Positions 1 to 64,000 of a DNA stretch of 64,000 nt are shown here, in pieces. Source of the DNA: Parvularcula sp. IMCC14364 (lineage in GTDB: Bacteria; Pseudomonadota; Alphaproteobacteria; Caulobacterales; Parvularculaceae); contig NZ_CP132334.1 of the NCBI RefSeq assembly GCF_030758415.1, positions 1,550,001-1,614,000 of the forward strand, given 5' to 3'. Position numbers and translations under genes: made by a program. The notes under the pieces were generated by a model. The model was not told the DNA's origin. It saw only the letters and a program-made list of their open reading frames with translations, and ran no database searches. How positions within the stretch are numbered: the first letter of the stretch is position 1; each line of letters starts with the position of its first letter.

Positions 1-333
1 CGCGCAGTGATTAACAACATGTTCCGCAACAGGCGCCGCGGATGATGGGTCTACTGACAGCAGTTTGTTTAGGTCACCGATAACTCGTAGCCGAACAGTA
101 TCTAATGCCGAGAACATAATTCTACCCAGCCTGTTTTTCTTTCCGACCGGTAACGTTTCACGCCTAAGAAAATTTCTTATGCTACCCTCCGAGAGTCCGG
201 ACGCCTTACTGGCTTCAGCGACAGTGAAGGCGTAATCTGTGGGATCAAAGGGAGTACCAGAAAGCTCATGCTGCTCATCAAGCGTGGGCATATGCCTTGC
301 TAAAATACGTGCCGCTTCATTTTCTTTTGCCAT
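1..333 (-). CDS. MerR-like helix-turn-helix protein (partial, open at left edge)
   Basis: An open frame of 111 codons runs off the left end of the window. It starts at ATG 333 with a GGAG ribosome-binding site about 7 nt upstream. Residues 36-56 have the pattern of a MerR or excisionase-type recognition helix (FTVAEASKASGLSEGSIRNF), followed by basic residues and a GRIMFSALDTVRLRVIGDL segment that matches the second helix and wing of this fold. Such proteins act as DNA-binding regulators or excision factors in mobile elements. Its position next to the small repressor-like genes of the element suggests control of excision or early transcription. That role is inference, and the C-terminus is not visible. 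Confidence 0.6.
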   Translation of the reverse strand, partial: MAKENEAARILARHMPTLDEQHELSGTPFDPTDYAFTVAEASKASGLSEGSIRNFLRRETLPVGKKNRLGRIMFSALDTVRLRVIGDLNKLLSVDPSSAAPVAEHVVNHCA

Positions 334-506
334 GCGAATTCTCCATTATTCGCACAACTTACCATGAGTCACGTGACTAACTCAAGCGTCAAATGAAATA
401 AAATGCACCTTCCGTTAAGGTTGCAACAGCATTCACCTGTAATCTGCTAAACCAGCAGGGAGTAGGTGGCTCTGCGCGAGCCACCTGTCCGCGATACAGT
501 AAAGGA

Positions 507-698
507 TTAAACCAGCAGCTTGTGTTCTTTTCGGAGCTTGTCCTTCAGCACTTCCTGCTCGTCCAAAGCGGCAGCCCTGATCCAGCTAAGATTATCGCGG
601 TGATCCCGATCCAACCATTCATCGCCAGCACTCATGGCCCATATGAACGCCTGCAATCGGCTGAAGCGCTCTTCAATGGAAAATTTTGTATCAGTCAT
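507..698 (-). CDS. Small protein of unknown function (63 aa)
   Basis: This small charged protein lies just downstream of the 106-residue gene. The frame also has an ATG at 713 that overlaps the upstream stop as ATGA. However, a strong GGGAGGT site sits 4-5 nt before the ATG at 698, inside the first five codons of the longer version, so 698 is the more likely start. The product is soluble, with Trp and Asp/Glu/Lys-rich helices and no recognised motif. Tight coupling to the preceding gene suggests a shared function in the element. Family unknown. Confidence 0.5.
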   Translation of the reverse strand: MTDTKFSIEERFSRLQAFIWAMSAGDEWLDRDHRDNLSWIRAAALDEQEVLKDKLRKEHKLLV

Positions 699-709
699 AT
701 CTACCTCCC

Positions 710-1030
710 TCATTTGACATGCCGCATAACGTCAGCCTTGATTGCAGCAAACCAAACCAGCTGCCGGTAGTTTTTGAAATCACTCATCGATTCCAGGATT
801 TCCTCCTCATAAAGGCGAAATTTGGCTCTGATAATCCAATCGAGGCTCGCGGGCATCGTCATGAAACGATCTAACGAATCATTCAGTTCATCGAATAATG
901 CCTGCCCTTCCTTCTGGGACGAATTTTGGGCTGCATTGTCAAAATCAGCCCGCGCTTGGGAAAGCCTTTTCCAAGCCTGAACCTGATCCTCTCTTTCTTT
1001 CGCGTCGATTTGATTCACTGTATCCGACAT
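710..1030 (-). CDS. Small helical protein of unknown function (106 aa)
   Basis: ATG 1030 is preceded by GGAGA at a 6-nt spacing. The protein is predicted mostly alpha-helical and soluble, with many charged residues and no membrane segment or signal peptide. It is transcribed divergently from the XRE repressor gene at 1113, leaving an 82-nt shared regulatory gap typical of a genetic switch. Its stop overlaps an in-frame ATG of the next gene. I do not recognise a family; an early accessory protein of the mobile element is likely from position alone. Confidence 0.5.
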   Translation of the reverse strand: MSDTVNQIDAKEREDQVQAWKRLSQARADFDNAAQNSSQKEGQALFDELNDSLDRFMTMPASLDWIIRAKFRLYEEEILESMSDFKNYRQLVWFAAIKADVMRHVK

Positions 1031-1112
1031 TGCTATCTCCGTTGCTAGATTTTCGTAACAGTGCTACGATACATATTATCAAAAACACATCAAGAGAAAT
1101 CGTAACCCGGTT

Positions 1113-1352
1113 ATGAATTTGACTAGCACACAAGTAAAAATGGCACGTGCCGCACTCGGTCTGGGCGTCAGGGATCTAGCCGAACTAGCGGGCGTTTCTC
1201 AGGATACGATATCCAGAATTGAACGAGGAGAAGTGTTAAAGACGGCTACAGTGGCAACTATCTACCAAGCACTAGAAACGGCTGGCGTTCAATTTATTCC
1301 CGAGAATGGCGGCGGTCCTGGAGTGAGATTAAGAAAATGTCCCACAGACTAA
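1113..1352 (+). CDS. XRE-family HTH transcriptional regulator (79 aa)
   Basis: Residues 5-60 form a complete Cro/C1-type helix-turn-helix: QVKMARAALGLGVRDLAELA, then GVSQDTISRIERGEV, then a helix ending in LETAGVQFIPENGGG. This short single-domain type is common in alphaproteobacterial prophages and chromosomes. It lies divergent from the 710-1030 gene and is followed 49 nt later by a 72-residue winged-helix-like gene. Most likely it represses the element's leftward early promoter in the 1031-1112 gap, a role inferred from the layout. No partner toxin is adjacent. Confidence 0.75.
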   Translation: MNLTSTQVKMARAALGLGVRDLAELAGVSQDTISRIERGEVLKTATVATIYQALETAGVQFIPENGGGPGVRLRKCPTD

Positions 1353-1401
1353 AGAACAGAGACTTCAAAGCCCTTATGGTGGAAGATTGTAGGAGATTTA
1401 T

Positions 1402-1620
1402 ATGAACAAATGGCACATGGACGCATTGCAACACGTCAGAACCGAAACGGACCAAGCTAAGGTCGTGGGATGTGACTTCTTCGCCAAAGGACAGCTACCA
1501 GCTGGGATTGGATGGGGGACTCTAGAAGATTTGGAAAAAGCTGGGTTTGTGGAATTCTCGAGTAAGAGTCCAAACCGACAGATCAGAATCACCGATCTCG
1601 GCAGGAAGCAACTGGATTAA
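1402..1620 (+). CDS. Small winged-helix-like protein (72 aa)
   Basis: ATG 1402 follows an AGGAG-type site (position 1390-1395) at suitable spacing. The C-terminal half (LEDLEKAGFVEF, then RQIRITDLGRKQLD) looks like the wing and last helix of a winged-helix DNA-binding fold, where a helix leads to a beta hairpin ending in ITDLGR. The N-terminal half is short and contains one Cys. It follows the XRE regulator on the same strand and may be a second regulator. The assignment rests on this pattern only. Confidence 0.45.
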   Translation: MNKWHMDALQHVRTETDQAKVVGCDFFAKGQLPAGIGWGTLEDLEKAGFVEFSSKSPNRQIRITDLGRKQLD

Positions 1621-1735
1621 CCCCGTCGCGATAGGGGAGAGTACCATCCACGGGGTCTGGGGGTTGATCAATGCACGGCACTCACCCAGTAATCCGTGCC
1701 CGCGCCAAGTCCATCAGGACACCCCGCGGGAAGGC

Positions 1736-2803
1736 TTAACTTGATTGCCAGTCAACCAATGACAAAGCCGAATTCATTTCCGAATCAGTCAGGCCGCCTT
1801 CCTTGGCGGAAATCATGGCGCTGACTATTGCAGTCAGGGATCTTGCCCTGCCCCCGGCATCAAAAGCCTGGAGCGGGCGCATCACATCGAGCCTCACGTT
1901 TGTTCCCAGCTTCTTTGACAATTCCTGGGCCATGCAGTGAGCGATAGGCTGCAACTGCCACTGCGCAAGATGTCTTTGCGCTTCACGTGTCATCGGGCCA
2001 GTCGTTGACGGGTTCATCAGCGCTGGCAAAACACCAAAAGCAGCACAGATTGAATCTTGTGCTGACTTCATGGCTTCAATCGGCATCGCCCGTTCAATGT
2101 CCGGTGTCAGGCTCGAAGGCTTCCAATCTGCTTGTGGTCCCGGTCCACCTGCAGCCGTCACCTGTACGGATTCTCTTAGGAGAACCTGCCCTCTTCGCCC
2201 CCTGAAGCCTGACTGCAGGCGTTCCATGTCAGTTCCAGCACTTTCCGGAAACGGAACGATATTCGAGCCAATGGGTGCATTCTCGTATATGTCACGCAAG
2301 GCTGTTTCAACGGTATCCAGCAAGCCTGCGGTAATGTTTGCTCTACGAAGTGGAGAAATGCCTGTCCATGGCGCGGCAATGTCTCGACCGATCCGGAAAT
2401 GCAGCACTTCACCGGCAAGAGCCGTCAGTGTGCGGCCACCACCTGCCTCAGATATGCTGACACGGTAGGCATTCGGCTCGCCGTCCTTGGTTCGGATATC
2501 CCAATCAGAGCAAGCAATCAGTATATCGTTTCGGATCAAAAACACGCATTCACCACGCAAGGCAAGAGCGCGGCCCGCAAGGGCTAGGTCAGTCGGTCTG
2601 ATAAGATCAGTACCAGTTACATCAGCCAGAGATAGGCCGTTTTCCCAAAGCGATATGCAGGCTTGCACCGTTGCGGTTAGCTCGCCAAGACCACGAGCAC
2701 CACTGATCCAGCTTTCACGCGCTGATATGACCTCAGATGTAAACCCTGAACCAGTTGAGCGCTGTTCAATCGGCTGCTCTTTTTTCCAAAACCTTAAGCG
2801 CAT
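1736..2803 (-). CDS. HK97-family phage portal protein
   Basis: The 355-residue product forms the dodecameric ring through which DNA enters the procapsid. Sequence features of the HK97 portal family are visible: a VQACISLWENGLSLADV helix after the N-terminus, the GEVLHFRIGRDIAAPWTGIS block before the stem, and AFGVLPALMNPSTTG-x-MTREAQRHL in the C-terminal half. It is shorter than many portals (about 400-450), mostly at the ends. ATG 2803 overlaps the end of the connector gene by 10 nt, and a G-rich site lies upstream. It is the last gene of the leftward head operon; downstream genes point the other way. In standard HK97-like modules the portal directly follows the terminase, so its terminal place here is unusual. 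Confidence 0.85.
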   Translation of the reverse strand: MRLRFWKKEQPIEQRSTGSGFTSEVISARESWISGARGLGELTATVQACISLWENGLSLADVTGTDLIRPTDLALAGRALALRGECVFLIRNDILIACSDWDIRTKDGEPNAYRVSISEAGGGRTLTALAGEVLHFRIGRDIAAPWTGISPLRRANITAGLLDTVETALRDIYENAPIGSNIVPFPESAGTDMERLQSGFRGRRGQVLLRESVQVTAAGGPGPQADWKPSSLTPDIERAMPIEAMKSAQDSICAAFGVLPALMNPSTTGPMTREAQRHLAQWQLQPIAHCMAQELSKKLGTNVRLDVMRPLQAFDAGGRARSLTAIVSAMISAKEGGLTDSEMNSALSLVDWQSS

Positions 2804-3387
2804 TGGTATGCCCCCAATCGTCTGTAAGGGCGTAATAGATCAGCAGCCCCGCTATACTGCATGGACCTTGCTGGCCAACTGGGTACGGTTGTTTGACCAT
2901 CTCCCAGGCCGGTCCAACCACCTGATTGCTGCCAAGTCTCAACTGCATAAAATGCGAGCCTACGGATTGCCTCCTGGACTATCGCAGGCGGCACGTCTCC
3001 AGTGCCAACGCTCGCTGTGAAGCGATAGGTCGCATCCTCTAGCACATAACCCAGTGGCGCAGCCTTCAGCGTTACACTGGCCCAGGCTTCATTCTGCCAG
3101 ATTTCAGTTGTGGAGACCGTTGCCGGCTTCAACGGTGTTTCAAAGGTGCCCGGTCCCTCAACGATCCACACGACGGTCCGCACACCCCATCTAAACGCGA
3201 TGTAGGATTCTATCCTCTGCCACAAATGCTCCTGCGGAATATGCGCTGCATGGCTGGCGATAAAGCTATGGTAAGCTGCGACACTATTGCCATCCGGGCC
3301 ATAAGTACCCACGGCAGTGAACAAGTCACTATCCAGAGCTGGCCTTGATGCTGGTTCTGATTCTTCCTCTGAAAGTATGCGGATCAT
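2794..3387 (-). CDS. Phage head-tail connector/adaptor protein (gp6-like)
   Basis: The 197-residue product looks like a DNA-packaging adaptor of the HK97 gp6/GTA g6 kind: an N-terminal part, a beta-rich middle (YVLEDATYRFTASVGTG), a helix PAIVQEAIRRLAFYAVE, and a C-terminal ARSMQYSGAADLLRPYRR tail, the usual ending of these connectors. They bind under the portal and close the filled head. The longer reading from TTG 3399 is rejected: ATG 3387 has GGAGG 5 nt upstream and overlaps the protease stop as ATGA. Head connectors are normally followed by tail-completion genes; here the portal follows instead. Confidence 0.7.
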   Translation of the reverse strand: MIRILSEEESEPASRPALDSDLFTAVGTYGPDGNSVAAYHSFIASHAAHIPQEHLWQRIESYIAFRWGVRTVVWIVEGPGTFETPLKPATVSTTEIWQNEAWASVTLKAAPLGYVLEDATYRFTASVGTGDVPPAIVQEAIRRLAFYAVETWQQSGGWTGLGDGQTTVPSWPARSMQYSGAADLLRPYRRLGAYQCA

Positions 3388-3893
3388 CGCCACCTCCAAA
3401 AACTGGGTGACTTCACCTGCTTGGAGCGGGCCTCAACCGAGGTGCCGGAATATGCTGGCCACGCACTCACAACACTGATTTCCCGAAGGTCAATATCTGT
3501 GAGAACACGCACATCACCATCCCGCATCTCCCCGCCATCTCTCACCAGGAAGCCGAAACTCATGCCGCCAAGGTCTCCACGATCAGCAAGAGCCAATACG
3601 TCACGCCCTGTTGCCGTATCCGGAACGTCCAACTCAAACAAAAGACCATCGTCTGTGTCTGAGAGTCTCAATGTGCCTGTAGAGCGCCTGCCCAGTAACT
3701 TGGACGGATCATGGTCAGCAAAGGCCAGAACATCTGCATCAGATGACAATGTGCGCTCAAAAGCACCCGGTCGAATGCGTTCCTTGAAAGCACCAATATC
3801 AGTTTCAACGCCATAGACAGCCGCCATGCCAGCGAGCTTGCGCCCGCCCTCATTCCGCACTTCCACAAAGTGGCGGTGTAGCAAAGCAGCCAT
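3384..3893 (-). CDS. HK97-family prohead protease
   Basis: This serine protease of the herpesvirus-assemblin fold cleaves scaffold or capsid N-terminal arms during head maturation. Key residues are visible: His in FADHDPSKLLGR, Ser in GGMSFGF, and an acidic residue in LREISVVSAWPAY (H61, S112 and E138 from the ATG start). The length of 169 residues is normal. The start at ATG 3893 has AAGGTGA 6 nt upstream; a TTG two codons earlier is less likely. It lies 11 nt after the capsid stop and overlaps the connector start. The protease normally precedes the capsid, but here it follows it. Confidence 0.87.
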   Translation of the reverse strand: MAALLHRHFVEVRNEGGRKLAGMAAVYGVETDIGAFKERIRPGAFERTLSSDADVLAFADHDPSKLLGRRSTGTLRLSDTDDGLLFELDVPDTATGRDVLALADRGDLGGMSFGFLVRDGGEMRDGDVRVLTDIDLREISVVSAWPAYSGTSVEARSKQVKSPSFWRWR

Positions 3894-3904
3894 CTGCAAT
3901 CACC

Positions 3905-5164
3905 TTACTGGATACCTGAGAGCACTTCGAGCTGTGCTGGCCGTGCAACCGTAACGTCAGCAGTCAGCAAGCCCGTCAGCCTCAAGCCGCCAGAAGCTGC
4001 ATCGCTGTACGGATCGCGGATCACATCAACCGCACCCCAGAGACCCACATAAACTGGCGCAACACCGCCAGTTGGAGTTGTCAGAAGTGCCTGGCTTTCC
4101 GCCGGTGTGCCTGTAGGGGCAGCAAGCGCATTTGAAGTCGTCACAATGTTCGCAGCACCGATATGTGAGACCAAGCGCTCCCATTCTGTGCGGTTAAGAT
4201 CAGCATCGGCTGTACCGTCCAGAGTATCCCATACTTCAGGGCGAATCATCAGCTTCACTTGCGTCGGTGAGTTCACCGCGTTTGCCGTCATGAAGCGCGT
4301 GATTGCTGCACGGAATACACTCCAGGTCGCAGCCGCTGACACGTCCGTGTCGGTGATCGAGTAAGTCGAAACACCAGCAATAACACCAAGAGGCTCGCCA
4401 GATGAACCGGCACCACGGAAAACAGCTTTATCAAGTTCAACCTCGATAGCTGACAGCATATCGCGCCGTACAGCCTGCTCCAGTGCAGCACCTGATTGCT
4501 TCAGTGTTTTGCGTGTAATCTTCATCTGCACACCAAGATTCTGATCTGGTGCCAGAGCCTTGTCAGTAGTCGCAAACGCCGTCGGCCCTGCAACACTGGC
4601 TGTTTCACCGTCTGCCCATCCAGCGGAAACACTGGAAGTAACTACCGGCCATTCACGCTCACCTTGCGGAATACTGATAAACTGTGCGCCCATTCTGGCA
4701 GCCGTTGTTGCAGCGAAGATACGGTCAACAATAGGCATTGTCTGAATTGGGTCTGGCGTACCGCCCGCAACCGTTTCACCTGCGCGTGTATTCAACGCCT
4801 CAATCGGCAACGGAATGCCTCGATATCCGCCCTTCGAACGGAATTCCTCAACAATCTCAGCAGTAGGGCCACTCAATGCCCGACCCTCATCAAGCGCCAA
4901 TGCGACTTGCTGAACTTCAAACCTCTTTAAGAGGTCTGACCATTCTTGCTCACTGCGGCCTTCCAGGTCTTCTGTAGCTTCCTTGCGCTCGGTGTCTTCT
5001 GAGATCAGTGCAGCACGGTAACGCTTCTCATTGTCCTGATATTCCCGGTCAAGCATATCGAGCTTTGTGCGGTTTTCATCTGTGAGGTTATCATTGGCAG
5101 CTAAAGCAGCGAGTTCCTCTCGCAATTCACTTTGGCGGCGCTGTATTTGTGCTGACTTTAGCAT
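3905..5164 (-). CDS. HK97-fold phage major capsid protein
   Basis: The 419-residue protein has an N-terminal charged coiled coil (about 1-85, the delta/scaffold arm), a linker, then the capsid core. HK97-like signatures include ETVAGGTPDPIQTMPIVDRI, the GEREWPVVTSS strand, a KITRKTLKQSGAALEQAVRRDM helix (the spine), GEPLGVIAG, and an AARPAQLEVL-type C-terminus (VARPAQLEVLSG). The protease downstream probably removes the delta arm. With portal, protease and connector beside it, the element should be able to build its own small head. The start ATG 5164 agrees with the family. Confidence 0.9.
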   Translation of the reverse strand: MLKSAQIQRRQSELREELAALAANDNLTDENRTKLDMLDREYQDNEKRYRAALISEDTERKEATEDLEGRSEQEWSDLLKRFEVQQVALALDEGRALSGPTAEIVEEFRSKGGYRGIPLPIEALNTRAGETVAGGTPDPIQTMPIVDRIFAATTAARMGAQFISIPQGEREWPVVTSSVSAGWADGETASVAGPTAFATTDKALAPDQNLGVQMKITRKTLKQSGAALEQAVRRDMLSAIEVELDKAVFRGAGSSGEPLGVIAGVSTYSITDTDVSAAATWSVFRAAITRFMTANAVNSPTQVKLMIRPEVWDTLDGTADADLNRTEWERLVSHIGAANIVTTSNALAAPTGTPAESQALLTTPTGGVAPVYVGLWGAVDVIRDPYSDAASGGLRLTGLLTADVTVARPAQLEVLSGIQ

Positions 5165-5243
5165 GTGTGTCTCCAGTATAAATTGGACTCAATATAAGAC
5201 CGTTCGCACACACTCACAAGTTTTTTCGATATTATTTCCTTTT

Positions 5244-5549
5244 TTAATCGCTTTTTTCGATGCTTATTTGCTTGATGAATTTATCCCACTCTTTGCGTTC
5301 CTTAGATTTTACAGGCCATCCGTTTTCCTGCCTTGTTTTGATGGCATGACAACTTCCACATAGCGTTTGCAGATTATCCATCTCCCAGGCCAAGTCCGGA
5401 TGAGTGCGAACGCGCATGATATGGTCAACTTCCAGCCGCCTCACAGCGCCGCACTGCACGCACGCGAACCCATCCCGTCGGAGAACTTTCTGCCGAAGGG
5501 CCTTCCATCGTGGGCCGCGTGTGATATGACGGGAAGATCGAGTAAACAT
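5244..5549 (-). CDS. HNH endonuclease, phage packaging type
   Basis: The 101-residue protein has a complete HNH zinc module: CVQCG (C30, C33), EVDHI with the catalytic D42-H43, N59, and CGSCH (C64, C67, H68). Phage HNH proteins of this size sit beside terminase genes and help cohesive-end cutting during packaging. Here it lies between the terminase and the capsid gene, separated from the terminase by an antisense gene. Its promoter region (5550-5616) is shared with that divergent gene. A homing endonuclease is the alternative, less likely because of its size and position. Confidence 0.85.
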   Translation of the reverse strand: MFTRSSRHITRGPRWKALRQKVLRRDGFACVQCGAVRRLEVDHIMRVRTHPDLAWEMDNLQTLCGSCHAIKTRQENGWPVKSKERKEWDKFIKQISIEKSD

Positions 5550-5616
5550 TATCTAAAGTTGGTTACAGCCGCTGCAAATGCAAGCAAAGCCTACACTGTT
5601 TTATTGAGAGGAAAAT

Positions 5617-6207
5617 ATGCTTGAATTAATCACTTCAATGTATCTCATGGGTATCTCTCAAGACGGCCCAAGTTGCGCGAAAAAGAACGATGATTCAGAA
5701 CGTCTCCGCTGTTATGATTTAGTCTACCGCGTCACAGCAAGCGCCCCAAAACCCATAGATAGTGATTGGCGGGTGCGTGAAGAAACCTCAAAACTCGACG
5801 ACACCAAGACAGTGTTCATGGAAGTGAATAGTAACGAAAATCATGTCGGGAGATTTGGGCAGGAAGGGAAGCTAAGACTCTCTCTTCGCTGTCAAGAAAA
5901 CACTACAGCGTTGGCCATTTACTTTGCCGGAGAGTTCATGGCGTCAGGCGCATCGGATTACGTTCGGGTAGATTATAGAATCGACGACAATCCGGCATCC
6001 TCTGCAAATTTCGTGGAAAGCACAAACAATGAATGGCTTGGTTTATGGAATGGATCACGTGCAATTCCATTCATCAAGCAGATGTTCGGAGCTTCAACGA
6101 TGTACGTCAGAGCAACTCCATTCAGCGAGAGCAGTGTTGACGGAGAATTTAACATCTCAGGCGTACAAGATGCTATAAAGCCTCTTCGAGAAGCATGCAG
6201 CTGGTAA
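5617..6207 (+). CDS. TagO/VasI-like protein, antisense accessory gene in the packaging operon
   Basis: The 196-residue product matches the type VI secretion-associated TagO/VasI family by pattern: a CAKKNDDSERLRCYD segment near the N-terminus, WRVREETSKLDDTKTVFMEV, LRCQENTTALAIYF, YRID, then LGLWNGSRAIPFIKQMFG and YVRATPFSESSV near the end. The N-terminus is only weakly hydrophobic, so export is uncertain. It is the only plus-strand gene within the leftward head operon, ends 4 nt from the terminase stop, and has its own GAGAGGAAA ribosome site. Base use looks more A-rich than its neighbours. No other type VI gene is present. The layout suggests a moron-like cargo gene with its own promoter; function unknown. 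Confidence 0.6.
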   Translation: MLELITSMYLMGISQDGPSCAKKNDDSERLRCYDLVYRVTASAPKPIDSDWRVREETSKLDDTKTVFMEVNSNENHVGRFGQEGKLRLSLRCQENTTALAIYFAGEFMASGASDYVRVDYRIDDNPASSANFVESTNNEWLGLWNGSRAIPFIKQMFGASTMYVRATPFSESSVDGEFNISGVQDAIKPLREACSW

Positions 6208-6211
6208 AACT

Positions 6212-7774
6212 CTAGGCCCACACAACCCGAGGCGCCCTTGCAAGAGGCTTCGCCAATTGCCTGGCACCCTCGGCAACGGCCAGAACAGCTGCCGATGCCG
6301 GATCAATCCTTCCTAAACTGCGTGACTTTGCGAGTTTGATATTATTCGCAGGGTCTCTAATACAAACGGTCTCAGAAATTGCTGAACGCATCAGAAGACT
6401 CTCAGTAGTCCACACTTTGCCATCAAATACAGCTCTCCTGAAGCGCTCTATATCCTCACCCCCATCCTTGAACCCAAAACCCCGCCAGATAACAGGCGTT
6501 GAAATTCCAGCGGATTGCAGTGCTTCCAGAAACTCTGCCTGCTTGAAACGGTCTGCCAGTAAAGCAATGACCTGCTCACCCTCAACACGTCGCATTGCAG
6601 CCGACAGCCAGGCAGCGACCGGGACAGTCTTGTTGCCAAGAGTCTCTAGCTCTCCTCGTTCGGCCATCTTCAGATAACGATCCCCTACGCCATCATTTAA
6701 GCCACGATTGGCAAGCGACGGATCGGATGGAAACCAGCCATAAACTTCTAGCCTCCCTGTCTTCGGCCAGAAATAAGCAGCAGCTGTCATTGAAGCAGAA
6801 CCGCCCAAGTCCAGCCCTATAACGACACCACCCTCACGGGCAGGTAGCTCATTTGTCTCAGCGGCCAGCCATTGATCCACAGTCAACAATACATCACGCT
6901 CCTCACCGGAGACGCGTTCATTACGGTGATAAAGCCGGAAGGAAGACAGTGTATTACCACCCCGTTGAATTGCTCTTTCAGCCTGCGTCAGAAGCCACTG
7001 ACTTGTCGCGCCAACACCATAATCTGCACCTGGATTGGCTATCAACAAACTGTCCAGATCATCTGCAGGCAGGCTGGGCAGTGGTCTGTGCTCCTGTACA
7101 TAGCAACCAGCCGGAGGTCGATCGATCCAATGCGAAAACGGATGCGTGTCATCAGCAGCAGAGGTTGAAATAATCAGTGCCCGGCCATCTCGCTTGCCAA
7201 GACCAGTCAACAGTGCTTGCTCCAATGCGTCTCCTTTGTCCGTAGGCCAGTGGCCCCTTTCGTCCATCAAAACCAGAGTTGGACCAGAACCAAGAGCAGA
7301 CTTTCCGTCCGCCGCAATGGCTCTGATAACGTGAGGTCCGTTCTCATCGTCGAATTGAATTTCCAGGCGGGGAGACCGGCGAAATGTCAGGCGGGCTTGG
7401 TATTCATCAGGCAAGGATTGCGCGAACCCCTCCGCAAACTGCCAAGCAATTCTGGCCTGATCTCTAGTCTTGGCGGCAAGAATAATATCTCTGCGGGGCT
7501 GTTTATCCCAGACACCCAGCAAAGCGCCAAGGCAAATTCCAGCAGTCAATGCACTTTTGCCATTACCCCTGCTGACACTCAGAACGCCAACATTGTTTTT
7601 CGGGTCTAATGAACCTTCCACGAATGACTTTTGGAACGGTGCAAGCCGAATCTGCTCACCGGCCTTAGGGCCTTCCGGAATTCTCAGCGTCTCCAGGAAA
7701 CGCACGCATTTACTGGCTTTCGTACCACCTCGCAAAGCCTTCTCTGACAGCACTCTTGGTCGACCTTTAGCCAT
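6212..7774 (-). CDS. Phage terminase large subunit
   Basis: The 520-residue motor ATPase/nuclease packages DNA into the head. The N-terminal ATPase has Walker A SVSRGNGKSALTAG (K73), a Walker B with LVLMDE (about 168-172), and coupling motif IISTSA. The nuclease half begins at VVIGLDLGGSASMTAA, the first RNase H-like acidic strand. ATG 7774 has GGAGG 5 nt upstream, so the GTG at 7819 is rejected. No recognisable small terminase gene lies next to it; the usual upstream spot holds only tiny frames. The gene is convergent with the TagO-like gene (4 nt gap). Confidence 0.9.
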   Translation of the reverse strand: MAKGRPRVLSEKALRGGTKASKCVRFLETLRIPEGPKAGEQIRLAPFQKSFVEGSLDPKNNVGVLSVSRGNGKSALTAGICLGALLGVWDKQPRRDIILAAKTRDQARIAWQFAEGFAQSLPDEYQARLTFRRSPRLEIQFDDENGPHVIRAIAADGKSALGSGPTLVLMDERGHWPTDKGDALEQALLTGLGKRDGRALIISTSAADDTHPFSHWIDRPPAGCYVQEHRPLPSLPADDLDSLLIANPGADYGVGATSQWLLTQAERAIQRGGNTLSSFRLYHRNERVSGEERDVLLTVDQWLAAETNELPAREGGVVIGLDLGGSASMTAAAYFWPKTGRLEVYGWFPSDPSLANRGLNDGVGDRYLKMAERGELETLGNKTVPVAAWLSAAMRRVEGEQVIALLADRFKQAEFLEALQSAGISTPVIWRGFGFKDGGEDIERFRRAVFDGKVWTTESLLMRSAISETVCIRDPANNIKLAKSRSLGRIDPASAAVLAVAEGARQLAKPLARAPRVVWA

Positions 7775-7896
7775 TTTCACCTCCACAGCGCGAAAGAAGC
7801 AGTTCGGGTACGGTATCACGCCCCTCAGAGTTTCCGAGCATTGGGACCATTTCTCTTGTCTTCATCGTCTCGTTATCCATTTTATCAGTACTAAAC

Positions 7897-8007
7897 CTAT
7901 ATGACTGTTGGTGAATCCCTGAGCAAAAGGCATAGGACGACCAGCCCTGCTAAAAATAGCAGAGTGGTCCCGATACCTTTGGCGTACAAAATGACTGTCG
8001 GAGCCAT
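7897..8007 (-). CDS. Possible 36-residue membrane peptide
   Basis: The short frame encodes MAPTVILYAKGIGTT followed by a hydrophobic run of about 15 residues (LLFLAGLVVLCLLL) and a polar tail, the shape of a single-pass small membrane protein. It lies upstream of the terminase on the same strand. The ribosome site is weak and the length is within chance, so the call is tentative. A holin-like or regulatory peptide is conceivable. Confidence 0.25.
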   Translation of the reverse strand: MAPTVILYAKGIGTTLLFLAGLVVLCLLLRDSPTVI

Positions 8008-8058
8008 CCCATCGCTTCAGGCCCAATGCGTCATATCGAACTGCGCATCAGTCGGTTG

Positions 8059-8154
8059 CTACTTGCGAGAGCGTTCGTGCTCCCGGCGATCTGGCTTCAA
8101 CCTTTCGGACTGCCATTGATCTTTGATCGCGCCCCGTGGTAGATCATTATCCAT
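8059..8154 (-). CDS. Possible 31-residue charged peptide
   Basis: The frame starts at ATG 8154 with GGTGG about 6 nt upstream and encodes a highly charged peptide (start MDNDLPRGAIKDQWQ, Arg/Lys/Glu-rich end). It lies between the 85-residue gene and the terminase on the same strand. No family recognised; could be chance. Confidence 0.25.
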   Translation of the reverse strand: MDNDLPRGAIKDQWQSERLKPDRREHERSRK

Positions 8155-8215
8155 CGTGTGCCACCGTCATTACGCAAGCCGCGCACTGGTTACCGTCCAC
8201 ACGATTTCCTGATTG

Positions 8216-8241
8216 CCCCGCTGTTGCAGCAGCGGGGTTTT
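8216..8241 (+). terminator. Terminator-like hairpin on plus strand
   Basis: CCCCGCTG at 8216-8223 pairs with CAGCGGGG at 8230-8237 across a 6-nt loop, followed by TTTT. The T run follows on the plus strand only, so it would stop rightward transcription. No plus-strand gene lies immediately before it, so it may insulate the head operon from antisense reading or end an unseen small RNA. Confidence 0.5.
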
Positions 8242-8245
8242 CCTT

Positions 8246-8503
8246 TCACACCTCCGACTCTTCCTTCAGCTTAGATGCGTAAGCATGAGCGGATGCCACG
8301 CACCGAAGCGCCTCGGTTGCCGCCTGCTTGATGATCGAAGCCTTGTATTCAAGATTGCCGACTGAAATGCCTCTGCCATTTCGCAGGTCATTCGAGCAGT
8401 CAGCCATATGCCTTGGTAGCGGTGACACAACGCATTTAAGGTTGGAGAGGGCCACACTTGCATTGTTGCAGAGGTGGATCAGATGATCTGTTTCCTTACT
8501 CAT
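8246..8503 (-). CDS. Small protein of unknown function (85 aa)
   Basis: The product begins MSKETDHLIHLCNNASVALS and is mainly helical with four Cys residues and no membrane segment. Its ATG overlaps the stop of the upstream Cys-rich gene as ATGA, which supports translational coupling and a real gene. It occupies the place where a small terminase or early packaging protein might be found, but shows no clear helix-turn-helix. Family not recognised. Confidence 0.5.
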   Translation of the reverse strand: MSKETDHLIHLCNNASVALSNLKCVVSPLPRHMADCSNDLRNGRGISVGNLEYKASIIKQAATEALRCVASAHAYASKLKEESEV

Positions 8504-8806
8504 AAAGCATTCCCCATCATCACCTGCTCCAATGCAGGGTTGATGCTTCTCAGCTTCTCGCGCTTGTCGAGAAACTCACCGCAGTAGTCGCTAAGATGTA
8601 CTTCCGGGAAGAACTGGCCGTTCTCACAGATGACTGGAGGGTGCCTTCTGCAGACACCGTGCTCAGGCGCTAGAACATCCTGGAAAAGGTTGAAGTAGAA
8701 ACAATTTCGACAGTGGGGATAGCGAGATTTAGTTCCTACAGTTCCGGGTACGTTTCGACTATGTTCCGCACCTAAAGTAGGATCAGTGCATTGTTTTTGT
8801 TGGCAT
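8500..8806 (-). pseudogene. Cys-rich small phage-type protein with a 1-nt frameshift
   Basis: A leftward open frame ending at 8500 encodes a zinc-ribbon-like protein: CRNC, then GVCRRHPPVI, FFPEVHL and DYCGEF, a spacing seen in small phage proteins ending in a CGEF-like motif. The frame has no usable start codon over some 100 codons. ATG 8806 lies in the neighbouring frame, and removing one base from the A5 tract (T5 at 8794-8798 on the plus strand) joins it directly to the frame, giving about 101 residues starting MPTKQCTDPT. The stop overlaps the next gene as ATGA. Either an inactivating frameshift, a sequencing error in a homopolymer, or slippage. Confidence 0.5.
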
Positions 8807-8957
8807 ATTAGCTGGCCCTGCCCGCCACTCCAAAATAATTTCCCCTAAATCTTAAAGACCTGAATGGTATCCGATACTCGATCAATCTGGTTGCCGTGTG
8901 CTATTGTATTTTTCTCCCTTGATCACATCTCTTGTAAAAGCTGCACAGGACCAAAGA

Positions 8958-9545
8958 ATGAACGACATCCCTTTGAAATGCAGGTGTGGGCAAGTTAGCG
9001 GCATCGCTACCGGGCTGAAGCAGAAGAACAGTAATCGTGCTGTGTGTCATTGTGCGGACTGTCAAGCTTTTGCGAGGCATCTGGGCGGTGAGGCCCTGGA
9101 CCATCTGGGCGGTACGGATCTCATCCAGTTCTCCCCTGCCCGATTGTCCTTCTCGAGTGGGCAAGATCAGGTCGCGTGTTTACGGTTGACAGATAAAGGT
9201 CTCTTCAGATGGTATGCGCGGTGTTGCAACACCCCTATTGGCAACACCATGCCCACACCGGCATTGCCCTTTGTCGGGATCATACACAGCTTTTTTGACC
9301 TCTCAGATGATGAATATGTGATTATTTTTGGCCCTGTGACCGGTCACGTTTTTACTAAAGCGGCCACCGGTGACCCCCAAGAAGTCTCCATGTTGAAGAA
9401 AGCAGGACCCGGCGATTGGCTGAAACTTGTCAGCCTGCTTTTATCTTGGAAGATGAAAGGCGATAGCAAGCGCCATGCTTTTTTTGACAGTTCTACGGGG
9501 AAACCAATTGTGACGGCGCATGTTCTGGATAATGGTCAAACCTGA
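8958..9545 (+). CDS. GFA/DUF6151-like zinc-binding protein
   Basis: The 195-residue product has features of the glutathione-dependent formaldehyde-activating (GFA/CENP-V) fold: CRCG near residue 8-11 and CHCADCQAFARHLGG, which carries the CxCxxC zinc ligands, then LFRWYARCCNTPIGNT, the second metal loop. The C-terminal part follows the DUF6151 pattern, with GPVTGHVFTKAA. ATG 8958 with AGGA upstream is preferred over the GTG at 8898. It is the first chromosomal-type gene right of the phage-like element and stands alone. The substrate is unknown; few members are tested enzymes. Confidence 0.7.
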   Translation: MNDIPLKCRCGQVSGIATGLKQKNSNRAVCHCADCQAFARHLGGEALDHLGGTDLIQFSPARLSFSSGQDQVACLRLTDKGLFRWYARCCNTPIGNTMPTPALPFVGIIHSFFDLSDDEYVIIFGPVTGHVFTKAATGDPQEVSMLKKAGPGDWLKLVSLLLSWKMKGDSKRHAFFDSSTGKPIVTAHVLDNGQT

Positions 9546-9565
9546 AAATCGCACCTCCTGAAAAC

Positions 9566-9916
9566 TCAGTCCCCTCGGGGTAAAGGGGTGCCATATAAGT
9601 GCGAGAAATATCTGCCAATATCACGCGCATTATCAATGAAGCAGTGTGGGCCGGCGATTTTTACACCGATCATTTCACCCTCAACATGGCTGCGCACCAG
9701 CAACAGGGTTGGACAATTCTGGTTCTCATCCCCGAGCAGTTTGACCATATCGGTGCGTGGCTTTCCGATCGGCTGATAGCTGATCTCAATGGATAGTAAA
9801 ATAGCAGGAAAATAACTCAGTAATCCCCATATTTCTGCACATTCCGGGCAATATTCCCGTCGGCCATTATCTTCAAAACCGGGCGCCAGCAGAAACAGAA
9901 TATCTTTTTGTGTCAT
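9566..9916 (-). CDS. DUF3088 family protein
   Basis: From ATG 9916 the product (116 aa) begins MTQKDILFLLAPGFEDNGRR and continues with YCPECAEIWGLLSYFP, the Cys-pair motif typical of DUF3088, then PTLLL and a C-terminal HLYGTPLPRGD. The thioredoxin-like Cys-x-x-Cys after a GF(E/D) turn suggests a glutaredoxin-type fold, but no activity is established for the family. Upstream in-frame starts extend it into a basic, unconserved region and were rejected. It lies downstream of anmK on the same strand, 142 nt away. Confidence 0.65.
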   Translation of the reverse strand: MTQKDILFLLAPGFEDNGRREYCPECAEIWGLLSYFPAILLSIEISYQPIGKPRTDMVKLLGDENQNCPTLLLVRSHVEGEMIGVKIAGPHCFIDNARDIGRYFSHLYGTPLPRGD

Positions 9917-10058
9917 TAGTCCGTCTCTCCCCGTCATGTATCTTCCTGCGGCATTTTTAGGCGTTGATGTACCAGCATGGATAATGGCCACATCAAACCA
10001 TAAAAACTGCCCGCGAAAAAGGCCAGCAGGCAAGTTGCCCTCACCTTTCTGGCTGATG

Positions 10059-11210
10059 TCAGACAGGCTTTGTATGCAGCATACCGCCAGTGAGTGGGCG
10101 GTTTATGCGCGTTGTGCCGGGATAGCTCAGTGGCAACTTGCGCAAGGAGCGCACCGCCAGATAGGCAAAACACTCGGCCTCGAGAAAATCACCACGCCAT
10201 CCCGCGTCACTTGCAAGCATGACAGGCGCTGCCAACCGGTCGCGGATTTCCGCCATCAGGACAGGATTATGCCCGCCGCCGCCAACGACAATCCATTCGC
10301 CCGGTGCTGCAGGCAAAAGGCTGACCGATCTTTCAATACACGCAGCGGTAAAAGCAGTCAGCGTTGCGGCACCATCCTGCGTGCTCATTTCCTTTATGTG
10401 ATCAATCTTGAAGTCATACCTGTCGAGTGACTTCGGCGGCTTCCGGCGCAGGTAAGGATTTAACAGCATAAGCCTTAAAACCTCATCCTGAACCTCGCCA
10501 GCGGCCGCATACGCGCCGTCTTTGTCCATCCGCTCGCCGGTCTGAAAGTCCACCCACTGGTCAACAAGCCCATTGCCCGGCCCGCAATCAAAGGCAACCA
10601 TCTTCATGGGATCACCATCTGTCGGTATCCAGGTGACGTTTGCAACACCACCAATATTCAGCACACAGACAGGGTGCTTCCTGTCAAGCTTACGCACAAG
10701 CACCGCATGATAGACGGGCGCAAATGGCGCCCCCTCACCACCTTGCGCCATATCGTTCAGGCGAAAGCCATCAACAACATTGATGCCCAGTTCTTCCGCC
10801 ATGATCTGCCCGGACCCAATCTGCCAGGTTCGCCCAGGCGCAGAGCGGTCAATCGGCGGACGGTGCAGGATGGTCTGGCCATGAAAACCGATCACATCAA
10901 TCTCTTTTCGGACCAGATGATGCTTTTCCATGAACTTCTGTACTGCGCGTATGTGCGCCGAAGTCACTTCATCAATGGCATTGGCTATCTCGTTAGCTTC
11001 ACTGCGCCCCTCAAGGGCTGCCTTGATTGCCCGCTGCACCCAGACTTTTGTCATCCGCGGATAGGGTACGCTGAGGGTTGGACCAGCCTCAATCACATCC
11101 TCACCATCCGAGCGCAACAACGCCACATCGACACCATCCAGTGAGGTACCTGACATCAGGCCGATAGCGGTAAGGGGCTGTGATTGCGTATTTGGAGCAC
11201 TGGGAAGCAT
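10059..11210 (-). CDS. anmK: Anhydro-N-acetylmuramic acid kinase
   Basis: AnmK phosphorylates and opens 1,6-anhydro-MurNAc to MurNAc-6-phosphate during cell-wall recycling. The 383-residue product has the ATP-binding MSGTSLDGVD (19-28), IGFHGQTILHRP, VLNIGGVANVTW, FDCGPGNGLVDQW, and a terminal GGGGHNPVLM loop, all diagnostic. Length is normal. It is divergent from tyrS, with a 160-nt shared gap, an arrangement common in alphaproteobacteria. Together with PBP1A, AmiC and the M23 protein nearby it forms part of a murein-themed stretch. No MurQ etherase is seen here. Confidence 0.95.
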   Translation of the reverse strand: MLPSAPNTQSQPLTAIGLMSGTSLDGVDVALLRSDGEDVIEAGPTLSVPYPRMTKVWVQRAIKAALEGRSEANEIANAIDEVTSAHIRAVQKFMEKHHLVRKEIDVIGFHGQTILHRPPIDRSAPGRTWQIGSGQIMAEELGINVVDGFRLNDMAQGGEGAPFAPVYHAVLVRKLDRKHPVCVLNIGGVANVTWIPTDGDPMKMVAFDCGPGNGLVDQWVDFQTGERMDKDGAYAAAGEVQDEVLRLMLLNPYLRRKPPKSLDRYDFKIDHIKEMSTQDGAATLTAFTAACIERSVSLLPAAPGEWIVVGGGGHNPVLMAEIRDRLAAPVMLASDAGWRGDFLEAECFAYLAVRSLRKLPLSYPGTTRINRPLTGGMLHTKPV

Positions 11211-11370
11211 ATGAAGAGCCTGAAATTTGCGTTCGTTACTTTAAGCGCGAGTCACATATTTTCCATAGTCGCCGTGACCGCCAATTCTGCCCTACTCACT
11301 TCTGGATTTTGCCTGCGCTTTCCGATACGAAGCGCGCTTCAAACTTTGATCAATTACCCGGGAGCGCCGC

Positions 11371-12720
11371 ATGGCTGCTTATAAATCAGATTTCCTGAAT
11401 GTTTTGTCCGAGCGGGGCTATATTCACCAGTGCACAAACATGGAGGCGCTCGACAAACGGGCTGCCTCGGAAACCCTGACAGCCTATATCGGCTTTGATG
11501 CGACAGCGACAAGTCTCCATGCAGGCAGCCTGATCCAGATCATGATGCTATACTGGTTTCAGCAGACCGGTCACAGGCCGATTGCCCTGATGGGCGGCGG
11601 AACGACAAAAGTTGGTGATCCAACCGGCAAGGACGCTCAGCGCAAACTGCTGACGGATGACGACATCAACAACAATCTGGCAGGCATCAGGAAAAGCTTC
11701 GCACCGTTTTTGTCATTCGGTGACGGACCGACCGATGCCATCATGGTCAACAATGACGACTGGCTTTCGCAGCTGAAATATGTCGATTTTCTGCGAGACT
11801 ATGGCATTCACTTTACAATAAACCGTATGCTGACATTTGACAGTGTGAAGTTACGCCTTGAACGCGAAAGCCCCATGACCTTTCTCGAGTTCAACTACAT
11901 ACTCATGCAGGCTTATGACTACCTTGAACTTAATCAGCGCTATGGCTGCGTGTTGCAGATGGGTGGCTCAGACCAGTGGGGCAATATCGTCAACGGCGTG
12001 GAGTTGTGCCGGCGCGTAATGGCGTTAAAAAAGAAGGACGCTTACGACAAAGCAAAATTATCACAAAACCTAACTGGAACTGACTTTCCCGTTGCAGAAA
12101 CAGAAGAAATGATTAACCTAGATGAAAGTGAAGTCTTCGGGCTGACGACGCCCTTGCTGACGACAGCCTCTGGCAAAAAAATGGGCAAGACAGAAGGCGG
12201 CGCCGTGTGGCTCAATGCTGACCAGTTATCGCCGTATGACTATTGGCAGTATTGGCGTAATACGGAAGATGCTGACGTAGGGCGGATGCTGCGCCTCTTC
12301 ACAGTGCTGCCACTGGATGAAGTTGCGAGGCTAGAATCTCTCGACGGTGCCGAGATCAATGACGCCAAAAAAATTCTCGCCACTGAAGTCACAGCCCTGC
12401 TGCACGGACGCGCTGCGGCTGAAGAAGCCTCAGAAACAGCAAGGCGCACGTTTGAAGAAGGTGCATCTACCGGTAATCTTCCAACTTATGAAATATCATC
12501 AGACGCTCTGGCCGCAGGGTTGGCAATCTACACGCCTTTCAGGGAAACTGGCCTGATCGGGTCAAATGGTGAAGGCCGCAGACATATAAAGGCAGGTGCG
12601 CTTAAAGTGAACGGGACTGCCCTGACAGAAGAGCGTGAGCTAACCGGCGCTGATGCAGTCGATGGCGTTATCAAACTGTCGATCGGAAAGAAAAAACACG
12701 CTCTGGTTAGGCTTGTGTGA
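11371..12720 (+). CDS. tyrS: Tyrosyl-tRNA synthetase
   Basis: A class I synthetase charging tRNA-Tyr. HIGH-like LHAGSL occurs at 49-54, and the KMSKS loop is KMGKT (270-274). Middle blocks [40 protein letters not shown] and a C-terminal S4-like RNA-binding domain ([12 protein letters not shown], 418 onward) are present. The length of 449 is slightly above bacterial average (about 420), due to small insertions. ATG 11371 follows GGAGCGCCGC. It converges with the AsmA-like gene, with only 15 nt between stops. Confidence 0.97.
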
Positions 12721-12735
12721 AGACCTGACCAGATT

Positions 12736-15700
12736 TTATGGCTGACCGTCAGGCAGGGCCTGGGGGGTATTCCCATCTTCCTCGTTAAGTTGGTTTTCCA
12801 TCTCTTCAAGTTGCTCCGCAGTCGTCGCAAATTCCAGCTGACTGGAAAGTTCGGAAGCAGAAATAGCCTGATCGAGCAATTCAACGGTGCTTTTTTGTCC
12901 TGCACGCACAGGCTCAAACAAGCGCCTGAAAACACCTGGCGTCAGTAACGACAACGTATTGACAGTAATAGTTGGCTCGTTCACCGGACCGTTCAGCGCA
13001 TAGGAGAAGGCAACGATGCCCTCTCCCTCACGGGACACGAAAAGTTCTCCCAAACCTGGTAACCTGCCAAGCATCGAATTCACCTGATAAGCAGGCGCAA
13101 GCGCCCCGTTGATATCCAGAGCATTATCAGTGAGATTTATGCCGCCGTTTACAGAAACACCAATCGAAGGGCTGACGATACGGGCGTCCACTATGTTCAG
13201 AGAGCCTTTGTCGAATTGCATATCTGCCACAACCTGTGACACTTCAATGCCTTCACCACTCAAGAGGTCAGCCAGACCGTCCAGCGAGACAGCGGCGAGC
13301 AGCCGCGCAATCAACGGCGTATCAGTCAAAACAAGATTGTCGGCCGTAAACGTGCCGGCAACTGGCCCGCTGTTGAGGAACGTCGCAGTATAATCTGCAC
13401 GCCCCCCTTCAATAGACGAAAACCCGAATATGCCTTCAGCCAAGGCGCTGAGATTGTCTGTTTGCAGTTGCAGATTGCGACCGATCTCATAATCCCGGGC
13501 CTTGCTCATCGTTGCAGCGACATATCCGCCAGCAGCGAAATTGCCTGACATATATACGTCATTCACTTTCTGTCCGTCATGAGAGAAACTGGCTTCGAAA
13601 TTGTTGAGATTAACGTTGTTACGCAGCTGTAACGTATCCAGATCAGTATGCACCAGCAGCGGTACAGGCCAAGTGTCTGACGCTGCAGCATCGCTGTTGC
13701 TTGCGCCGGCACCACCTTTGAGCATATCCGCCATCAAGCTATCCAGACTCAAGTATCTTCCTGAAAAATCAGCCCGCAATACGTCTTTTTCGAGTGCGAC
13801 AATGGCCTTGAGGTCAACCTTGTCTGTGATTGACAATTCACTACTCTCTGCCCTGATGAATTTTCCCTCTTGATCGAGCAGTATCTCGCCAGCGAAACGC
13901 AATCCAGGTGCCGTAACCCTTATGTCATCAATTCGCCAAAGGGCCTGTCCGGTTTCCCTGTCAGGCGGCAGAACCATTACAGAAGCCTTGCCGGGTTCAC
14001 CTCTGGATTTACGCCAGTCGACAGGTTCAAGATAAAGCTCAGCATCCAGAAGGTCTAAATCTATGGAAATGGTTTCATACGCGTTATTTTTTTCAAAAAC
14101 CTGCAGAGTGTAACCTGCTGTCCCGCGCATGAACCTGCGCAGTGATATGCCAAATTCATCTGCAGCGCGTGCATCAAGGCGTCCACTTGCAGTAATTTTC
14201 GTATCTTCACTATGGGTAAACTCACGGAAATATTCAAAGTTGACAGGCGTACCCTGCAACTCCGCATCGGCTTTCACATCAAGGCCATTCCAGGATATAT
14301 CCAGTGTTCCCCTGCCTTGCGTCAGATCATAAGCGGCGATCGCATTTGCGAGGCTTAAATCCGTAAATCGTCCCGAGCCAAAAAACTCATAATCGTCGAT
14401 GGGCACAAAAGACAGCAAGGGGCGTGTTATCCGGAAATCAAACTCACCTTGCCCTGAGAAGTCATTCGGACTGAAACCACCTTTGGACACGAAACCAAGT
14501 GGCTCTTCATCCACGACAGACAGAATATCAGGTATTGCGCCATCCAATCGCACTGAAAAAATACCACGCGATCCCTTCGGATAAAAATTCGGCATCTCGA
14601 TCTTGCCGTCAATGATACGAACATTGCCTATGCGTCCGCCTTCTGCATCGAGGAACATACTGTTGCCCCCCAGAACAGCCTTGCCATCAAGGCCTCTGAT
14701 CGGCGTGACCCCCGGCACAAAATAGGATGAGGCATCTGTCAACGTGAACGACAGGGACATGCTGTCCTCGCCAATGCTGGTGGCAGGTTTGATGGCGCCG
14801 CGCGGCATGTCCATTTCAAATTTTATGTCGGATACCTTGCCGGAAATAACATTGGATTTGACCCAGCGTCGTGCCCCGTCCGCAAGTACAAGCGGCCACC
14901 CTTTGAGCACTTCTTCAATCGTCAGCACACCCTCAAAAGATGCAGATGACCTTATGCCGGGCGACTGGCCGGATGCCTGCGGCAGAAGAATATCAAGCGA
15001 TCCGGCCAGTTTTTTGCCAAAGAAATCAACATTTAACTGATCGAAGCGAAGGGTTTCCGTCGCCACCTGGTAGGCTCCTATGAAATCCAGCTTCGCTAAC
15101 GGCAAAGGCTCCTGCAACCTTCCCGGAAAGTTCAGAAGCATATCCGTACCTTCAAGGTCATAGGTAATTTTATCCGGGGCAAGTGATTGCCCATTGGCCC
15201 ATGGCCCGAAACTCAACAAGCCACTAAAAGTGCCGCGGTTGCCGCTCCCCTCATACTGAAGTGTTTCAATATCAAATGTCCTGTCCTGATCTGAGTAATC
15301 AGACTTCAGAACAAACCTGTCAAAATCATATGCCGTGTTGGCAAAAGTCAACGTACCGGTGCCAGCCTCCACATCAATTTCCGAGCCCTTGAGCTGGCCG
15401 GAATAATCAATGGAAATCTTCAATGATCCGCTCAAATCGGTATTGATGGCAGTTCCCTCTTCCGGCCCGATAACCAGACTGAGCAGCTCGGACACGGGGA
15501 CAGCATCGCTACGCAACGACAGGATGATTTCCTCTTGCGGATCATTCAGACTGGCAGAAACCGCGAGCGTGCTTGTGCTTTCCCCAAGTTGAAAAGTAGC
15601 CGTCAACTCGGATTCATACCCATAATCAGTTCTCTGAACAGTCGCTGCAGCATTCGATGTCTGCCAGACCTTGCCTGTCACCTCGTCCCGAAAGACAAAA

Positions 15701-16242
15701 CGTGTATTCTGGAAAACCGCTCCTTCGAATAACCGCTCTGCTGCGGGTTTCAGGGTTCTTCCCTGAAGCAGACTTTCGAGGGCGTTGCTGCGCGACGGCG
15801 CTTCATCCGAATTCGCAACACCAAAATCGAAAGAACGGTCAGCGCGGCGCCTCACCGTAATATCCGCGTTGAGAATTTCAATGTATCTCGGGCTGATCTG
15901 CCCTTTCAGGAGGTCGGATGTCTGAAGCTTGAAAGCCAGCTCGGGTAACTCGAGCAACTGTTGCTGGTCCGTGCTGGTAATTTTCAACCCGTAGATGCGC
16001 AGGCGTACAGGACCGTCCTCGCCTTCATCGCGCGACAGCAGGACCTGCTCAAAGGCAACATCACTACCGTCAGCCAGTCTGGCCTCCAGTGTTCTGGAAA
16101 GCTGCGGCTTGAGAAATCCAAGCTGCAAACCACCGTGTGAAATTTTCCAGTGCGCGAAAAAGAACAGCCCCGCCAGCACAGCAACGCCAAGCGCCAGCCC
16201 TTCTAGGCATAATACCAGGGCTTTACGCATTTGCTTTTTCAT
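12736..16242 (-). CDS. AsmA-like/DUF3971 large periplasmic lipid-transport-type protein
   Basis: The 1168-residue protein has a short basic N-terminus, one membrane helix (about 12-34, LEGLALGVAVLAGLFFFAHW) and a very long periplasmic beta-rich part. The C-terminal block (GFSSIEGGRADYTATFLNSG, then DGLADLLSGEGIEVSQVVADM, GALAPAYQVNSMLGRLPGLG, GEGIVAFSYALNGPVNEP) is characteristic of the YhdP/AsmA-like C-terminal domain. These proteins form groove-like bridges that move phospholipids to the outer membrane. ATG 16242 was chosen over the preceding TTG; the ribosome site is weak for either. The last 60 residues are Gln/Glu-rich and probably disordered. It is divergent from bcp. Confidence 0.8.
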   Translation of the reverse strand: MKKQMRKALVLCLEGLALGVAVLAGLFFFAHWKISHGGLQLGFLKPQLSRTLEARLADGSDVAFEQVLLSRDEGEDGPVRLRIYGLKITSTDQQQLLELPELAFKLQTSDLLKGQISPRYIEILNADITVRRRADRSFDFGVANSDEAPSRSNALESLLQGRTLKPAAERLFEGAVFQNTRFVFRDEVTGKVWQTSNAAATVQRTDYGYESELTATFQLGESTSTLAVSASLNDPQEEIILSLRSDAVPVSELLSLVIGPEEGTAINTDLSGSLKISIDYSGQLKGSEIDVEAGTGTLTFANTAYDFDRFVLKSDYSDQDRTFDIETLQYEGSGNRGTFSGLLSFGPWANGQSLAPDKITYDLEGTDMLLNFPGRLQEPLPLAKLDFIGAYQVATETLRFDQLNVDFFGKKLAGSLDILLPQASGQSPGIRSSASFEGVLTIEEVLKGWPLVLADGARRWVKSNVISGKVSDIKFEMDMPRGAIKPATSIGEDSMSLSFTLTDASSYFVPGVTPIRGLDGKAVLGGNSMFLDAEGGRIGNVRIIDGKIEMPNFYPKGSRGIFSVRLDGAIPDILSVVDEEPLGFVSKGGFSPNDFSGQGEFDFRITRPLLSFVPIDDYEFFGSGRFTDLSLANAIAAYDLTQGRGTLDISWNGLDVKADAELQGTPVNFEYFREFTHSEDTKITASGRLDARAADEFGISLRRFMRGTAGYTLQVFEKNNAYETISIDLDLLDAELYLEPVDWRKSRGEPGKASVMVLPPDRETGQALWRIDDIRVTAPGLRFAGEILLDQEGKFIRAESSELSITDKVDLKAIVALEKDVLRADFSGRYLSLDSLMADMLKGGAGASNSDAAASDTWPVPLLVHTDLDTLQLRNNVNLNNFEASFSHDGQKVNDVYMSGNFAAGGYVAATMSKARDYEIGRNLQLQTDNLSALAEGIFGFSSIEGGRADYTATFLNSGPVAGTFTADNLVLTDTPLIARLLAAVSLDGLADLLSGEGIEVSQVVADMQFDKGSLNIVDARIVSPSIGVSVNGGINLTDNALDINGALAPAYQVNSMLGRLPGLGELFVSREGEGIVAFSYALNGPVNEPTITVNTLSLLTPGVFRRLFEPVRAGQKSTVELLDQAISASELSSQLEFATTAEQLEEMENQLNEEDGNTPQALPDGQP

Positions 16243-16394
16243 CAATGGGACCGGTGAACCTGACTACTCTTCAACCTAACAATTGATAGCGCTGCACTGC
16301 AACAGCTGTCACCTGAAATGTGCAAGGAATTGAGTGGCTTGTTTGTAATGGAGCGATATATGAATGGCTTCGGAGATTTGTGAGGAGACGATAC

Positions 16395-16862
16395 ATGAGC
16401 GCAGTAGCAGCAGGCGACAAAGCACCAAAATTCAGCCTGGAAGCAGATAATGGCGAGACGCTGAAGCTGACTTCCTTCAAGGGGCGCAAACTGGTGCTTT
16501 ATTTTTATCCAAAAGATGACACACCGGGCTGCACCAAACAGGCAATCGGCTTTACGGAGCGCCTGCAAGAGTTTGAAGCGCTTGGTGTGACAGTCCTTGG
16601 CGTGTCAAAAGATACGCTGGAAAAGCATAGGAAGTTTCGCGAGAAACATAAGCTCGAGGTTTTACTGGCGTCCGACCCAGAGGGAGAATTCATCGAAGCC
16701 TACGGCTCCTGGGTTGAAAAAAATATGTATGGCAAAAAATATATGGGCATTGAGCGCTCGACATTCCTCATTGATGAGAAAGGGACGGTTCAGGAAGTCT
16801 GGAGAAAAGTGCGGGTGCCCGGTCATGTGGACAAAGTACTGGCCCGCGTGAAAGAGCTGTAG
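16395..16862 (+). CDS. bcp: Peroxiredoxin, BCP/PrxQ type, single-Cys
   Basis: The 155-residue thiol peroxidase has the PrxQ motif YPKDDTPGCTKQAIGF with peroxidatic Cys46. In the usual PrxQ the resolving Cys comes five residues later; here that position is Ile (C-T-K-Q-A-I), and Cys46 is the only cysteine in the protein. A partner such as a glutaredoxin would have to resolve the sulfenic acid. ATG 16395 has GAGGAG at good spacing. It is followed after 2 nt by the DUF455 gene, so the two are probably co-transcribed. Confidence 0.93.
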   Translation: MSAVAAGDKAPKFSLEADNGETLKLTSFKGRKLVLYFYPKDDTPGCTKQAIGFTERLQEFEALGVTVLGVSKDTLEKHRKFREKHKLEVLLASDPEGEFIEAYGSWVEKNMYGKKYMGIERSTFLIDEKGTVQEVWRKVRVPGHVDKVLARVKEL

Positions 16863-16864
16863 CG

Positions 16865-17677
16865 TTGTCTGAGCGCGATATCATCAAGGCATCTTGCGCC
16901 GTTCTGCAAACTGGCGACGCCGTTCTCAAGGCGGATTATGCGCGGTGCGTGGCAGCTGGATGGCAACGCGGCGATATTTCCTGTTCTGCAACCAATGTGA
17001 CGTATCCGCCTGACAGACCTTCACGCCCGGACAGACCAGAACTGCAATCACCCGGCAAAATGCCCCGCAGACGACTGGGGTCAGTTCATGGGCGTCAGGC
17101 GCTGCTACATGCGATTGCGCATATAGAGCTGAATGCCATAGATCTCGCCTTTGATATGATTGCCCGTTTCAGTGGCGATCTGCCGGATCAGCAGCGCTCC
17201 GACTTCATTTCAGACTGGATCAGCGTTGGCGATGACGAAGCCCGCCATTTCATGATGATACAAGAACGCCTGGTGCAGCTGGACAGCCATTATGGTGCCC
17301 TGCCTGCTCATGATGGACTTTGGGAGGCCGCTGAAGCCACGTCAGATGATATTCTTGCAAGGCTATCTGTTGCACCGCTGGTTCTGGAAGCCCGGGGACT
17401 TGATGTGACGCCGGGCATGATCCGGAATCTTACCTCTGTGGGAGACCTGGAAAGCGCTACCCTGCTGCAAACCATCTATGATGAAGAGGTCGGGCATGTG
17501 GCTATTGGCGCAAAGTGGCTGAAGACACTTGCCCGACAGCAGGGGCAGGATCCGGCGACCTGCTTCAGGCATTATGTATCATCCAGGTTCAAGGGAACGC
17601 TGAAAGAACCGTTCAACCATGACGCGCGGCAACTGGCTGGTCTGGAGCGACACTTTTACACAAATATAATACACTAA
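16865..17677 (+). CDS. DUF455 family ferritin-like protein
   Basis: The 270-residue product has the two-helix-pair pattern of ferritin-like di-iron proteins: HIELNAIDLAFD (near 88-99), DDEARHFMMIQERL (121-134) and YDEEVGHVAIG (206-216), providing Glu and His ligands. The N-terminus carries two or three Cys. The only plausible start is TTG 16865, immediately after bcp, with a weak ribosome site suggesting translational coupling. Some members of the family act on tRNA or hydroxylate substrates, but this one is untested. Co-location with a peroxiredoxin suggests an oxidative-stress or iron link (inference). Confidence 0.8.
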   Translation: MSERDIIKASCAVLQTGDAVLKADYARCVAAGWQRGDISCSATNVTYPPDRPSRPDRPELQSPGKMPRRRLGSVHGRQALLHAIAHIELNAIDLAFDMIARFSGDLPDQQRSDFISDWISVGDDEARHFMMIQERLVQLDSHYGALPAHDGLWEAAEATSDDILARLSVAPLVLEARGLDVTPGMIRNLTSVGDLESATLLQTIYDEEVGHVAIGAKWLKTLARQQGQDPATCFRHYVSSRFKGTLKEPFNHDARQLAGLERHFYTNIIH

Positions 17678-17720
17678 GCCTAGTTTCATGGTTAATGTCC
17701 GCCTCGTATCGCTGTGAGCC

Positions 17721-17864
17721 ATGAAAAAACTTGATGCATTCCGAAATATCCCTGTTGCGCTTTGTGGAAAGATTTGTTGCAATGCTTTCGTGGGGACAGG
17801 CGTTTGGGTTGCTTTTTGCATGTGCCGGTCAGGTGATGCGCTTAAGCAGATAAGGGTAAAGTAA
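17721..17864 (+). CDS. Possible 47-residue Cys-rich leader peptide
   Basis: The frame begins MKKLDAFRNIPVALCGK and has five Cys. Its TAA stop directly abuts the M23 endopeptidase ATG with no intervening base. Adjacent stop and start could couple translation. The ribosome site is poor and no family is recognised, so chance is a real possibility. Confidence 0.25.
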   Translation: MKKLDAFRNIPVALCGKICCNAFVGTGVWVAFCMCRSGDALKQIRVK

Positions 17865-19196
17865 ATGAGCCAGAAGTCTGGCCAGGTCATGCGTAAACTT
17901 GGCCGTATCTTTCGGGAGCGGCAGATATACCATCGCAGCGATGGTGTTGTCAGGTTTATCAAACTCTCCACACGTACACAGGTCGGTCTGGCCAGTGTCA
18001 TGCTGGTTGCTCTGTGCTGGGTTGCCTATTCCTCCGTCAATTTTGTTTTCAAAGAGCAGATCATTCTCGCCAAGGACCGCGAAAAGCGTAACCTCGAGGT
18101 TGAGTATCGCGTGAAGCTCAGCGAAGCCGAAGAAGCGTATGATGATATCAATACGCTCAATGTCATTTTCTCTCAGAAATTTGACGCCGCCATTTCCCAA
18201 CTTGAGAATCGCCACGAAACCCTGCGGGCCATTGTTCAGAATAAACGCGCCATGGATGACAGCATGGAGGCTCTGGCTGCGACGCTTTCTGGTGTGGGTG
18301 ACCCCAGCGGGCAGCAAATCAAGAATGGCAACCGCATTATGGCGGACCCGGTTGGACGCGAACCTACGCCTCGACAATCCAGAGAAGCGCGAATCCGCGA
18401 AGATGCCTTGCGGGAAGTCCTTTCCAGCGAAGTCTCGGTCAATATTGAAAATGAAGTGCTTGCCGACATGCGTCGCAAGACCGCTGAACTAAGTGCACGC
18501 CAGATCGTGCTGATGGCTGGCGTGGAAGAAGAAGTACGCGACAAGATCGCGGAAATCGAACGGATTATTGAACACACGGGTGTCGAGAATGAGTTGCTCT
18601 TTGCCCGCGCCCCCAAGCAGGAAGACAATCTGATCCTCGCCAGCTTTGAAGATGCGCAAGGTGGCCCTGATATTCACCCGGATAACATTTCCGGCCAACC
18701 TTCCGTTTATTTTCAAGCCGCGAACAGAATTGCGGCCAGCATGGATGAGTTGTCCCTGCTGACAGCAGCCTTATCAACTGTGCCGCTTTCTACGCCGACC
18801 GCAGAACCGCACAGAAAAACAAGTTTCTTTGGCGTACGCTGGGACCCGTTTAATCGCTCAAAACGTCAGGGACATTATGGCCTTGATATGCGTGCCGGAT
18901 GGAATTCCCCCGTGCTGGCGACAGCGCCAGGTCGCGTCAGTTTTGCCGGTGTCCGTAGTGGCTTTGGCAACACGGTCGAAATCGACCACGGCAATGGATA
19001 TGTAACCCGCTATGCTCATCTCAATCGGATCAAGGTGAAATCGGGGAACAAGGTAGACCTTCATGATACGATAGGACTCCTGGGCAGCAGTGGACGCAGC
19101 ACAGGACCTCACATCCATTATGAGGTGCTCTACAAGGGGCGACAAGTTGATCCGATGCGTTTCATAGAGGCAGGCAGATATGTTTTCGAAAGCTAA
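17865..19196 (+). CDS. M23 family metallopeptidase, membrane-anchored (LmdC-like)
   Basis: The 443-residue protein has a basic N-terminus, one membrane helix (about 43-65), a coiled coil (about 70-240) and a C-terminal LytM domain. Zinc and catalytic residues are visible: HYGLDM (H337, D341) and HIHYE (H416, H418). The domain is intact and should cleave peptidoglycan cross-bridges. Its 3' end overlaps the bactofilin start by 17 nt. An M23 endopeptidase next to a bactofilin is a known pair in stalked and other alphaproteobacteria, where the cytoskeletal bactofilin places the hydrolase. The N-terminal half matches the DUF5930 type. Confidence 0.88.
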   Translation: MSQKSGQVMRKLGRIFRERQIYHRSDGVVRFIKLSTRTQVGLASVMLVALCWVAYSSVNFVFKEQIILAKDREKRNLEVEYRVKLSEAEEAYDDINTLNVIFSQKFDAAISQLENRHETLRAIVQNKRAMDDSMEALAATLSGVGDPSGQQIKNGNRIMADPVGREPTPRQSREARIREDALREVLSSEVSVNIENEVLADMRRKTAELSARQIVLMAGVEEEVRDKIAEIERIIEHTGVENELLFARAPKQEDNLILASFEDAQGGPDIHPDNISGQPSVYFQAANRIAASMDELSLLTAALSTVPLSTPTAEPHRKTSFFGVRWDPFNRSKRQGHYGLDMRAGWNSPVLATAPGRVSFAGVRSGFGNTVEIDHGNGYVTRYAHLNRIKVKSGNKVDLHDTIGLLGSSGRSTGPHIHYEVLYKGRQVDPMRFIEAGRYVFES

Positions 19197-19962
19197 GAAA
19201 AATCAGGACGTGACATCAGAGCTGGTAGAGATTGGCGACACGCCAGATCGCACACCGGCAAGACCGCCGGCCAGTAAGGCGCAGCAGAAGTCTTCTTCCC
19301 GGATGAGCGGCAATAACAGACGGGCCGTTCCCCGGGCAACGGGTGTGCCATCTCTCATCAGCGGAGATGTCATTATCAAGGGCGTTGTTGAAGCTGAAGG
19401 CGAAGTACAATTCGACGGTATCCTTGAAGGGGATATCCGAGCGAAAGGTCTTGTGATTGGTGAAGGCGCGGCCGTGAAAGGCGAAGTAGTCGCTGACAAG
19501 GTCAAGGTTTCCGGCACAATCGAAGGCGCAATCCGCGCCGGGCATGTCGAGTTGTCTTCTTCAGCACATGTCAAAGGCGATATTCTTCATTCGGCGCTGT
19601 CTATTGAAAATGGTGCCCGCTTCGACGGTAACTGCCGCCATTCTGATGACCCGATGTCAGACAGTTCAGCGGCGCGCGCAAAAGCAACACCCAAGCCTGC
19701 CGTGACCAAGCCAGTTGCGGCCATGGCCGCAGTGGAAGCTGCGCCAGCCCAGGAAACTGAACCAATGCCAGCCGAGCTTGAGAATTCTCTCAGCGAAGCT
19801 GCATCGCAAAAGCCTGCTCTGGTAGATGTAAATGCTTCAGCCGCAGTTGAAACCGATCAGCGCCAGGAGGCAGAGGAAGCACAGGCCACTGTCGCCAAAA
19901 AAGTGCAACCATCGCAGGGCTCATCATTTCTGAGCCGTGGCGGAAAATCTGATCTCAGATAA
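19180..19962 (+). CDS. bacA: Bactofilin (polymer-forming cytoskeletal protein)
   Basis: The 260-residue protein has a short low-complexity N-terminus (1-58), then a bactofilin beta-helix (about 58-160) with periodic Gly/Val repeats such as ISGDVIIKGVVEAEGEVQFD and GDIRAKGLVIGEGAAVKGEV. The tail (165-260) is Ala/Pro/Glu-rich and probably disordered. Bactofilins form membrane-bound filaments without nucleotides. It overlaps the upstream M23 gene by 17 nt, so expression should be coupled. The symbol follows the Caulobacter/Hyphomonas usage and is by family. A strong terminator follows. Confidence 0.9.
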   Translation: MFSKAKKNQDVTSELVEIGDTPDRTPARPPASKAQQKSSSRMSGNNRRAVPRATGVPSLISGDVIIKGVVEAEGEVQFDGILEGDIRAKGLVIGEGAAVKGEVVADKVKVSGTIEGAIRAGHVELSSSAHVKGDILHSALSIENGARFDGNCRHSDDPMSDSSAARAKATPKPAVTKPVAAMAAVEAAPAQETEPMPAELENSLSEAASQKPALVDVNASAAVETDQRQEAEEAQATVAKKVQPSQGSSFLSRGGKSDLR

Positions 19963-19985
19963 AGTCTCCCTAGTGAGAGACTGAA

Positions 19986-20014
19986 AAGCAGCCTCCTTAT
20001 GAGGCTGCTTTTTT
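19986..20014. terminator. Bidirectional intrinsic terminator between bacA and prfB
   Basis: AAGCAGCCTC (19986-19995) pairs perfectly with GAGGCTGCTT (20001-20010) across a 5-nt loop, followed by a T run on the plus strand and preceded by A bases that serve the minus strand. It ends the bactofilin and prfB transcripts, which converge here. Confidence 0.9.
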
Positions 20015-20031
20015 ATTGCTGTTTAGATAGC

Positions 20032-21142
20032 TTAATCGTCTGTGTTGCCTACTTTTGCGGCAAGTGCCGCTCCCAGGAACTGGTCAATATCGCCATCCAG
20101 CACCGCATCAGGGCTTGGACTCTCAACACTTGTGCGCAAATCTTTCACCATCTGATACGGCTGCAGCACATACGATCTGATCTGGTGCCCCCAGCCAATG
20201 TCTGTTTTTGTCGCGGCGTTGGCTTCAACTTCCTCTTCGCGCTTTTGAAGCTCGACCTCATAAAGACGCGCGCGCAGCATGTTCCAGGCTGTTGCCCGGT
20301 TCTTGTGTTGAGAGCGCTCATTCTGACACTGAACCACAATATTGGTCGGTAAGTGCGTGATGCGCACGGCACTGTCTGTCGTGTTGACGTGCTGCCCGCC
20401 GGCCCCCGATGCCCGATAAGTGTCTATGCGACATTCACTCTCGTTAATTTCAATATCAATCTGATCGTCAATGACCGGGAAAACCCAGACAGAAGCGAAC
20501 GAGGTATGTCTTCTGGCATTGGAGTCATAAGGCGAAATACGCACCAGCCGATGCACACCACTTTCTGTCTTAAGCCAACCATAAGCATTGTCGCCTTTGA
20601 CAAGAACCGTTGCCGACTTGATGCCAGCTTCATCGCCAGCCTGCTCTTCGAGTATTTCGACCTTTCGGCCGTGCTGTCCGGCCCAGCGCACATACATGCG
20701 TAACAGCATGGCGGCCCAGTCGTTACTCTCTGTGCCACCTGCCCCTGCATGAATTTCCACATAGCAGTCATTGCCGTCAGCCTCACCCGAAAGCAGCGCT
20801 TCAAGTTCTGAGCGTTCAGCACGCTTCTGCAAGGCAGAAATCAGTTCCTGTGCTTCGTCAAGAGAAGCGCTGTCGTCTTCTTCTTCGGCAAGTTCAGCAA
20901 GCGCCAGATTGTCCTCCAGCTCCAGATCTATTTCAGTCAGGGCGTTGATCTGGTTCTCAAGCTGAGTGCGCTGTTGCATCAGCTTCTGGGCACTTTCGGG
21001 ATCGTCCCATACAGTAGGGTCTTCTGCCTGCTGATTTAATTCGTCGAGGCGGGACTGGGCAGTATCCCAGTCAAAGACGCCTCCTCAGCAGTTCCAGCGA
21101 CTGCCTGATTTTTTCTGCGTCATTTAAAATCTCTGCACGCAT
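20032..21142 (-). CDS. prfB: Peptide chain release factor 2, with programmed +1 frameshift
   Basis: RF2 reads UGA and UAA stop codons and releases the peptide. ATG 21142 opens a short frame ([20 protein letters not shown]...) that ends at an in-frame TGA (21073-21071) after CTT; a +1 shift continues with [13 protein letters not shown] and the whole RF2 body to 20032, 369 residues. The catalytic GGQ is in [17 protein letters not shown]. The stop-recognition tripeptide is SPY ([12 protein letters not shown]) rather than SPF. Both frames are needed for one product. Confidence 0.97.
21071..21085 (-). promoter_or_regulatory. RF2 autoregulatory +1 frameshift site
   Basis: Read on the minus strand: AGGAGG (21085-21080), 3 nt (CGT), CTT, TGA, C. 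This is the classic prfB recoding signal: an internal Shine-Dalgarno sequence pushes the ribosome while the slow UGA waits for RF2, so low RF2 favours the shift. The sequence is seen directly; the regulation is established for the gene family. Confidence 0.95.
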
Positions 21143-21178
21143 GATTACAGAAACTCCTGTCTGTCAAAAGAGGTTGGA

Positions 21179-23986
21179 TCAGTATAGGCCGCCGAGAACA
21201 TCGTCAATGGCTTCGTCTGCATTCCCTTCGTCCACAGATTGGCCATTGATACGGAAGCGGCTGCTGCCTTCTATATCATCCTCTGCCTTGAAAGCCTCGA
21301 GTATGACATTAGTTTCGCCGGGACGGGCAGGCTTGCCTGTTTTTGCATTAACACGAACAAGACGAATACCTGATGGGATCCTGAAGGGAACGCCGGTCTC
21401 TTCTGCCAAGGCTTTCTCCATGAACTCACCAAAGATCGGAGCAGCAACAATACCACCCCCTTCACCCTGTCCCATGGTTTGGGGCATATCAAAGCCAACA
21501 AAAATACCCACAGCCAGATCGGGAGAAAACCCGACAAACCAGGCATCCTTATAGTCATTCGTCGTGCCGGTTTTACCGGCAATCGGCTTGTCGACCACCT
21601 TGCCCACGGAAGCACCTGTGCCGCTGCGGGTCACCCCTTCCAGCATGGAAACCATTTGATAAGCTGTGCGCGGATCAATCACCTGCTGGCGCGTATCGGG
21701 AATGAATGGTTCATTCTGGTCTTCCCAGCTAACCTGCTTGCAATCCTCACAGGGGCGCTGATCTCTGTTGTAAACTGTCTCACCATAGCGGTCCTGAACC
21801 CGATCAATAAAGATCGGCTCAACCCGCCGCCCGCCATTCACAAACATGGTATAAGCGGTGGTCAGACGAAGCAGGCTGGTCTCTCCAGCCCCGAGTGAAA
21901 TTGCAAGCTCGCGTTGCAGGGTATCTGATACACCAAAACGCTCCGCATACTCGATAATAAGGCCAATACCGATATCCTGCGCCAATCGTGCAGTCATGGT
22001 ATTCCGGGATTTCTCAATGCCAAGGCGCAGTGTGCTCTCGCCATAGAAACTGCCTGCCACATAGTTGCCTGGCTTCCACCAGTCATCCCCCAGGCTCGGC
22101 GCGACAAAAGGCGCATCAAGGACGAGTGAAGACGGTGTGTATCCATTATCCAGGGCAGCAGCATAGACAAATGGTTTGAAAGTTGAACCGGGCTGTCGCC
22201 TTGCCTGTGTGGCCCTGTTGAACTCAGACAGTCCGAAAGAAAAACCGCCGACCATGGCCTTTACGCGACCCGTATGCGGATCAATAGCAAGCATACCGCC
22301 ATTTACGGCAGGTATCTGCTGCAAGGCATAAAGATCAGACGACCCGCTGCTACCCTCACCAGTCCATTGATCAACATAAACAACATCACCTGCTTTAATG
22401 ACATTGCGCAAATCCGTAACCGCCGGGCCTATTTCATTTACCGCCACATAGGCTCTGGCCCATTCGGCTGCGGCCAGCGGTATCTCGCCTTGCGTGCCAT
22501 CCAAAAGGCCGATGCTGGCCCTGCCCTGCTGGCTGTCAAGGACAACAGCGATTTGCCAGGGCTCCAGGTCTTGATGATAACCGTCAGCTTTCTCAAGCTC
22601 ATCTTTTTGCTCGCTCAGGAGGGCCTGCCAGATAAAAGGCGGCTCCTCGCCCTCGCGCACTGTCTCAGGCTCTTCGCGTAGAGAAAGATCCGTCGGCAAC
22701 TGAATAGTTGTTACCGGACCGCGCCAGCCATGCCTTCGATCATAGGTAACCAGCCCGTTCCTCAGAGATTCCTGTGCAATTTGCTGCAATCTCGGATCGA
22801 GCGTGGAACGCACCGACAAGCCACCATCATACAAGGCTTCAATGCCGTAGCGGTCAGCAATCTGTCGACGAATCTCCTCAGCAAAATATTCCGTATCAGA
22901 CGTTCTGGCGCCAAGTGGTGGTGCGACAACGGCGCCTAATGGCTCTTCCTGAGCGAGTGTCGCCTCTTCTTCTGTAATTGCGCCATCTTCGTACATGCGG
23001 TTGACAATCCAGTTGCGTCGGGCAATCGCGCGATCCACATTATAAACCGGGTGGTAGTTACTGGGGGCTTTTGCCAGCGCCGAGAGATAGGCAGCCTGCG
23101 CAATGCTTAATTCCTGAAGAGGCTTTTCAAAATAATTCAATGCCGCCGCCGCGACACCGTATGAACGGTTTCCGAGATAAATCTCGTTCAGATAGAGTTC
23201 CAGAATGTGATCTTTGGTAAAAGTCTGCTCCATGCGCCGGGCAATAAGCATCTCGCGGACTTTGCGTTCTATCCGCTGCTCACTGCTCAACAGGAAGTTC
23301 TTCGCCACCTGCTGGGTGATTGTAGAGCCACCTTCGAGTGGGGCGTTACTGAACCCCAAATAAGATGGGATATTATTGATCTGTGCCCTGAGGATGCCCC
23401 GATAATCCAGACCGGAATGCTCATAAAATGACTTGTCTTCGGCGGATAAAAAAGCCTGCTTGACGTGGTCAGGAATGGCATCAATGGGCACGAACAAACG
23501 CCGCTCTCTTGCGAACTCAGCAACCAGTGTGCCGTCCCCAGCATGAACCCGCGTGGTCACAGGCGGCTCATATTCAGCCAGTTGCTCATAGGCTGGCAGG
23601 TCAGCCTTGAGACCGTTGATGTAAATCATCGCATAGATGAGTGCTCCCAGCGCCAGCACAAGACCGAATGCGGCAAGGCCACCAACTATTTTCAGGCCAA
23701 GAATCCATTTGGGGGAGAGTGAGCCCAGGAATTTCTTCCTGTCTCCACTATCTTTGAAGCGCGTGCTCGCAGGAACAGCGCGCTCGGCCTTGAGGGCATC
23801 GGAAGCACCAGACGCCTTTTGCGTGCGTGGTGCATTTGCCGTGACTGCCGCAGCGGGTTCATTGCCAGCGGGCTTAGCGCCTGACTCAGCCTTGGGCTTC
23901 CCGCCGGGCACCTTTGGCGCCGGTTCATATTTTCCGGAAGCCTTGAGTGGTTTTCCGGGTGCTTGATTTGACGGTTTGTCGGACAT
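21179..23986 (-). CDS. mrcA: Penicillin-binding protein 1A (bifunctional murein synthase)
   Basis: The 935-residue class A PBP polymerises glycan strands and cross-links peptides. It has a long Ala/Pro/Lys-rich cytoplasmic tail (about 1-95), a membrane helix (about 94-122), a GT51 domain with AEDKSFYEHSGLD (catalytic Glu about 183) and GGSTITQQVAKN, then a transpeptidase domain with SxxK in RQPGSTFKPFVYAAAL, SxN in KSRNTM, and KTGTT. An inserted OB-like region (about 440-560) is normal for PBP1A. Start 23986 has GGAAG upstream and is preferred over ATG 24019. It lies 36 nt past the prfB start on the same strand, so prfB is probably read from the same operon. Confidence 0.95.
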   Translation of the reverse strand: MSDKPSNQAPGKPLKASGKYEPAPKVPGGKPKAESGAKPAGNEPAAAVTANAPRTQKASGASDALKAERAVPASTRFKDSGDRKKFLGSLSPKWILGLKIVGGLAAFGLVLALGALIYAMIYINGLKADLPAYEQLAEYEPPVTTRVHAGDGTLVAEFARERRLFVPIDAIPDHVKQAFLSAEDKSFYEHSGLDYRGILRAQINNIPSYLGFSNAPLEGGSTITQQVAKNFLLSSEQRIERKVREMLIARRMEQTFTKDHILELYLNEIYLGNRSYGVAAAALNYFEKPLQELSIAQAAYLSALAKAPSNYHPVYNVDRAIARRNWIVNRMYEDGAITEEEATLAQEEPLGAVVAPPLGARTSDTEYFAEEIRRQIADRYGIEALYDGGLSVRSTLDPRLQQIAQESLRNGLVTYDRRHGWRGPVTTIQLPTDLSLREEPETVREGEEPPFIWQALLSEQKDELEKADGYHQDLEPWQIAVVLDSQQGRASIGLLDGTQGEIPLAAAEWARAYVAVNEIGPAVTDLRNVIKAGDVVYVDQWTGEGSSGSSDLYALQQIPAVNGGMLAIDPHTGRVKAMVGGFSFGLSEFNRATQARRQPGSTFKPFVYAAALDNGYTPSSLVLDAPFVAPSLGDDWWKPGNYVAGSFYGESTLRLGIEKSRNTMTARLAQDIGIGLIIEYAERFGVSDTLQRELAISLGAGETSLLRLTTAYTMFVNGGRRVEPIFIDRVQDRYGETVYNRDQRPCEDCKQVSWEDQNEPFIPDTRQQVIDPRTAYQMVSMLEGVTRSGTGASVGKVVDKPIAGKTGTTNDYKDAWFVGFSPDLAVGIFVGFDMPQTMGQGEGGGIVAAPIFGEFMEKALAEETGVPFRIPSGIRLVRVNAKTGKPARPGETNVILEAFKAEDDIEGSSRFRINGQSVDEGNADEAIDDVLGGLY

Positions 23987-24158
23987 GCCTCTTCCGCGAT
24001 TTTGACTCTCCAATGCCATGGAGAATTACAGCTTTGGTGCGTTATTGCCAGTGATTCAGGAGGAAGTAGATAAAAAAGATGGCCAGATAGAGGCTTTTAC
24101 CAAACAGGTCAGCTGTGCTGGCGTAGCGTCCCTTTCAATGTGATCACCTTCTATGTGA

Positions 24159-25538
24159 TCAACGGGCGCCGCCCGCCCGCATGGCCTGTCGGATGGGGCG
24201 GTTGGCCAGAAAATAGGAATCAATGGCGTCCGCCACCGCTGTCACCGTTTTCTGCCGCCAGGCACGTGAATTGAGATTGAGTTCGTCTTCGGCATTGGAA
24301 ATGAAACCAAGTTCCAGGAGCACCGCGGGTACATCAGGTGCCAGCAACACAACATAACTGGCTTCCCGGTGTGTATTGTTCACCATCTGTACGGTGCCTT
24401 GCAGTTCGTTGATGAGCAGATTGGCAAATCTTGTCGACGAATTGCGTGAGTCTCTGGAGGCGATGTCCAGCAGCATGGCACTGACATCCGGATCACTCTC
24501 GTGTATTTCCTCGTTATAGAGGACAAAGTTGCCCTCACTACGGACCTGATTGGCAAGCCGTACTGATCCCTTGTCGGACAACGTATAGACGGACGCACCG
24601 CGAATATCCGGAGATGGCGCAGCATCAGCATGGATCGAAATGAAAAGATCAGCATCTTCCACGCGTGCCTTTTCAATTCGTTCCTCAAGTTCAGGGTAAG
24701 TATCCCCTTCCCGCGTGAGGATGACGCTGTAGCCGCGCGCTTTCAGCAACTCCCGAAGCTGCCTGGCTGCAGCAAGATTGACGGTCTTCTCATAAACGCC
24801 GGTTGGCCCGACGGCCCCGGGGTCCCTGCCGCCATGTCCGGCATCAATGACAACCAGATGCCGCTCAAATACTGGTTTGACCCTCGGTATTGGCGCTCTG
24901 GCAAGCAACTTCTGCTGACGCGACTCTGCGACCGCGGCTTTTTCGGCGAGCGCTATAGCCGTCTCGATATTCCCGTCTGTGTCAGTTTCTGCGAGAACTT
25001 CCGGACTTGCTGCAGCCGGGTCATCCGCTGGCGCCAAGGGCCCGTAAACCTGTCCCAAAGCACGAGAGAAATCCTCTTCAGTACCGGCGGCTACATCAAT
25101 GACCAATCTGTGATAGCTGTTTTCCCCTTTAGGCTTGATCAGGAAAACAGATGTGGGGACAGCAGTGCGTACGAGATCAAAGATCAGTCGTGACCGACCG
25201 TCTTCTCCGGCGCGATACGCATAGGTGCCAACATGCCCAATGCCATTTCCAGTGCCCGCATCGCTACCATTATTGCCGAGGTTGAAGCCTGATTTCTCAA
25301 TCTCAACGCTCACTGCCTTGCGATTACCGTCAAGATTACGGGCAAAGACACGATATTTGACTTCACCGCTTACATCCAGAACGATGCGGGTTTCCCCCTC
25401 ATCGCTGACACCAAAGCGCACATTCTCGACGCGTGGCGAATCACTCGCCAAAGCCTGCCCGGAAAGACACACGAATGCGCCCAGCAGAAATGCTGAAAAA
25501 AAATGGCGGAGCCGGATATTAAACTGAACTGAGATCAT
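24159..25538 (-). CDS. amiC: N-acetylmuramoyl-L-alanine amidase, AmiC type with AMIN domain
   Basis: The 459-residue periplasmic enzyme cleaves stem peptides from murein during cell separation. A signal peptide (about 1-32, ending GQALA) is followed by an AMIN targeting domain (about 35-135, VENVRFGVSDEGETRIVLDV) and an Amidase_3 domain: VIDAGHGGRDPGAVGPTG (zinc His), YEKTVNLAAA (zinc Glu), SIHADAAP (zinc His) and LLELGFISNAEDE (catalytic Glu). ATG 25538 has GGAG at 4-5 nt, whereas ATG 25553 has none. It is transcribed in the same direction as mrcA and divergently from rne, a conserved arrangement. Confidence 0.93.
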   Translation of the reverse strand: MISVQFNIRLRHFFSAFLLGAFVCLSGQALASDSPRVENVRFGVSDEGETRIVLDVSGEVKYRVFARNLDGNRKAVSVEIEKSGFNLGNNGSDAGTGNGIGHVGTYAYRAGEDGRSRLIFDLVRTAVPTSVFLIKPKGENSYHRLVIDVAAGTEEDFSRALGQVYGPLAPADDPAAASPEVLAETDTDGNIETAIALAEKAAVAESRQQKLLARAPIPRVKPVFERHLVVIDAGHGGRDPGAVGPTGVYEKTVNLAAARQLRELLKARGYSVILTREGDTYPELEERIEKARVEDADLFISIHADAAPSPDIRGASVYTLSDKGSVRLANQVRSEGNFVLYNEEIHESDPDVSAMLLDIASRDSRNSSTRFANLLINELQGTVQMVNNTHREASYVVLLAPDVPAVLLELGFISNAEDELNLNSRAWRQKTVTAVADAIDSYFLANRPIRQAMRAGGAR

Positions 25539-26064
25539 TACGCTCCATTGCATGTTGCGCGTATATTTTTCTAAGGCTGTTTCTCCACAGAAAACAACCT
25601 CAACCGAGCGCGCAACATCGCCAAACGAGTATTAAATTAGCATTAACCAAATGCAAACCCGGGCATGCGAAAGTTATTGTTGTGGTTTTTGCCAATGTAA
25701 GGCAGTTTGGCCACAACGAGTCAGTCCATGATTGATATCAGAAAATTCCAACGGATCAGCGGCAGAGTTGATTCAGCGGGACGAACGGTCGCAGTGTCCA
25801 CGCGATCGCGCAGCGCTTACCAAGGCGCGCGACAGGGACAAAAATTTTACACCGTATGGTCAAAACAGACCTGACGGCCAACCATTCAAGAAGAAAACGC
25901 CATGTTTTCACCAGCGCAAACCAATAACTCATCTCGTCAGGCAGGACCTGAAACGAGCGCAGTTGCGCGGTTTGGCTCACTATTGCTATCACCGCTTGTG
26001 AAGACTGGCCCCAACATCAGCGAAGACTCCGGATATCCGGGTAGCCTTCGCGGAGACCAGTTAC
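25539..26064. other. Long divergent amiC-rne intergenic region, likely rne 5' leader
   Basis: No convincing gene lies in these 526 nt. Features seen: A/T-rich stretches near 25560-25700 suitable for promoters, a CCGGATATCCGG palindrome at about 26030-26041 shortly before the rne start, and several short non-conserved frames. RNase E mRNAs usually carry a long leader through which the enzyme limits its own expression, so most of this is probably rne leader; that is inference. Confidence 0.5.
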
Positions 26065-28755
26065 ATGTCAAAGAAAATGCTAATCGATGCAAGCCACCGG
26101 GAAGAAACCCGGGTGGCCATGATTTCCGGAGGCAAAGTTGAAGATTTCGATTTTGAATCCCTTTCGAAGAAACCACTAAGAGGCAACATATATCTCGCCC
26201 GGATTACACGGGTAGAACCATCCCTGCAGGCTGCCTTTGTTGAATATGGCGGAAACCGTCACGGCTTTCTTGCCTTCACAGAAATACATTCCGACTATTA
26301 CCAGATACCTGTTTCTGATCGCGAAGCCTTGCGCGACGCAGAAGAACGCGAAGCGGATCTGGCGCAACAGCTAACGGCCCTCACCGGTGATGAAATCGAT
26401 GATGATACACCCGATGACGATGGCATTATAGCCACTCCTTCGGAAGATGATGCTGTGCAGGAAGACGATTCTGAAGACGCGCCAAATGAAGAAGGTACGC
26501 CGGAAGCAAGCACCTCTGACGAGGCTTCAACAGAGCAGGATGATGAGTCTGGAGAGGCTGATAACGCGGCTCTGTTGCATGATGTCCTTGCTGACAAGGA
26601 AGTCTCTGCTGAATTGAATGAGAACACCCCTGAGGCGCAGGATAACGACCAGGAAACTGATGAGTCATCAGATGAAAATGATGATGCTGAAGTCGAAGCC
26701 AACGCCGATGCGGAGAAGAAACCACGTTCCGGTAATGGCAAGTCAGAGGCACGCGAGCGGGCTCGTCTTGAACAGCAATACCAGCAGGCACGGCGCGACC
26801 GGGTCAAGCTTCTCAAAAATTATCGCATTCAGGAAGTTATCAAGCGCCGTCAGATCCTGTTGATTCAGGTCGTAAAAGAAGAGCGCGGCAACAAGGGTGC
26901 TGCAGTCACGACCTATCTTTCACTGGCTGGCAGATATGGCGTTCTGATGCCCAATACTGCCCGCGGCGGCGGCATTTCGCGCAAGATCTCCAATGGCGCC
27001 GATCGAAAGCGCCTCCGCAATGCAATGAATGATTTGAGCATCCCGCAAGGTATGGGGCTCATCATTCGTACCGCTGGAGCAAAGCGGACAAAGTCAGAAA
27101 TCAAGCGCGATTTTGATTACCTTTTGCGCCTGTGGGAGACCATTCGCGATCTGACCATGAAGTCTATCGCCCCTTGTCTGGTATATGAAGAAGCCAGCCT
27201 CATCAAACGCGCCATTCGCGACCTTTATGATAAAGAGATCAGTCAGGTCATCGTTGAAGGCGATGCAGGCTATCGTGAGGCCAAGGACTTCATGAAGATG
27301 CTCATGCCATCTCATGCCAAAAATGTTCAGCCCTACAAGGAAAGGGTCCCCCTCTTCGTCAATTATAAGGTCGAACCGCAGCTTGATGAAATGTATCAGC
27401 CTGTGGTGAAGCTCAAGTCTGGTGGATATCTTGTCATTCAGCAAACCGAAGCGCTGATATCGATCGACGTAAACTCAGGTAAGGCAACCAAAGAGCGCAA
27501 TATTGAAGCAACAGCCTTGCGGACAAATCTCGAAGCCGCCTCTGAAGTTGCCAGACAGTGTCGCCTGCGTGACCTTGCCGGTCTGCTCGTCGTTGATTTT
27601 ATCGATATGGAAGAGAACCGGAACAATCGCAGCGTTGAGAAACGTCTGAAAGATGCCATGAAACCGGATCGTGCCCGTATCCAGTTCGGACGTATTTCCA
27701 ATTTCGGGTTGCTCGAATTGTCCCGCCAACGCCGACGCTCCGGTATTGTGGATGGCACTACGACTGCCTGCCCCACCTGTAATGGCGCAGGTGCCGTTCG
27801 TTCAGAAGAGATGGCTGCCTTGCGCATCCTCCGCTCTATTGAAGAACAGGCGATCAACGGACGGGCTGGGGTGATTTCAGCCGCGACCTCCACGGATGTG
27901 GCACTGTTTATCCTGAACCAGAAACGGGACTGGCTGAATCGCATTGAAGAAACCTATGCGCTCGGTGTTGAAATCGTCGCAGATCCACAAAAAGCCGGCG
28001 ATCAGTTTGACATTGAAAAGCGTGGCCCGGCGCGGGAGATGGATCGTCCGGTCGCCGTCGTAACGGCTGACCTGGCAGAGATACCAGAAATCCCCGATAC
28101 CAGTGATGACTCACCAGAGGCTTCTGGAGATGAGGAAGATAAGCCAGCGCGTAAGCGTCGGCGCAGACGTCGCCGCAAGGGTAACGCCGGCGAAGAAAAC
28201 GGCTCCAGCGAAACAGAGTCTAAATCTGCTTCCGAAGAACCAACGGAAGACCCCGGAGAAGACAACACAACCTCAGGCGACGACGAGGAAGGTGGCCGCA
28301 AGCGGCGTCGGCGCGGTCGACGTGGCGGAAAACGCAACAGACGCAAGCAGGGTGAGGAAAGTTCAGAAGCTCAATCTGATGACAATCAGAAAAATGACAC
28401 TGAAGAACCTTCTGAATCCGATAGTGAAGAGCAGTCTGCGCAAAACAAATCGCCCGTGAGTGATGACGCGGAAACTGTCCCAGATGCTGTGGACCAAGCA
28501 TCTGAGAATTCAGATGTTGTTGAGCCACCCAAAAAACCTCGCAGGAAGTCCACCTCGGCCAGGCAGAAAAAAACTGAAGACAAGTCCTCAGCTGCTTCAA
28601 CTCCCGAGGTTGAAGCCATTCCTGAAGCTGCAAATGACCCTATAGAAGTCCAACCAGCTGAGATTCAGGAGGCACCGCCCTCTGAAGAAAAAGACACGGA
28701 TCCGGACAAGCCCAAGAAAACCGGCTGGTGGTCGAAAGCTCTTGGTCGCTCCTGA
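26065..28755 (+). CDS. rne: Ribonuclease E/G with an acidic insert in the S1 domain
   Basis: RNase E is the main endonuclease of mRNA decay and rRNA processing and scaffolds a degradosome. The 896-residue protein has an S1 domain starting KKPLRGNIYLARITRVEPSLQ (36-56), interrupted by a highly acidic, low-complexity insert (about 86-235), then the 5' sensor/RNase H region, catalytic SIDVNSG (Asp) and LLVVDFIDM (Asp), and the zinc-link CPTCNGAG (C569, C572). The last 220 residues are disordered, with Arg-rich RNA-binding clusters such as KRRRRRRRKGN and a conserved-looking W-rich end (KKTGWWSKALG). A start at ATG 26065 gives the usual MSKKMLIDASH. Confidence 0.96.
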   Translation: MSKKMLIDASHREETRVAMISGGKVEDFDFESLSKKPLRGNIYLARITRVEPSLQAAFVEYGGNRHGFLAFTEIHSDYYQIPVSDREALRDAEEREADLAQQLTALTGDEIDDDTPDDDGIIATPSEDDAVQEDDSEDAPNEEGTPEASTSDEASTEQDDESGEADNAALLHDVLADKEVSAELNENTPEAQDNDQETDESSDENDDAEVEANADAEKKPRSGNGKSEARERARLEQQYQQARRDRVKLLKNYRIQEVIKRRQILLIQVVKEERGNKGAAVTTYLSLAGRYGVLMPNTARGGGISRKISNGADRKRLRNAMNDLSIPQGMGLIIRTAGAKRTKSEIKRDFDYLLRLWETIRDLTMKSIAPCLVYEEASLIKRAIRDLYDKEISQVIVEGDAGYREAKDFMKMLMPSHAKNVQPYKERVPLFVNYKVEPQLDEMYQPVVKLKSGGYLVIQQTEALISIDVNSGKATKERNIEATALRTNLEAASEVARQCRLRDLAGLLVVDFIDMEENRNNRSVEKRLKDAMKPDRARIQFGRISNFGLLELSRQRRRSGIVDGTTTACPTCNGAGAVRSEEMAALRILRSIEEQAINGRAGVISAATSTDVALFILNQKRDWLNRIEETYALGVEIVADPQKAGDQFDIEKRGPAREMDRPVAVVTADLAEIPEIPDTSDDSPEASGDEEDKPARKRRRRRRRKGNAGEENGSSETESKSASEEPTEDPGEDNTTSGDDEEGGRKRRRRGRRGGKRNRRKQGEESSEAQSDDNQKNDTEEPSESDSEEQSAQNKSPVSDDAETVPDAVDQASENSDVVEPPKKPRRKSTSARQKKTEDKSSAASTPEVEAIPEAANDPIEVQPAEIQEAPPSEEKDTDPDKPKKTGWWSKALGRS

Positions 28756-28766
28756 ATCAGAAGCTC

Positions 28767-28802
28767 AGCGTTGAAAGCGCATGACTCTTCGCTTTCAACG
28801 CT
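28767..28802 (+). terminator. 13-bp perfect hairpin after rne
   Basis: AGCGTTGAAAGCG (28767-28779) pairs with CGCTTTCAACGCT (28790-28802) across a 10-nt loop, 12 nt after the rne stop. There is no T run after it, so it may be a processed 3' end or a weak terminator rather than a canonical one. Confidence 0.55.
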
Positions 28803-28883
28803 TGAACCTGTCGTTATTTACACTTTTATATACCGCATAGGACCAGCACATTAGCGCAGACAACAATTAGACCGGAGAAGACC

Positions 28884-30266
28884 GTGTTAAGGCAAAAAAA
28901 ATCCCTTCGTTTTGTATTCATTTTGCCAATCTTTTTTGTGCTCAGTTCCACTGGTGCTTTTGCCCAGTCATTCCTGCGGGATGCAGAGATTGAGCAGTTT
29001 CTGGAGGATTATTCACGACCTCTTTTTGCCGCAGCAGGACTGCCAGCTGAGAGTGTTGGCATTCACCTTATCGGTGACCCGAGTCTCAATGCATTCGTCG
29101 CGAATGGATTGAACATGTATATTTTCACCGGCCTGATCACGGCCGCTGAAATGCCAAACGAGATTGAAGGAGTGATCGCGCACGAAACTGGCCATATGGC
29201 AGGTGGACATCTCCAAAGATCAGATGAGGCCATAAAAGCTGCCAGCCGCCCCATGATGTTGAGTCTTGTCCTTGGTACAGCGGCAATTATCGCCGGGGCA
29301 CCTGATGCGGGCATTGGTATCATCGGCCTTGGCCAGCAGGTTGGGCAGGCAAATTTTCTCAGCTACAGCCGCGGACAGGAATCCCGCGCAGACCAGGCGG
29401 CAATCACTTATCTTGACGAGGTAGGCAGCTCCAGTCAGGGGTTGGTCGACTTCTTCCGCAAGCTGCGAAATCAACAAATCATTACATTCAACCAAGCCAA
29501 CCCTTATTATCAGACCCACCCTCTGGCCAATAGCCGAATGACAGCCCTTGAAGCCCGTGTTCAGGAGTCAGAGAACCTTGAAAACGTCGATACTGAGGAA
29601 GAAATACTCCGGTTGAAAATGGTTCAGGCGAAGATCCATGGCTTCCTGCAGAACTCGCAGACAACGTTGCGCCAGTATCCGTTGGCGAACACATCCGCCC
29701 CCGCCCGTTATGCCCGCGCGGTCGCATATTATCGCAGCTCCAACCTCGCGGCAGGCCTTCGCGAAATCGACAGCCTCATAGCCGAACAACCTGACAATCC
29801 ATTCTTTTTTGAACTCAAAGGGCAAATGCTTTTTGAGCACGGCAAAATTGCCCAGTCAGTTGCGCCACATAAGCGGTCCTCGGAACTGGCCCCTCAATAT
29901 GCGTTGCTGAAGGTCAATCATGCCCGCGCCCTCGTCGCTCTGGAGCAGGAAGGGCCGCTGTCCGAGGCCATTGATATTCTGAAACTTGCCCTGAACATGG
30001 AACCTGACAACATCTTTGGCTGGACGGAACTTGCTCGTGCTTACAGTGCTGTCGGCCGGGATGACCTTGCCGCGTTTGCCACGGCAGAAGCGTATTTCAA
30101 TGCTGGCGTCCCGCATGAGGCGCATCGCTTTGCGACACGCGCCAGAAAAATGCTCAATGAGCAAACGCCCGAATGGCGCCAGGCAAATGACATTATCCGG
30201 GCAACAGCCGAAGACGCGGCCAGATTCCAGCGGCGCAACCCTGACCCCGGTGGCCGACGCGGATGA
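28884..30266 (+). CDS. M48 family metalloprotease with TPR repeats (BepA-like)
   Basis: The 460-residue protein has a signal peptide (1-28, ending AFAQ), an M48 zinc protease domain with HETGH (100-104) and a downstream QESRADQAA segment carrying the third ligand, and a C-terminal tetratricopeptide region (about 265-430). This matches the BepA/YfgC type, which checks outer-membrane protein assembly in the periplasm. The start is GTG 28884 with GGAGAAG 6 nt upstream. The gene precedes a DsbA-like protein, which fits a periplasmic quality-control role; both may share a transcript (100-nt gap). Confidence 0.88.
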   Translation: MLRQKKSLRFVFILPIFFVLSSTGAFAQSFLRDAEIEQFLEDYSRPLFAAAGLPAESVGIHLIGDPSLNAFVANGLNMYIFTGLITAAEMPNEIEGVIAHETGHMAGGHLQRSDEAIKAASRPMMLSLVLGTAAIIAGAPDAGIGIIGLGQQVGQANFLSYSRGQESRADQAAITYLDEVGSSSQGLVDFFRKLRNQQIITFNQANPYYQTHPLANSRMTALEARVQESENLENVDTEEEILRLKMVQAKIHGFLQNSQTTLRQYPLANTSAPARYARAVAYYRSSNLAAGLREIDSLIAEQPDNPFFFELKGQMLFEHGKIAQSVAPHKRSSELAPQYALLKVNHARALVALEQEGPLSEAIDILKLALNMEPDNIFGWTELARAYSAVGRDDLAAFATAEAYFNAGVPHEAHRFATRARKMLNEQTPEWRQANDIIRATAEDAARFQRRNPDPGGRRG

Positions 30267-30366
30267 TTGTCGCCTTTTCACATTAACGTGTATATGCAAT
30301 AGCGACTTTTTCTCACCACAAATTTTGCCTACATCTTGCACAGGTCTAAGCACGCAGGGTTATATC

Positions 30367-31152
30367 ATGAGTAAATTCAAAACATTCACCGCCCTCTCAG
30401 CCGTTCTTGTGGCAGCAGCTGCCCTCGGCACTTCTGTAATATCTGGCTCACAGGCGCAATTTTCCGGGAAAGATCAGGACCGGGCTGCCCTGGAAGAGAC
30501 CATTCGCACCTACATTCTCGAAAATCCTGAAATCATTGCTCAGGCTCTGGACCGTTATGCTGAACAGGAAGCGCTGTTCGAAGAGGCGCGCATTCAGGAA
30601 AACCTCTCAGGACACCTTCCTGCACTGCTTGGCAGCGAAGATGGATATATCATGGGCGCCCAGGGCGATGCTGCAAAGGTCGCCGTGATAGAACTCTTTG
30701 ACTACCATTGTGGATATTGCAAAAGCGCCGCGGATTACGTCGCCAAGATGATTGAAACGGAAGATGATGTTCAGTTCGTCTTCCGTGAGCTGCCGATATT
30801 GCGTGAAGAGTCGGAATATGCCGCCAAGATTGCCCTCGCCGCTCGGGAACAGGGCCGTTACAGCGATTTGCATTTTGCCCTGATGGATGCTTCTGGCTTG
30901 CTGGATGAAAAACGGATCGACGATATTGCAAAAAAGGCCGGCCTAAATCTTGGGTCTCTTCATTCAAGCCGTGACTCAGCAGCTCTGGATGAGGTTCTCG
31001 AACGCACGCTTGAAATTGCCATAGACATTGGCCTCACCGGCACGCCCTCTTTTATCGTGGCTTCCACTGATGGCGCGTACACCCGCATCATCCCTTACTG
31101 GGATGCTCAGGAGCTGGAAGAAGCAATCGAAGAAGCGCGTAACGCCAGCTGA
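30367..31152 (+). CDS. DsbA-family periplasmic thiol oxidoreductase
   Basis: The 261-residue protein has a signal peptide (about 1-31), an N-terminal helical stretch (ETIRTYILENPEIIAQAL, typical of ScsC/BdbD-like members), and a thioredoxin fold with active-site CGYC (C115, C118) and a cis-Pro loop GTPSFIV. It belongs to the DsbA family and could form or isomerise disulfides in exported proteins. The N-terminal extension resembles disulfide isomerases that oligomerise through it. Longer in-frame starts (30016) run through the upstream M48 gene and were rejected. It overlaps the next gene (TGATG). Confidence 0.88.
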   Translation: MSKFKTFTALSAVLVAAAALGTSVISGSQAQFSGKDQDRAALEETIRTYILENPEIIAQALDRYAEQEALFEEARIQENLSGHLPALLGSEDGYIMGAQGDAAKVAVIELFDYHCGYCKSAADYVAKMIETEDDVQFVFRELPILREESEYAAKIALAAREQGRYSDLHFALMDASGLLDEKRIDDIAKKAGLNLGSLHSSRDSAALDEVLERTLEIAIDIGLTGTPSFIVASTDGAYTRIIPYWDAQELEEAIEEARNAS

Positions 31153-31577
31153 TGCAAAACGCGCCTCTCGTTCCATTCCATCTCGCTTTTCCCGTAGATG
31201 ACCTGGAAGCCGCCGAGGCATTCTATACGACCGTGATCGGTTGCAGAACAGGGCGACGCTCCGACAAGTGGATAGATTTCGACTTTTTTGGTCATCAGGT
31301 TGTCGCGCACCTCTCTAATTCAGCGCAAAACGAATCAACCAACCTTGTAGATGGTGAAAACGTGCCTGTCAGGCACTTTGGTCTCGTTCTGGACAGGCCT
31401 CACTGGCAGGCTCTCAAAGAGCGAATCGAAAAGAGTGAGACCAACTGGCTGGTCAGGCCGCAGATTCGCTTTGAGGGACAAACGGGAGAACAAGGCACCT
31501 TTTTCGTTGCTGACCCGTGCGGGAATGCACTGGAATTCAAGTATTTTGATGATCCGGAGCAGATTTTCCGGACCTGA
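31152..31577 (+). CDS. VOC-family (glyoxalase/bleomycin resistance-like) protein
   Basis: The 141-residue protein has both halves of the vicinal-oxygen-chelate fold: VPFHLAFPVDDLEAAEAFY with a metal His in the first half and VRHFGLVLDRPHW plus a terminal DPCGNALEFKYF with a metal Glu in the second. Small VOC proteins of this type bind divalent metal, but substrates differ widely and none can be assigned. Its ATG overlaps the upstream stop codon (TGATG), so it is translated with the DsbA-like gene. Confidence 0.8.
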   Translation: MQNAPLVPFHLAFPVDDLEAAEAFYTTVIGCRTGRRSDKWIDFDFFGHQVVAHLSNSAQNESTNLVDGENVPVRHFGLVLDRPHWQALKERIEKSETNWLVRPQIRFEGQTGEQGTFFVADPCGNALEFKYFDDPEQIFRT

Positions 31578-31778
31578 AACCGTCAGCCAGCCGTGTCGCC
31601 TCCCCCCTGTTGGTTAACGCAAACCCTAGCGGCAACATGGATGTGTCAAAAGGGTAACACTTTTCCCGAATGTAATGATTAACCCTCTTCTCCCCTTGTG
31701 TAAATTTTCAGAAACCTTACCGTCGCGATGGGTTATACCACGGGTTTAATTCGTAACAACGCAACTTAAGAGGATAAA

Positions 31779-34700
31779 ATGGGTACTCTAGACCTTAAAA
31801 AGTGGCTCCTGGGCTCCACTCTGCTGATCGGGGCATCAGCGGTGGCATTTGCACCAGCAGCCTATGCACAGGGCGTAAGCTCAGACGGCGTTGCCGTTAT
31901 CGATTCAGATGACGAAGATGAAGCTGATGATGATGACCAGGACACGGTTGTTGTTACAGGTTCTCGCATTAAGCGTGATGGCTTTTCTTCAGCATCTCCT
32001 ATTCAGGTTATCGACGGCGAATTGGCTCGCGACATTGGTTTGATTGATGCTGCTGATTTGGTTCAACAGTCTAACGTGGCACAAGGCCAGCAAATCGACC
32101 TCGGCCTGTCCTCTTCAGCCGGTCTTGCCGTTCAGGACAACATCTCCGGACCTGGCGCTGCCAACCTTAACCTTCGCGGTTTGAATGCAAATCGTACTCT
32201 GGTTCTTGTAAACGGTCGACGTCTCGCTCCTTCAGGTGTGCGTGGCGCTCCTTCAGGACAAGATGTAAACCTCATTCCGGGCAGCTTGATTGAACGTGTT
32301 GAGATACTTCTCGATGGCGCGTCCTCAATCTACTCTTCAGATGCTGTTGCTGGTGTTGCAAACTATATCCTTCGCTCAGAGTTCGATGGCGTTGAATTCG
32401 ATGCTTTCTACACGTATCCAGAACTTGGTGGTGGTGAGGCAGGTCAACAACAAGTGTACACAGGTACTTTTGGTGTTAGCAACGACCGTGCATTCTTGTC
32501 GGCTGCTATCGAATACTCCCAAATTCAGAACGTTACTCGCGAACAGTTTGGTGATTTCTATGAAGCATTCGATACTTGTTCTCGTACGTTCATGCGTGGT
32601 GCTAGCGGCACAATCTACGACGAGCGTTGCGGCAACGGCACAATCGGCGCAGGCGTACTTCAGTCACCATTCGGTTTTCTAATCTTTGACGAGAACGCTA
32701 ACGAACCAGGTCTTCCGCCGGGCTACCGCCGTGCAGTAATTAACGCGCAGACACTTTTCCCAAGCAGTACAGACCTCCTGATCCACCCTGAGAATCAGGA
32801 CGATAGTATTTCACCTGATTTCCGCAGGACGACTGCTTATCTGACTGGTGAATATGACCTGTATGCTCTTGGTAATGCATCTGCATATTTCGAGGGTTCT
32901 TACGCCTTCCGTGAAACAACTGACGTTGGTTCCGGACAAGACAGTATCCCCATTCCTGGCGCTTATCCATTGAACCCATTCAATGATGTGCTTCCTGAAG
33001 ATATTGCTGCTGTAAATCTGTTCTTTACCTCACAGGTAACAACAGAGACAGACGTTGACCAAAGCCGGGTTACATTCGGGCTTAAAGGCGATAATCAGTT
33101 CTTCAACAAGATTGGTGATCTGAACGACTGGACTTATGATGGTTACATCAGCTACAGCCGCTCAGAAGGTACTGACCTGATTACCGGTTTGCTTGCTGGT
33201 GATAGGGTCATTCGCACACTCGAAGGTACAACTGAGGATCCAAATTCCGGTGCTCTTACCTGTGACCCTCTTGTTCTTGATGATGATTTCTCAGGCGGCT
33301 TCCCAAGCTTCCCGTGCTTTGTGGCCGACTTCTTCGACCCATTCTTCATCGCGAATGGCCGTTTTGAAGACGAACAGCTGAACCGTTACTTCTTCCCAAC
33401 CCGGTTCTCTCGGACTGTTCTGCAGCAAACACTGATTAACGGCTTCACAACAGGTAATCTTGCCAAGCTTCCAGCGGGTAATCTTGCGGCAGTTATCGGT
33501 TTTGAATTCCGTGAAGATGAAATCGAAACCCAGGTAGATCGTGCTGCTTCTGGTAACGAACTTGTCAATGACTTTATTGACTTGGGTGCTAACGGTCGAC
33601 GCTCACTGATCGAAATCTTTGGTGAAGTCGAAATTCCACTTATCGCCGACAAGCGTTTGGCGGAAGAGTTGACCATTAACCTGTCAGGTCGCTGGACTGA
33701 AGAAGAAAACTTCGGTGCTCAAATGACATATAAGGTTAATGCCATTTATGCTCCAACAGACTGGCTGACATTCCGTGGTACTTACGGCACTTCCTTCCGC
33801 GCACCGGACGTTGGCGAGCAGTTTGGCTCTAACGTGGCTGACTTCTCATCTCTTCGTGGCGCTGGCGACCCGTGTCTGACCCCTGGTATTGCCTTCGAAG
33901 CTGTCGATAGTGATAACGATCCAAACACTCCAGTTGATCGTATCTATAATCCAGACCTCGACCCTCGTGACCCTGAGCTATTGCGTCAGTGTCGTGAAGG
34001 TGGTGGACCAAACGGATTTGTCGGAGTTGATCCAACCAACTTTGGTGTACAGGGCGCGGGAACCAATAACCTCGTATTCCTTGGTGTCGGTACTCTGGTA
34101 ACAGAAGGCGCAAGCCAAAATCTTTCACCAGAGACATCTACAGCATCTACAGCTGGTTTTGTTATCGATAAGAATAATATTGGCCCACTTGATGCCTTCA
34201 GTTTCTCTGCAACTTATTTTGATATTTTGATTGAAGATGAGGTTGTAGAGCTTGGTGAAAACTTTATCATCAATGACTGCTACGATGCTGTTGGTGGACT
34301 TGATACTGATACATGTTCACTGTTCACGCGTGATGCGAATACTGGCTTTATCACACAGGTTGATAACCTGCTGATTAACCAGGATTCACGGTCAACTCGT
34401 GGTGTCGATATGGCCCTGCAACTTCAGGAAGAGTTCTCTCTGCCGAAATTCAAGCAGCCATTTGACTTTACACTCATTGGTAACGTGACACGTGTTCTTG
34501 AGCAGGAAGAGCTGCTGGGTACACCTGGCGCAGCTACCTTGGACGATGATCTTGGCGAGCATGGTAACCCACGCTGGCGTGGTAATGTGACAGGTATTCT
34601 CGGTTACGATAACTGGAATTTCCTGTGGAGAACACGCTATGTGGACAGCACATACGAGAGTAATGTTGATCCTATCGACGAAGATACAAGTTTCTTCAGC

Positions 34701-34925
34701 CCTTGCTTGCAAGCAGGCGAAACAGCTTGTGAGTTCTACGATACGGCTGAGCCTTACTTTGTCCATGACTTGACAGCTGCCTACCGCGGTGATGGCTTTG
34801 CATTGCGTGCTGGTATCAATAATGTCGAAGATGAGCAGCCACCGCTCGCCAACGTACCATTCCGTGGTGTTGGTTATGATATTGGTGGACGTACTTACTT
34901 CTTCAACGTCACCAAAGCATTCTAA
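31779..34925 (+). CDS. TonB-dependent outer-membrane receptor (1048 aa)
   Basis: The protein has a signal peptide (about 1-30, ending AYAQ), an acidic stretch (DSDDEDEADDDDQD, 42-55), a TonB-box-like DTVVVTGSRIKRDGF, a plug domain with NLNLRGLNANRTLVLVNGRR and GASSIYSSDAVAGVANYIL, and a large beta barrel ending in Phe (FNVTKAF). Energy from TonB-ExbBD drives uptake through it. The ligand cannot be told; no regulator or transporter is adjacent. Codon use is rich in GGT, GTT and GCT, unlike neighbours, a sign of high expression. Cys pairs occur in extracellular loops. A strong terminator follows. Confidence 0.93.
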   Translation: MGTLDLKKWLLGSTLLIGASAVAFAPAAYAQGVSSDGVAVIDSDDEDEADDDDQDTVVVTGSRIKRDGFSSASPIQVIDGELARDIGLIDAADLVQQSNVAQGQQIDLGLSSSAGLAVQDNISGPGAANLNLRGLNANRTLVLVNGRRLAPSGVRGAPSGQDVNLIPGSLIERVEILLDGASSIYSSDAVAGVANYILRSEFDGVEFDAFYTYPELGGGEAGQQQVYTGTFGVSNDRAFLSAAIEYSQIQNVTREQFGDFYEAFDTCSRTFMRGASGTIYDERCGNGTIGAGVLQSPFGFLIFDENANEPGLPPGYRRAVINAQTLFPSSTDLLIHPENQDDSISPDFRRTTAYLTGEYDLYALGNASAYFEGSYAFRETTDVGSGQDSIPIPGAYPLNPFNDVLPEDIAAVNLFFTSQVTTETDVDQSRVTFGLKGDNQFFNKIGDLNDWTYDGYISYSRSEGTDLITGLLAGDRVIRTLEGTTEDPNSGALTCDPLVLDDDFSGGFPSFPCFVADFFDPFFIANGRFEDEQLNRYFFPTRFSRTVLQQTLINGFTTGNLAKLPAGNLAAVIGFEFREDEIETQVDRAASGNELVNDFIDLGANGRRSLIEIFGEVEIPLIADKRLAEELTINLSGRWTEEENFGAQMTYKVNAIYAPTDWLTFRGTYGTSFRAPDVGEQFGSNVADFSSLRGAGDPCLTPGIAFEAVDSDNDPNTPVDRIYNPDLDPRDPELLRQCREGGGPNGFVGVDPTNFGVQGAGTNNLVFLGVGTLVTEGASQNLSPETSTASTAGFVIDKNNIGPLDAFSFSATYFDILIEDEVVELGENFIINDCYDAVGGLDTDTCSLFTRDANTGFITQVDNLLINQDSRSTRGVDMALQLQEEFSLPKFKQPFDFTLIGNVTRVLEQEELLGTPGAATLDDDLGEHGNPRWRGNVTGILGYDNWNFLWRTRYVDSTYESNVDPIDEDTSFFSPCLQAGETACEFYDTAEPYFVHDLTAAYRGDGFALRAGINNVEDEQPPLANVPFRGVGYDIGGRTYFFNVTKAF

Positions 34926-34947
34926 TCTTGGTTTCAAGTTAAACGAG

Positions 34948-34978
34948 AAAGCGGCCCCTTCTGGGGCCGCTTTTTTTT
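34948..34978 (+). terminator. Intrinsic terminator of the TonB-dependent receptor gene
   Basis: AAAGCGGCCCC (34948-34958) pairs with GGGGCCGCTTT (34963-34973) over a 4-nt loop, and the T tract runs to 34978. Canonical rho-independent terminator, 22 nt past the stop codon. Confidence 0.95.
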
Positions 34979-35026
34979 AGCATTTTTCAAGGCGACTGAG
35001 GCCAACCCCGGTAGGGTCAAGGTTTA

Positions 35027-35797
35027 CTAGATCAGTCCTGCCAATGGGGAGGATGGGTCTGCGTACATTTTTCTTGGCATTCTGCCAGCAAGGTATGCCT
35101 CTCTCCCCGCTATGACAGCATGGCGCATGGCACTTGCCATTTTCACCGGGTCTCTGGCTTCTGCGATTGCGGTGTTCATCAGCACGCCATCACAACCAAG
35201 TTCCATAGCTATCGCAGCGTCAGAAGCTGTGCCAACACCCGCATCTACCAGCACAGGCACCTTGGCTTGCTCGACGATGAGCCTGATATTGACCGGGTTT
35301 TGTATGCCAAGGCCTGAACCTATCGGCGCTCCAAGTGGCATGATGGCACAGCATCCGGCATCTTCCAGGCGGCGCGCATACACCGGATCATCCGTACAAT
35401 ACACCATGACCTCAAAACCGTCTTTGATCAGGAGTTCCGCAGCGCGCAGTGTTTCCTGCATATCAGGATACAGCGTTTTCTTGTCTGAAAGCACTTCAAG
35501 CTTGACCAGCTTCCACCCCCCTGCCTCACGCGCAAGACGCAATGTCCGGATGGCATCTTCGGCGGTAAAACAGCCCGCCGTATTAGGCAGATAGGTATAC
35601 TTCTCCGGGTCCACATAATCGACAAGCATTGGCTTGTCTTTATCCGTCAGGTTAACCCGCCGCACAGCGACGGTGACGATCTCGGCACCCGCGGCCTCAG
35701 CCGCCGCTGCGTTCTCCGCATAATCCTTGTATTTTCCGGTGCCGATAATCAGCCGCGATGAAAATGTTCTGCCGGCAATTTCAAACGTATCGCTCAT
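35027..35797 (-). CDS. thiG: Thiazole synthase
   Basis: ThiG joins deoxyxylulose-5-phosphate, dehydroglycine and ThiS-borne sulfur to make the thiamine thiazole. The 256-residue TIM-barrel protein shows [51 protein letters not shown] (Schiff-base Lys region), [15 protein letters not shown] and [20 protein letters not shown]. Length is normal. It is 3 nt downstream of thiS, forming a two-gene thiSG operon. Other thiamine genes (thiC, thiE, thiO or thiH) are not in the window, and no TPP riboswitch is visible upstream of thiS. Confidence 0.97.
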
Positions 35798-35800
35798 GCC

Positions 35801-36010
35801 TCACCCTCCCCCAACAAACTGGACAATTTCAAGCTGATCTCCTTCATGCAGTGTGGTCGATTGAAAAGCTGACTTGGGTACAATCTCACGATTTCTTTCT
35901 ACGGCGATTTTAGTTGGCTTCAATTCCAGCTGCGCAAGAAGATCACTCAACGTCAGACCTGCCTTCAGACTGCTTAGCGTACCATTCACGGAAATGTGGA
36001 TTTCTGACAA
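35801..36010 (-). CDS. thiS: Sulfur carrier protein ThiS
   Basis: The 69-residue ubiquitin-like protein ends in QFVGGG, with the C-terminal Gly-Gly that is adenylated and thiocarboxylated to carry sulfur to ThiG. The start is TTG 36010 ([10 protein letters not shown]) with AAGGA 8 nt upstream; no ATG fits. It lies directly before thiG. Weak TTG initiation fits a protein needed in modest amounts. It is divergent from aroQ, leaving 114 nt for both promoters. Confidence 0.92.
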
Positions 36011-36124
36011 TGTACAATCCTTCCGGGTATTATCCCCTGAATTTTCATACCATGACCTAGCAATCCTCTGTTAGGATACAAGTCTTATGGTTCGGATTTC
36101 CGCAGCCACCGTCAAAGGGTTAAT

Positions 36125-36583
36125 ATGACAACGCCAAAAGTGTTCATCTTGAATGGGCCGAACCTTAACCTTCTGGGGGTGCGCGAACCCGCTGTTTACG
36201 GCCATGACACTCTCTCACAGATTGAGGAACGGTGCATTGCAAGAGCCAGCGCGAAAAACCTGATGATCGATTTCCGCCAGACCAATACAGAAGGTGAATT
36301 GATCGACTGGGTGCATGAGGCGAACGGCGGTGCGCAGGCGCTTATCCTGAATGCCGCAGGCTATTCGCACACGTCAGTTGCCCTTCATGACGCCCTGAAG
36401 GCATGCGCTATACCCAAGATTGAGCTGCATATTTCAAACATCCATGCGCGCGAAGCGTTTCGCCATAAGTCCATGGTCAGCCCAGTGGTGACAGGCTTAA
36501 TCTGTGGATTTGGGACAGACGGATACGTCATGGCCCTTGACGCCGCTGCGCGGCTCATTGAAAAGAGCCTTAAAAATCAATAA
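36125..36583 (+). CDS. aroQ: Type II 3-dehydroquinate dehydratase
   Basis: AroQ removes water from 3-dehydroquinate in the shikimate pathway. The 152-residue protein shows [19 protein letters not shown] (catalytic Tyr loop), [19 protein letters not shown] and [17 protein letters not shown] (catalytic His). Length is normal for the dodecameric type II enzyme. It begins the aroQ-accB-accC run, a conserved alphaproteobacterial order, with accB 11 nt downstream. Confidence 0.97.
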
Positions 36584-36594
36584 GACAGGACCCT

Positions 36595-37074
36595 ATGGCA
36601 CAGAAAAACGCGGGCGATTCCATGCAAAAAGAGCTTGAATGGATCAGGGCACTTGCAGATGTCCTGACCGAAACCGGCCTGACTGAAATCGAGATTGAAA
36701 AGGACGAAATATCTCTGCGCGTTGCGCGCGGCGGCGTACCTCAAGCTATCAGCGCGCCGCTTGCGCCAGCTCCTGTGCAGCAATCAGCACCTGCACCTGA
36801 AACACCTGCACCATCAGATGCTGCCAGAGCAGCGGACCACCCTGGGGCTGTAAAGTCGCCCATGGTTGGTACAGCCTACATGTCTCCAGCGCCTGGCGCA
36901 GACGTTTTCGTGAAGGTTGGTGATTCCGTGCGCGAAGGCCAAACCCTGATGATTGTTGAAGCCATGAAAACAATGAACGAAATCAAGGCTCCTAAATCAG
37001 GTACTGTGAAGGAAATACTGGCTAAAGACGCTGAGCCTGTTGAATTTGGCGAAGCGCTTCTGGTTATCGGTTGA
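36595..37074 (+). CDS. accB: Biotin carboxyl carrier protein of acetyl-CoA carboxylase
   Basis: The 159-residue carrier has an N-terminal helix and beta segment ([20 protein letters not shown]), an Ala/Pro-rich hinge (55-80), and a biotinyl domain with [13 protein letters not shown], Lys125 being the biotin site. It carries carboxybiotin between AccC and the carboxyltransferase AccAD, for fatty-acid synthesis. It lies between aroQ and accC as usual. This is distinct from the fused carrier of the catabolic carboxylase at 48002. Confidence 0.96.
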
Positions 37075-37117
37075 TCGCTTTCCCCTGCGGCCCGTCAACC
37101 TCACAAAGGTCAACAAG

Positions 37118-38464
37118 ATGTTCAAGAAAGTCCTTATTGCCAACCGCGGAGAAATCGCCCTGCGGGTCCATCGCGCCTGTAAGGAGCTTGGCATCGCGAC
37201 AGTCGCCGTACACTCCACGGCGGATGCCAGCGCAATGCATGTTTCCCTCGCCGATGAGAGTGTCTGCATCGGCCCGCCCCCCGCCAAAGACAGCTACCTG
37301 AATGTCGCCTCCATTATCGCCGCTGCCGAAATCACGGGCGCAGATGCGATTCATCCAGGCTATGGATTCCTCTCTGAAAATGCTCGTTTTGCGGAAATTA
37401 TCGCCGCGCATGATCTTACATTCATCGGACCTTCCGCAGATCATATTCGCGTCATGGGTGACAAGATTGCCGCTAAAGAAACCATGGGTGCCGCAGGCAT
37501 CCCACTTGTGCCAGGCTCTGATGGCGGTATCTCGGACCTTGGTGAGGCCATGCGTGTTGCCAAAGAGATCGGCTTTCCGGTTCTGATCAAAGCAGCCTCT
37601 GGTGGTGGTGGCCGTGGCATGAAGCTGGCCGAGAGCGAAGACGATCTCGAGAAGGCAATTTTTACGGCGCAGGCAGAGGCAAAAGCAGCATTCGGTGATG
37701 ATGCGGTCTATCTGGAAAAATATCTTGGCCAGCCACGCCATATAGAAATCCAGATCGCCGCAGATGCACACGGCAATGTCATTCATCTCGGCGAGCGAGA
37801 CTGCTCTTTGCAACGGCGTCATCAAAAAGTGCTGGAAGAAGCACAATCACCTGCGCTCACCCCTGAGCAGCGGGAAAAGATCGGTGAGACGACACGCGCC
37901 GCGATTGAAAAACTTGGCTATCTTGGTGTGGGTACAATCGAATACCTGTATGAAGATGGTGAATTCTATTTCATCGAGATGAACACGCGCCTGCAGGTTG
38001 AGCACCCTGTGACCGAGCAGATAACTGACGTTGATCTCGTCCGTGAGCAGATAAAAATAGCCGCCGGCGAGCCCCTTGCTTACAAACAAAGCGATATCAA
38101 ATTCAAAGGACATTCGATTGAATGCCGGATCAATGCAGAAGATCCGCAAACCTTTGCGCCCTCCCCTGGGAAAATCACCAATTTTCATGCACCGGGTGGA
38201 CCCGGCGTTCGATTCGATTCCGCCGTATATGATGGCTATACAATCCCACCATATTACGACTCAATGATCGGAAAGCTGATTGTTTTTGGTGACTCCCGTG
38301 AATTGGTGCTGGCCAGACTCAAGCGGGCTCTGGACGAAACAGTCATTACAGGCATCAATACGACTATCCCGCTTTTTCAGCGCCTGATAGAGAATGAACA
38401 ATTTCAGCGTGGTGACTATAATATTCACTGGCTCGAGAAATGGCTGTCTGGGAACAAGGCTTGA
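37118..38464 (+). CDS. accC: Biotin carboxylase of acetyl-CoA carboxylase
   Basis: The 448-residue ATP-grasp enzyme carboxylates biotin on AccB. It starts [20 protein letters not shown] at ATG 37118 (AAAGGT upstream) and shows [11 protein letters not shown], the glycine-rich [12 protein letters not shown] loop, [20 protein letters not shown] and [14 protein letters not shown]. The open frame begins upstream at 37040, but those codons overlap accB. It ends the aroQ-accB-accC run; aat, often next in this order, is absent. Confidence 0.97.
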
Positions 38465-38539
38465 GCACGCTGCTTACTGTTCTGAACGGTTGACAGGCCA
38501 AGCTCATTTTTGAAAGTGTTTCCGTGAGGAGACGCATAA

Positions 38540-39274
38540 ATGGCTGCGACCAAAAGCTGTCTGGTAATCGGTGCAGGTGATGCAACAGGTGGTGCCGCTG
38601 CACGTCGTTTTGCAGCGGGTGGCTATGTTGCATGTATCACCCGCCGCGCAAGACATCTTCAGCAACTGGAAAGCCTTGCCGCGACTATCCGTCAGGACGG
38701 CGGCACTGCGCACCCATTTGGTGTTGATGCCCGTGAGGAAGATCAGATGGTGTCACTGATAGAGAAAATCGAGAGCGATATTGCCCCTTTGGAAGTGGCA
38801 ATCTTCAACATTGGCGCGAATGTGAACTTTGGTATTACTTCGACAACAACACGGGTCTACCGAAAGGTCTGGGAAATGGCCGCTTTTGCCGGCTTCCTGA
38901 TGGGACGTGAAGCAGCACGTCATATGCTCCCGCGTAAATCTGGTACAATCATCTTCACTGGCGCAACAGCCAGTATGCGCGGCGGTCCAGGATACGCCGC
39001 CTTTGCAGGCGCAAAATTTGCGCTGCGTGCGCTTGCCCAGTCGATGGCCAGAGAGTTGGGGCCACATAATATTCATGTTGCGCATACGGTGATCGACGGC
39101 ATGATCGACAGCACTTTTATACGAGAGAATATCCCGAATGTGGACCAGTTGCGAGATGATGACAAAATACTGAACCCGGAACATATTGCAGAACAATACT
39201 GGCAACTTCACAAGCAGCCTCGTACAGCCTGGACACATGAACTGGATTTACGGCCTTGGGCCGAGAAATGGTAG
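38540..39274 (+). CDS. Short-chain dehydrogenase/reductase with Phe at the catalytic Tyr position
   Basis: The 244-residue SDR has a dinucleotide motif (VIGAGDATGGAAAR) and the usual FTGATASM strand and C-terminal helices, but the YxxxK motif reads FAGAK within GYAAFAGAKFALRAL. Tyr is replaced by Phe (a Tyr lies four residues before). This subgroup, with LAQSMARELGP-like helices, is found widely but its chemistry is uncertain; loss of Tyr suggests altered or non-redox activity. GAGGAGACG lies 9 nt before ATG. It begins a three-gene set with the 2-hydroxychromene-2-carboxylate isomerase-like and thioesterase-like genes (gaps 11 and 4 nt). Confidence 0.82.
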   Translation: MAATKSCLVIGAGDATGGAAARRFAAGGYVACITRRARHLQQLESLAATIRQDGGTAHPFGVDAREEDQMVSLIEKIESDIAPLEVAIFNIGANVNFGITSTTTRVYRKVWEMAAFAGFLMGREAARHMLPRKSGTIIFTGATASMRGGPGYAAFAGAKFALRALAQSMARELGPHNIHVAHTVIDGMIDSTFIRENIPNVDQLRDDDKILNPEHIAEQYWQLHKQPRTAWTHELDLRPWAEKW

Positions 39275-39285
39275 GAGAGAGACTC

Positions 39286-39888
39286 ATGGCAGAAATTGAA
39301 TTCTATTTCGACTTCGGCAGCCCAAACGCATATCTGTCATATAAGGTGCTGCCGGAAATTCTGGTGCGTACAAAGGCGCAACTTTCTATGAAGCCAGTTC
39401 TCCTTGGAGGTGTCTTCAAGGCAACCAATAATCAGTCCCCCTTCGTTGCCATGGCCAACATTAAAGGTAAGTTCAACTACGAACAGCTTGAAATGCAGCG
39501 CTTCATCCAGAGTCATCAGCTGACAGAATTTCAGATGAACGCCCACTTTCCGGTTAATACACTACACGTCATGCGAGGTGCGGTTGTGGCAGAGGAAGAC
39601 GGGTACCTTGACAACTATATTGACATTGTCATGGCTGCCATGTGGGAACAGTCCATGAAGATGGATGACCCGGATGTTATTGCAGAAGTCCTGGCATCAG
39701 GCGGACTGGACGCAGCGCGCATCATATCCGGGTCCGGCACAGCAGAGATAAAGCAGAAACTTATTGATAAGACAGAAGCGGCCGTTTCCCGCGGCATCTT
39801 TGGCATCCCGACGTTCTTCATCGGTGATGAAATGTGGTTCGGCAAGGATCGCCTTCATCAGGTTGAAGATTACCTGTTGGCTGAGTAG
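39286..39888 (+). CDS. 2-hydroxychromene-2-carboxylate isomerase-like (GST kappa/DsbA-type) protein
   Basis: The 200-residue protein starts MAEIEFYFDFGSPNAYLSYK with the conserved Ser12 of the HCCA isomerase/GST-kappa family, followed by LLGGVFKATNN, a central helical domain and a thioredoxin-fold C-terminal GIFGIPTFFIGDEMWFGKDRLHQVEDYL. ATG 39286 has AGGAGAG upstream. The family isomerises naphthalene-pathway intermediates in some bacteria, but many members only transfer glutathione-linked groups. With the SDR and thioesterase, a role in aromatic or xenobiotic acyl metabolism is possible, not shown. Confidence 0.85.
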   Translation: MAEIEFYFDFGSPNAYLSYKVLPEILVRTKAQLSMKPVLLGGVFKATNNQSPFVAMANIKGKFNYEQLEMQRFIQSHQLTEFQMNAHFPVNTLHVMRGAVVAEEDGYLDNYIDIVMAAMWEQSMKMDDPDVIAEVLASGGLDAARIISGSGTAEIKQKLIDKTEAAVSRGIFGIPTFFIGDEMWFGKDRLHQVEDYLLAE

Positions 39889-39892
39889 AGCG

Positions 39893-40684
39893 ATGCAACT
39901 CACCCCTTTCTCTGACCTTTTGAGACTTGATAAATCAGGTAATCAGTACAGTACTTTTATATCTGAGGACTGGCAACAGGGACGCAGCACATTCGGTGGC
40001 CTAACCGCAGCACTATGCCTTAAGGCTGCTTTGAATTCAGTCTCCTCCTTACCAGCGTTGAGATCAGCACAACTTACATTTATTGGCCCGGCAGCCGGTG
40101 ATGTAACACTTTCATCCCGCGTGCTCAGACAAGGAAAGAATGTCACCTATCTGCAAACTGACCTGCATGGCGAAAAAGGGTTGGCAACCAGTGCGATATT
40201 TTGCTTTGGGGGCAGTCGGGAAAGCACACAAATGCGCAATGACTTGCCCATGCCAGATGTGCCTGAGCCTGATGGGTTACCGCTGCTGTTTGAGGGCGGC
40301 GGTGGCCCTGGCTTTGCCGTCAATCATTTCGAACAACGCTTGGCACTGGGTACTCACGCTTTCGGGGGTGACGATGCCGACAATCATGTATGGGTTCGGT
40401 TCAAGGACAGAAATACGCCCGAAGATACCTTGTCCCTTATGGCAATAGCCGATGCCCTGCCCCCTGCAGAATTGTCTGCCTTCAAATCTTTCGCCCCCAT
40501 CAGCACCATGACCTGGCTTGTCAACTTTTTAACTGATCAACCTGTCACAGAAGATGGCTGGTGGCTGATTCATGCATGTGCCAACCATACTCTCGGTGGA
40601 TATTCCAGCCAGGATATGACTGGCTGGAACAAAACCGGCCAGCCAGTTTTTTCCGCCAAACAGTCCATTGCTATTTTCGCATGA
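39893..40684 (+). CDS. Acyl-CoA thioesterase domain protein (hot-dog fold, TesB-like)
   Basis: The 263-residue protein has two hot-dog-like halves. The first contains WQQGRSTFGGLTAALCLKAAL and LRSAQLTFIGPAAGD, typical of the thioesterase-like 4HBT_3 family; the second contains WVRFKDRNTPEDTLSLMAIADALPP and TWLVNFLTD, then the conserved WWLIHACANHTLGGYSSQDM end. It should hydrolyse acyl-CoA or keep CoA free. ATG 39893 lies 4 nt after the previous stop. It converges with the acyl-CoA dehydrogenase gene. Confidence 0.75.
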   Translation: MQLTPFSDLLRLDKSGNQYSTFISEDWQQGRSTFGGLTAALCLKAALNSVSSLPALRSAQLTFIGPAAGDVTLSSRVLRQGKNVTYLQTDLHGEKGLATSAIFCFGGSRESTQMRNDLPMPDVPEPDGLPLLFEGGGGPGFAVNHFEQRLALGTHAFGGDDADNHVWVRFKDRNTPEDTLSLMAIADALPPAELSAFKSFAPISTMTWLVNFLTDQPVTEDGWWLIHACANHTLGGYSSQDMTGWNKTGQPVFSAKQSIAIFA

Positions 40685-40707
40685 ACGATCAGTGGTGCCC
40701 GTCAATG

Positions 40708-41865
40708 TTAAATGGAGCGGGCAATCAGTAATTTCATAATTTCGTTCGTACCACCATATATTCGCTGAACCCGGCTGTCAGCGTACATTCGGCTGATAGG
40801 GTATTCATCCATATATCCGTAGCCGCCAAAAAGCTGTAGACATTCGTCAATAACTTCATTTTCAAGATCAGATAACAGCATTTTGGACATGGATGCTGTC
40901 ACAGCATCGAGCTTGCCCGCAATCAGCTGCTCTGTGCAGTGATCAACAAAAACGCGCGCCATGGTTGCCTTGGCCTTATATTCAGCCAGTTTGAATTGTG
41001 TGTTTTGAAAAGAGAAAACCGGTCTACCAAAAGCTTCGCGTTCCTTCACATAATCGATCGTCAACTCAAGAGCCCGCTCAATAGCGGCCATGCCCTGCAC
41101 GGCAATCTGGTGCCGCTCCTGTGGCAGTTGCTGCATAAGCTGGAAGAAGCCTTGTCCTTCGTCTGTCCCCAAGAGGTTTGCGGTAGGAATTTTCACGTCA
41201 CTAAAAAAAAGCTCGGATGTATCCTGAGCCTTGTTCCCCAGTTTCTTGAGGTTGCGACCGCGCTCAAACCCATCGACTTCATCAGTCTCAACCACCATCA
41301 AAGACACGCCCTTGGCCCCTTCCCCGGGGTCCGTTTTAGCAACCACAATGATAAGATTTGCTGTTTGCCCGTTCGTGATGAATGTTTTTTGGCCGTTAAT
41401 CTTGTACTGATTACCTTCTTTGATGGCTGTCGTCTTAACCGATTGCAGGTCAGACCCTGTGCCGGGCTCTGTCATGGCTATCGCTGCAACCAGCTCACCT
41501 GTTGCCATTTTCGGCAACCAGCGCTGCTTTTGTTCTTCGGTGCCATAATGTTCAATGTAAGGCGCTACAATGCAGTTATGTAAAGAAGCGCCAAACCCCT
41601 CAACACCGGTTAAAACCATCTGCTCAATGAATATCTGTTCATGCGCAAATGTACCGCCAGCGCCGCCATATTCCTCGGGCATGGAAATGCACAGAAGACC
41701 GTTCTCGCCCGCTTTGTTCCAGATGGCACGGTCAACAACCCCTTGGTCCCGCCACTTTTCCACATGCGGGGTCAGTTCGCGTTTACAGAACTTAGCTACT
41801 TCTTCTTCAAACAGAACAATATCGTCTGTCTTCCAGGAAGGCGTCGCCACTTGCAATGCTGACAT
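40708..41865 (-). CDS. Acyl-CoA dehydrogenase (long-chain/branched-type motif)
   Basis: The 385-residue flavoenzyme oxidises an acyl-CoA to the 2-enoyl-CoA. FAD/substrate motifs are present: AIAMTEPGTGSDLQSVKTTA, KTFITNGQTANLIIVVAKTD, and the C-terminal FGGYGYMDEYPISRMYADSR and RIYGGTNEIMKLLIARSI. The position that is Glu in MCAD (YEGT) is Gly here (YGGT), so the base may be the Glu before YVKEREAFG, as in long-chain and isovaleryl-type enzymes; inference from the alignment by eye. It is third in the TetR-SDR-dehydrogenase set (gap 23 nt). Confidence 0.93.
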   Translation of the reverse strand: MSALQVATPSWKTDDIVLFEEEVAKFCKRELTPHVEKWRDQGVVDRAIWNKAGENGLLCISMPEEYGGAGGTFAHEQIFIEQMVLTGVEGFGASLHNCIVAPYIEHYGTEEQKQRWLPKMATGELVAAIAMTEPGTGSDLQSVKTTAIKEGNQYKINGQKTFITNGQTANLIIVVAKTDPGEGAKGVSLMVVETDEVDGFERGRNLKKLGNKAQDTSELFFSDVKIPTANLLGTDEGQGFFQLMQQLPQERHQIAVQGMAAIERALELTIDYVKEREAFGRPVFSFQNTQFKLAEYKAKATMARVFVDHCTEQLIAGKLDAVTASMSKMLLSDLENEVIDECLQLFGGYGYMDEYPISRMYADSRVQRIYGGTNEIMKLLIARSI

Positions 41866-41888
41866 AAGTTGATCCTCTCTGTGTGGTG

Positions 41889-42806
41889 CTATTTGCTGGA
41901 AAGATGCTGCATGGCCATACCGACAAAATGCATCGTCTGGGACCCTGCGTTATCCATATCACGCGCGTCATCGCCAGCAGTGATTTTATCAATATTCTCC
42001 GCAATAAAATCTGCATTTTGTTGTTCAGGCGGGAGATAGATGCCCTGTGTTTCCTTGATCTGGGTCACAGCATAACCTCCGGACCCTGCACACATGATCA
42101 TTTTAGTGGGTGCATTGTCATTGGCGAGATAAACCAGTGCGGGCGTAACGCTTTCAACAGTCATCAGTTTTGCTGCATCTTCAGGGATCAACCCCTCCGT
42201 CATGCGCGTCAGAGCCGTTGGCGCCAACGTGTTGACATGAATGTTGTTTTTAGCGCCCTCGATGCTGAGAACGTTCATCAGGCCAACAACGCCTGCTTTT
42301 GCTGCGCCATAATTTGACTGGCCAAAATTGCCATACATACCTGAAGCTGACGTTGTCATGACAATACGGCCGTAATTACGCTCCTTCATGTGGTTCCAGA
42401 CTGCCTTGGAGCAAATAGCGGAACCAATCAGGTGAACGTCAACAACCGTACGGAAATCATCCAGTTCCATCTTGGAAAAAGATTTGTCGCGCAGAATGCC
42501 GGCATTGTTGACCAGAATATCCACATGCCCCCAGCGCTCAAGGGTTGCGGCAACCATGGCTTCTACTTCGTCAGGCTTGGTAACATTGGCGCCGTTGGCC
42601 ATTGCTTCGCCACCAGCAGCTTCGATTTCAGCAACAACGCTTTCCGCGACGGTTCCTGTCCCGCCGGTCCCATCAACAGAACCGCCGAGATCATTCACAA
42701 CAACTTTGACACCGCGACGTGCGAGTTCCAGCGCATGACTGCGACCAAGGCCGACACCCGCGCCAGTGACAATGGCCACGCGATCATTGAATTCTACCTT
42801 ACTCAT
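41889..42806 (-). CDS. SDR-family 3-hydroxyacyl-CoA dehydrogenase-like protein
   Basis: The 305-residue SDR is classical: VTGAGVGLGRSHAL for NAD binding, NNAG, and SASGMYGNFGQSNYGAAKAG containing the Tyr-x-x-x-Lys active site. It resembles the N-terminal part of multifunctional beta-oxidation proteins (HSD17B4-like: VVVNDLGGSVDGTGG and a C-terminal APTKMIMCAGSGGYAVTQI). This suggests oxidation of a 3-hydroxyacyl-CoA. It lies between the TetR gene and the acyl-CoA dehydrogenase on the same strand (46 nt and 23 nt gaps), matching the divergent AtuA operon in function. Confidence 0.87.
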   Translation of the reverse strand: MSKVEFNDRVAIVTGAGVGLGRSHALELARRGVKVVVNDLGGSVDGTGGTGTVAESVVAEIEAAGGEAMANGANVTKPDEVEAMVAATLERWGHVDILVNNAGILRDKSFSKMELDDFRTVVDVHLIGSAICSKAVWNHMKERNYGRIVMTTSASGMYGNFGQSNYGAAKAGVVGLMNVLSIEGAKNNIHVNTLAPTALTRMTEGLIPEDAAKLMTVESVTPALVYLANDNAPTKMIMCAGSGGYAVTQIKETQGIYLPPEQQNADFIAENIDKITAGDDARDMDNAGSQTMHFVGMAMQHLSSK

Positions 42807-42852
42807 AGCAATTTCCTTTCAATTCTGGTTCTGTTCCATCCCGGCGATGTCT

Positions 42853-43620
42853 TTATTCAGTCTGCTTGGCAGCAGACATCGCCTCAAAACGATCCACTGT
42901 TTTTTCAAGACTCTCCGCAAGCTGTATCAGCTCCGAACCTGTCGGCATAACACGACCATTCGCTTTTCCCTGCCCCAGCATAAGGTCAACAAGGCCGGTT
43001 GAGAAAGTCTCCAGCGCAGTTTGCTGGCCCCGCAACAACATCGTTCGCATTGCATATTCCAAGGCGCCGTAAAATGTGTCGCGCATAATCCAGGTGGATG
43101 AACTATCTGGCAGATCACCTCGCCACATGGCGTCGCGAATCACCTGATCGAAAACAGAAACATATTTCCTGTTCATTCTGTAAAGTGGATTGTCCGCCTT
43201 CATCTCCAGCGTAAAATCAAAAAGCAATGCCATCTGAAGAATTCGCTGGCTCTCCAGTATGTTGATCAAATGATGAGTTGCCAGAAATGTCAGTCTCTCC
43301 CGTGTGCTGTTCAACCGGCCCGTACCTTCGCGAGCTTCATCGGTAAGACGCTGGTAAAATTTTTCAATCACCGCAGAAGCCAAAGCATCCTTGTTACTGA
43401 AGTGATTGAAGATCGTGCCTTCGGAGACATTTGACAGACGAGCGATTTCAGCCGTTGTGGTACGGGCATATCCCTTTTCCTGAAACAAGCAATAGGCAGC
43501 TGCAATGATCGCATCTGTGCGGCTCTCTTGACGAGACCGTCCAGCATCCAGTTCAGTTGGAAGCGATACTGGTCCGGCAACGGACTTTCGGGTTGTTTTT
43601 TTTATGCCTGTTTTCGCCAT
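42853..43620 (-). CDS. TetR-family transcriptional repressor of the acyl-CoA gene cluster
   Basis: The 255-residue protein has a TetR HTH: DAIIAAAYCLFQEKGYARTT, then TAEIARLSNVSEGTIFNHFS and NKDALASAVIEKFY. The N-terminal 30 residues are basic. The ligand domain is unassigned. The gene leads the leftward set (SDR, acyl-CoA dehydrogenase) and faces the AtuA-like operon across 124 nt that contain two matching repeats, so it most likely represses both directions and responds to an acyl-CoA or its precursor, as AtuR-type repressors do (inference). Confidence 0.9.
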   Translation of the reverse strand: MAKTGIKKTTRKSVAGPVSLPTELDAGRSRQESRTDAIIAAAYCLFQEKGYARTTTAEIARLSNVSEGTIFNHFSNKDALASAVIEKFYQRLTDEAREGTGRLNSTRERLTFLATHHLINILESQRILQMALLFDFTLEMKADNPLYRMNRKYVSVFDQVIRDAMWRGDLPDSSSTWIMRDTFYGALEYAMRTMLLRGQQTALETFSTGLVDLMLGQGKANGRVMPTGSELIQLAESLEKTVDRFEAMSAAKQTE

Positions 43621-43634
43621 ATGATTTCAGAAGA

Positions 43635-43680
43635 TTGACATTTATCGAATGAGTGATACTCATTATTTCTGAGTGATACT
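43635..43680. promoter_or_regulatory. Divergent promoter with paired TetR operator repeats
   Basis: TTGACA lies at 43635-43640 as a perfect -35 for rightward transcription. Directly after it is a near-palindrome AATGAGT-GAT-ACTCATT (about 43648-43664). The same half-site core, GAGTGATACT, occurs at 43651-43660 and again at 43671-43680, exactly 20 bp apart, about two helical turns on the same face. Repressor bound here would cover the promoter. The binding protein is presumed to be the TetR gene product. Confidence 0.65.
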
Positions 43681-43744
43681 TTATCCGGCCATTCAAATCA
43701 ACCCGAGAGCAGTATTGGCCAGCCTCCTGGAGGAGACTAAGAAA

Positions 43745-45553
43745 GTGAACGGCAAAACGGTCAGAATTGGCGGTGCCAGCGGCTATTGGGGAGACAGCTC
43801 AATGGCAACGCCGCAACTGCTTGGCAGTGGTGATATAGACTATATCGTTTACGATTATCTGGCCGAGATCACGATGTCGATCATGGCGCGGGCCAAAGCT
43901 AAAAGCCCTGAGGCTGGTTACGCGACTGACTTCATCAGCGGTGTTCTACATTCTCACCTGGCACTAGCAGCAGATAAGGGCGTAAAACTTGTGGCGAACG
44001 CAGGTGGTGTAAACCCCGAGGCTTGTGGCGCAGCGGCGCGTGAGATTGTCAAAAAACTCGGACTGGATCTGAAAGTTGCGGTCATAACGGGTGATAATCT
44101 TTTTGATAACCGCAACGAAATTGCGGCTTCTGCTCCTTCGGAAATGTTCACAGGCGAAAACTTTCCGCCATCAGACAAAATTGCCAGTATAAATGCCTAT
44201 ATTGGTGCATTCCCGATTGCTGAGGCCCTTTCTGGTGGTGCGGACATCGTCATTACAGGGCGGTGCGTTGATAGTGCCGTTACTTTGGGCATCTGCATTC
44301 ATGAATTTGGCTGGCAAACAGATGACTGGGATCGCCTCGCCAGTGGCAGCCTGGCTGGTCATATTCTTGAATGCGGGCCACAGGCGACCGGCGGAAATTT
44401 TACAGATTGGGAGCTGGCCGGTGACATCGCCGATATCGGTTATCCAATCGCGCATATCAGGCAAGATGGCAGCTTTGACGTTATAAAGCCCGAAGGAACC
44501 AGTGGTATCGTCAATGTCGGCACAGTCTCAGAGCAGATGCTGTATGAAATTGGCGACCCGCAAGCCTATATCCTGCCGGATGTCACCTGCGACTTCTCGG
44601 AAGTTCAAATCACTCAAGCAAGCGAAAACAGGGTACAGGTAAGCGCTGCCAGGGGACGCCCTGCGCCTTCTACCTACAAAACCTGTGCCACGTATGCTGA
44701 TGGCTTTCGGACTGGTGTGACCATGTCATTTTATGGCTTTGAGGCGCACAGAAAAGCACAGGCTTTTGCAGAGGCTGCTTTTGCACGAACCAGAAAGGTT
44801 TTCCGCAAGTTTAACGCTGGCGACTTTACCGAAACCAGCGTGGAAATCATTGGCGCTGAAAGTCAGTTTGGTGCCTATGGAAACCCCGATGAGGCACGGG
44901 AAGTAGTGGTCAAAATAGCGGCCAAACATCCGGATATGATGGGCGCTGGTTTGTTGCTAAAGGAACTCGCGGGTCTGGGCCTTGCAACTCCGCCGGGACT
45001 TTCGAGTTTCTCCGGTGGCAGACCAAAACCCTCCCCTGTTGTCAGGTTGTTCTCCTATCTTTCTGCCAAGGAAGATATTACCATCAGTATAGATATTGAT
45101 GGTGATATTAAGCAGCATCAATCTGATGCAAAAGCTGCTGTTCGTCCTATCGAAATCAAACGCCCTTCCTTGCCTTCTCCGCCTGATGCAATTGATGATA
45201 TGGTTGATGTGCCCCTGATCAAACTGGCCTGGGGCCGGTCAGGTGATAAAGGCAACAAAGCCAATATTGGTATTATCGCACGTGAGCCCGTATATTTACC
45301 ATATATCTGGCAGGCTCTGTCCGAAAGCAGTGTTGCCAAGAGACTGGCGCATTTTATCGAAACTCAGAACAAAGAAGATGCAGTGTTACGGTTCCTTTTG
45401 CCTGGCTCAAATTCCATCAACTTTCTGATTGATAATGTGCTCGGTGGTGGTGGTGTTGCATCCCTCAGGAATGACCCACAAGGCAAGGGATACGCACAAA
45501 TCCTTCTGGCTCACCCTGTTCCCATCCCTGCACATATGGCGGAGACCCTTTAG
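43745..45553 (+). CDS. AtuA-like protein (acyclic terpene utilisation family, DUF1446)
   Basis: The 602-residue protein begins KTVRIGGASGYWGDSSMATP, then LLGSGDIDYIVYDYLAEITMS, VNPEACGAAAREIVKKLGL, ITGRCVDSAVTLGI and the C-terminal SGDKGNKANIGIIAREP, all typical of AtuA. In Pseudomonas the atuA gene lies in the citronellol/geraniol operon; its exact reaction is unsettled, and a lyase for the hydroxy-acyl-CoA has been suggested. The long open frame from GTG 43673 lies inside the operator, so GTG 43745 after GGAGGAGACTAAG is the preferred start. It is followed without a gap by the carboxyltransferase. Confidence 0.85.
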   Translation: MNGKTVRIGGASGYWGDSSMATPQLLGSGDIDYIVYDYLAEITMSIMARAKAKSPEAGYATDFISGVLHSHLALAADKGVKLVANAGGVNPEACGAAAREIVKKLGLDLKVAVITGDNLFDNRNEIAASAPSEMFTGENFPPSDKIASINAYIGAFPIAEALSGGADIVITGRCVDSAVTLGICIHEFGWQTDDWDRLASGSLAGHILECGPQATGGNFTDWELAGDIADIGYPIAHIRQDGSFDVIKPEGTSGIVNVGTVSEQMLYEIGDPQAYILPDVTCDFSEVQITQASENRVQVSAARGRPAPSTYKTCATYADGFRTGVTMSFYGFEAHRKAQAFAEAAFARTRKVFRKFNAGDFTETSVEIIGAESQFGAYGNPDEAREVVVKIAAKHPDMMGAGLLLKELAGLGLATPPGLSSFSGGRPKPSPVVRLFSYLSAKEDITISIDIDGDIKQHQSDAKAAVRPIEIKRPSLPSPPDAIDDMVDVPLIKLAWGRSGDKGNKANIGIIAREPVYLPYIWQALSESSVAKRLAHFIETQNKEDAVLRFLLPGSNSINFLIDNVLGGGGVASLRNDPQGKGYAQILLAHPVPIPAHMAETL

Positions 45554-47176
45554 ATGCCTGTTTTCAAATCCAAAGTGAACGTCAACTCGGAGGCATTCGC
45601 CACTAACCGTAAGGATATGCTAGAGTTGGTAGATAAACTGCGGGAACTTAATGCCAGAGCCCCTGCCCTGTCTGCCTCAAAAAAAGAGAAGTTCGATAAA
45701 CGTGGACAGATCCTGCCGAGAGAACGCCTAGCCAGGTTACTGGATCCGGGGATGCCATTTCTGGAAGTTGGAAATATTGCCGGCTACCTTCAGGATACGG
45801 ACAAGGAAGAAAGATCTGTTCCCGGCAGCACCATCATTGCAGGTGTTGGCTTCGTTAATGGCACGCGCTGTGCTGTTGTTGTGGATGATAGCGGCATAAA
45901 AGCCGGGTCACTCACGGTTGCTGGCGGTTACAGATTGCGCCGATTGCAACAGATTGCTTTGGAACAGAATCTGCCATTCGTACATCTTGTTGAAAGTGCC
46001 GGCGGTGACCTGATGAATTACACCGTTGAAGGCTTTTTCGAAGGCGGCTCACTTTTTGCCAATCTAGCACGTTTATCCAAAGCAGGTATTCCGGTACTGG
46101 CCATTCTACACGGATCATCGACAGCTGGCGGCGCATATATGCCTGGCCTCTCGGATTATGTTGTTGCTGTCAAAGAAGGCGGCAAGGCTTTCCTTGCCGG
46201 CCCGCCATTGCTGAAAGCGGCGACTGGCGAAATTGCCACAGAGGCAGAGCTTGGTGGCGCAGAAATGCATGCCAGCGTATCCGGACTGGCAGAGTACCTT
46301 GCCGAAAATGATGGTGAAGCAGTCTTGATGATGCGTGAGGTCATCAACCGCCTTGGCTGGAACGACCGCTGCGCGATGCCAGAACAGGGCGCATTTCGAG
46401 AACCGGTATATGATATTGACGAAATATGCGGCATCGTACCGGTAGATTACCGAAAACCTTATGACGCCCGTGAAGTCATCGCACGAATTGTTGACGGTTC
46501 AGATTTTACGGACTTCAAACCATTATACGGTGTTTCAACAGTCTGTGTGCACTCGGAAATATATGGACACCAATGCGGTATTCTCGCCAATAACGGCCCC
46601 ATCGACCCGGACGGCGCGACGAAGGCTGCACAGTTTATGCAATTATGTGATCAGTCAGATACACCTGTGATCTTTTTGCAAAATACAACAGGTTATATGG
46701 TGGGCAAGGAGTATGAACGTGCCGGAATGATCAAACATGGGTCGAAGATGATTCAAGCCGTCACAAACCTGTCTGTACCAAGATTGACAATGATGATCGG
46801 CGCCAGTTATGGCGCAGGAAACTACGGCATGTGCGGAAGAGGTTATGACCCTGACTTCCTCTTCACATGGCCCAATGCCTCTGCAGGCGTCATGGGAGGA
46901 GAACAGGCAGCTACAGTCATGCAAATTGTGGCGGAAGGACAAGCCGCTCGTACAGGAATAGAAATAGACCAGAAGAAATCAGCCATGCAAGCTGCCATGC
47001 TGACACATCATTTTGACCGTCAGTCTGGCGCTTTCTACACATCAGGTCATTGTTGTGATGACGGTATGATCGACCCGAGAGACACGCGTCGCACGCTTGG
47101 CTTTCTTCTTGGAACAGTTCGTGAGGGGCGTCACAGAGATGTAAAGCCAAACAGCTTTGGCATCGCGAGGATGTAA
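45554..47176 (+). CDS. Acyl-CoA carboxylase carboxyltransferase (beta) subunit, AtuC/LiuB-like
   Basis: The 540-residue protein transfers CO2 from carboxybiotin to an enoyl-type acyl-CoA. Crotonase-fold blocks are visible: VHLVESAGGDLMNY, IPVLAILHGSSTAGGAYMPG, GIPVLAILHG, KAFLAGPPLLKAATGEIATEAELGGAEMH and the second-half GPIDPDGATKAAQFMQLCDQ and GNYGMCGRGYDPDF. With a BC/BCCP subunit at 48002 it should form an alpha/beta carboxylase such as geranyl-CoA or 3-methylcrotonyl-CoA carboxylase; substrate is not determinable here. It begins one base after the AtuA stop, so translation is coupled. Confidence 0.93.
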   Translation: MPVFKSKVNVNSEAFATNRKDMLELVDKLRELNARAPALSASKKEKFDKRGQILPRERLARLLDPGMPFLEVGNIAGYLQDTDKEERSVPGSTIIAGVGFVNGTRCAVVVDDSGIKAGSLTVAGGYRLRRLQQIALEQNLPFVHLVESAGGDLMNYTVEGFFEGGSLFANLARLSKAGIPVLAILHGSSTAGGAYMPGLSDYVVAVKEGGKAFLAGPPLLKAATGEIATEAELGGAEMHASVSGLAEYLAENDGEAVLMMREVINRLGWNDRCAMPEQGAFREPVYDIDEICGIVPVDYRKPYDAREVIARIVDGSDFTDFKPLYGVSTVCVHSEIYGHQCGILANNGPIDPDGATKAAQFMQLCDQSDTPVIFLQNTTGYMVGKEYERAGMIKHGSKMIQAVTNLSVPRLTMMIGASYGAGNYGMCGRGYDPDFLFTWPNASAGVMGGEQAATVMQIVAEGQAARTGIEIDQKKSAMQAAMLTHHFDRQSGAFYTSGHCCDDGMIDPRDTRRTLGFLLGTVREGRHRDVKPNSFGIARM

Positions 47177-47186
47177 GACAAATATC

Positions 47187-48005
47187 ATGACCACATTACC
47201 TGATACCGAAAAGCTGCTGCTCGACCTCAACAAGGGCTGGCTGACTATCTGGTTTAACACACCCGAGAACCGTAATGCCTTGAGCAGTGAACTATCCGAA
47301 GAGCTGATGACAGTTTTGCACATGATCCGTGATGATCGGTCTGTGCGGGGCATCACGCTGCGGGGCAAGGGGGGGATATTTTGCGCCGGCGGTGATTTGA
47401 AAAGTTTCGGCTCTGCGCTTTCCGGCGAGTTCACACACGAAGATGCAGTGAAACTGAACCGTGGGGGCGGAGAAATGTTTCAACTGGTCAACACCATGCC
47501 ACAGGTTGTGATTGCACTGGTGGAAGGCGCGGCCATTGCTGGAGGGCTCGGTATGCTGTGCTGTGCAGACATTGTGGCAGTAACAAAAGACGCAAAGTTT
47601 TCGTTGACAGAAACACAGCTTGGCATCGCTCCTGCCCAAATCGCGCCTTACGTCGTTCAGCGCACAGGCCTGACCACAGCACGGCGCCTGATGTTGACAG
47701 GTGCACGATTTACCGGTTCCGAAGCAGAGCGATATGGCCTGGCAGACTTTGTGGCAGACACAGCGGGACAGCTGGATATTATTGAGGAAGACATCAAGGC
47801 GAATGTCATACGCTGCGCGCCGGGGGCTAATGCCGCGACTAAAGAGCTTGTCCTCGCAGCACCTCATCTTGATACGAACGAGATGATGAACCTGGCAGCA
47901 GAGCGATTTGCAGACTGTATGCTCAGCGATGAAGGGCGTGAAGGTATCATGTCATTCGTACAAAAGAAAACACCCTCCTGGGCGAGATCGGAGGAAGATC
48001 AATGA
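47187..48005 (+). CDS. Enoyl-CoA hydratase/isomerase family protein
   Basis: The 272-residue crotonase-fold protein shows LTIWFNTPENRNALSSEL, FCAGGDLKSF (oxyanion loop), ALVEGAAIAGGLGMLCCADIV and FSLTETQLGIAPAQIAPYV. In the operon it follows the carboxyltransferase by 10 nt and overlaps the biotin carboxylase by 4 nt (ATGA). In Atu and Liu pathways a hydratase acts after the carboxylase to add water to the glutaconyl-type product, so this is a candidate for that step. The residue expected as acid/base is not verified. Confidence 0.88.
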   Translation: MTTLPDTEKLLLDLNKGWLTIWFNTPENRNALSSELSEELMTVLHMIRDDRSVRGITLRGKGGIFCAGGDLKSFGSALSGEFTHEDAVKLNRGGGEMFQLVNTMPQVVIALVEGAAIAGGLGMLCCADIVAVTKDAKFSLTETQLGIAPAQIAPYVVQRTGLTTARRLMLTGARFTGSEAERYGLADFVADTAGQLDIIEEDIKANVIRCAPGANAATKELVLAAPHLDTNEMMNLAAERFADCMLSDEGREGIMSFVQKKTPSWARSEEDQ

Positions 48006-50023
48006 GTACACAGAAAACACCATTCAGCAGTATCCTTATCGCTAATCGCGGTGAAATCGCCTGCCGTATTATCCATACAGCAAAATTGCTTGGCTTGCGA
48101 ACCATTGCCGTTTACTCTGAAGCCGATGCGCAAGCGCCGCATGTGATGATGGCCGATGACAGTTATTGTCTGGGCCCCGCCCCGGTCGCCGCATCCTATC
48201 TTGATATGGACAAAGTGCTCGAGGCTGCCACAACAAAAAAAGCTGAGGCAATTCACCCCGGCTATGGCTTTCTTTCAGAAAATGCAGATTTCGCTACAGC
48301 CTGCACGGACGCAGGTCTGATCTTTATCGGCCCCACGCCGAAAGCCATTGAATTGATGGGTGACAAAGCCAAAGCGAAGCGCCGAATGATTGATGCAGGC
48401 GTACCATGTGTACCTGGGTATCAGGGAGAGGAACAATCTGATGGCAGACTGATTGATGAAGCCGCCAAGATCGGCTTCCCGATTATGGTAAAAGCTGCTG
48501 CTGGCGGCGGCGGGCGCGGTATGCGCCTGGTCGAGGCGGAATCTGCCCTGGCGACGGCCATCACGGCAGCCCGTAGTGAAGCTGAAAATGCGTTCGGTTC
48601 TGGTGAACTGATCCTTGAAAAAGCCATAAGCCAGCCGCGGCATGTGGAGATACAGGTTTTTGCCGATAAGTATGGCAATACAATACATCTGGGCGAACGC
48701 GATTGTTCCGTGCAGCGCAGACACCAGAAAGTTCTGGAGGAAGCACCCTGCCCTGTTATGACGCCGGAACTGCGCCAGGCTATGGGTAACGCAGCTGTCA
48801 AAGCCGCAAAAGATATTGCATATGTTGGCGCGGGAACCGTTGAATTTCTACTTGATGCCTCTGGTGAATTCTATTTCCTAGAAATGAATACACGCCTTCA
48901 AGTTGAGCATCCGGTAACAGAAATGGTTACCGGCCTTGATCTCGTAGCTTTACAGATACGTGTCGCGCAGGGCGACGAATTGGGCCTTGTTCAAAAAGAT
49001 GTTGCTCTATCAGGTCATGCCATAGAAGCACGTCTCTATGCAGAAGATACCAGTCAGGATTTCCTGCCTGCCACTGGTCCCATAGACCTGTGGCAACCCG
49101 CCTCTGGCGCTGGCATTCGTATCGACTCGGGTATTTCAACTGGCGGTGAGGTTTCGCCTTTTTACGATCCGATGCTTGCAAAGATTATCGCCTATGGTGA
49201 CAATCGCGAGGAAGCAAGGCGCAAACTTATCGATGCCTTGAAATGCACCGTCATGTTTGGCGCCACAACGAACAAGGCATTCCTCATAGAAGCACTAGAA
49301 CGCCCGGCTTTCGTGAATGGGGCAGCAACAACAGCTTTTATAGGCGACAGCTTCTCGAAAGAAGACCTCGCAGGGCAATCGCTTACTGAACGTGATGCAG
49401 CAATAGCTGCAGTCCTTCTGTATACTTCAGCACACGCGAAAGCCATGCACCGTGCCATCGCCACGCCGCACGAGCTATCAAACTGGTCCAGCGCCACAAA
49501 AATATCGACACCGTTCAGATTTGCACAGGGTGAGAATGGAATTACCCTCAATATTACACCAGCTGGCGACAACACTTATCATATTCTAACCGACGATCAG
49601 ACTTTTAACATGCTCCTCACTGAAAAAGACGACTGTAAGGTGTATTTTGATATCAATGGTGAGAAGATAACTGCTTACTACCAGATCAGCAAAACCGACC
49701 CGTCAGGACAATCAATTTATATCTCCATTGAGGGGTGTGATCATTTTCTGACTAATGCGTTTGGTGTCTTCACTTCAGCGTCGGACACAGCAGGTGCAGG
49801 CTCAGTCACGGCTCCCATGCACGGAATGTTGTTGGAAGTATTTGTGTCTCAGGGAGACAAAGTGAAAAAAGGTGACAGACTGGCTGTCGTTGAAGCTATG
49901 AAAATGCAACACGAGCTACTCGCAGAGGTGGATGGTGAGGTGGCTGACATACATTTTGAAGCCGGTGTGCAGGTTGCCGCTGACAGTCTACTGATGGAAA
50001 TTACGGTTACAGAAAGCTCATAG
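48002..50023 (+). CDS. Biotin carboxylase/BCCP fusion subunit (alpha, AtuF/LiuD-like)
   Basis: The 673-residue protein combines biotin carboxylase (about 1-450: [90 protein letters not shown]) with a beta linker and a C-terminal biotinyl domain (VVEAMKMQHELLAEVDG, Lys634 biotin site). It is the partner of the 45554 carboxyltransferase. GGAGGAAGATCA precedes ATG 48002, which overlaps the hydratase stop as ATGA. The size and fused layout match MCC and GCC alpha subunits, in contrast to the separate AccB/AccC at 36.6-38.5 kb. Confidence 0.95.
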   Translation: MSTQKTPFSSILIANRGEIACRIIHTAKLLGLRTIAVYSEADAQAPHVMMADDSYCLGPAPVAASYLDMDKVLEAATTKKAEAIHPGYGFLSENADFATACTDAGLIFIGPTPKAIELMGDKAKAKRRMIDAGVPCVPGYQGEEQSDGRLIDEAAKIGFPIMVKAAAGGGGRGMRLVEAESALATAITAARSEAENAFGSGELILEKAISQPRHVEIQVFADKYGNTIHLGERDCSVQRRHQKVLEEAPCPVMTPELRQAMGNAAVKAAKDIAYVGAGTVEFLLDASGEFYFLEMNTRLQVEHPVTEMVTGLDLVALQIRVAQGDELGLVQKDVALSGHAIEARLYAEDTSQDFLPATGPIDLWQPASGAGIRIDSGISTGGEVSPFYDPMLAKIIAYGDNREEARRKLIDALKCTVMFGATTNKAFLIEALERPAFVNGAATTAFIGDSFSKEDLAGQSLTERDAAIAAVLLYTSAHAKAMHRAIATPHELSNWSSATKISTPFRFAQGENGITLNITPAGDNTYHILTDDQTFNMLLTEKDDCKVYFDINGEKITAYYQISKTDPSGQSIYISIEGCDHFLTNAFGVFTSASDTAGAGSVTAPMHGMLLEVFVSQGDKVKKGDRLAVVEAMKMQHELLAEVDGEVADIHFEAGVQVAADSLLMEITVTESS

Positions 50024-50026
50024 AAC

Positions 50027-50842
50027 ATGATGCAGGCAGCACTGGACTTCAAACAGGAGTGCGATGCACTCGCAGCAATACTTGAGCAAGCTGATGATTC
50101 AGATTTTCAACGTGTGACCCAGTTCAAGGATTGGACCATAGAAGACGTCATCGGGCATCTGCATCTCTGGAACATTGCGGCTGCTGAAACGCTGAAAGGC
50201 CGTGAGAACTGGACGGCTTTCTTTACTTTCATCATGGAACAGATGGGTAAAGGCGCAGGCCATCCGCAATTACAGCGAGCCTGGTTTGATGCAAACTCCC
50301 GGGGTATCCGTGGGCACGCATTATATGATGAGTGGCGTGCCTTCTATCCACAGCTTGCTGAGGATTATGCAAAGGCTAACCCCGCTCACAGGGTTGCCTG
50401 GGCCGGGCCTGACATGAGCACTGAATCCAAAATTATCGCCCGGCAAATGGAAACCTGGGCACACGGTCAGGAGGTATTCGACATACTGGGCGCTGAACGG
50501 CAAGACACCGACCGTATCCGCAATATCGCCCATCTCGGCGTCACCACCTATGGCTGGACATTTCGCAATCGCGGAGAGGAGCCGCCCAAACCCAAGCCCT
50601 TCGTAGAACTCATAGCGCCATCTGGCGAGATTTGGGTATGGAATGAACCTCAGGAAGATAATCTGGTCCGGGGCACCGCAACCGCGTTTTGTCAGATCGT
50701 AACCCAAACCAGAAGCGTGCTGGACACAAATATTGAGACGATCGGGGATACGGCGGAAAGATGGATGGCTGTCGCTCAGTGTTTCGCTGGCGCTGCAGAA
50801 ACTCCGCCATCCAAAGGTCAACGCTATCGCCTTTCATCCTGA
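50027..50842 (+). CDS. TIGR03084/maleylpyruvate isomerase-like family protein
   Basis: The 271-residue protein belongs by pattern to TIGR03084, a family with a DinB/maleylpyruvate-isomerase N-terminal helical bundle: FKDWTIEDVIGHLHLWNIAAAETLKG (His-rich metal-site segment), RVAWAGPDMSTESKIIARQMETWAHGQEVFD (second metal His) and the C-terminal FRNRGEEPPKPKPFVELIAPSGEIW. Its reaction is unknown. It starts 3 nt after the biotin carboxylase stop, so it belongs to the operon, and the family is often found with acyl-CoA catabolism genes. Confidence 0.75.
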   Translation: MMQAALDFKQECDALAAILEQADDSDFQRVTQFKDWTIEDVIGHLHLWNIAAAETLKGRENWTAFFTFIMEQMGKGAGHPQLQRAWFDANSRGIRGHALYDEWRAFYPQLAEDYAKANPAHRVAWAGPDMSTESKIIARQMETWAHGQEVFDILGAERQDTDRIRNIAHLGVTTYGWTFRNRGEEPPKPKPFVELIAPSGEIWVWNEPQEDNLVRGTATAFCQIVTQTRSVLDTNIETIGDTAERWMAVAQCFAGAAETPPSKGQRYRLSS

Positions 50843-50861
50843 TCTTCTCTAACATTGATTC

Positions 50862-51569
50862 ATGGCAACTATTTACCTCATACGACATGGGCAGGCTTCA
50901 TTCGGGGCAGAGAACTACGACAAACTTTCACAACTCGGTGAACGCCAGGCTGAAATCGTGGGGCAATATTTTCGCCAATGCGACATCCGGCTTGATGCCG
51001 CCTATAGCGGTAACCTGTCCCGGCAGCACCGCACGGCAGAACTTACAATCGAACAACAGGGCTATGAGGTCCCACATCATATTGATGCTCGTTTCAATGA
51101 AGTAAAAAATGATGAGCATGTTGAGTATTTCAAAGACAGGATCGCTGCGCGCGACCCTGACCTCGCACAAAAACTTGTTGAAGGCAGCTTCACCAGCAAA
51201 GACTATCAGAAGGTTGTAGAGGCAGTCTTTACGCACTGGGTATCACCAGATTGCAACGAACCGCGCACCCAAAGCTGGGCGGATTATTCAGCAGAAGTAA
51301 AAGATGCCATGCGTGATGTGATGAAGCATGAGGGTTCTGGCAAAACCATCGGTATCTTCACATCAGGTGGCACCATCGCAACCATCGTATCGCAAGTGCT
51401 CGGACTCACGGGCGAACACGCTTACAGCTTTTATGAACCAGTTATAAACTGTTCCGTAACACAACTTTTTTATAATTCTTCGCGGGTTTCCCTTTCATAC
51501 TTTAATGACCACTCATTTCTTGATATACTGGGCAGACAGAATAGCGAAAACCTGGTCACATATAGATAA
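50862..51569 (+). CDS. Histidine phosphatase family protein
   Basis: The 235-residue protein has the active-site MATIYLIRHGQASFG (R8-H9-G10), the LSQLGERQAEIVGQYF helix, SGNLSRQHRTAELTI, and a late TSGGTIATIVSQVLG, the phosphohistidine pocket. It belongs to the phosphoglycerate-mutase-like family and hydrolyses a phosphorylated small molecule or protein, substrate unknown. It lies 19 nt after the TIGR03084 gene at the end of the operon. A role in the pathway, such as dephosphorylating a terpenoid precursor, would be speculative. Confidence 0.85.
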   Translation: MATIYLIRHGQASFGAENYDKLSQLGERQAEIVGQYFRQCDIRLDAAYSGNLSRQHRTAELTIEQQGYEVPHHIDARFNEVKNDEHVEYFKDRIAARDPDLAQKLVEGSFTSKDYQKVVEAVFTHWVSPDCNEPRTQSWADYSAEVKDAMRDVMKHEGSGKTIGIFTSGGTIATIVSQVLGLTGEHAYSFYEPVINCSVTQLFYNSSRVSLSYFNDHSFLDILGRQNSENLVTYR

Positions 51570-51723
51570 CGTCAGGTCAGCCTATTGAGGCATTGCTCTG
51601 CTGTCTTTGCACTCGACCATGTAAATCGCGTAGTCTCGGCATATCCGCTTCATCCTTGTAAGGGTGAGAACCCTCGGACTATCTCTAACGTCGCAACAAG
51701 TGACTGGCTATAGAGCTCAAAAA

Positions 51724-52764
51724 ATGCGTATAAACGCACCCAAGATGTTGAAAGAATTGAACAAAAATTCACCACTCATTGACGAATACGGGCGCCAGGT
51801 AAACTACCTGCGCCTCTCGGTTACGGACAGATGCGACTTGCGTTGCACTTATTGCATGTCTGAGAAAATGACTTTCCTGCCTCGAAACGAACTCCTCAAC
51901 TTTGAGGAGCTGGAAAGGTTATGCATGGTCTTTATCGACCGTGGTGTTCAGCATTTGCGCATCTCTGGCGGTGAGCCACTCACACGCAAAGATATCCTGT
52001 CCTTATTTCAGGCACTCTCCTTACATCTGGCAAAAGGCTCTCTGCAAGAACTGACGCTGACAACAAATGGGACACAACTGGAACGCTATGCGCAGGAGCT
52101 TTCAGATTGTGGTGTGCAACGTATCAATGTTTCTCTTGATACGTTGGATCAGGATAAATTCACAAATATCACCCGCCGGGACAAACTTCCAGCCGTGCTG
52201 CGCGGCATAGATGCAGCTCTTTCCGTTGGTATAAAAATTAAAATCAATACTGTTGCTCTCCAAAACCATAACCTTTCCGAATTATCCCGTATGATCAGAT
52301 GGGCACACAGCTTGGGAATGGACATATCTTTAATCGAAGCTATGCCGATGGGTGAGATAGAAACAGACAGAGTAGACCAATATATACCTCTGTCTGCAGT
52401 TAAAGAGACCCTCAGCAGAGAAATGACCTTGTCACCAATTTCGTATAAGACTTCCGGGCCATCCCGGTATATGCTTGTTGAAGAAACAGGTGGTCGTTTA
52501 GGTTTCATATCGCCCCTCTCCCATAATTTTTGTGAAAGTTGCAACCGTGTGCGTATTACATGCACAGGTCAATTATACACATGCCTTGGAAACGAAGGTA
52601 TGGTTGACCTGCGCGCGCCACTTCGAAACGATGTAACAAATACAAAACTGACCCAAAAAATAGATGAAGCCCTGATGCGCAAACCCAAAGGTCACGATTT
52701 CAACATCACACGCCGGGGGCAAGCGCCTTCCGTCAATCGACATATGTCAGTTACAGGGGGCTAA
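51724..52764 (+). CDS. moaA: GTP 3',8-cyclase (molybdenum cofactor biosynthesis)
   Basis: MoaA is a radical-SAM enzyme that starts Moco synthesis from GTP. The N-terminal cluster is C37-x3-C41-x2-C44 ([10 protein letters not shown]), and the second cluster is in the C-terminal [20 protein letters not shown]. The protein ends in Gly-Gly (SVTGG), essential in the family. ATG 51724 gives 346 residues; ATG 51745 is also possible, while GTG 51664 lies in the leader. The next gene moaD starts 4 nt after the stop. The leader (51570-51723) contains a small AGGGTGAGAACCCT hairpin, but no Moco riboswitch was identified. Confidence 0.96.
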
Positions 52765-52768
52765 CCCT

Positions 52769-53014
52769 ATGGAGGTCAGATATTTTGGACGCTTGAGGGA
52801 GCAACTTAACATCGAGGTCGAACAGGTTTCTCTACCCGATAACATCAGCGATGCATCTACTTTGCGCACTTGGCTGGCCAGTACAAGGTATAACGGCACC
52901 TGTCTTCTGGACCAGTCTGTGCGCGTGATCGTAAACGAGGAGATCGTTACCTGGGAACATACTGTTACTGAGACTGATTCTATCGCCTTCATTCCTCCGG
53001 TGAGCGGCGGATAA
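52769..53014 (+). CDS. moaD: Molybdopterin synthase sulfur carrier subunit
   Basis: The 81-residue ubiquitin-like protein ends PPVSGG, whose terminal Gly is thiocarboxylated to donate sulfur. The start MEVRYFGRLREQL follows the MoaD pattern. It lies between moaA and moaE with gaps of only a few nucleotides, so synthesis of the MPT synthase pair is matched. Confidence 0.96.
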   Translation: MEVRYFGRLREQLNIEVEQVSLPDNISDASTLRTWLASTRYNGTCLLDQSVRVIVNEEIVTWEHTVTETDSIAFIPPVSGG

Positions 53015-53016
53015 AG

Positions 53017-53478
53017 ATGTTCTCCTTACTTAAACAAAATTTCAATGCAGCCACGGAGTTAAGCCTGTTCCTGTCTGAAGCAGACGGCCGGGGCGCAACA
53101 ACAAGCTTTATCGGCACCGTCAGGGGAAAAGAACAGAAGCAAGAAGTAAATGCTCTTTTTATCGAGCACCACCCTGTACTGACCGAAAAAAGTATCAGAG
53201 AAATTATCATGCAGGCTTGCAACAGGTGGCGGTTACTGCGTTATCTCGTTTTACACCGTATCGGCACCATTCATTCTGGTGAAGATATTGTACTGGTTGC
53301 GACCACGGCGACACATCGGCGAGACGCATTTGAGGCTGTAGATTTCATCATGGATTACCTAAAAGCTGATGCCCTGTTCTGGAAAAAACAGATTACAGAA
53401 ACCGGAGCAGAATGGATTGAACCTCGTGCACAGGATTATCAGGACAAAAAAAGGTGGCGTGACAATGCCGGGTATTGA
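53017..53478 (+). CDS. moaE: Molybdopterin synthase catalytic subunit
   Basis: The 153-residue protein combines with MoaD to insert two sulfurs into precursor Z. Family features are TSFIGTVRGKEQKQEVNALFIEHHP, HRIGTIHSGEDIVLVATTATHR and KADALFWKKQITETGAEWI with active-site lysines. It starts 2 nt after moaD; its end overlaps moaB by 14 nt. Length is normal (about 150). Confidence 0.95.
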   Translation: MFSLLKQNFNAATELSLFLSEADGRGATTSFIGTVRGKEQKQEVNALFIEHHPVLTEKSIREIIMQACNRWRLLRYLVLHRIGTIHSGEDIVLVATTATHRRDAFEAVDFIMDYLKADALFWKKQITETGAEWIEPRAQDYQDKKRWRDNAGY

Positions 53479-53995
53479 CAACACACTGACTTTCAAACCT
53501 GTCCGGATCTCTGTCCTGACTGTTTCGGACACACGCACAGAAGCCGACGATACATCTGGAGATATTCTTGCAGAGCGTATTCAAACAGCCGGGCATCAGT
53601 TGGCGGGCCGCAAGATCGTTCGTGATACTGTTCTAGAGGTAAGAGAAACAGTCCAAACATGGATTAACGACCCTGAGATTGATGCGGTGATATCCACCGG
53701 GGGGACCGGCTTGACGGGCCGGGATGTCACCCCTGAAGCAATCGAGCCTTTGTTTGAGAAGAAAATCGAGGGATTTTCCGTGATATTCCATCAGGTCAGC
53801 TTTCAGTCAGTCGGACTCTCGACGCTGCAATCACGGGCAACAGCAGGAGTTGCCCAAGGCACGTTTATTTTTGCTCTGCCTGGATCAAACGGAGCCGTCC
53901 GTGACGGTTGGGATAAAGTCATCGCCATGCAACTGGATTCACGACACAAACCCTGCAATCTGGTGGAACTGATGCCACGCCTTCGGGAAAAGTGA
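53465..53995 (+). CDS. moaB: Molybdenum cofactor biosynthesis protein B
   Basis: The 176-residue protein resembles MoaB/Mog molybdopterin-binding proteins: VRISVLTVSDTRTEADDTSG, AVISTGGTGLTGRDVTPEAI, and a FALPGSNGAVRDGWDKVI segment. It adenylylates molybdopterin or assists Mo insertion. ATG 53465 overlaps moaE by 14 nt; the longer frame upstream is within moaE. Its position before moaC and moeA supports the assignment. MogA is an alternative name for the same fold. Confidence 0.93.
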   Translation: MPGIDNTLTFKPVRISVLTVSDTRTEADDTSGDILAERIQTAGHQLAGRKIVRDTVLEVRETVQTWINDPEIDAVISTGGTGLTGRDVTPEAIEPLFEKKIEGFSVIFHQVSFQSVGLSTLQSRATAGVAQGTFIFALPGSNGAVRDGWDKVIAMQLDSRHKPCNLVELMPRLREK

Positions 53996-53999
53996 AAAG

Positions 54000-54491
54000 A
54001 TGACTGACAAATTGACCCATTTCGATGAAAACGGACGCCCACAGATGGTGGATGTGTCCAGGAAGCAAGAGAGCATTCGGCGCGCCGTTGCGCGTGGGTA
54101 TGTCAGTTTTACACCCGATATTTATGACATGATCAAGAACGGAAACAGTAGCAAAGGCGATATCAGACTTGTTGCAGAACTCGCCGGGATCATTGGAGCA
54201 AAACGGACTAGCGACCTTATTCCCTTATGCCACCCATTGCCCTTGAGCGGTGTGTCAGTGACCGTCATCTCAGATGATCACCTAAACAGTTTCGTTGTGA
54301 CTGCTGAAGTTAAAACAAGCGGCAAGACCGGCGTTGAAATGGAAGCACTGACAGCGGTTTCAGTCGCGTGTCTGACAATCTATGACATGGCAAAATCCCT
54401 TGATAAAGCCATTCTGATTGAGAAGATTGAGCTACAAGAGAAATCCGGTGGTAAATCTGGTGATTACCATCGTGCTGCCGAAGCATCATGA
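54000..54491 (+). CDS. moaC: Cyclic pyranopterin monophosphate synthase
   Basis: The 163-residue protein converts the MoaA product to cyclic pyranopterin monophosphate. LTHFDENGRPQMVDVSRKQE, LIPLCHPLPLSGVSV and VKTSGKTGVEMEALTAVSVACLTIYDM match the MoaC active-site regions, including the Lys pair. It starts 4 nt after moaB and overlaps moeA as ATGA, continuing translational coupling in the operon. Confidence 0.97.
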   Translation: MTDKLTHFDENGRPQMVDVSRKQESIRRAVARGYVSFTPDIYDMIKNGNSSKGDIRLVAELAGIIGAKRTSDLIPLCHPLPLSGVSVTVISDDHLNSFVVTAEVKTSGKTGVEMEALTAVSVACLTIYDMAKSLDKAILIEKIELQEKSGGKSGDYHRAAEAS

Positions 54492-55690
54492 TCAGCGTAG
54501 AAGAAGCGCTAGATTTTCTGCTAGATAACGCAAGAGGACTTGATACGGAGTATGTTTCGCTTGGCCGTTTATCCGGACGGGTCTGCGCAGAAACTGTACA
54601 CGCATTAACGACTCAGCCGCCCTTCCCTGCATCTGCAATGGATGGTTATGCTATTCGCTTTGAAGATGCCCAGCAAGGGAACGCACTGAAAGTCATCGGA
54701 GAAGCCCCCGCTGGAAAGTCCTATGCTGGCTGTTTGAAAAAAAGTGAAGCAGTACGGATTTTTACCGGTGCCATGATTCCAGCTGGCGCAGACCATGTCG
54801 TTATTCAAGAGGATGTGGAGCGCCAGGGTGCTGACATAATCATTCGGGAAAAACAGCATCAACAGCGACATATCCGTGCGGCTGGTATTGATATGCAAAA
54901 GGGAGATATCCTCGCCGAGCCCGGCACAACGCTTCATCACCTGCATGGCTCTGTTTTCGCGGCGGCAAATATACCTCACATATGCGTTTATAAAAAACCA
55001 CGTATTGCGCTATTTTCAACTGGTGATGAGTTGATTGACCCCGGTAGTGATCTGGAACCAGGAAAGATTGTAAACTCTAACCATTATGCACTCACTGCAC
55101 TGATCGATCATTGGGGCGGCATTGGCACTTACCTTGGCTGCGCCCGGGACACTGAGGACGATATCGCAATACTTTATGAGCAAGGTCGTCATCATGATGT
55201 GATCGTACCAGTTGGCGGCGCATCCGTTGGTGACTATGATCATGTGAGGTCAACTTTTACCCAGCTCGGGGGTAATATAAATTTCTCCAAAGTCGCCGTG
55301 AAACCGGGCAAACCGACTTGGTATGGAGCGTTGGATAGGACAAACGTTCTCGGCCTTCCTGGCAATCCTGCCTCTGCCATAGTTACGGCATGCCTGTTTC
55401 TTCAACCGCTGATCCGCGCTTTGGCCGGACAAACCGTGCCAGAGCGAAAATGGCATATTGGCAAACTCGCGACTGATCTGCCTGCTAATGGTAGACGGGA
55501 AAACTATCTGCGTGCAGTTACCGAAACGGACAGGTCAGGAAACATCCTCCTACATCCAGCAGAGGGTCAGGACAGCTCTCTTTTGAAGCCCTTTCTCTCC
55601 TGCAACGCCCTTATTAGGCGCAAGCCAAACTCAGAGAAACTGCAAGCTGGAGCTTTGACTGAATTTATGACACTGACGAGATCATCCTGA
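54488..55690 (+). CDS. moeA: Molybdopterin molybdenumtransferase
   Basis: MoeA inserts molybdate into adenylylated molybdopterin. The 400-residue protein shows PPFPASAMDGYAIRF, AVRIFTGAMIPAGADHVV, LFSTGDELIDPGSDL with NSNHYAL, VGGASVGDYDHV and LGLPGNPASAIV. It overlaps moaC by 4 nt and its stop overlaps the next gene (TGATG). With moaA, D, E, B and C it completes Moco assembly apart from mobA/mobB and sulfuration genes, which are not in the window. Confidence 0.96.
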   Translation: MISVEEALDFLLDNARGLDTEYVSLGRLSGRVCAETVHALTTQPPFPASAMDGYAIRFEDAQQGNALKVIGEAPAGKSYAGCLKKSEAVRIFTGAMIPAGADHVVIQEDVERQGADIIIREKQHQQRHIRAAGIDMQKGDILAEPGTTLHHLHGSVFAAANIPHICVYKKPRIALFSTGDELIDPGSDLEPGKIVNSNHYALTALIDHWGGIGTYLGCARDTEDDIAILYEQGRHHDVIVPVGGASVGDYDHVRSTFTQLGGNINFSKVAVKPGKPTWYGALDRTNVLGLPGNPASAIVTACLFLQPLIRALAGQTVPERKWHIGKLATDLPANGRRENYLRAVTETDRSGNILLHPAEGQDSSLLKPFLSCNALIRRKPNSEKLQAGALTEFMTLTRSS

Positions 55691-56691
55691 TGCCAACACT
55701 GGATATTTCAGCGTTGCGCAACAAAGCAACCGTCATCGTGCCGGGATTACTCGTAGCCTTGCTTATTGCCGCTGCTGCTCGGTTTGTTTCAGACCATTAC
55801 GGCGCACCGGCGATGCTGTTTGCGTTGCTGATCGGGATGGCATTTCATTTTCTCTCAGAAAGACAGCGGTTTACGCCCGGCATTGAATTTACCTCCCAAC
55901 GACTGTTGAAAACCGGCGTTGCTCTTTTAGGGGCGAAAGTTACTTTCGAAGAGATTGCTAGCCTGGGCGCAGCACCAGTGCTGATTATTCCGGGACTGAT
56001 TATTTTGACAATTTCAAGCGGCATTATAATTTCAGCCTTTACATCTAAATCCCGAAGTTTTGGCATTCTTACCGGTGGTGCCGTTGCAATCTGTGGTGCT
56101 TCAGCTGCGCTCGCTATTTCATCCGTATTGCCGAGAAACGACACTGTAAGGCGTGATACGCTTTTTACTGTTATCGCTGTCACGACTTTGTCAACAATCG
56201 CCATGGTCGCCTATCCTGTTCTTTTTGCTAATTTTGGCTTTGATGATCAGCAGACAGGTTTCCTGATCGGCGCAACAATACACGATGTCGCTCAGGTCGT
56301 CGGGGCAGGATATGCCGTCTCCGACGAAGCGGGACATATTGCCACTTATGTAAAATTGCTTCGCGTCTGTTGCCTGCCTTTTGTCATACTGACTATTGCC
56401 CTGATGATGCGCGGAGAGAACGCAGACAAGTCGCTTACTGTGTTCCCTTGGTTTGCCGTGGTTTTTGCGATTATCCTTATTGTGAACAGTATTGGTCTTT
56501 TGCCAGAAACCATTCGAAGCATCATGGACTGGGCATCACAGTGGCTCTTGATTGCAGCCATAGCCGCACTGGGGATGAAAACGTCACTGAAAACCATTGC
56601 CGATCTTGGTCCTGCACATATCGGTGTTGTAATTGCGGAGACCCTATTCCTCGTGGTTGCTGCGACCATCGCGATCAATTTCATCAGTTGA
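55690..56691 (+). CDS. YeiH/YadS-family membrane protein, putative sulfate exporter
   Basis: The 333-residue integral membrane protein has about ten hydrophobic segments and the family motifs LLKTGVALLGAKVTFEEI, GGAVAICGASAALAISSVLP, GATIHDVAQVVGAGYAVSD and LGMKTSLKTIADLGP. Members are proposed anion (sulfate/sulfite) exporters, untested for this one. It starts on the moeA stop (TGATG), so it belongs to the Moco operon. A sulfite-oxidising molybdoenzyme elsewhere would link the two, but this is speculation. Its end overlaps hyuB on the other strand by 48 nt. Confidence 0.85.
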   Translation: MPTLDISALRNKATVIVPGLLVALLIAAAARFVSDHYGAPAMLFALLIGMAFHFLSERQRFTPGIEFTSQRLLKTGVALLGAKVTFEEIASLGAAPVLIIPGLIILTISSGIIISAFTSKSRSFGILTGGAVAICGASAALAISSVLPRNDTVRRDTLFTVIAVTTLSTIAMVAYPVLFANFGFDDQQTGFLIGATIHDVAQVVGAGYAVSDEAGHIATYVKLLRVCCLPFVILTIALMMRGENADKSLTVFPWFAVVFAIILIVNSIGLLPETIRSIMDWASQWLLIAAIAALGMKTSLKTIADLGPAHIGVVIAETLFLVVAATIAINFIS

Positions 56692-58332
56692 TAGACCGTA
56701 GACTTTTTTTGCCGCTTCGGCTGAAACAAATCCGGCCTTGATATCCGTTCGCACAAGGGCTCTATCTCTCAAGGTCGTATCACCTTTACCACCGCCGCCC
56801 GGGGTCTTGATAATAACACGCTGGTTTACAGGCACCTCATCGCGGCCCATGCCTCTCAGTTTAGTACCATCCGACAGACCAGCGCCGCCCTTACCCCCTG
56901 ACAAACCTCCATCCAGCCCGTTTGCCGGATGATCAATACGGTCAAACATCTTGGAAATCACCATTGGCTGCTGATGCGCATGTTCAAATTCCATAATCTG
57001 ACCAAGCCCACCACGGTGCTCACCGCCGCCGCCGCTGTCTGTCAGATATTCTTTTCGCCACATTATGACAGGGGCTGAAACTTCGTTGATCTCAACAGGT
57101 GTGTTTTTCACGCCAGACGGAAAAGCGGTACATGACAGACCGTCCTTACCGGGACGGGCACCCGTTCCCCCAGTATAAAACGGATTGATCACAAAAGACG
57201 GGCCAGTCGCGCCATCACAAATACCCTCTCCCCCCATCAAGACAGGCAGATAGAGACAGGACGCACCCTCGGCCGGAGTCCGGTCAGGAATAACTTTGGC
57301 CAGCGCCCCCAGCACAACATCCGGCAGCATCTGCCCGACCGTATGGCGGGCCGATACCGCTGCCGGGCGTTGCGCATTCAGAATTGACCCTTCCGGTGCG
57401 CTGACCTGCACAGGATTTAATGACCCTGCATTATTGGGAATATCGCCGCCGATCACGCACCGCACTCCAAAAGAGGCGTAAGCCTGCGTATAGGTCAACG
57501 GCACATTTATGCCGTGAGATTGCATTCCTGACGAGCCGGAAAAGTCCACTTCAATTTTATCATAATCTACACTGACTTTTACACATAAACATACTGGTTC
57601 ATCATAACCATCAATGGTCATTGCGTTCTCATAGACGCCATTTGGTATTTGAACGATTTCTGCACGCATTGCAGCAGCAGAATTCTCAATAATGACATTC
57701 CCAATCAGATCAATATCATCAATGGCCAGTTCATCCAGCATCTGGTTGAGACGCTTGGCTCCCGTATCGTTGCAAGCCGATAGTGAATACAGGTCTCCCT
57801 CTGCTGCGACTGGGTCACGCACATTCGCCCGAATAATTGTGAGCAAAGTATGGTTCAATCTGCCTTTACTGAAGAGGTGGTCGATCGGTATCAACAAACC
57901 TTCTTCATAAACCTGGCGCGCATCAGGGCCAAAACCAAGGCCCCCAACATCTGCGATATGCGAAGTTGCAGCGAATAGAGCGATGCAATGCCCTTTTCGA
58001 AAAACAGGCGTCACAACAGTAAAGTCATTGAGATGACCAGTCCCGTCCCATGGATCATTTGTGAGCAGAACATCTCCCTCTGATAATGTATCCGCAGGAA
58101 ATTTTCGCAGGAATGAACCAACCGACGCAGCCATGGCATTCACATGACCTGGCGTCCCTGTCACCGCCTGCGCCAGCATTCGCCCTCTTGTGTCGAACAC
58201 GCCAGCGGAAAGATCACCAGCCTCCCGCACGGTGGTTGAAAACGCGGTGCGGATCAGGGTCTGGGCCTGCTCTTCAACGATTGCAATTAACCGGTCCCAT
58301 GCGAGCTGTATTTTGAGGTCATCAAACTTCAT
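56644..58332 (-). CDS. hyuB: Hydantoinase B/oxoprolinase family protein
   Basis: The 562-residue protein matches the HyuB family: an N-terminal RTAFSTTVREAGDLSAGVFDTRG, LTNDPWDGTGHLNDFTVVTPVF, and a GGGGEHRGGLGQIMEFEH glycine-rich block. With HyuA it forms an ATP-dependent amidohydrolase (hydantoins, 5-oxoproline) or a ketone carboxylase of the same superfamily; the substrate is unclear here. Its start overlaps the hyuA stop. Its last 48 nt overlap the 3' end of the yeiH-like gene, a convergent overlap. Confidence 0.87.
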   Translation of the reverse strand: MKFDDLKIQLAWDRLIAIVEEQAQTLIRTAFSTTVREAGDLSAGVFDTRGRMLAQAVTGTPGHVNAMAASVGSFLRKFPADTLSEGDVLLTNDPWDGTGHLNDFTVVTPVFRKGHCIALFAATSHIADVGGLGFGPDARQVYEEGLLIPIDHLFSKGRLNHTLLTIIRANVRDPVAAEGDLYSLSACNDTGAKRLNQMLDELAIDDIDLIGNVIIENSAAAMRAEIVQIPNGVYENAMTIDGYDEPVCLCVKVSVDYDKIEVDFSGSSGMQSHGINVPLTYTQAYASFGVRCVIGGDIPNNAGSLNPVQVSAPEGSILNAQRPAAVSARHTVGQMLPDVVLGALAKVIPDRTPAEGASCLYLPVLMGGEGICDGATGPSFVINPFYTGGTGARPGKDGLSCTAFPSGVKNTPVEINEVSAPVIMWRKEYLTDSGGGGEHRGGLGQIMEFEHAHQQPMVISKMFDRIDHPANGLDGGLSGGKGGAGLSDGTKLRGMGRDEVPVNQRVIIKTPGGGGKGDTTLRDRALVRTDIKAGFVSAEAAKKVYGLSTDEIDRDGRSNHEE

Positions 58333-60415
58333 GCGTATCTGTCACCTTTTTGTACAGGAGCACATGACCATTTTGCAGAATACGCGCGTCAAAAGTTGAT
58401 GTAACAACAATCGTTGTTTGTGACTCCAGAATAAGCGCCGGCCCAGACAGAATACTGCCAGGTGGCAGGTCGGTCCGTTCATGAAGCGAGTAAGAGATCA
58501 TTTTTTCCTTGTATGGATCAAATACCTGCCGGGAAATCTGCGTTGTGACTTTATGTGTGGAGAACAGAGCTGGTGGCATTTCCTGATTTGGTTTCGGGCC
58601 AGTCATTGCCAAAGACCATGTCAAAATCTCAACTGGCATGTCAGGTATCGTTCGACCAAACAGATGCTTGTACTGGCTAGAGAATGCGCTGCGTAAATTC
58701 CCGCCAAGGGCTTCAACATCATTAACCGGTGAGAACGGTATCGCGATTTCGTGTCCTTGACCTGCATATCGCATAAAGGCAGTACAGTTTTCCTCCACCT
58801 TTTCAGAGCCCAATGCAGGCGCGACAATTTCGCGCGCCTCGCGGCGCATATCCTGCACGAGTTGTTCAACATCTTTCGCGTTCAACGCGTCAAGCAGCAT
58901 ATACCGACTACGGACAACTTCGTAGGAAACAGGGGCGAGAAGAAAACCTATTGCGGAACCAACGCCAGCATCTGCTGGCACAATGATTTCCTCTATACCA
59001 AGTTTCTCTGCCAGCCTTGCCGCATGTAAGGGGGCGGCACCCCCAAAAGCCATCATCGTTCGGCCAGTAATATCGGCACCTTGCTCAACGGCATGGGCAC
59101 GCGCTGCATTGGACATATTCTCGTCCACGACCTCGCTGAATCCGAAAGCTGCCTGCATGACCTGTAGGTCAAGTTTTTCTGCTATATCGCGCGACAGTGC
59201 ATCCAGAGCTGCCTGCTCATTCAGACGTATTTTTCCGTCTGCAAATCGATCCGGTACTATCTTTCCAAGCACCAGATCAGCGTCTGTTGTTGTTGCACTG
59301 GACCCTCCCTTATTATAGGCGGCGGGGCCAGGCTCAGAGCCAGCACTTTCGGGGCCGGCCTGAATACGGTTCAACTTGTCGACGCTGGCAATGGAGCCTC
59401 CCCCTGCCCCAATTTCAACCATTTCGATCACCGGTATACGCACTGGCAAGCCTGATCCTTTTTTGAACCTGTAGGATCGGTCCACTTCAAACGTACGGGA
59501 AGTTTTAGGCTCATATGCATCAATCAGACAGAGCTTTGCTGTTGTGCCCCCCATATCATAAGAGATGACAGAACGGGCTTCACATTCTCTCGCGATACTG
59601 CTGGCCAATATGGCGCCGCCAGCTGGACCAGATTCCACAAGACGTATGGGAAATCTTGCTGCAATCTCAACCGTGAGTAATCCGGCACCGGAGGAAATAA
59701 GATAAAACGGGCACGTAAAGCCGTATGCTGTTATTTGTGATGAAAGGTCGTGGAGATAGTCCGCCAGCAGCGGCCGCACATAGGCGTTTGCGACGGCTGT
59801 GGATAATCTCTCATATTCACGGATTTCAGGGGCAACTTCACTGGCGAGAGTCAGTGACAGATGCGGGCGATGATGCGCAAGCAGATCAGCAACCTGCTCT
59901 TCATGCGTTCTGTTCGCATAGGCATGAAGAAAACCGATTGCGACGCTCTGCACTTCCTCGCTGTCGAGAGTGGGCAAAAGGTCTGTCACGCTTTTTTCGT
60001 CGAGCGGGACGAGAATATTTCCATCCTTGTCCATTCTTTCTCGCACAGGCAGGCGCAACCACCTTGGCACCAATGGCTGAGGGCGATCTATGTTGATATC
60101 ATATTGTTCAAAGCGGTTCTCATACGCCATTTCCAGAGAGTCTCGATGGCCTTGTGTGGTGAGCAGTGCGGTCTTTGCCCCCCGCCTCTCGATCAGGGCG
60201 TTTGTCGCCAGAGTTGTGCCATGAACGATCATGCCCAGATTTTCTGGCGAAATCTCAGAGGCGCGCATCACTTCCTGAATGGCTGACAGAACGCCTTGTG
60301 CGGGGGCGTGATGTGTCGTGAGCGTCTTTGTAGTGCGCCGACTTCCGTCAGCCATCTCCAGCACGACATCGGTAAATGTCCCGCCAATATCTACGGCAAG
60401 GCGGGGCTTATTCAT
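58322..60415 (-). CDS. hyuA: Hydantoinase A/oxoprolinase family protein
   Basis: The 697-residue protein starts LAVDIGGTFTDVVLEMADGS, the ASKHA-type ATP-binding loop, then IVHGTTLATNALIERRGAKT, SYDMGGTTAKLCLID and EIGAGGGSIASVD, characteristic of the HyuA family. It is the larger partner of HyuB and probably phosphorylates a carboxyl or lactam substrate. It overlaps the upstream SDR by 8 nt and the downstream hyuB by 11 nt, so the operon is SDR-hyuA-hyuB. The nearby SDR suggests a small oxidised substrate in catabolism. Confidence 0.9.
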   Translation of the reverse strand: MNKPRLAVDIGGTFTDVVLEMADGSRRTTKTLTTHHAPAQGVLSAIQEVMRASEISPENLGMIVHGTTLATNALIERRGAKTALLTTQGHRDSLEMAYENRFEQYDINIDRPQPLVPRWLRLPVRERMDKDGNILVPLDEKSVTDLLPTLDSEEVQSVAIGFLHAYANRTHEEQVADLLAHHRPHLSLTLASEVAPEIREYERLSTAVANAYVRPLLADYLHDLSSQITAYGFTCPFYLISSGAGLLTVEIAARFPIRLVESGPAGGAILASSIARECEARSVISYDMGGTTAKLCLIDAYEPKTSRTFEVDRSYRFKKGSGLPVRIPVIEMVEIGAGGGSIASVDKLNRIQAGPESAGSEPGPAAYNKGGSSATTTDADLVLGKIVPDRFADGKIRLNEQAALDALSRDIAEKLDLQVMQAAFGFSEVVDENMSNAARAHAVEQGADITGRTMMAFGGAAPLHAARLAEKLGIEEIIVPADAGVGSAIGFLLAPVSYEVVRSRYMLLDALNAKDVEQLVQDMRREAREIVAPALGSEKVEENCTAFMRYAGQGHEIAIPFSPVNDVEALGGNLRSAFSSQYKHLFGRTIPDMPVEILTWSLAMTGPKPNQEMPPALFSTHKVTTQISRQVFDPYKEKMISYSLHERTDLPPGSILSGPALILESQTTIVVTSTFDARILQNGHVLLYKKVTDTHEV

Positions 60416-61190
60416 GGACGGGCACGGTATAGTTCAGGGCTGATCGCCCCCCATCGGGGAAAATAGTCTGCCCGGTTATATAGGATGCCATGTCGCTGGC
60501 CAGAAAGAGCGCTACCGACGCAATTTCCTCGACCTCCCCTACGCGGCCAAGCGGTGTGCGTGCCAGAATTTTTTTCTTGGCAGCTTCATCGTTCATGACC
60601 ACTTTGAAAATGTCCGTCATGATGGAGCCGGGGCCAATCGCGTTAACACGGATACCATGTTCCGCAAGTCCCAGCGCGGAAGCCTTGGTGAGTTGCTGCA
60701 GGCCGCCTTTGGAGGTGACGTATGCAACCTGATCCGGAATCGCCAGGACGGAATTCAGCGATGACATGTTGATAATCGATCCGCGGATTTTTTTTGCCGT
60801 CATTTGCCGGGCAACCAGCTGGGTCAGGACGAAACATGCACGCAGATTGACGTTCAGGATTGCATCAAAGTCTTTAACATCAAGATCAAGCACATTGCCC
60901 GTGCGGATGGTGCCAGCATTATTTATGAGCACATCAATCGTGCCGAATTTTTTTTCCGCAGCCTCAACCAGTTCTTGGCAGGCTTCTTCACTGGCAACGT
61001 CACAGGTGACAGGGAGCGTATTAACGCCATGGTCGGCAGAAATTTTCTCTGCCGTTGCAATATTTTTTTTCTCGTCAATATCTGCCAGTGCGATGCTCGC
61101 ACCCTGACGGGCAAATGCGTCGGCACATGCGGCCCCGATGCCTGTGGCAGCGCCGGTTACGAGAACTGTTTTTCCTGAAAAATCGAGCAC
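60408..61190 (-). CDS. SDR-family oxidoreductase of the hyuAB operon
   Basis: The 260-residue classical SDR shows LVTGAATGIGAACADAF, NNAGTIRTG, NMSSLNSVLAIPDQVAYVTSKGG (Ser-Tyr-Lys active site) and GPGSIMTDIF. GTG 61190 has AGGAG 6 nt upstream and gives the family-typical VLDFSGKTVLVTG start; earlier TTG and ATG starts are too close to, or include, that site. The gene leads the hyuA-hyuB operon and may oxidise the substrate or product of the hydrolase. The specific substrate is unknown. Confidence 0.9.
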   Translation of the reverse strand: MLDFSGKTVLVTGAATGIGAACADAFARQGASIALADIDEKKNIATAEKISADHGVNTLPVTCDVASEEACQELVEAAEKKFGTIDVLINNAGTIRTGNVLDLDVKDFDAILNVNLRACFVLTQLVARQMTAKKIRGSIINMSSLNSVLAIPDQVAYVTSKGGLQQLTKASALGLAEHGIRVNAIGPGSIMTDIFKVVMNDEAAKKKILARTPLGRVGEVEEIASVALFLASDMASYITGQTIFPDGGRSALNYTVPVHE

Positions 61191-61291
61191 CCACATCTCC
61201 TGTTTCAAGAGGTGTTATAGCCCGTATTCAAGGGCAACGCGCAAGGCATCAGATGATGTTATGTTGCGGCGAACAAGTGCGCGATTTTTTT

Positions 61292-61744
61292 TTATTCCGC
61301 GCTGCAAGGCTGCAGTTTCGCGGTAAAGCCATTATCGCCACTCAAGTCGGTCACATCGGCGAATAATTTTTCTTCGACGCGGTAGTAGCGAATTTTTTGC
61401 GGGAAATCGTGATCAGGGTTTTCAAATGTTGCTTCCTGAGATGCTGTCCCCACAAGCGGAAAAGATACTGGAAGACCATTGCCGCGGGTCAGGGCCGTGA
61501 ACGCCCACCCCTTGTCAGTTTCATGGATGACCATCTGTTCGTAAAAACCGGCCTTGCCCTGTTCATTCAAGGTAACCGCGTAGCCGAAACGCACGCCGCC
61601 GAACTCTTCTGACCAAATCTCCTTCGTCTGGCCCTGATCAGCCTGCCAACAGCCTTCGACCCAGGAAAAATCATCTGCCGGTGCTGATGTTGTCAGCAAT
61701 GTAGTTGCAGCGAATATTGTGGTTGCAAGGCCCGAAAAGAGCAT
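61292..61744 (-). CDS. DUF6265 family exported protein
   Basis: The 150-residue protein has a signal peptide (about 1-24, SAPADDF), then DDFSWVEGCWQADQGQTKEIWS, a single Cys, FENPDHDFPQKIRYYR and a terminal CSAE. It resembles the DUF6265 pattern, a small beta-barrel lipocalin-like periplasmic protein of unknown role. GGAGAATAG lies at good spacing before ATG; this site overlaps the stop of the VOC gene 2 nt upstream, so the two are probably translated together. Confidence 0.7.
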   Translation of the reverse strand: MLFSGLATTIFAATTLLTTSAPADDFSWVEGCWQADQGQTKEIWSEEFGGVRFGYAVTLNEQGKAGFYEQMVIHETDKGWAFTALTRGNGLPVSFPLVGTASQEATFENPDHDFPQKIRYYRVEEKLFADVTDLSGDNGFTAKLQPCSAE

Positions 61745-61746
61745 GG

Positions 61747-62232
61747 CTATTCTCCTTCAGTGGCCATTGCTTCATTGGTCATTGTTTCAGCGGCCATTGT
61801 CCAGACAGCCAGCTCATTTCCGCTGGGGTCGCGAAAGTGAAAGCGGCGCCCACCGGGAAAAGAAAAAATATCCTGCACAATTTCACCCCCGGCAGCCTTC
61901 ACTTTCTCCAGAGCAGCCTCAAGATCTGCTGCATATAGAACAGCGAGAGTGCCCGTGGGGCGAACCTCTGTTTCGGTGGTAAAGCCACCATCCATGCCGG
62001 CGCTGGCTTTGTCGAATGACGCATAGTCAGGGCCGTAATCTGTAAACTGCCAACCAAATGCGGCCGCATAGAAGGCCTTGGTCGCTGCCATATCTGTCGC
62101 CGGAAACTCAATATAGTCGATGCCAAGGTCATTACGGGATGTCATGACGGCCTCCTCGCTGTTATTTTGTTCCGCCACCAGACAGCCGGAAAGCAAAACC
62201 AGAAACATATAAATCGAAATATTTTTCAGCAT
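61747..62232 (-). CDS. VOC-family lipoprotein
   Basis: The 161-residue protein has a lipoprotein signal (LVLLSGC, Cys17), then a VOC domain: DYIEFPATDMAATKAFYAAAFGWQF in the first part and FPGGRRFHFRDPSGNELAVW in the second with a metal-binding pattern. Outer-membrane-anchored VOC proteins are unusual because most are cytosolic. The second ATG (MTSRNDLG) would give a cytosolic form without the lipobox, which is possible. It is followed by the DUF6265 gene after 2 nt. Confidence 0.75.
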   Translation of the reverse strand: MLKNISIYMFLVLLSGCLVAEQNNSEEAVMTSRNDLGIDYIEFPATDMAATKAFYAAAFGWQFTDYGPDYASFDKASAGMDGGFTTETEVRPTGTLAVLYAADLEAALEKVKAAGGEIVQDIFSFPGGRRFHFRDPSGNELAVWTMAAETMTNEAMATEGE

Positions 62233-62268
62233 GACAGTCTCTGACTTTTGCGGTGCCGTTACAGATCT

Positions 62269-62751
62269 TTAGAACGGGATTTCATCATCCAATTCAAAGC
62301 TCTGGCCACCGCCTTGTGGCGGGCCCTCATTCATGCCGCCCTGACCACCGGAAATCTGCTGGCCATAGCCGCCGCCCATGCTGGCACCACCGCCTTCGCC
62401 CCGGCCATCAAGCATGGTGAGGTTCGAATTATAGCCACGCAACACAACCTCCGTCGTGTAGCGGTCCTGCCCGTTCTGGTCCTGCCACTTGCGCGTTTCC
62501 AGCTGGCCCTCAAGATAAACCTTGGAACCTTTCTTCAAATACTGGGACGCCACGCGCACAAGCCCCTCGGAGAAGATAGAAACCCGGTGCCATTCCGTTT
62601 TCTCCCGGCGCTCGCCCGTGTTCTTGTCTTTCCAGTTCTCGGATGTTGCCAGAGAAAGGGAGCAGACGGAGCCGCCATTCTGAAACTGTCGCACTTCCGG
62701 GTCTGCCCCCAGATTGCCCACCAGAATTACCTTGTTTACACTTCCTGCCAT
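62269..62751 (-). CDS. ssb: Single-stranded DNA-binding protein
   Basis: The 160-residue protein binds single-stranded DNA in replication and repair. It begins [21 protein letters not shown] at ATG 62751 with GGAGG 6 nt upstream; the OB fold spans about 5-110 ([42 protein letters not shown]). A Gly/Gln-rich linker leads to the acidic tip DDEIPF that binds partner proteins. It is divergent from uvrA, with a LexA box between, suggesting SOS control. Confidence 0.97.
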
Positions 62752-62863
62752 CTCATACCTCCAGTTCCGGATACCCAAATAAAGAGCCATACCTTAATGC
62801 GGCTTGCGCCTGCCCGGACGACAAGTTTTCCACAGCTTCGCTCTATATCACACATTCCAGTAT

Positions 62864-62878
62864 GTTCATATTTTGTTC
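62864..62878. promoter_or_regulatory. LexA (SOS) box between ssb and uvrA
   Basis: GTTC (62864-62867), seven bases (ATATTTT), then GTTC (62875-62878) form the GTTC-N7-GTTC direct repeat that alphaproteobacterial LexA recognises. It lies in the 186-nt divergent ssb-uvrA gap, nearer uvrA. Spacing and half-sites are exact matches; LexA itself is not in the window. Confidence 0.85.
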
Positions 62879-62937
62879 TTTTTGTCAAGCGCGACTCGCT
62901 GCTTTATCTAACGTGTTTACCAAGCGAAAGAATTTCC

Positions 62938-64000
62938 ATGCCCCTGAAGACAATCCACATTGCCGGCGCACGTGAACATAACCTCAAGGATATTACGGTT
63001 GATATTCCGCGCGACAAGCTGGTCGTGATTACCGGCCTCTCGGGCTCGGGGAAGTCCTCTCTGGCCTTTGACACCATCTATGCCGAAGGACAGCGGCGCT
63101 ATGTGGAAAGCCTGTCGGCCTATGCACGGCAGTTTCTGGAACTGATGCAGAAACCGGATGTGGACCAGATTGAAGGTCTGTCACCGGCAATTTCCATTGA
63201 GCAGAAAACCACGTCGCGCAATCCGCGCTCAACCGTCGGGACAGTGACGGAAATCTATGACTATATGCGCCTGCTCTGGGCCCGGATCGGCGTGCCCTAT
63301 TCCCCGGCAACAGGCCTGCCGATTACGTCACAGACCGTTTCAGAAATGGTTGACCGACTGATGGGGGAGCCGGAGAAGAGCCGCTTTTACCTGCTGGCCC
63401 CAATCATTCGTGGACGGAAGGGCGAGTATAAAAAAGAGTTCGCTGACCTGATGAAAAAGGGCTTCCAGCGCGTGAAGGTGGATGGCACATTTTACGACAT
63501 CGCGGATGTTCCGGCCCTGAACAAGAAGCTGAAGCACGAAATTGATGTGGTCGTTGACCGGATTGTCATCAAGGACGGCATCGAAAGCCGTTTGGCGGAG
63601 AGTTTTGAAACAGCCCTTGAGCTTGCCGACGGCATCGCCGTGGCTGAAAGTGCTGATAAAAAAGATGATGACGGCAACGCTGAGCGGACGATCTTTTCCG
63701 CGAAGTTCGCCTGCCCTGTCTCTGGCTTTACCATCGACGAGATCGAACCACGCCTTTTCTCTTTCAATAATCCGTTCGGTGCCTGCCCAACCTGTGACGG
63801 GTTGGGCACGCAGATGTTCTTTGATGAGGATCTGGTGGTACCCGACAAGAACAAAACCTTACGTGAGGGCGCGATTGCGGCCTGGTCGAAGACACAAAGC
63901 CCGTATTATACGCAAACGCTTGCGGCGCTGGGGGAGCATTACGGGTTTACCGTTGAAAATACATGGCGTGAGCTGACGAAAAAACAGCAGGACAAGGTTC
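62938..64000 (+). CDS. uvrA: Excinuclease ABC subunit A (partial, open at right edge)
   Basis: UvrA recognises DNA damage for nucleotide-excision repair. From ATG 62938 about 354 codons are visible, starting [20 protein letters not shown], with Walker [20 protein letters not shown] (33 onward) and [19 protein letters not shown]-like signature region. In the first zinc module CPVSGF replaces the usual CPxCGx, so one Cys ligand is Ser, followed by [11 protein letters not shown]. This substitution is frequent in alphaproteobacteria. The gene continues outside the window. A LexA box lies 60 nt upstream. Confidence 0.96.

Follow-up and report, generated by a model that had tools for sequence, protein, structure and literature searches.

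Parvularcula sp. IMCC14364 carries an element of 10,487 bp (genome positions 1,548,341-1,558,827) whose insertion site is the 3' end of a tRNA-Ser(TGA) gene. Its right end falls at position 8827 of the window, as we call the whole stretch of 64,000 nucleotides that was analysed, and its left end, reached by extending the sequence leftward, lies 1,660 bp outside the window, directly past the tRNA gene; a first-pass annotation, which had placed the element at 1 to 8806, missed both ends. In the congener G004 the integration site is empty and the element is missing. A close capsid occurs in 2 of 61 genomes, IMCC14364 counted among them, a patchy presence. The part of the element left of the window holds an integrase and an HTH regulator only, and the genes beyond the tRNA resemble host core genes (judged by eye). 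The first-pass annotation had advised a leftward search for an integrase, replication genes and tail genes: the integrase was found there, whereas no replication gene was recognised and neither were tail or lysis genes, which it had named as evidence against its own reading.

Table 1. Features of the element and its ends, in window positions except where genome positions are given.
Feature	Position	Strand	Remarks
attL	genome 1,548,329-1,548,340		left of window
Integrase	genome 1,548,387-1,549,553		adjoins the tRNA, left of window
MerR/HTH-type regulator, 5' part (111 of 199 codons)	1..333	-	Pfam MerR_1 PF13411, 23.9 bits (cut-off 21.6)
Small ORF, 68 aa	507..713	-	no family above cut-off; homologues in 0/179 loci
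Small ORF, 106 aa	710..1030	-	no family match; homologues in 0/179 loci
XRE-type repressor-like protein, 79 aa	1113..1352	+	Pfam HTH_31 and HTH_3 above cut-off
Small ORF, 72 aa	1402..1620	+	weak winged-helix resemblance; DUF6293_C under cut-off
Portal protein, 355 aa	1736..2803	-	Pfam PF04860 above cut-off; homologues in 163/179 family loci
Putative head-tail connector, 201 aa	2794..3399	-	position-based name
HK97-type prohead protease (Peptidase_S78), 171 aa	3384..3899	-	Pfam PF04586, 129 bits; TIGR01543 above cut-off
Major capsid protein, HK97 family, 419 aa	3905..5164	-	Pfam PF05065; TIGR01554 above cut-off; alignment with 19 relatives
HNH endonuclease, 101 aa	5244..5549	-	Pfam PF01844; phrog_144
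VasI-domain protein, 196 aa	5617..6207	+	Pfam PF11319, 57.8 bits; between TerL and HNH
Terminase large subunit (TerL), 535 aa from first start codon	6212..7819	-	Pfam PF03354, PF20441; phrog_9; ATPase and nuclease domains
Small ORF, 85 aa	8246..8503	-	no family match
Small Cys/His-rich ORF	8500..8815	-	phrog_15838 (function unknown), E 7e-5; no Pfam match; start codon unsure
attR core	8816..8827		12 bp, same sequence as the 3' end of tRNA-Ser

The head and packaging genes follow one another in the order TerL-HNH-capsid-protease-connector-portal, as had been read at first pass. All six are open and lie on the minus strand, with none of the truncations that had been considered as a possible objection. 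The connector, for which searches of Pfam, PHROG and NCBIfam gave nothing at E 0.001, owes its name to its place, its size and its conservation, being kept at the same place in 99 of 179 family loci. TerL, HNH, portal and connector together have 281 columns with a uniformity of 95% or more across the family, and the IMCC14364 copy agrees with the family in 277 of these. The connector misses 1 of 20 near-invariant columns and the capsid 7 of 134 (in both cases 97% of relatives have no more misses than this copy), and the protease misses 7 of 29 (99% of relatives).

Around this set lie genes of other kinds. The repressor-like XRE gene lies on the portal side, as the first-pass annotation had it, but reads divergently from the head genes, on the plus strand; homologues occur in 55 of 179 loci, with the same divergence in 53 of 56 matches. 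The MerR/HTH-type gene (full length at L002:14734-15333, about -266..333 in the window) has HMM homologues in 5 of 179 family loci and is a possible excision or control protein. The plus-strand VasI-domain gene, absent from the first-pass annotation, matches phrog_1848 (function unknown), with TIGR03360 far under its cut-off and no homologue in the 179 family loci; on the strand opposite to the head genes, it is probably accessory cargo.

Family scans with Pfam, PHROG and NCBIfam recognised no tail or lysis gene in the element, its leftward part included, in line with the earlier reading, and likewise no small-terminase (TerS), replication or head-closure gene in the IMCC14364 copy. Lysis genes are possible among the small ORFs without a family match, and the 85-aa ORF or the HNH protein could act in place of TerS. 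We also looked in all frames of the element for traces of a replication, gp6 or attachment gene ahead of TerL, using nine other family HMMs plus three of our own, and scores were at chance level. Only the known connector, HTH and XRE genes scored higher, along with a weak match between one cluster and the XRE gene. The PF10145 tape measure is absent from the host genome, and so we found no resident tail source; this search covered the whole genome with that one tail family, and a helper may yet be resident. GTA_TIM is likewise absent in the host, and a match to DUF2460 extends over just 38 of 205 positions.

The search with the capsid that had been suggested at first pass brought out many relatives but no close phage: at least 177 loci among the matches listed encode capsids 53-68% identical to that of IMCC14364, whereas phage records (a match in 13 of 50,697) reach 27.3% at most. 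The order TerL-HNH-capsid-protease-portal, on one strand, is kept in 154 of the 156 loci in which all five genes were found, and the arrangement is therefore more than chance. We tested 51 distinct genome loci for att repeats and found them in 42, of which 39 have them at tRNA genes; the relatives so bounded measure 9.4-11.7 kb (mean 10,404 bp, sd 451), although a size window formed part of the att pass rule and the 14-bp limit was also reached by 13 of 300 control draws. Bounded, tail-less relatives of ~10 kb are thus found in many alphaproteobacteria, which bears out the proposal of an alphaproteobacterial counterpart to capsid-forming satellites. The carriers, which we take to be Rhodobacteraceae, Sphingomonadales and Rhizobiales (orders partly from genus names), include several named cultured strains, among them strains of Ruegeria, Thioclava and Erythrobacter. 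We further examined 244 ORFs from 30 relatives, and the families listed for 145 of them (25 of 88 PHROGs, 25 of 28 Pfam) include no tail family; on the side of replication, some relatives carry AAA_25, D5_N, DUF5906 or O-like genes.

The connector appears to be movable within the family. In 65 other loci a gp6-like connector stands before TerL, and none of the 179 loci has a connector at both places; the gp6-like connector also matches the gp6-like gene of a GTA-like cluster of the host (E 1e-19). The two placements do not form two clean clades, since the best edge of the tree misplaces 10 of 133 tips. The integrase stands before TerL in 35 rows of the locus table that includes IMG/VR, and for genome loci this reflects an alternative position of the integrase, with att on the opposite side, in 13 of 15 tested. 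No exact terminal repeat of at least 15 bp, as in free circular or concatemeric DNA, was present in 97 IMG/VR loci.

According to PMC10690885, cf-PICIs encode their own capsid, protease, portal and connector, plus TerL, HNH and the small terminase subunit. The element resembles them in its own capsid, protease, portal and connector (the last by position and conservation only), in encoding TerL and HNH, and in being an integrated island with an integrase and no recognised tails of its own. Our direct comparison was with one IMG/VR contig, L264, inferred to be of cf-PICI type, which shares with the element an integrase, capsid, S78 protease, portal, connector, HNH and TerL, shows no tail family among its ten proteins scanned, and has the sub-order capsid-protease-portal in common with it. 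As the first-pass annotation had expected, however, the overall order differs: L264 reads capsid-protease-portal-closure-connector-HNH-TerS-TerL, with TerL and HNH after the connector, whereas in the element they precede the capsid. TerS and a D5 primase, hence a replication gene of its own, are present in L264 and not recognised in the IMCC14364 copy. Both capsids belong to Pfam PF05065, yet direct similarity was lacking when the family HMM was compared with this one cf-PICI-type capsid (E 0.37), and the family is smaller, ~10.4 kb against a cf-PICI mean of 14 kb stated in PMC10803314. A special tie through the protease was considered and rejected, because phage records reach 48% identity and the cf-PICI-type protease 46%.

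The main cf-PICI hosts named in PMC10803314 are Enterobacteriaceae, Pasteurella, Morganellaceae and several Firmicutes, with Vibrio added (PMC13230959); Alphaproteobacteria are not among these. Nevertheless, cf-PICIs are described as widely distributed across Bacteria in PMC10690885, and alphaproteobacterial members may already lie within other data; a set of ~900 cf-PICI capsids has been published (PMC13230959). Among the literature matches listed, none names an alphaproteobacterial capsid-forming satellite family. In 5,426 E. coli genomes a search with HK97 TerS-TerL DNA gave matches in 9 genomes, which are HK97-like given their coverage of at least 80% at 87-100% identity; no divergent cf-PICI surfaced.

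The Streptomyces satellites MulchRoom and MiniFlayer have packaging and capsid genes of their own, as the element does (PMC10690885); MulchRoom also encodes an integrase, and none of its genes is annotated as a tail gene. MulchRoom differs in its order (TerS-TerL-portal-scaffold-capsid-adaptor-stopper), its terminal repeats and its scaffold in place of a protease, and the hosts of both are Actinomycetota. PICMIs are also small, integrase-bearing and marine, but PMC10803314 describes them without capsid-remodelling or identifiable packaging genes.

Could the element be the decayed remnant of an HK97-like prophage, with tail, lysis and replication genes gone and head genes left over by chance? 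Its capsid, protease, portal and TerL families are those of HK97-like siphophages, and its TerL is closest to that of HK97 among three compared (27.6%, E 3e-33); the missing replication, closure and TerS genes and the foreign VasI gene inside the head cluster would also fit decay. However, the HK97 order (TerS-TerL-portal-protease-capsid-adaptor-closure, then tail genes) is not that of the element, in which neither the portal-protease-capsid order nor tail and lysis genes were found. Its att ends are sharp, every head gene is open and phage capsids are remote. Above all, the same tail-less core recurs, at numerous tRNA genes and across many hosts, in ~10-kb elements with defined ends, which weakens this view, quite improbable for the locus, and rejects it for the family. 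That the family works while the IMCC14364 copy is decaying or host-fixed concerns this copy only, overlaps with the satellite reading and seems to us doubtful, if conceivable. The departures of its capsid and protease from the consensus, together with the lack of a recognised replication, closure or TerS gene, count against full function. On the other side, integrase and head genes are open, and the protease, which shares 55-57% identity with its counterparts in Reyranella elements, may represent a different allele. L023, the closest relative by tree position, likewise has no AAA_25 match, on a 9.2-kb contig that may be incomplete.

Gene transfer agents are common in Alphaproteobacteria and are host-fixed clusters with tail genes and no integrase. 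A host-tamed particle of this kind would share with RcGTA its HK97-type head genes in an alphaproteobacterium, and the host does have a GTA-like head cluster elsewhere in its genome. That cluster is a separate locus that looks broken, with the usual TerL-portal-protease-capsid-gp6 order and no integrase seen with it; the element has another order, its own integrase and att site, an empty site in the congener and a patchy presence, and we regard the GTA reading as exceedingly improbable. Spread without phage tails, by free heads, vesicles, or conjugation or transformation of an excised circle, would agree with the absence of an identified helper and of recognised tail genes. Yet the element retains a portal and a putative connector, as would be expected of a joint for tails, and PMC10690885 describes cf-PICIs and MulchRoom as users of helper tails, although satellites can differ in this, MiniFlayer having its own short tail-fibre parts and entering together with its helper; tail-free spread is thus very improbable.

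We therefore consider that the element is very probably a whole integrated, tail-less, capsid-encoding phage satellite, cf-PICI-like as judged from its genes. With less assurance, we favour a separate, class-wide alphaproteobacterial satellite family, with an origin independent of the described cf-PICIs, a head-gene order of its own, a connector gene that can change place and a genome kept to ~10.4 kb by a very small self-made head. Infection by a helper phage, or its induction, would relieve the repressor, and the integrase would excise the element. TerL and HNH would then cut its DNA for packing into its own small head, whose packaging limit could account for the narrow size range. The putative connector would accept tails made by the helper, which would also provide lysis, and the IMCC14364 copy, with no recognised replication gene, may need helper replication too.

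Our results suggest that some IMG/VR entries of ~10 kb that pass for "incomplete prophages" are complete, specialised elements. If this interpretation is correct, the satellite strategy would extend to common marine and soil bacteria and the family would offer a test case for the repeated origin of head-making satellites, with cultured carriers in which the need for a helper, the size of the head and the choice of tail are directly testable.

The head genes named in the first-pass annotation, which had proposed a capsid-forming phage satellite with the head order TerL-HNH-capsid-protease-connector-portal, were all found in the Parvularcula sp. IMCC14364 element, open, on the minus strand and in that order. 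TerL, HNH, capsid, S78 protease and portal have Pfam matches; a protein of 201 aa, encoded between the last two, had no match in the libraries scanned and is a putative connector, judged from its place, size and conservation in the family. The genome is a single contig of 3,417,277 bp, of which the window takes up G000:C1 1,550,001-1,614,000. Extension to the left, proposed in the annotation as a way to look for an integrase, led from host core genes up to an rlpA-like gene (by eye), then tRNA-Ser(TGA), and then an integrase ORF beside it. Among the element's scanned ORFs, including those on this side, none was recognised as belonging to a tail or lysis family, in agreement with the earlier claim.

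The final 12 bases of the tRNA-Ser are repeated at the right end of the element, but this 12-mer has 12 copies in the genome and is therefore weak evidence by itself. Stronger proof of the ends is the empty site of a congener (G004), in which one contig carries the same tRNA-Ser followed directly by the right flank of the window and its next genes, and another terminates with rlpA and tRNA-Ser; the tRNA-Ser of the two contigs is presumably a single gene. Taken together, the tRNA-Ser, the 12-bp repeat and the G004 empty site define an element of 10,487 bp. A different right neighbour was seen by eye in another congener (G003). Draft contigs of G004 (L222) and of a further congener, G001 (L223), break off precisely where this tRNA-Ser has its 3' end, which would fit a repetition of that end in those genomes. 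IS3-type transposase genes lie in the host flank.

Features of the element, its host and its relatives (G000:C1, the IMCC14364 contig; L-numbers, extracted loci)
Feature	Location	Strand	Remarks
Element	G000 1,548,341-1,558,827		tRNA-Ser to 12-bp repeat
12-bp repeat	window 8816-8827		
Integrase			388 aa; end faces tRNA-Ser(TGA); Phage_int_M just below cut-off; phrog_216 integrase E 0.006
VasI-domain gene	window 5617-6207	+	PF11319, type VI secretion associated; between TerL and HNH, opposite strand
GTA-like head cluster	G000:C1 ~2,625,700-2,631,100 (L225:10740-16121; 2.63 Mb)		TerL-portal-protease-capsid-gp6, usual order; by eye plus one Pfam match
IS3-type transposase genes	L003:7715-9148		by eye; ~24-26 kb left of element
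RelE/HigB-like and HigA-like pair	L023:6610-7246	-	by eye; after portal
Family capsid, Pseudorhodobacter turbinis	NZ_CP039965.1 396317-397573		61.6% identity

This copy is minimal, with head genes that look intact. Departures from near-invariant family columns number 4 of 281 for TerL, HNH, connector and portal together, 7 of 134 for the capsid (a figure that 97% of relatives do not exceed) and 7 of 29 for the protease (not exceeded by 99% of relatives). Family profiles for replication, gp6, attachment and other functions gave no trace in the element; the nearest relative in the tree (L023) likewise has no AAA_25 match. This copy may lean on a helper for replication, or may be past its prime. 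The VasI-domain gene is absent from the 179 family loci and is likely cargo. In L023, the RelE/HigB-like and HigA-like pair stands where other elements carry an XRE gene.

The element capsid is at most 27.3% identical to those in phage records, 13 of 50,697 of which gave a match. In IMG/VR, 574 of 587 pattern-matching stretches encode a relative, as do 197 of 209 in bacterial genomes. A 16.5-kb record labelled as an induced prophage (LR881103.1), whose S78 protease is 44% identical to that of the element, may be another capsid-forming satellite. The family list was drawn from the best 80 matches in IMG/VR, the best 80 in genomes and 21 from a first IMG/VR scan, and its 177 loci have capsids 53-68% identical to the element's. 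By titles and taxonomy, the carriers among the best 80 genome matches are presumably nearly all Alphaproteobacteria; one is a MAG labelled Oceanospirillaceae and two are labelled only Pseudomonadota or Proteobacteria. The element is patchily distributed: close capsids occur in 2 of 61 near genomes (IMCC14364 included), 2 of 385 in a class sample and, in a sample of the phylum, 5 of 398, each of them an alphaproteobacterium. The Pseudorhodobacter turbinis capsid lies on a 1.58-Mb replicon filed as a plasmid, and the family is therefore not only on main chromosomes.

Gene anatomy was counted with local profiles on 179 loci (the list plus L038 and L039), keeping in duplicates where the same element occurs twice: capsid 179, protease 177, HNH 176, TerL 172, portal 163, integrase 121 (HMM matches), connector 99 and XRE 55. 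TerL-HNH-capsid-protease-portal run on one strand in 154 of the 156 loci having all five, the exceptions being L034 and L138. A gp6-like connector (Pfam Phage_connect_1) precedes TerL in 65 loci, the other connector lies between protease and portal in its 99, and the two never occur together (0/179); a division of these placements into clean clades was rejected, as the tree is not cleanly split. A scan of non-core ORFs in 30 complete elements covered the 145 longest out of 244. The listed families were replication (AAA_25, D5_N, DUF5906, DnaB-like, O-like), head closure (Phage_HCP, Hc1), HTH regulators and a few others; of the 88 PHROGs and 28 Pfam families matched, 25 each are listed, and none of these is a tail family. 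Integrase matches flank the head genes on both sides in L056, L113, L151, L188 and L196, a pattern that adjacent or tandem satellites at a single tRNA could explain.

End repeats were sought in 41 loci with the integrase after the portal: 31 had a 15-56 bp repeat bounding 9.0-11.2 kb (in 28 cases at a tRNA identified by ARAGORN), two had exactly 14 bp outside that range and eight had less. Of 15 loci whose integrase precedes TerL, 13 had repeats (14-57 bp), each at a tRNA. L039 is a duplicate of L110, and four loci entered both tests, which leaves 51 distinct loci of the 80 from genomes; the other 29 had no integrase match or not enough flank. Bounded elements were thus found in 42 of 51 loci (39 at a tRNA), spanning 9,367-11,731 bp (mean 10,404, sd 451), a tightness partly built in because the size window formed part of the att rule. 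Reversed sequences, drawn 300 times as a control, reached 14 bp in 13 draws. Among IMG/VR contigs taken for isolate genomes by record number, 23 of 34 measure 9.0-12.5 kb (median 10.1 kb).

Capsid-forming PICIs (cf-PICIs) are among the closest known systems. PDB chain 9gyi_B ('Major head protein') is related to GTA capsids, and we take it for He et al.'s (2025) cf-PICI capsid, because the available text of PMC12846349 groups a cf-PICI capsid with that of RcGTA. The chain led to 41 IMG/VR contigs. In a contig presumably of this type (L264) the order is integrase, D5 primase, capsid, protease, portal, closure, connector, HNH, TerS, TerL, no tail family was found among ten proteins scanned of its 20 ORFs, and the gene content fits the cf-PICI type. 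Both this contig and the family run capsid-protease-portal, unlike HK97 (TerS-TerL-portal-protease-capsid), but TerL-HNH lead in the family whereas HNH-TerS-TerL trail in L264; the order of MulchRoom is different again from all three. Both capsids match PF05065 but share no direct similarity (E 0.37), and the element TerL is nearer to that of HK97 (E 3e-33) than to the cf-PICI-type TerL (E 1e-8).

In the available text of the sources compared, cf-PICIs are widely distributed across Bacteria (PMC10690885), the main hosts given do not include Alphaproteobacteria (PMC10803314), three radiations are cited (PMC11389934), Vibrio satellite-plasmids are added (PMC13230959), and a Rhodobacteraceae prophage paper does not use the word 'satellite' (PMC8224337). 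No alphaproteobacterial capsid-forming satellite family is named among the literature matches listed, and the family is a candidate for novelty in print.

Integration is site-specific, head and packaging genes are self-coded, recognised tails are lacking and the core is conserved family-wide. A helper would trigger excision, the element's own TerL and HNH would pack its DNA, and a small head would receive its tail, and lysis, from the helper. The host's GTA looks broken, because GTA_TIM is absent from the genome and DUF2460 has only a short match, 9 kb from the GTA-like cluster; PF10145 is also absent from the genome. The host's own tail sources thus look poor, and the helper would therefore be an incoming or unrecognised phage.
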